Source of the DNA: Desulfobacterales bacterium
GTDB lineage: Bacteria > Desulfobacterota > Desulfobacteria > Desulfobacterales > Desulfobacteraceae
DNA length: 15,576 bases
Direction: 5' to 3'
Assembly (NCBI GenBank): GCA_022361095.1
Contig: JAKSBO010000183.1
Location: 1 to 15,576 of the forward strand
Below the pieces are notes generated by a model, which saw only the letters and a program-made list of their open reading frames with translations, was not told the origin of the DNA and made no database searches. The number at the start of each line of letters is the position of its first letter. Positions within the stretch are counted from its first letter, which is position 1. Made by a program: the position numbers and the translations under genes. Of this stretch, positions 1 to 15,576 are shown one piece after another.

Positions 1-787
1 CGGCGTCGGCGCGGCAGCGTTCACAATGGGTCATTTGGGGGAGGTATTTCCCCGCCTTTTTTCGGATCTCCTCCATGAGTGCTTCCGAGGGTTCTTCCAA
101 ATGGGCAAAGTTTGATTCGTTATTGGGGTAAAAGGGGATGCAGTTGAGGATATCCACCTTCAGTTCCGCCATTTTCCGGGCGATTGCTTCAATGTGGCCG
201 TCATTGATACCCGGTACAACAACGGTATTGACTTTGGTGGTGATATTTTTTTCTTTAAGGCGGGCAATGGCTTCAAGTTGTTTTTCCAGCAGGACGTTAA
301 AACCGGGTTTTGGCCCCAGCGTTCGTTTGCCGTGGCGGACAAATGCATAGAGTTGCGATCCGATTTCAGGATCAATGGCATTGACGGAGACGGTCACATG
401 GCCGAAATTCATCCCGGCCAGCTCATCGATATACGGGCCGATACCAAAGCCGCTGGTGGCCGTGCAAAGAATCATCTCCGGGTATTGCTTTTGTACCAAT
501 CTAAAGGTCTCCATGGTTTCATCGGGATTGGCAAAGGGGTCACCCGGTCCGATAATTCCCACCACAGAAATATTTTCTACATTTTCAAGTATATATTTAA
601 GATAGATCATCGCCTGACTCGGTTTCAGCACCGCACCGGTCACCCCGGGCCGGTTTTCGTCAAGGTTGTCGTGTTTTCGGTTGCAGAAATTGCATTGAAT
701 ATTGCATCGTGGTGCAACGGGAAGGTGAACACGTCCGTAAACATCTTTCGCCTTGGCATTGAAACATGGGTGTTTGGATAGATCCAT
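1..787 (-). CDS. NifB-family radical SAM protein, C-terminus cut by the window edge
   Basis: The minus-strand frame is open from ATG at 787 to the window edge, giving about 262 residues. The start has a good Shine-Dalgarno (AGGAG, 8 bases upstream). Residues 6-8 are HPC. The radical SAM motif CNIQCNFC has cluster cysteines C28, C32 and C35. GPGDPFANP lies at 80-88, LC at 107-108, and the visible end is CERCRADA with C255 and C258. All of these are landmarks of NifB, which builds the NifB-co precursor of the nitrogenase cofactor from two [4Fe-4S] clusters and SAM. One landmark is absent: canonical NifB has a cysteine six residues after the CX3CX2C motif (KYDC), and here the matching residue is N41. 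Whether a NifX-like C-terminal domain follows cannot be seen. No other nif gene is visible. Family assignment is firm; a true nitrogenase role is uncertain, and a NifB-like paralogue is a real alternative. Confidence 0.88.
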   Translation of the reverse strand, partial: MDLSKHPCFNAKAKDVYGRVHLPVAPRCNIQCNFCNRKHDNLDENRPGVTGAVLKPSQAMIYLKYILENVENISVVGIIGPGDPFANPDETMETFRLVQKQYPEMILCTATSGFGIGPYIDELAGMNFGHVTVSVNAIDPEIGSQLYAFVRHGKRTLGPKPGFNVLLEKQLEAIARLKEKNITTKVNTVVVPGINDGHIEAIARKMAELKVDILNCIPFYPNNESNFAHLEEPSEALMEEIRKKAGKYLPQMTHCERCRADA

Positions 788-1365
788 TTCTTTCTCCTGG
801 GTGTTAAAATGTAAATTTACCGCCGGGCTCAACCCTATGCCCTGAAGTAATCATTCAACATCGTTACGGTTTATGATTGATAAGTAAGGCAATAAGAATG
901 CCAGGCAAAAGGGAAAATTAAAAAGAGGGGGGATACTTCCGGGAATAAAAGGGGAAGGTGTTTGATTTTGTTAAGTGCTATGAGGTGGAAGATGGGGATT
1001 TGTATATTTATTTACAATAATGTAGTTAATGTGTTTACAAATTTGTATGTAGTTGGGCGGGGGATGCATCGGTGCGCATGGACTAAAATATAGTCTCCAC
1101 GTTATCGGATAAAAACACTTTGTGAGTCATGTAATTTCAGGACTCTTTACCACTGTGAAGTATTGGTGGCACCTTGTCCCTGATATTGTTCCTAGGCATC
1201 GTTTGGGGTTGCAGGTAGATATTTTATCTGCATCTCCCCGCGCAACGGCCCCGGTAAGTTTAAGATCAAGACGTGCATTGGGAAATCGAATTTCAATTTG
1301 CCGGGAAAATGAGGGAACTTTTTTAATACATCCTGATGAGGTTCGTATTTCTAAAAATTAGGATA
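788..1365. other. Gene-poor intergenic region between nifB-like gene and efflux operon
   Basis: No convincing gene lies in this AT-rich stretch between two divergently oriented genes. It must hold the promoter of the nifB-like gene on the minus strand, but I could not pick clear -35/-10 boxes. No sigma-54 (-24/-12) site was found on either strand. What can be seen is small-scale symmetry: a cluster of TTGTA/TACAA half-sites at 1000-1047, an inverted repeat GACTA-N5-TAGTC at 1081-1095, and a weak bulged hairpin around 1210-1235. An open frame from GTG 1122 to 1361 lacks a ribosome binding site and is not called. Confidence 0.6.
1000..1054. repeat. Cluster of TTGTA/TACAA half-sites and a short direct repeat
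   Basis: Four half-sites occur in 48 bp: TTGTA 1000-1004, TACAA 1013-1017, TACAA 1036-1040 and TTGTA 1043-1047. The last two form a perfect 12-bp palindrome, TACAAATTTGTA (1036-1047). In addition, the pair TTTACAA...TGTAGTT occurs twice (1011-1027 and 1034-1054) with different internal spacing. Such arrangements are typical of regulator-binding sites, but the region is AT-rich and chance symmetry is possible. No regulator can be named from the sequence. Confidence 0.4.
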
Positions 1366-1394
1366 ATTAATATTTAGTTTAACTAAATATTAAT
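1366..1394. promoter_or_regulatory. Perfect 29-bp palindrome, probable MarR operator
   Basis: Two perfect 14-bp arms (attaatatttagtt at 1366-1379 and its complement at 1381-1394) flank a single central T. The right arm ends directly against a TTGACA hexamer (1395-1400), so a bound dimer would block RNA polymerase. The first gene downstream encodes a MarR protein, a family that commonly represses its own operon by binding such palindromes at the promoter. The palindrome is seen; the MarR-operator assignment is inference. Confidence 0.72.
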
Positions 1395-1422
1395 TTGACA
1401 AACAACCAGATGATGATATTTG
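1395..1422 (+). promoter_or_regulatory. Candidate sigma-70 promoter of the marR-efflux operon
   Basis: A consensus -35 box TTGACA sits at 1395-1400. The -10 is poor: TATTTG at 1417-1422 gives a 16-bp spacer, and GATATT at 1415-1420 is an alternative with a short spacer. A strong -35 beside a weak -10 is compatible with a regulated promoter. A second small palindrome, TGTCCGGACA (1435-1444), lies between this promoter and the marR ribosome binding site. Confidence 0.45.
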
Positions 1423-1467
1423 TAAATGACATAGTGTCCGGACATGAACACGAATTAAGGAGGCTTG

Positions 1468-1974
1468 ATGGAGAATAACGAAACACTGGGCAATGCACGC
1501 TTCATCTTTAATACCGGCAGAAAAGTTCACGATAATATCACCCGTATTATAACCGCTGTGGCCATGGAAAAGGGCAAGGCGTCTCAATTCGGAGAGTTGA
1601 GTTATCAACAGAAGAATATGATCATGATGATCCGTGTCCGTGAATGTGTCTCCGTCACCGAGCTGTCCGGGATATTGAACGTTTCTCCGCCATCGGTCTC
1701 TGCCATGGTCGATCGTTTGGTGGAGCGGGGACTGTTGATCCGTACCCATTCTGAAAAAGACCGGCGCAAAGTTGAGATCCGTGTGGCGCCTGCAGCGGTT
1801 GACGAAATCGCTTTGGTCGAGGAAAAATTATTGAACTCCTTCCTAGAGTTAACCCAGTTGCTTGGCCCGGAAATTACCAGCCAATGGTGCTCGGTTTTGC
1901 AACAAATCGAAAAGCTTATAGAAGAAGGTCTTTGGCCTTCCAAAAATTTGTTGAGTGAGGTGGCAAATGAATGA
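1468..1974 (+). CDS. MarR-family transcriptional regulator of the RND efflux operon
   Basis: This 168-residue protein has normal MarR length. An N-terminal dimerisation helix region is followed by a winged helix-turn-helix: helices around VSVTELSGILNVS and PPSVSAMVDRLVERGLL (about residues 61-90), then the wing RTHSEKDRRKVEIRV (92-106) with the DxR-type signature of the family. C-terminal helices (110-155) complete the dimer interface. The ATG at 1468 follows AAGGAGG (1457-1463); a TTG at 1465 is in frame but too close to that site. Its stop overlaps the next gene by 8 bp, so it is co-translated with the pump it probably controls. MarR proteins usually repress and are released by small phenolic or lipophilic ligands; the ligand here is unknown. 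Regulation of itself and the pump from the palindrome at 1366-1394 is inferred. Confidence 0.93.
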   Translation: MENNETLGNARFIFNTGRKVHDNITRIITAVAMEKGKASQFGELSYQQKNMIMMIRVRECVSVTELSGILNVSPPSVSAMVDRLVERGLLIRTHSEKDRRKVEIRVAPAAVDEIALVEEKLLNSFLELTQLLGPEITSQWCSVLQQIEKLIEEGLWPSKNLLSEVANE

Positions 1975-3316
1975 AAAACAAAACCCCAAACGCAAAAAAA
2001 CTATAGCCTACGCGGCCGGATGTGCGCTAATCGTCCTTTTTGGTGCGGTGGGCATGATGGCACTGGCCAGCCTGAAAAAACCGCCAGTGGAGGCGCAAGC
2101 AGAAGAACGGGCCATTTCCGTCCGGGCCGCCACAGCAGGCCTTCAGGACTATCCGGTAACTATTACCGGGTACGGACAGGCCCGGTGCCTGACACAGGTC
2201 GCCATATCTTCCGAGGTGTCGGGCAGGGTGGTTGAAACCCACCCCCTGCTGAAGGTGGGGCAGGTCATTCCAAAGGGCGAGTCTTTGTTTCAAATTGACG
2301 TGTCCGATTATACGGCCAGGCTGCGTGAGGCCCGGGCCGGCGTGGCCCAGTGGAAAAACACGGTGGCTCGCCTTGAAAAGCAACTCTCCATTGACAGAAA
2401 GCGGCTGAAAACAATCCGGCGCAGCGCCGAACTGGCCAAATCCGAATTTCAGCGTGTCCGGGACCTTTTTGTTACCGATCAGGTGGGCACCCGAAGCGGT
2501 GTCGACCAGGAGGAACGTGCCTTCAACACCGCCTGGGATCAGGCCGATGCCATGGCCCAGACCGTAAGCCTTTATCCGTTGCAAATCCGGGAAGCCCAAA
2601 GTTCACTGCATTCCGCCCAGGCCCGGCTTACCATGGCGCAAACCAATCTTGCCCGGTGCCAGGTAAAAGCGCCTTTTGCCGCACGCCTCAAATCGGTCAA
2701 TATAGAGACCGGTCAATATGTCGCACCGGGAACCCAGGTGCTGACGCTTGCCGATGATACCATACTGGAGATCCAGGTTCCCCTGGACAGCCGTGATGCC
2801 CGCAACTGGCTGCAGTTCGAGGAACCTGCAGTTAATTTGCAAACCACGGCCTGGTTCGGCAGGCTGAAACCGGTGGCATGCACCATCCGCTGGACCGAGG
2901 ATAAAACCAGTGCCATATGGCACGGCACACTGAACCGCGTGGTTGAGTTCGACAACCAGACCCGCACCTTGACTGTGGCCGTGCGTATCAGTGCTGCAGA
3001 TGCAGGAAACGGCACCAAAGGACTGCCCCTGGTGGACGGCATGTTCTGTGCTGTGGAAATTCCCGGCCGGATCATGAAAAATGTAATCCGTCTGCCCCGC
3101 CAGGCAGTGACATTTGACAATAAAGTTTTTCTGGCAGATGCGGATAACAGACTTAAAACCGTTTTGGTGGATGTGGTGCGCAGCCAGGGTAAATATGCAT
3201 ATATAAGCCGCGGCATCAAACCTGGTGACCGGGTGATTGTCACCCGGCTGATCGACCCGCTGGAAAACAGTCTGCTCACGTTTGCCGGCAAACCGGAAAA
3301 GGAGCCTGCCCCATGA
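1967..3316 (+). CDS. RND efflux membrane fusion protein (periplasmic adaptor, HlyD/AcrA family)
   Basis: This adaptor of 449 residues should link the inner-membrane pump to the outer-membrane channel encoded next to it. A basic N-terminus is followed by one hydrophobic segment (about 12-36) acting as an uncleaved anchor. A cysteine inside that segment is not a lipobox. The first lipoyl half-motif lies around GRVVETHPLLKVGQVIPKGE (about 85-104). An alpha-helical hairpin rich in Ala, Gln, Arg and Glu covers about 115-225, and the second lipoyl half (CQVKAPFAARLKSVNIETGQ) starts near 231. Beta-barrel and membrane-proximal domains follow to the end. I chose ATG 1967 over GTG 1955 because GAGG at 1957-1960 is well spaced from it. 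The gene overlaps marR by 8 bp and the pump gene by 4 bp (ATGA), indicating translational coupling. The substrate cannot be told from sequence. Confidence 0.93.
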   Translation: MNEKQNPKRKKTIAYAAGCALIVLFGAVGMMALASLKKPPVEAQAEERAISVRAATAGLQDYPVTITGYGQARCLTQVAISSEVSGRVVETHPLLKVGQVIPKGESLFQIDVSDYTARLREARAGVAQWKNTVARLEKQLSIDRKRLKTIRRSAELAKSEFQRVRDLFVTDQVGTRSGVDQEERAFNTAWDQADAMAQTVSLYPLQIREAQSSLHSAQARLTMAQTNLARCQVKAPFAARLKSVNIETGQYVAPGTQVLTLADDTILEIQVPLDSRDARNWLQFEEPAVNLQTTAWFGRLKPVACTIRWTEDKTSAIWHGTLNRVVEFDNQTRTLTVAVRISAADAGNGTKGLPLVDGMFCAVEIPGRIMKNVIRLPRQAVTFDNKVFLADADNRLKTVLVDVVRSQGKYAYISRGIKPGDRVIVTRLIDPLENSLLTFAGKPEKEPAP

Positions 3317-6300
3317 AACAGACCCTTGCAGCCTTTGCCCGCAATACGGTATTTGCCAATATTGTGCTTGTGCTGATTTTTGCCGCAGGATTCATAGCCA
3401 CAGCCAACATGATCCGTGAAACCTTTCCGGAGTTTTCCCTGGATATGATCACCATCTCCGTGCCTTATCCCGGAGCCGATCCGGAAGAGGTGGAGGAGGG
3501 GATCAGCCGCAAGATCGAAGAGGCCATTGAGGGTGTTGAAGGCATTAAGCAATACACGACCGAGTCATCCGAGGGGGTTGGGACCGCCAATATTGAGGTG
3601 CTCGAAAACTATGCCGTGGACGATGTGCTGGATAAAGTGCGTGCCAAGGTCGATGCCATTTCAACCTTTCCGGTGGATGCTGAAAAACCTGTGATCAGTG
3701 AGCTTTTGCTCAAGGACGTGGTCTCCCTGCTCTATTTGTCCGGGGATATGTCCGAAAGGCGTATCAAGGAGTGGTCCGAGCGTATAAAAGATGAAATTCA
3801 GCAATTGCCCGGCATTTCCCAGGTTGCTACCTTTGGCGCACGTGAGTATGAAATCGGCATTGAGGTGTCAGAGGAAAAGCTGCGGGAGTACGGATTGTCC
3901 CTTGATGATGTTTCCCGGGCTGTGAGTCAAAGCAGCCTCAATCTTGCCGGCGGAACCATCCGCACCAGTGAGGAGGAGATTCGCGTGCGCACCATGGGCC
4001 GCAAATATACCGGTGAACAGTTTGCCTCCATTGTGGTCCTGGCCCGCCCCCAGGGCGATGTGATCACCCTGGGCCGCCTGGCCGAAATAAATGACGGGTT
4101 TACCGAAGACCCCATCGCCGCCACCATAAACGGCGAAACCGCGGTGCTTGTGATCGTTTATAAAACCCCTGAAGAGGATGCCCTGAAAATTTCGGGGACC
4201 GTTAAAAAGTATATCGCCGGCAAACAGCTTCAGGTGCCCGAAGGCATGAATATTAAGATGCTTTACGACAATACCCAGATGCTGCGCGCGCGCATTGATC
4301 TGCTTCTCAAAAACGGCATCATCGGCCTTTGCATTGTCTTTTTGCTGCTGTGGTGTTTTTTGAACACCCGGCTCTCCTTCTGGGCCGGCATGGGCATTCC
4401 CATCTCCATTGCCGGCGCCCTGGTGATCCTATGGGGCCTGGGCGGCACCATCAACATGATTTCACTTTTCGGGCTGATCATGGTGCTTGGCATTGTTGTG
4501 GATGACGCCATTGTGGTCGGAGAGGCCATTTATGTGCACCGAAAGCAGGGAAAACCGGCCCTTCAGGCCGCCATAGACGGGGTCAGCGAAGTGGGGATGC
4601 CGGTGATGGCGGCTGTACTGACCACCATCGTAGCCTTCACACCGCTTTTTTACATCGGCGGTATTATGGGGAAATTCATTGCCATCATGCCCGTTGTAGT
4701 GATCGCCTGCCTGGTGGTCTCTTTGGTGGAGTGCCTGTTTCTGCTTCCGGCCCATCTGAGTCATCTGCCCGATCCCAATTCTTCCTCAACTAAAAAAAAC
4801 CGGCTGATCATGGGGCTCTCCAAAGTCCAGGAAACCCTCTCCCGCCGGATGGAACACGTTGTGGATCGCATCTATCTTCCGTTTTTAAGCAAGGCCTTGC
4901 ACTGGCGCTATATCTCCCTGGCAATTGCCATGGCCGTGATGCTGCTGACCATTGGCCTGCTCAAAGGCGGTATCCTTAAATTTGAGGTTTTTCCAAAGAT
5001 GGACGGTTTTATTATGACCGCCACAACACAGTTTCCCAGCGGTACGCCGCCGGATGTTACCAGGCAGGCCATTGCCCGGATTGAAGACGCTTTGATACGG
5101 CTGGAGAAAAAGTATGTTACGCGCAGCGGCGCTCCCTTGGTCAAGGATCGCCTGACACTGGTGGGCCAGACCCTGGGTGATGTCTCTAATACCGGCCCCA
5201 ACTATGGTTCCGTACAGGCGATTCTGCTGGATTCCGAGAGCCGGGGCATACATTCCGAAGACCTGATGGTAGCCTGGGAAAAGGAGATCGGTATTTTGCC
5301 CGGCATAGAATCTTTGATCATTTCAGGCATGGAGACCGGTCCGCCGGGTGATCCCATAGAAGTCTGGCTGCAGGGGTATGACATGGCGGTTATTCTGGCC
5401 GGGGCCGATGACCTTATGGCCCGGTTGCGAAAGTTCGACGGTGTCTATCAGGTCCGCAGCGACTTTTCACCGGGCAAAAACGAGGTGCGCCTGTCCCTGA
5501 AACCTGAAGCGAGAACCTTGGGGGTGACTGTGGAGGATCTTGCCCGCCAGGTCTATGCCGGTTATTACGGCCATGAAGCCCTCCGTCTGCAGCGTGGCCG
5601 TGACGATGTCCGCGTAAAAGTGCGGTACACGGCTGACGAGCGCAGCCGGTTTTCGGACCTGGAACAGGTGCGCATCCGTACTGACGGCGGCTTCGAAGTG
5701 CCGCTCATGTCCGTGGCAGACGTGAGTTTTGCCCCGGGGTTTTCGACCATTACCCGCACCAACGGCATGCGGCGGGTGGCGGTGAGCGCCGCTGTGGACA
5801 CGAAAAAAGCCAATGCCAATGAAATATTTGCCGAATTGTCGGCAAACTATTTTCCTGAAATGAAACAACGCTATCCCGGCTTGTACGTGGCCTTGCAGGG
5901 TGAGAAAAAAAAGATGCGCGAATCATTCGGCAGTCTTCAAATCGGCTTTCCCCTGGCGGTTTTAGGCATTTTTATCATCATTGCCACCATGTTCCGCTCC
6001 TATGCCCAGCCCTTTGTGATATTGTTTACTGTGCCCTTTGGTATCATCGGGGCGGTCATCGGCCACCTGGTTCTAGGGTATGATCTGTCCATGATGAGCA
6101 TGTTCGGCATGGTGGCCCTGACAGGGGTCGTGGTGAACGACGCCATCGTGCTCATTGAACGCATCAATGAAAATCTGGCAGAGAAAATGCCTTTTTTTGA
6201 GGCCATCCTTCAAGGGGGCATGCGGCGCTTCAGGGCCATTTTTCTGACCACATTGAGCACCGTGGGTGGTTTGACACCTTTGATCATGGAAACCGACTTC

Positions 6301-6555
6301 CAGGCAAAATTTTTAATTCCCATGGCACTTTCCATTGCCGCAGGTGTAGCGTTTGCCACAATTCTTACCCTGGTATTGATTCCAAGTCTTCTGGTCATCC
6401 TCAATGACCTGCGGCTGGCAGTGCACCGGCTTCGTTACGGCACCTGGCCCAAGCGTGTGGATGTGGAACCGGCCGCCGGCCGCCACCAACAGCCACTTAA
6501 TCAAGAGAGCAATAAATCAGCGACCCGCGCAATCCATTCAGGAGAATTGAAATAA
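3313..6555 (+). CDS. RND efflux pump, inner-membrane permease (AcrB/HAE-type)
   Basis: This 1080-residue protein has the duplicated RND architecture. TM1 is near 15-33, with a large periplasmic loop to about 330. TM2-6 span about 333-480, and TM7 lies at 531-553. A second periplasmic loop leads to TM8-12, which start near 877, and a hydrophilic tail of about 40 residues ends the protein. TM4 carries the proton-relay pair D397-D398 in GIVVDDAIVVGE. The matching TM10 segment reads GVVVNDAIVLIE, with N942-D943 where AcrB has K940-N941. As the trimeric energy-converting part of a tripartite system it would take substrate from the periplasm or inner leaflet and export it in exchange for protons. 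It lies between its adaptor (4-bp overlap) and outer-membrane factor (1-bp gap). Drug, solvent or bile-salt-like substrates are possible. CusA-type metal pumps are less likely because no methionine relay stands out. Confidence 0.94.
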   Translation: MKQTLAAFARNTVFANIVLVLIFAAGFIATANMIRETFPEFSLDMITISVPYPGADPEEVEEGISRKIEEAIEGVEGIKQYTTESSEGVGTANIEVLENYAVDDVLDKVRAKVDAISTFPVDAEKPVISELLLKDVVSLLYLSGDMSERRIKEWSERIKDEIQQLPGISQVATFGAREYEIGIEVSEEKLREYGLSLDDVSRAVSQSSLNLAGGTIRTSEEEIRVRTMGRKYTGEQFASIVVLARPQGDVITLGRLAEINDGFTEDPIAATINGETAVLVIVYKTPEEDALKISGTVKKYIAGKQLQVPEGMNIKMLYDNTQMLRARIDLLLKNGIIGLCIVFLLLWCFLNTRLSFWAGMGIPISIAGALVILWGLGGTINMISLFGLIMVLGIVVDDAIVVGEAIYVHRKQGKPALQAAIDGVSEVGMPVMAAVLTTIVAFTPLFYIGGIMGKFIAIMPVVVIACLVVSLVECLFLLPAHLSHLPDPNSSSTKKNRLIMGLSKVQETLSRRMEHVVDRIYLPFLSKALHWRYISLAIAMAVMLLTIGLLKGGILKFEVFPKMDGFIMTATTQFPSGTPPDVTRQAIARIEDALIRLEKKYVTRSGAPLVKDRLTLVGQTLGDVSNTGPNYGSVQAILLDSESRGIHSEDLMVAWEKEIGILPGIESLIISGMETGPPGDPIEVWLQGYDMAVILAGADDLMARLRKFDGVYQVRSDFSPGKNEVRLSLKPEARTLGVTVEDLARQVYAGYYGHEALRLQRGRDDVRVKVRYTADERSRFSDLEQVRIRTDGGFEVPLMSVADVSFAPGFSTITRTNGMRRVAVSAAVDTKKANANEIFAELSANYFPEMKQRYPGLYVALQGEKKKMRESFGSLQIGFPLAVLGIFIIIATMFRSYAQPFVILFTVPFGIIGAVIGHLVLGYDLSMMSMFGMVALTGVVVNDAIVLIERINENLAEKMPFFEAILQGGMRRFRAIFLTTLSTVGGLTPLIMETDFQAKFLIPMALSIAAGVAFATILTLVLIPSLLVILNDLRLAVHRLRYGTWPKRVDVEPAAGRHQQPLNQESNKSATRAIHSGELK

Positions 6556-6556
6556 A

Positions 6557-7999
6557 ATGAAAAAAATTATCCTGTTCATTTTGTTGGTCATCATTTGGTT
6601 TGGTCCGGTAGATGGCAGCTGTTCTGCGGCAGGCAACGGCAATGCAGAAACACATGCTGAGCCGCCCCGGCCATCCACTGAAAAGGGCAAGGCCGTTAAT
6701 CTGGCTGAAATCAATACTCTGGACATGGAGACTGCCGTGGCCAAGGCCCTTTGCAGCAATCCGGGAATCCGGGCGGCAAAACAGCGGATTCATCAGGCCA
6801 AGGCAAGGATGGACCAGGCCCGGTCCACCTATTGGCCGCGGCTGGACACCGGCGTCTCCGGAAGATGGGCAAAGCTGTCCGGCAACGCATATGACGAAAA
6901 TTTAACCACAGCCCGTTTTTTCAACCCAAATGCCACCATTGATGATCCTGAAACGTATTATAAAGCAGACCTGACAGCCACCTGGACCCTTTTTGACGGA
7001 TTTGAACGCAAATTTTCCAATCTTGAGGCCCTTTACGGGAAAAGTGTGGAGAGCCAGGGCGTGAAGGATGCCCAACGCCTGCTGGTTTCCGCTGTGGCCC
7101 AATCTTATTTTTCCGCCCAGCTGGCCCTGGAGAACATCGCCATTGAAAAGGCGGACGAGGCTTTTAATCAGCGTCAATTACAGGAGGCCCGGGCCCGTTA
7201 CCGCATGGGAACCGGTTCTTTGAGTGATGTACTTAACTTCCAGGTCAGGGGAAATCAGGCCAAAACCGCCCGTATCAACCAGGAGTATGAATATGATACA
7301 GCCTTGTCCGGCCTGGCAGCCCTTTTAGGGCTTCCCCAGGCCCTGTTTCCCGGCCATCTCCATCTGGCAAGGCTGGCCCCTGAAACAAAAACGGAGCTTT
7401 CCACCCCTTGTGTGGAACAATTAATTGCCCGGGCCTTTGACTTACGGCCCGACATCCAGAAGACGCGCTGGCAGATCAAGCAGACCACAGCCCGGATCAG
7501 GATCGCCCAGGCAGACTACTACCCTTCGGTGGTGGTGAGCGGCAGTATGGAGGGCGAACGAACCGATGACATGCACTTTGGCGGCAACGATTTCGGAAAA
7601 AGTATCCAGGTGGGCCTTTCCTACAATCTTTTTTCAGGGGGGGCCACCAAAGCCAAGGTGCGCGAGGCGAGCCACCGGAAAAAGGAACTTGAAAAACAAT
7701 TGGAGGAGATGATTCTTTCCGTGTCTGCCGATATCAGAGCTTCGGCAGGCCTGGTGGCCACGGCCCAGACCCAGGTGGCCCTGCAACGGCAAAACGTTGA
7801 TCTGGTGCAGCGGACACGCGATCTGGTGGAAAAGGAGTACAATGCAGGACAAGGTTCCCTGGTACGCCTTAACGAGGCCCAGAAAGATTTAACCGCAGCC
7901 CGGGGGGCTCTGGCCTTATCTCTGGTGGCCCTGCGTCAGGCATGGGTGCAGCTGCAGACCCGGACTGGTACTGTTTTGGCAACGTATGGCGTGCTTTGA
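6557..7999 (+). CDS. TolC-family outer-membrane efflux protein
   Basis: This 480-residue outer-membrane factor would form the trimeric exit duct for the pump encoded upstream. The N-terminus MKKIILFILLVIIWFG is a signal peptide, with likely signal peptidase I cleavage near SCSAA. The cysteine there is in a poor lipobox context (DGSC), so lipidation is doubtful. The TolC internal duplication is clear: NPGIRAAKQRIHQAKARMDQ (about 73-92) matches RPDIQKTRWQIKQTTARIRI, and ARYRMGTGSLSDVLNFQ matches KEYNAGQGSLVRLNEAQ. Each pair is one long-helix and beta-strand repeat. GGAG at 6541-6544 serves as ribosome binding site, placed inside the end of the pump gene. With marR, the adaptor and the pump, it completes a self-contained tripartite system. 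Confidence 0.93.
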   Translation: MKKIILFILLVIIWFGPVDGSCSAAGNGNAETHAEPPRPSTEKGKAVNLAEINTLDMETAVAKALCSNPGIRAAKQRIHQAKARMDQARSTYWPRLDTGVSGRWAKLSGNAYDENLTTARFFNPNATIDDPETYYKADLTATWTLFDGFERKFSNLEALYGKSVESQGVKDAQRLLVSAVAQSYFSAQLALENIAIEKADEAFNQRQLQEARARYRMGTGSLSDVLNFQVRGNQAKTARINQEYEYDTALSGLAALLGLPQALFPGHLHLARLAPETKTELSTPCVEQLIARAFDLRPDIQKTRWQIKQTTARIRIAQADYYPSVVVSGSMEGERTDDMHFGGNDFGKSIQVGLSYNLFSGGATKAKVREASHRKKELEKQLEEMILSVSADIRASAGLVATAQTQVALQRQNVDLVQRTRDLVEKEYNAGQGSLVRLNEAQKDLTAARGALALSLVALRQAWVQLQTRTGTVLATYGVL

Positions 8000-8062
8000 A
8001 CCACATTTTTACGCGTGCCCCGCCGCCGGCCGGGGTGGTATCAAAGGTATTGTCATTGCTGT

Positions 8063-8117
8063 AATTTCCGGGAACATGATGCTCAGATGTTTGAAAATGG
8101 TCTCATGCCCCGGAATT
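8063..8117. terminator. Hairpin between convergent genes, possible terminator
   Basis: Between the 3' ends of the convergent outer-membrane factor and hydratase genes, TTCCGGG-AA-CATGA (8066-8079) can pair with TCATG-C-CCCGGAA (8103-8115). This gives a 7-bp and a 5-bp helix split by a small internal loop, with a 23-base terminal loop. No T-run follows on either strand, so it is not a textbook Rho-independent terminator. It may stop or protect both transcripts. Nothing else is seen in the 131 bp between these genes apart from a GC-rich inverted repeat (CCCCG...CGGGG, 8018-8035). Confidence 0.35.
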
Positions 8118-8130
8118 GCCGATTTTGAGA

Positions 8131-8616
8131 TTAAGGATAAAGACGTGCCAAAAATTCGACAACACAAGCCGGTTTTTCACTGCCTTCAATATCAACGGTA
8201 ATCAGATAACAGATCTGGATACCGCCTTTGACCTCGTCTACTTGATGAATTGTCGTTCTTGCCCGGATTTTGGACCCGGCTTTCACCGCAGAGGGGAAGC
8301 GAAGGCGGTTAAGGCCGTAGTTCACCCGGTACTTCATCCCGGGATAATTTTTCTGGAAAAAATCAGGATGATTGCTTTCAGTTAAATAAGGCAATAAAGA
8401 CAATGTCAAATACCCGTGGGCAATTGTGGATTTATAAGGCGACTCTTTTTGGGCGCGCTCAACATCTGTATGAATCCATTGCACGTCACCGGTAACGGCC
8501 GCAAAATCATTAATTCGTTTCTGGTCAATCTCAAGCCAGGGGCCCTCATGAATCTGCTGACCAATCTGCGGCGTAAGAAAGTTTAAAAATTCCTGACATT
8601 TTTTCTCATCACTCAT
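8131..8616 (-). CDS. MaoC-like acyl-CoA hydratase/dehydratase
   Basis: A 161-residue single hot-dog-fold protein of the MaoC family, which adds or removes water at the 2,3 position of acyl-CoA esters, often with (R)-specificity. The catalytic signature is present: TGDVQWIHTD gives D44 and H49, matching the Asp/His pair of (R)-specific enoyl-CoA hydratases. IAHGYLTLSLLP (about 68-79) is the conserved glycine-rich segment after it. The C-terminal half carries the expected strand pattern (YGLNRLRFPSAVKAGSKIRA). The start has only a weak AGAGAG upstream. It is divergent from the acyl-CoA dehydrogenase-EtfBA operon, so it may hydrate the enoyl-CoA made by that dehydrogenase or work in a separate acyl-CoA route. 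Chain-length preference cannot be read from the sequence. Confidence 0.9.
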   Translation of the reverse strand: MSDEKKCQEFLNFLTPQIGQQIHEGPWLEIDQKRINDFAAVTGDVQWIHTDVERAQKESPYKSTIAHGYLTLSLLPYLTESNHPDFFQKNYPGMKYRVNYGLNRLRFPSAVKAGSKIRARTTIHQVDEVKGGIQICYLITVDIEGSEKPACVVEFLARLYP

Positions 8617-8660
8617 AGTTTTGCTCTCTTTGGTTTAATATTGTTTGAAAATACCCGCAC

Positions 8661-8672
8661 GGCGTCTACGCC
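8661..8672. promoter_or_regulatory. Short inverted repeat in the divergent promoter region
   Basis: GGCGT-CT-ACGCC is a perfect 12-bp inverted repeat 45 bp upstream of the hydratase start and about 50 bp upstream of the candidate dehydrogenase -35 box. Its position between two divergent acyl-CoA genes would suit an operator, but only the symmetry supports this and no regulator gene lies beside it. Confidence 0.3.
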
Positions 8673-8712
8673 TGGTGAATTTACGGTTTTTGTTCTGACA
8701 CAAGTTAATAAT

Positions 8713-8740
8713 TTGAAAAAGTGTCCAGATGGGGTATAGT
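8713..8740 (+). promoter_or_regulatory. Candidate sigma-70 promoter for acyl-CoA dehydrogenase-etfBA
   Basis: TTGAAA (8713-8718) and TATAGT (8735-8740) are separated by 16 bp, each close to consensus. The leader of about 65 bases then runs to the ATG at 8812. GGGG (8731-8734) and CCCC (8745-8748) flank the -10 symmetrically, and a second small repeat GGGT-N5-ACCC occurs at 8773-8785. Either could be a regulatory site. The ribosome binding site is weak (AAAAGG, 8797-8802). Confidence 0.5.
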
Positions 8741-8811
8741 CCTGCCCCACAAGGAAAATATATTAATTTTACGGGTATTTCACCCTAATAAAAAATAAAA
8801 GGCATGATTTT

Positions 8812-9960
8812 ATGGATTTTAACCCCTGCATGAAACACCAGGTGGTCAGGAAAACGGTGCGGGAGTTTGCTGAAAACGAGATCGGACCCCATGCCGCAAG
8901 CCTGGACAGGGAAGGGCGCTTCCCCTCTGAAATTATAGAAAAGATGGGGCCTTTGAACTATTTCGGCCTCCAGGTGCCGCCCGCTTTAGGCGGTGCCGGT
9001 CTTGACACCATCTCCTATGCCGTTGTGATCGAGGAATTGTCCAGGGTTTGCGCCGCCATCGGGCTTTGTGTCTCTGTTCACAACAGCGTGGGGGTGTATC
9101 CCATTTTAAAGTTCGGCACCGATGAGCAGATCAACCGTTTTGTTCCGGACATGGCTGCCGGAAAGCATATTGGCGCCTTCTGCCTGACCGAAGCCAATGC
9201 CGGCTCCGATGCCGGCGGCGTGGAGACCACGGCAAAACAAACCGGCGACGGCTACACCGTCAACGGCACCAAGATCTTTGTGACCAACGGCGGGGTCTGT
9301 GATGTGGTTCTGGTCTTTGCCGTGGATGCGGCAAGCCGGGGGCCGTCCCGCCCCAATGTCTTTATTGTGGAAAAGAGCTGTCCCGGATTCAGTGTGGGTG
9401 AAATAGAGGATCTGTGCGGCATGCGGGCCAATCCGGTTTCCTCCTTGTTTTTTGAGGATTGCCGGATACCTGAAACCAATCTTTTGGGCAAACCGGGCCA
9501 CGGCCTGAAAATCGGTCTGACTGCCCTGGACACCGGCCGCATCGGTATTGCGGCCCAGGCATTGGGTATTGCCCAGGCCGCATTTGAGGCGGCATTGAGT
9601 TATGCCAAGGAGCGCCGGCAGTTCAACAGCCCTTTGACAAAATTTCAGACCATCCAGAACTATCTGGCAGATATGGCCACATCCATTGAAGCCTCACGCC
9701 TGCTTTTGTACCGGGCAGCGGCCGCCAAGGATAAGGGTGAAGATTTCAGCGCCCAGTCGGCCATGGCCAAACTCTCCTGCAGTGCCACGGCCCGCACGGT
9801 GACGGATCTGGCCGTCCAGATCCACGGCGGATACGGATACTCCAGGGAATATGATGTGGAACGATATTTCAGGGAAGCCAAGGTGACCCAGATTTACGAG
9901 GGGACCAGCGAAGTGCAGAAAATGGTCATCGCAAGGCATCTGATTACCCGGCCCAGTTAA
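8812..9960 (+). CDS. Acyl-CoA dehydrogenase (short-chain type), FAD-dependent
   Basis: A 382-residue flavoenzyme that oxidises acyl-CoA to trans-2-enoyl-CoA and hands electrons to an electron transfer flavoprotein. Length is typical for the short-chain acyl-CoA dehydrogenase group. The first family signature CLTEANAGSDAGG lies near 124-136. FAD/substrate segments KERRQFNSPLTKFQTIQNYL and QIHGGYGYSREYDVERYFRE are present. The catalytic base is E363 in IYEGTSEVQ, the position used by butyryl-CoA dehydrogenases. An all-helical N-domain, beta middle domain and helical C-domain follow in the usual order. It is 39 bp upstream of etfB in the same orientation, so the physiological acceptor is almost surely the EtfBA pair encoded next. 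In an anaerobe it may run in either direction. Butyryl-, glutaryl- or other acyl-CoA specificity is not decided by what I can see. Confidence 0.92.
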   Translation: MDFNPCMKHQVVRKTVREFAENEIGPHAASLDREGRFPSEIIEKMGPLNYFGLQVPPALGGAGLDTISYAVVIEELSRVCAAIGLCVSVHNSVGVYPILKFGTDEQINRFVPDMAAGKHIGAFCLTEANAGSDAGGVETTAKQTGDGYTVNGTKIFVTNGGVCDVVLVFAVDAASRGPSRPNVFIVEKSCPGFSVGEIEDLCGMRANPVSSLFFEDCRIPETNLLGKPGHGLKIGLTALDTGRIGIAAQALGIAQAAFEAALSYAKERRQFNSPLTKFQTIQNYLADMATSIEASRLLLYRAAAAKDKGEDFSAQSAMAKLSCSATARTVTDLAVQIHGGYGYSREYDVERYFREAKVTQIYEGTSEVQKMVIARHLITRPS

Positions 9961-9999
9961 GGAATCAGTCAAGAAGCAGCTAAGGAAGAAGGCAAATAT

Positions 10000-10845
10000 A
10001 TGGAAAATAACGCGCTTGATATCATTGTATGCATCAAACAGGTGCCCATGGTGTCCGAACTGCCCTGGAATGCTAAAACCGGTACACTGAAACGCGAACT
10101 TGCCCAGGGCATGATGGACCCGGCCTCACGTCTTGCTCTGGAAGCCGGACTCCGCCTGAAAAGGGCAGGGCAGCGGGATGAGCACAGCATCCGGGTGACC
10201 GCATTGACCATGGGACCGCCCATGGCCGAAGAGGTGCTCCACCAGGCTGTGGCCCTGGGTGCAGACCACGGGGTACTGCTCACGGACCGTAAAATGGCCG
10301 GAGCCGACACCAACGTTACCTCTTTTATCCTTGGGCGGTACATAAAGATGTTCAGGGCTGATACCGGTCTTGTTCTGTGCGGGGCCCAGACCAGTGACAG
10401 TGAGACGGCCCAGGTCGGTCCCCAGTTGGCCTGTGAACTGGACTGGCCGGCAATCGGCTGGGCATCGGATATCCGGCTGGCCCAAAAGACGGTTGTGGTC
10501 ACCCGGCTGGTGGACGATTTCATGGAAACCCTGGAGATGGATCTGCCGGGCCTTGTCACCATAGACCTGGGCGCATTTGTTCCCCGTTATGCCGGGCTTG
10601 CCGGTGTGGCCCAGGCCTTTGCTTCCCCCCAAATTGATGTTGTGGATGCCCGGGGTCTTGAGCTGGACAGGGATTTCAATGCCCTTAAAGATTCGCCCAC
10701 CCGTATTGTGGATGTGTTTTCGCCTGCCACCCAAAAAGAGAGCCGGGTGCTCAAGGGGGCGGCGAAAACGGTTGTGGATCAGTTGTTCACCGATTATGGA
10801 AAAATTATCAGTTCAGCCATGGGCAAGGATTTGAAAAAGAGATGA
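10000..10845 (+). CDS. etfB: Electron transfer flavoprotein subunit beta
   Basis: This 281-residue protein begins LDIIVCIKQVP, the hallmark EtfB N-terminus. ALTMGPPMAEEVLHQAVALGADHGVLLTD and the nucleotide-binding stretch GAQTSDSETAQVGPQLACELDWP follow, and VTIDLGAFVPRYAGLAGV corresponds to the conserved PRY segment. EtfB pairs with EtfA and binds AMP or, in bifurcating forms, a second FAD; I cannot assign one or the other here. The ATG at 10000 follows GAAGG (9988-9992). Its stop overlaps the next frame (ATGA at 10842-10845). Placement between acyl-CoA dehydrogenase and etfA argues for a dedicated electron shuttle for that enzyme, passing electrons on to a quinone reductase or other carrier not visible here. 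Confidence 0.94.
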   Translation: MENNALDIIVCIKQVPMVSELPWNAKTGTLKRELAQGMMDPASRLALEAGLRLKRAGQRDEHSIRVTALTMGPPMAEEVLHQAVALGADHGVLLTDRKMAGADTNVTSFILGRYIKMFRADTGLVLCGAQTSDSETAQVGPQLACELDWPAIGWASDIRLAQKTVVVTRLVDDFMETLEMDLPGLVTIDLGAFVPRYAGLAGVAQAFASPQIDVVDARGLELDRDFNALKDSPTRIVDVFSPATQKESRVLKGAAKTVVDQLFTDYGKIISSAMGKDLKKR

Positions 10846-10853
10846 GGGGGCAA

Positions 10854-11861
10854 ATGTCAAATAAATCAACCGGCAAAGATATCTGGGTGCTTGGGGACTA
10901 CCGCAACTATTTTAAGAACCGGGTCACGCTTCAGATTCTGGCCAGGGCTAAGGCACTTGCCCAAAAGACGGGCGGACAGGTGTGCGGCGTGGTATTTGGC
11001 CATGATGTGGGCGGATATGCCGGCGAATATATCGCCCATGGCGCAGACCGGGTTTATGTGATTGATCATCCAAGGCTTAAATCCTACGGCATTGAGACCT
11101 TTACCAACTTGTTGATCCGGCTGGCCCGGGACATGCATCCGGATATCATCCTGATCGGTGCCACCCGGTTTGGCCAGGAGGTGGCACCCCGGGTGGCAAA
11201 ACAACTGGATACCGGGCTGACCGCCGACTGCATTGATCTTGAGATTGACGATGAACAACGGCTTGTTCAGATTGCCCCATCTTTTGGGGGCAACCTCATT
11301 GCACGGATACTCACGCCAAAAGCCCGTCCCCAGATGGCAACGGTCCGGCCCGGCACCTTCCAGGAACTGCCCCATGATGATACGGCCCAGGGCGAGGTGA
11401 TCTCCCTGGATCTGCCCGAAGATCTGCCTGCCGAGCGGATTCGCTGCACCCATTCGGAATACCGGCCTGCCAAAACCCTGGGCATTGAAAAGGCGGATAT
11501 TGTCATCACCGGAGGCCGGGGCATGGGCTCCAAGGGAAAGTTTAAAAAATTGTTTGAACTGGCAGGGCTCCTCAACGCCGAGGTCGGGGCCACCCGACCT
11601 GTTGTCTATTCCAGGTGGGTGGACCACGAGGCCCTTGTGGGCCAGGCCGGCAAGCATATCCGGCCCAAGGTGCTGTTCTCCTTTGGTATCTCCGGGGCCA
11701 TCCAGCATACGGCGGCACTCATGGATGCCGATTTCATTGTGGCCGTAAACAAAAATCCCGATGCCATGATGATGAAACTTGCGGATGTGGCCATTGTGGC
11801 CGATGCCAACCAGGTCTGCTCCGGGATTATCCGGGCTTTGAAAGAGAAAATAAGGGACTGA
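10854..11861 (+). CDS. etfA: Electron transfer flavoprotein subunit alpha
   Basis: A 335-residue EtfA. The N-terminal alpha/beta domain starts KDIWVLGDYR. The C-terminal FAD domain carries GGRGMGSKGKFKKLFELAGLL, the sequence VGQAGKHIRPKVLFSFGISGAIQH, and NKNPDAMMMKLADVAIVAD, which supply FAD contacts. No N-terminal ferredoxin domain is present. Two FAD-site positions differ from the classical protein: A265 replaces the Thr of the usual VGQTGK, and Y252 replaces the Asp of SRAAVDAG; R248 is kept. This may mark a FixB-like or anaerobe-specific EtfA group. I chose ATG 10854 because GAGG (10844-10847) is properly spaced. ATG 10842, overlapping the etfB stop, would add four residues. It is the last gene of the dehydrogenase-etfBA operon. 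Confidence 0.93.
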   Translation: MSNKSTGKDIWVLGDYRNYFKNRVTLQILARAKALAQKTGGQVCGVVFGHDVGGYAGEYIAHGADRVYVIDHPRLKSYGIETFTNLLIRLARDMHPDIILIGATRFGQEVAPRVAKQLDTGLTADCIDLEIDDEQRLVQIAPSFGGNLIARILTPKARPQMATVRPGTFQELPHDDTAQGEVISLDLPEDLPAERIRCTHSEYRPAKTLGIEKADIVITGGRGMGSKGKFKKLFELAGLLNAEVGATRPVVYSRWVDHEALVGQAGKHIRPKVLFSFGISGAIQHTAALMDADFIVAVNKNPDAMMMKLADVAIVADANQVCSGIIRALKEKIRD

Positions 11862-11911
11862 TCTCCCAAGCAACCGGGGGGTTTAGCAAATACTAAAGGT
11901 GATGAACCTGT

Positions 11912-11936
11912 AAAAAGTCAAACCCATGGCTTTTTT
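11912..11936. terminator. Rho-independent terminator between convergent etfA and ppk
   Basis: An 8-bp stem, AAAAAGTC (11912-11919) against GGCTTTTT (11928-11935) with one G-T wobble, encloses an 8-base loop and ends in a T-run on the plus strand. The complementary T-run on the other strand lets it serve both the etfA transcript and the ppk transcript arriving from the right. The stem is AT-rich, so strength is uncertain. Confidence 0.5.
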
Positions 11937-11944
11937 ATGGCCGT

Positions 11945-14134
11945 TTAATTTTTCCGAAACTCACGCTTTGCTTTTTTCACCACGGTCCGGTTTGCTGTTT
12001 TCAGCCGCTTTTCCGCATTTTTAATCAGATGCTCAAAAGCACTGCGCGTATCTTCACCTTTTTGCGCCTTCAGTTTGACGTAGCTGCCGTCACTTTGCAT
12101 CTGCCAGGAACTGTGTCTGTCGTTGAGCTGGATATCAAGCATCTCCCGCAATAAGGCCTGCAGGCGTGGGGATTCCACAGGCGCGCAGACCTCAACCCGG
12201 CTCTCGAGGTTGCGCTTCATCAAATCTGCCGAAGAGATGAAATACTCTTCATTGCCGCCGTTTCGAAAATAAAAAATTCTTGAATGTTCCAAAAACCGGC
12301 CGACGATGGAGATCACGCGCACATTGTCAGACAGGCCTGGAATGCCCGGCCGCAGCCGGCAGGAATCCCGGACGATGAGATCAACATGAACACCGGCCTG
12401 GGAGGCTTTATACAATGCCCGTGTGATATCCTTGTCTTCAAGGGCGTTGGTTTTTAACTGAATGAGTCCTTGCTCGCCACCAGCCTGTAACTTGCCCTCC
12501 CGGCTGATTTTCTCCAGCAGCTTTTTTTTCAAAATATAGGGGCAGGGTAACAGCTTTTTGTAATTACGGGTAACCGTATACCCGGTGGTCAGATAATTAA
12601 ATAGTTCCGTGAGATCGGAGCCGATAACCGAATCACAGGTGAACATACCCAGGTCGCTGTATCCCCGGGCAGTGCCCGCATGATAGTTTCCGGTGCCGAT
12701 ATGGGCGTAGCGGTGCAAACCGTCAAAATCCCTGCGGACAACAAATACAACTTTAGAGTGGGTTTTTAAGTCCACAACCCCGTATGTTACATGGATTCCC
12801 ACCTCTTCCAGAAATCTGGCCCAGCGGATGTTGGCCGACTCGTCGAAACGCGCTTTGAGTTCCACAACCACGGCGACCTGCTTACCGTTCTGGGCTGCAT
12901 CAATCAGGTATTGTATGACCCTGGATTGTTTGGCTGTCCGGTAAAGGGTCATCTTAACGGCCAGAACTTTGGGATCTGTACTGGCTTCTTTTATGAACCG
13001 CTCCACAGAGCTGTCAAAGGATTCATATGGATGCTGCAAAAGGATGGACCCTTTCTCCTTTATGATATGGAATATATTGGGGTCTTCTCCAATCAGTTCC
13101 GGGTGGTCCACGGGTTGATGAAGCCCAAAGCGCAATTCCTGCCGGTCAAGCTGGGCGATTTGCATCAGGTGCCGCTTGGCCATGATTCCCTCAACTTCAA
13201 AAAGGTCCTCTTCTTCATTGATATTGAGTTCTGCGGCCAGCATGCCCCGCAGGGCCGGACTCATCTCCGGGTTCACCTCAAGCCGCACGATCTCTGCAAA
13301 TTTTCTGTCCCGGAGGGCGGATTCGATCATGGATAAAAGATCATTTGCCTGCTCCTGGTCCCGTTCAGTGATGGCATTTCTGGTCACCCGGAAAAAGTCG
13401 CACGATTCAATCACCATGCCCGGGAAAAGCAAGTCAAGGTTATTGGCAATAATATCTTCCAGGGGTACATATAAATCTTCTTGGCCGATCTTTATAAACC
13501 GTGAAGAGATTCCGGAGTCCACCGGCACCTTAATTCGGTTAAGATATGTATGCTCGTCATCGGGATAGCTGACCTTGGCCAAAAGATTCAAAGAGAGGTT
13601 GGATATAAAAGGAAACGGATGTGCCGGATCCATGCCCTGGGGTGTCAGGAGAGGATATACATTATCAAAAAAAAATGTGTTGGCGAATGTCTTCTGCGCT
13701 TTTGTCAACTGGTCGTAGCTGCTGATCACAATGCCCTCTTCAAGGAGCAGTGTTTTCAGCTCGACCTTCAACATCCGGCTTTGTTTTAAAATGTCCCGAA
13801 CAACAACATTGCATTCGTTAATCTGCTCCAGGGGTGTCCGGCCGTCGACACTCAGCTTTTTGACGCCTGCACCGACCAGTTGTTTGAGACCGCCAATACG
13901 TTTCATGAAAAATTCATCAAGATTTGAACCGACAACCGAGAGAAAAAAGAACCGTTCCAGGAGGGGGTTGCGTGAATCCTGCGCCTCGTGGAGAACCCGG
14001 CGGTTGAATTCCAGCCAGGTCAACTCTCTGTTCAGGAACCATTCCGAAGATTTCAGGTCAAACGCCGCAGGGCTTTGCTGTTTGGCCGGAGCCGGCCCGC
14101 TTGCTATGGAATTTTTCTGTTCATCAAGGGACAT
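11945..14134 (-). CDS. ppk: Polyphosphate kinase 1
   Basis: A 729-residue PPK1, which reversibly moves the terminal phosphate of ATP onto polyphosphate. N-domain: WFLNRELTWLEFNRRVLHEA (32-51), with the conserved Asn/Arg/Glu cluster. The helical head domain follows to about 340. The two catalytic C-domains carry the histidines expected for the phosphorylated intermediate and its partner: H459 in DLKTHSKVVFV and H617 in LEHSRIFYFRNGG. HIGTGNYH and SSADLMKRNLESRVEV are further family signatures. The last 40 residues are Lys/Arg-rich. The start has GGAG 9 bases upstream. The gene lies 64 bp behind the aquaporin-arsenate reductase fusion on the same strand with no clear terminator between, so co-transcription is possible. 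Partner genes often found with ppk (ppx, phoU, pst) are not in view. Confidence 0.96.
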   Translation of the reverse strand: MSLDEQKNSIASGPAPAKQQSPAAFDLKSSEWFLNRELTWLEFNRRVLHEAQDSRNPLLERFFFLSVVGSNLDEFFMKRIGGLKQLVGAGVKKLSVDGRTPLEQINECNVVVRDILKQSRMLKVELKTLLLEEGIVISSYDQLTKAQKTFANTFFFDNVYPLLTPQGMDPAHPFPFISNLSLNLLAKVSYPDDEHTYLNRIKVPVDSGISSRFIKIGQEDLYVPLEDIIANNLDLLFPGMVIESCDFFRVTRNAITERDQEQANDLLSMIESALRDRKFAEIVRLEVNPEMSPALRGMLAAELNINEEEDLFEVEGIMAKRHLMQIAQLDRQELRFGLHQPVDHPELIGEDPNIFHIIKEKGSILLQHPYESFDSSVERFIKEASTDPKVLAVKMTLYRTAKQSRVIQYLIDAAQNGKQVAVVVELKARFDESANIRWARFLEEVGIHVTYGVVDLKTHSKVVFVVRRDFDGLHRYAHIGTGNYHAGTARGYSDLGMFTCDSVIGSDLTELFNYLTTGYTVTRNYKKLLPCPYILKKKLLEKISREGKLQAGGEQGLIQLKTNALEDKDITRALYKASQAGVHVDLIVRDSCRLRPGIPGLSDNVRVISIVGRFLEHSRIFYFRNGGNEEYFISSADLMKRNLESRVEVCAPVESPRLQALLREMLDIQLNDRHSSWQMQSDGSYVKLKAQKGEDTRSAFEHLIKNAEKRLKTANRTVVKKAKREFRKN

Positions 14135-14198
14135 GGTGTACTCCTGATCACTTTATCCAACGTTGCAAAATATTCCTGTTGCCGTTGTTCGTGTATTA

Positions 14199-15287
14199 CT
14201 ATTGTGCTGTAATCTCTTCTTCAAGCCAGTTGTCGATCCGGGTTCGGATCTGATCCCGGATCTGTTTCACCCGGATGATTTTTTCATCAAAAGACCCTTC
14301 AAGGGCAGAGGGGTCTTCAAAACCCCAATGCATTCGTTTACCCTTTCCAAGAAAGACCGGGCACTGTTCTGCAGAGGATTCATCACATACGGTGATGACA
14401 TAATCAAATTCTACACCGGCATCCAGAAATTCGTTGACCGATTTGGTCCGGTTGCCTGAAATGTCAATGCCGTCCTGCTTCATTGCTTCAACAACGACTG
14501 AGTTCAGGTTTCCGGGTTCAAGGCCGGCGCTGAACACTTCAAATTTTTTTGAGCCGGCTTTTTTCAAATAAGCTTCCGCCATCTGGCTTCTGGCCGAATT
14601 ATGAATGCAAACAAATAAAACGCTTTTTTTCATTTTGATATCCATTATAAATCTCCAAAAAAATATTGCCAGGACAGCACCAATAAAAGGTGCCGTCAGA
14701 TAGATCCATAACGCTTGGGTGTTACCGGAAATCAGGGCCGGGCCTAGGGACCTTGCCGGATTCATGGATGCTCCCGTAAATGGACCGGCAAACATTGCCT
14801 CAAACGCAACGGTTCCCCCAATCGCAATGCCTGCCATCAATCCTTGTTCCTTGCTTCCCGTTGCAACATGGATAATGACAAACATTAAAATAAAGGTAAG
14901 AATTATCTCCAAACAAAATGTGTTGACCGGCGGGATGGATGGCAACGTCGCCCCCAAATCTGATCCGGGGAGATTAATAAACAGTTTCAGCAGCAGACTT
15001 GCAAAAATGCTGCCTGAAAACTGCGCTGCAAAATAAGGCAGGATTTGATTTTTATCGAACCTTCCGGCAACATAAAACGCCAGTGTGACGGCAGGATTTA
15101 AATGGGCCCCGGACTTTTCTCCCACGCTGTATATCATTGACATGACCACAAATCCAAAGACAAGCGCGATCCCGGTATGGGAGACGGCGCCCTGGGAAAA
15201 ATTATTTGCCACGATCGCCCCGGTACCGGCAAAAACAAGCATAAATGTTGCTATGAATTCTGCAGAATATTTTCTGAAATTTTCCAT
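14199..15287 (-). CDS. Aquaglyceroporin-arsenate reductase fusion (MIP-ArsC)
   Basis: One 362-residue frame joins two complete proteins. Residues 1-214 are a MIP channel with six membrane segments and two NPA boxes (64-66 in HLNPAV, 176-178 in SMNPARS). By alignment to AqpZ the selectivity filter is F44, A164, A173, R179, lacking the pore-narrowing His of water channels, so small neutral solutes such as As(OH)3 could pass. Residues 219-362 are a low-molecular-weight-phosphatase-type ArsC: P-loop CIHNSAR (C227, R233) and the redox pair C301/C309 in CDESSAEQC, the three cysteines of thioredoxin-coupled arsenate reductases. Arsenate would be reduced at the cytoplasmic face and arsenite leave through the attached channel. 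Similar channel-enzyme fusions are known from actinobacteria. The start has only a weak ribosome binding site. No ArsR, ArsB or Acr3 gene is visible nearby. Confidence 0.93.
   Translation of the reverse strand: MENFRKYSAEFIATFMLVFAGTGAIVANNFSQGAVSHTGIALVFGFVVMSMIYSVGEKSGAHLNPAVTLAFYVAGRFDKNQILPYFAAQFSGSIFASLLLKLFINLPGSDLGATLPSIPPVNTFCLEIILTFILMFVIIHVATGSKEQGLMAGIAIGGTVAFEAMFAGPFTGASMNPARSLGPALISGNTQALWIYLTAPFIGAVLAIFFWRFIMDIKMKKSVLFVCIHNSARSQMAEAYLKKAGSKKFEVFSAGLEPGNLNSVVVEAMKQDGIDISGNRTKSVNEFLDAGVEFDYVITVCDESSAEQCPVFLGKGKRMHWGFEDPSALEGSFDEKIIRVKQIRDQIRTRIDNWLEEEITAQ
14643..14656 (-). promoter_or_regulatory. Internal Shine-Dalgarno and ATG at the MIP/ArsC junction
   Basis: Inside the fusion frame the codons for Trp-Arg (TGG AGA) form GGAGA (14652-14656), followed after six bases by an in-frame ATG (14643-14645), residue M215. 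Translation from here would give MDIKMKKSVLFVCIHNSARS..., a 148-residue stand-alone ArsC of normal length. This looks like the retained start of an ArsC gene that once overlapped or abutted the channel gene, or a working internal start. It is better spaced than the site at the fusion's own ATG. Confidence 0.6.
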
Positions 15288-15370
15288 ATCGTTATTTTAT
15301 AATAAAGTCTGTGTAAGTTGCTCAGATCTTTCAAACTTTGTTGTGGCTCAACCTCGGTGAAAGACCGGGT

Positions 15371-15407
15371 CGGCCATGGCCGTTATTATAATTATTTCAG
15401 TATACCA
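15371..15407 (-). promoter_or_regulatory. Candidate extended -10 promoter and palindrome upstream of the fusion gene
   Basis: On the minus strand an extended -10 element TGG-TATACT occupies 15399-15407. A -35 is poor (TTGCTC, 15424-15429, spacer 19), which extended -10 promoters tolerate. About 17 bp downstream lies a perfect 12-bp palindrome, CGGCCATGGCCG (15371-15382), well placed for a repressor such as an arsenic sensor, though no such gene is in the window. The leader to the ATG at 15287 would be about 105 bases. Confidence 0.35.
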
Positions 15408-15429
15408 TGCTGCCAATGAACATGAGCAA

Positions 15430-15576
15430 TAATCTGGAGCGAATATATATTAAGAATATGAGGATTGTATTAGCAGGTTGATTTATGTCTTTCTAATATA
15501 AATCTAATAATTTGCAAACATAGGGAATTTAAGAATCAAGTTGGCTTTGCCCTTTTTTAAAACTAAAAGAAGAGAG
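15430..15576. other. AT-rich intergenic tail of the window
   Basis: No gene is seen. The stretch contains a tandem TCTAATA (15492-15498 and 15503-15509), spaced about one helical turn apart, and a short GGC-TTT-GCC hairpin with six T's (15543-15558) that resembles a weak plus-strand terminator without any gene to its left to serve. Confidence 0.4.

What the first reader, a model, noticed from the sequence alone, without database searches (positions are those of the whole stretch)
14199..15287. Single-frame channel-enzyme fusion: aquaglyceroporin joined to thioredoxin-type arsenate reductase
Both NPA boxes of a MIP channel and all three ArsC redox cysteines (C227, C301, C309) sit in one uninterrupted 362-residue frame. 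The product would couple arsenate reduction to arsenite exit through its own pore, without an energised ArsB/Acr3 pump. MIP-ArsC and related channel-enzyme fusions are known from actinobacteria. Finding one in what looks like an anaerobic deltaproteobacterium suggests independent fusion or transfer.
Basis: partly seen in the sequence, partly recalled or inferred. Interest (0 to 1): 0.75.

Follow-up and report, generated by a model that had tools for sequence, protein, structure and literature searches.

The report
Fused arsenic channel and arsenate reductase
A sulfate-reducing bacterium appears to make one protein that joins an arsenic-type membrane channel to the enzyme producing the arsenic compound the channel could let out; the design was already known from actinobacteria, and here it was probably put together separately from local parts.

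Summary
In detail: window 15287..14199 (minus strand) is one 362-residue frame, MIP channel (2-209) plus arsenate-reductase-type LMWPc domain (223-355), with both NPA boxes and C227, C301, C309. It is no assembly artefact: the same full-length frame (89-92% identical) occurs in three more same-genus genomes, two of them single-contig, under strong purifying selection (dN/dS 0.06-0.12). The genus is Desulfobacter (inferred). MIP-ArsC fusions are already known from actinobacteria. New here: (1) the pore is not GlpF-type but closest to rice NIP2;1 (Lsi1), with an F/A/A/R filter shared with 11 stand-alone MIPs, 9 of them near ars genes. (2) Both halves have their nearest sampled kin in Desulfobacterota, so the fusion probably arose locally; actinobacterial fusions could not be put in the trees. 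(3) The linker is almost nil (helix to 218, ArsC strand from 221, model). (4) The locus has decayed naturally: one genome lost the channel but kept free ArsC, another carries an IS66-type insertion at the junction. (5) It lies just upstream of ppk1, in G016 among further polyphosphate genes. The own draft genome shows no ACR3 or ArsB over cut-off. Function is inferred, not shown.

The parts
14199..15287 (-). MIP-ArsC fusion gene, 362 aa, ATG at 15287, stop at 14201-14199
   Evidence: same frame in three more genomes
14661..15284 (-). MIP channel domain, residues 2-209; nearest solved structure rice NIP2;1 (Lsi1)
   Evidence: Pfam, PDB sequence search, Foldseek of the model
15090..15098 (-). 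NPA box 1 (N64-P65-A66)
14754..14762 (-). NPA box 2 (N176-P177-A178); selectivity filter F44/A164/A173/R179
14631..14654 (-). Junction, codons 212-219 (RFIMDIKM): end of TM6 helix (model 193-218) joined to ArsC strand 1 (221-227); holds ATG codons 215 and 219, possible internal starts, with GGAG 7 nt before ATG 215
14223..14621 (-). ArsC (LMWPc) domain, residues 223-355; C227 at 14609-14607, C301 at 14387-14385, C309 at 14363-14361
11945..14134 (-). ppk1, polyphosphate kinase 1, 64 bp downstream on the same strand
   Evidence: Pfam; ppk1 in the same place in L057, L059, L060 and (broken in frame) L061, absent there in L058
15427..15474 (-). Upstream block conserved in other loci, including the channel-less G005; probably promoter or regulatory (approximate limits)

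Best explanation
The gene encodes an inner-membrane arsenate-detoxifying channel-enzyme. The C-terminal thioredoxin-type ArsC, held at the cytosolic face by TM6, reduces arsenate through C227, C301 and C309 (inferred from conserved residues). The arsenite made there is neutral As(OH)3, which leaves down its local gradient through the NIP-like F/A/A/R pore of the same polypeptide (inferred). The protein is presumably a tetramer with four pores and four enzymes (family knowledge). The fusion most likely formed within Desulfobacter, when an ars-type MIP gene was joined in frame to the local arsC at or near its own start codon, replacing the cytosolic tail that stand-alone MIPs carry (inferred from trees and alignment). 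Shown here: one conserved frame in four genomes, residue conservation, selection, nearest sampled relatives, predicted fold.
For: Both domains complete with key residues. Four intact orthologues with pairwise dS 0.45-0.61 and dN/dS 0.06-0.12 over the whole frame; MIP half 0.07-0.14, ArsC half 0.03-0.10. MIP half best matches OsNIP2;1 by sequence (E 4e-45, against 4.5e-29 for the best AqpZ and 2.6e-21 for the best GlpF) and by model (TM 0.92 on the target). A review states that Lsi1 takes part in arsenite uptake and efflux (passages of PMC9510833). F/A/A/R in all 15 distinct intact members of this MIP group, against His at the H5 position in 34 of the 35 remaining rows, a few of which are duplicates. 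Six full-length stand-alone MIPs of other Desulfobacterota: in 3 of 6 an arsC-family gene follows at once in the order MIP then arsC, in 2 more one lies within about 2.5 kb, in 1 none was found. Rubrobacter, Deinococcus and Oscillatoria plasmids carry the MIP in ars clusters. G000: no ACR3 over cut-off, no SBF match, ArsB only below cut-off. G016, a 6.07 Mb single-contig genome, has the fusion and no ACR3 over cut-off. AlphaFold2 model: mean pLDDT 89.3, TM6 helix 193-218, strand from 221.
Against: No functional data. No ars operon gene (arsR, acr3) was recognised among the ORFs beside the fusion in the loci read and no ArsR site upstream. G007 carries an intact ACR3 as well, so the fusion is not always the only exit. 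The own genome is a draft, so a missing pump gene is not proof; a 23.9-bit fragment match to ACR3 is present, far below the cut-off of 282.8. G005 kept ArsC but lost the channel, so fusion is not indispensable. Model pTM 0.70 and lower pLDDT (77, residues 211-220) leave the placement of ArsC against the pore open. In sulfidic sediment a passive pore could also admit arsenite.
Confidence: 0.75

Rival explanations
1. Two proteins from one gene: besides the fusion, an internal start at ATG 215 or 219 yields free cytosolic ArsC, so the locus supplies both membrane-bound and soluble reductase.
For: ATG 215 is kept in 4 of 4 fusions, with GGAG or GGAA 7-8 nt upstream. In G005, which lost the channel, the arsC frame begins at that same ATG behind the same leader. 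ATG 219 lines up with the start of D. vibrioformis ArsC (alignment). A promoter-like match ends at the junction (6 found in the region against 2.9 expected, so weak).
Against: The GGAG/GGAA letters fall in Trp-Arg/Lys codons that the TM6 end may need anyway. ATG 219 is lost in G004. No expression data.
Confidence: 0.35
2. The LMWPc half is a protein tyrosine phosphatase or phosphate-related enzyme, tied to polyphosphate metabolism rather than arsenic.
For: LMWPc is shared with phosphatases. In G016 the gene lies between ppx/gppA and ppk1. The arsC equivalog cut-off is not reached.
Against: C301 and C309 match the later cysteines of ArsC. The best family model for this half is arsC_pI258. The MIP partner is of a mostly ars-associated type.
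Confidence: 0.1
3. The fusion was acquired from actinobacteria by gene transfer.
For: MIP-ArsC fusions are described from Salinispora (passages of PMC9775063 and PMC6205960).
Against: The ArsC half falls in an 8-row Desulfobacter clade (100/100) with stand-alone ArsCs of the same genus 80-84% identical. The MIP half falls in a 10-row Desulfobacterota clade (96/94), with the Rubrobacter MIP outside it. Neither tree contains an actinobacterial fusion.
Confidence: 0.06
4. Assembly or sequencing artefact joining two neighbouring genes.
For: The source is a 1178-contig draft genome and the gene lies 289 bp from a contig end.
Against: Same architecture in G016 and G004, each a single contig, and in G007, with many synonymous but few amino-acid changes.
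Confidence: 0.01

Closest known systems
MIP-ArsC channel-enzyme fusion of Salinispora tropica and relatives (Wu, Song and Beitz 2010; paper not held; seen only as cited in passages of PMC9775063, PMC6205960 and PMC12838822)
   Same: N-terminal MIP channel, C-terminal arsenate reductase in one polypeptide; proposed local production and exit of arsenite
   Different: Different phylum; parts of apparently local origin; NIP-like F/A/A/R pore (the Salinispora filter and linker could not be compared); beside ppk1 in 3 of the 4 intact loci
AqpS of the Sinorhizobium meliloti ars operon (passages of PMC6205960 and PMC9454679, section 13 of PMC4531530)
   Same: MIP channel used as arsenite exit together with ArsC
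   Different: Separate proteins in an ars operon; rhizobial plasmid MIP/arsC places hit here are 34-40% identical over joined pieces
Bacterial NIP/AqpN-type channels and plant NIP2;1 (Lsi1)
   Same: NIP2;1 is the best sequence and fold match of the channel half; metalloid permeation
   Different: Filter F/A/A/R here (Lsi1's G/S/G/R is recalled and agrees with the letters in the alignment); no enzyme fused; AqpN membership not tested by tree
ACR3-ArsC fusion of Mycobacterium (passages of PMC6205960 and PMC6514093)
   Same: Transporter plus ArsC in one chain
   Different: A carrier of another family instead of a channel
ArsC of B. subtilis and S. aureus pI258
   Same: P-loop CX5R and two further cysteines align
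   Different: One more residue between the last two cysteines; membrane-tethered here

Membership tests
MIP-ArsC channel-enzyme fusions | Complete MIP domain followed by ArsC in one frame | tested here: met
MIP-ArsC channel-enzyme fusions | Both NPA boxes and the filter arginine intact | tested here: met
   N64-P65-A66, N176-P177-A178, R179
MIP-ArsC channel-enzyme fusions | Common descent with the actinobacterial fusions | tested here: inconclusive
   Both halves nest with Desulfobacterota sequences, but no actinobacterial fusion was reachable
MIP-ArsC channel-enzyme fusions | Confers arsenate resistance | not testable with these tools
   needs expression
Thioredoxin-type ArsC | P-loop Cys plus two further redox Cys | tested here: met
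   C227, C301, C309 aligned to 1jl3; conserved in 4 of 4 fusions
Thioredoxin-type ArsC | NCBIfam TIGR02691 equivalog cut-off | tested here: not met
   112 against 174.3 bits, best ArsC model all the same; so described as ArsC of this type, not as the equivalog
GlpF-type aquaglyceroporin | Nearest to GlpF in sequence and filter | tested here: not met
   GlpF (2.6e-21 at best) far behind NIP2;1 and AqpZ; filter F/A/A/R; W/G/F/R of GlpF is recalled
NIP/AqpN-like metalloid channel | Nearest solved relative is a NIP | tested here: met
NIP/AqpN-like metalloid channel | Placement in the AqpN clade of published trees | not tested
   reference sequences not held

The most novel reading that the evidence does not exclude
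The gene is part of an arsenate-phosphate quality-control module: transcribed with ppk1 (in G016 also near Ppx/GppA, CHAD and CYTH genes), the membrane-bound ArsC-channel removes arsenate where polyphosphate is made and expels it, while an internal start supplies extra soluble ArsC. In sulfidic sediment, external sulfide would thiolate the released arsenite and keep the outward gradient without any pump.
Probability: 0.17. Interest if true: 0.65.

Novelty: new member of a known kind. Interest (0 to 1): 0.45.

Why it matters
It suggests that joining an arsenite channel to its substrate-making enzyme happened more than once, and here the steps can be seen: free arsC in relatives, MIP-arsC gene pairs in the phylum, the fusion, and its natural undoing by deletion and by an insertion element. 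That set lets one test directly whether physical fusion, rather than mere co-expression, helps arsenate tolerance. The polyphosphate neighbourhood suggests a link between arsenate removal and phosphate storage that can be tested.

Tried and rejected
Artefact or frameshift: rejected. GlpF-type pore: rejected. Complementary distribution of fusion and ACR3: looked for, not supported. ACR3 is over cut-off in 10 of 19 genus genomes. Counting G004's ACR3, which lacks 89 residues against G007's, as not intact, it is intact in 1 of 4 fusion genomes and 8 of 15 others, Fisher p 0.58; two of the 15 are only 56% and 74% complete. ArsR operator upstream of the fusion: none recognised by eye in the aligned upstream regions. 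Phage records: 31 of 50,697 match, none covering 80% of the query. Plasmids: 2440 of 72,556 records match, and 9 hold a place (pieces joined) covering at least 80% of the query. Eight of the nine (one Rubrobacter, seven Deinococcus) match in two pieces, with arsC and the MIP (in one record called a hypothetical protein) listed as different genes; two of these were opened. The ninth, Paracoccus, is an aquaporin alone. Literature link of ppk and arsenate: 12 of 24 papers listed, no title specific, none opened.

Print search for this fusion in Desulfobacter: 20 of 26 papers listed; 15 of 192; 15 of 19; 6 of 6; 10 of 10; 3 of 3. No listed title or abstract start describes it. Most of these papers were not opened. 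Of those opened by term search, PMC10060404 has no 'fusion', 'aquaporin' or 'AqpS' in its main text, and PMC9454679 and PMC2848241 use aqpS-arsC for the separate Sinorhizobium genes. This covers open-licence PMC papers only.

The five plasmid MIPs lie outside the Desulfobacterota MIP clade and have long branches; treekit warned of long branches meeting, L102 with the fusions among them. The G006 row in the filter table (F/G/C/K) comes from its frameshift and was dropped from the counts. Some AqpZ-like hits with stop-to-stop frames of 302-339 aa were not examined for fusions.

Full report
What is there. The frame runs on the minus strand from ATG at 15287 to a stop ending at 14199, 362 residues. 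Pfam finds MIP (2-209) and LMWPc (223-355), both over their cut-offs. NCBIfam's best ArsC model is the thioredoxin-type arsC_pI258 family, under its equivalog cut-off. Residues 64-66 and 176-178 are NPA boxes. C227, C301 and C309 align with three cysteines of B. subtilis ArsC; that those three are the redox ones is general knowledge.

Where it is. The window is the whole of contig C1134 of a draft genome of 5.22 Mb in 1178 contigs, 95.67% complete and 7.07% contaminated. I take the genus as Desulfobacter on that inference.

Is the fusion real. Of 19 genus genomes searched, full-length fusions occur in G000, G016, G007 and G004. G016 and G004 hold it on single contigs of 6.07 and 6.48 Mb. Pairwise dS over the whole frame is 0.45-0.61 with dN/dS 0.06-0.12. 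The 22-codon junction windows gave erratic ratios (0.05 to 1.18) and are not used. In G006 an ORF with a DDE_Tnp_IS66 domain sits between the halves, bounded by an 8-base direct repeat and inverted ends read by eye, and there is also a frame break near codon 159. The neighbouring ppk1 of G006 is broken in frame too, so the frame breaks, unlike the insertion, could be sequence errors. In G005 the channel is gone apart from about a dozen end codons, while ArsC is intact at 95% identity and the upstream conserved block is retained. G003 and G013 have stand-alone ArsC of the same clade, 84% and 80% identical, in other contexts. In a pattern scan of one genome for each of 84,980 species, 25 relatives were confirmed; only one, the 'D. 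postgatei' MAG, matches both halves, the others the ArsC half. That scan reaches close relatives only.

The channel half. Its nearest solved structures are two entries of rice NIP2;1 (E 4.1e-45 and 1.2e-44), then AqpZ and other aquaporins (from 4.5e-29), with GlpF at 2.6e-21 at best. Foldseek on the AlphaFold2 model also ranks NIP2;1 first, TM 0.92 on the target. The filter is F44/A164/A173/R179. Of 57 aligned rows, 21 have F/A/A/R (15 distinct proteins: 4 fusions, 6 Desulfobacterota stand-alone MIPs, 5 plasmid MIPs, the rest duplicates), one is the broken G006 copy, and of the other 35, 34 carry His at H5 (30 of them F/H/T/R) and one is F/I/A/R. Among the six Desulfobacterota stand-alone MIPs, L104, L106 and L107 have an arsC-family gene (32-34% identical to the fused one) directly behind them, L103 and L105 have one within about 2.5 kb, and in L102 none was found; a seventh hit, G685, is a partial frame. 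On plasmids the MIP lies with arsR and arsC in Rubrobacter, Deinococcus and Oscillatoria and about 3 kb from an ArsI/CadI gene in Priestia; the Hymenobacter one has no ars neighbour in the stretch read. Papers state that Lsi1 passes arsenite and that NIPs came to plants from bacteria (passages).

The junction. The model has TM6 as one helix 193-218 and the first ArsC strand at 221-227, so there is practically no linker. Five of six stand-alone relatives instead have a Cys-Cys pair in the tail after TM6. Mean pLDDT is 89.3 and pTM 0.70; the block 211-220 has 77. The placement of the enzyme against the pore is therefore not established.

Origin. The ArsC tree (64 rows) puts the four fusions, G005, G006, G003 and G013 in one clade, 100/100; its sister row is an Omnitrophota ArsC (84/92, not strong), and the next are mainly Desulfobacterota. 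The MIP tree (47 rows) puts the 4 fusions with the 6 Desulfobacterota stand-alone MIPs, 96/94. In 389 genomes of the class and 395 of the phylum (overlapping samples) searched with the channel half at E<=1e-25, the fused frames seen among hits over 50% identity were the Desulfobacter ones; the seven other genomes with such hits have a MIP frame of 158-250 aa. This fits a local fusion of an ars-type MIP with the native arsC. Actinobacterial fusions could not be included, so independent origin is probable, not proven.

Other arsenite exits. G000 has no ACR3 over cut-off (one 23.9-bit fragment match), no SBF match and ArsB only as a 21.3-bit match, under the 22.2 cut-off, in a 616-aa frame. G016 has no ACR3 over cut-off; its ArsB matches barely pass (24.1 and 22.6 bits, in 595- and 616-aa frames) and look like other carriers. 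G004 has an arsC-acr3 cluster with an ArsR-looking ORF, whose acr3 lacks 89 residues; G007 has an intact one. Over the genus there is no significant association.

Neighbourhood. In the single-contig genome G016 the order is CYTH, ParA-like ATPase, CHAD, Ppx/GppA, an Fe-S_biosyn-like gene (below that family's cut-off), an unassigned ORF, the fusion, ppk1; only the fusion and ppk1 are neighbours on one strand. Fusion and ppk1 are 64 bp apart in the window with no terminator-like site between them. Of the ppk1 copies of this type found in the genus, those of G000 and G007 and one of G016 lie beside the fusion, that of G005 beside the free arsC and one of G006 beside the split copy, while in G004 and G015 another arsC-family gene (37.5% identical) lies divergently beside ppk1; the copies in G018, G009, G002 and G017 and the second copies in G016 and G006 have no arsC match in the flanks held. 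In G004 the fusion itself has no ppk1 next to it. That CHAD and CYTH proteins relate to polyphosphate is recalled.

How it most likely works. Arsenate enters by phosphate transporters (review passages). The ArsC half reduces it with thioredoxin, and arsenous acid leaves by the attached pore. Reviews of the actinobacterial fusions describe this mechanism (passages). Each step is inferred for this protein. A channel can only let arsenite run downhill (passage of PMC9454679), and the S. meliloti case, resistant to internally made but sensitive to outside arsenite, gives the expected cost (passage).

Verdict. A real, conserved, selected fusion; a new and probably independently formed member of a known kind, with a NIP-like pore and an unusual gene neighbourhood.

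Noticed in passing
window 11945-14134 and L057: The fusion lies directly upstream of ppk1; in G016 (L057) CYTH, CHAD and Ppx/GppA genes are near too.
   Followed up: partly
L148 and L147 (G004, G015): A different arsC-family gene (37.5% identical) stands divergently beside ppk1, so arsC-ppk1 neighbourhood recurs in the genus.
   Followed up: partly
L102, L103, L104, L106, L107: Stand-alone ars-type MIPs carry a Cys-Cys pair in the tail after TM6, at the place where ArsC is attached in the fusion; possibly arsenite-binding.
   Followed up: no
L061 8041-9486: IS66-type element inserted just past the MIP-ArsC junction in G006, with an 8-base direct repeat.
   Followed up: yes
L060 about 7160-7630: G005 lost the channel but kept a free ArsC starting at the junction ATG: natural gene fission.
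   Followed up: yes
L136 1614-2525: acr3 of G004 lacks 89 residues against G007; probably non-functional, in a genome that carries the fusion.
   Followed up: partly
window 1465-7999: By eye, a MarR-like regulator followed by an RND-type efflux set (membrane fusion, pump, outer-membrane protein).
   Followed up: no
G016 and G006: These genomes carry more than one ppk1; the copy beside the fusion locus is one of them.
   Followed up: no
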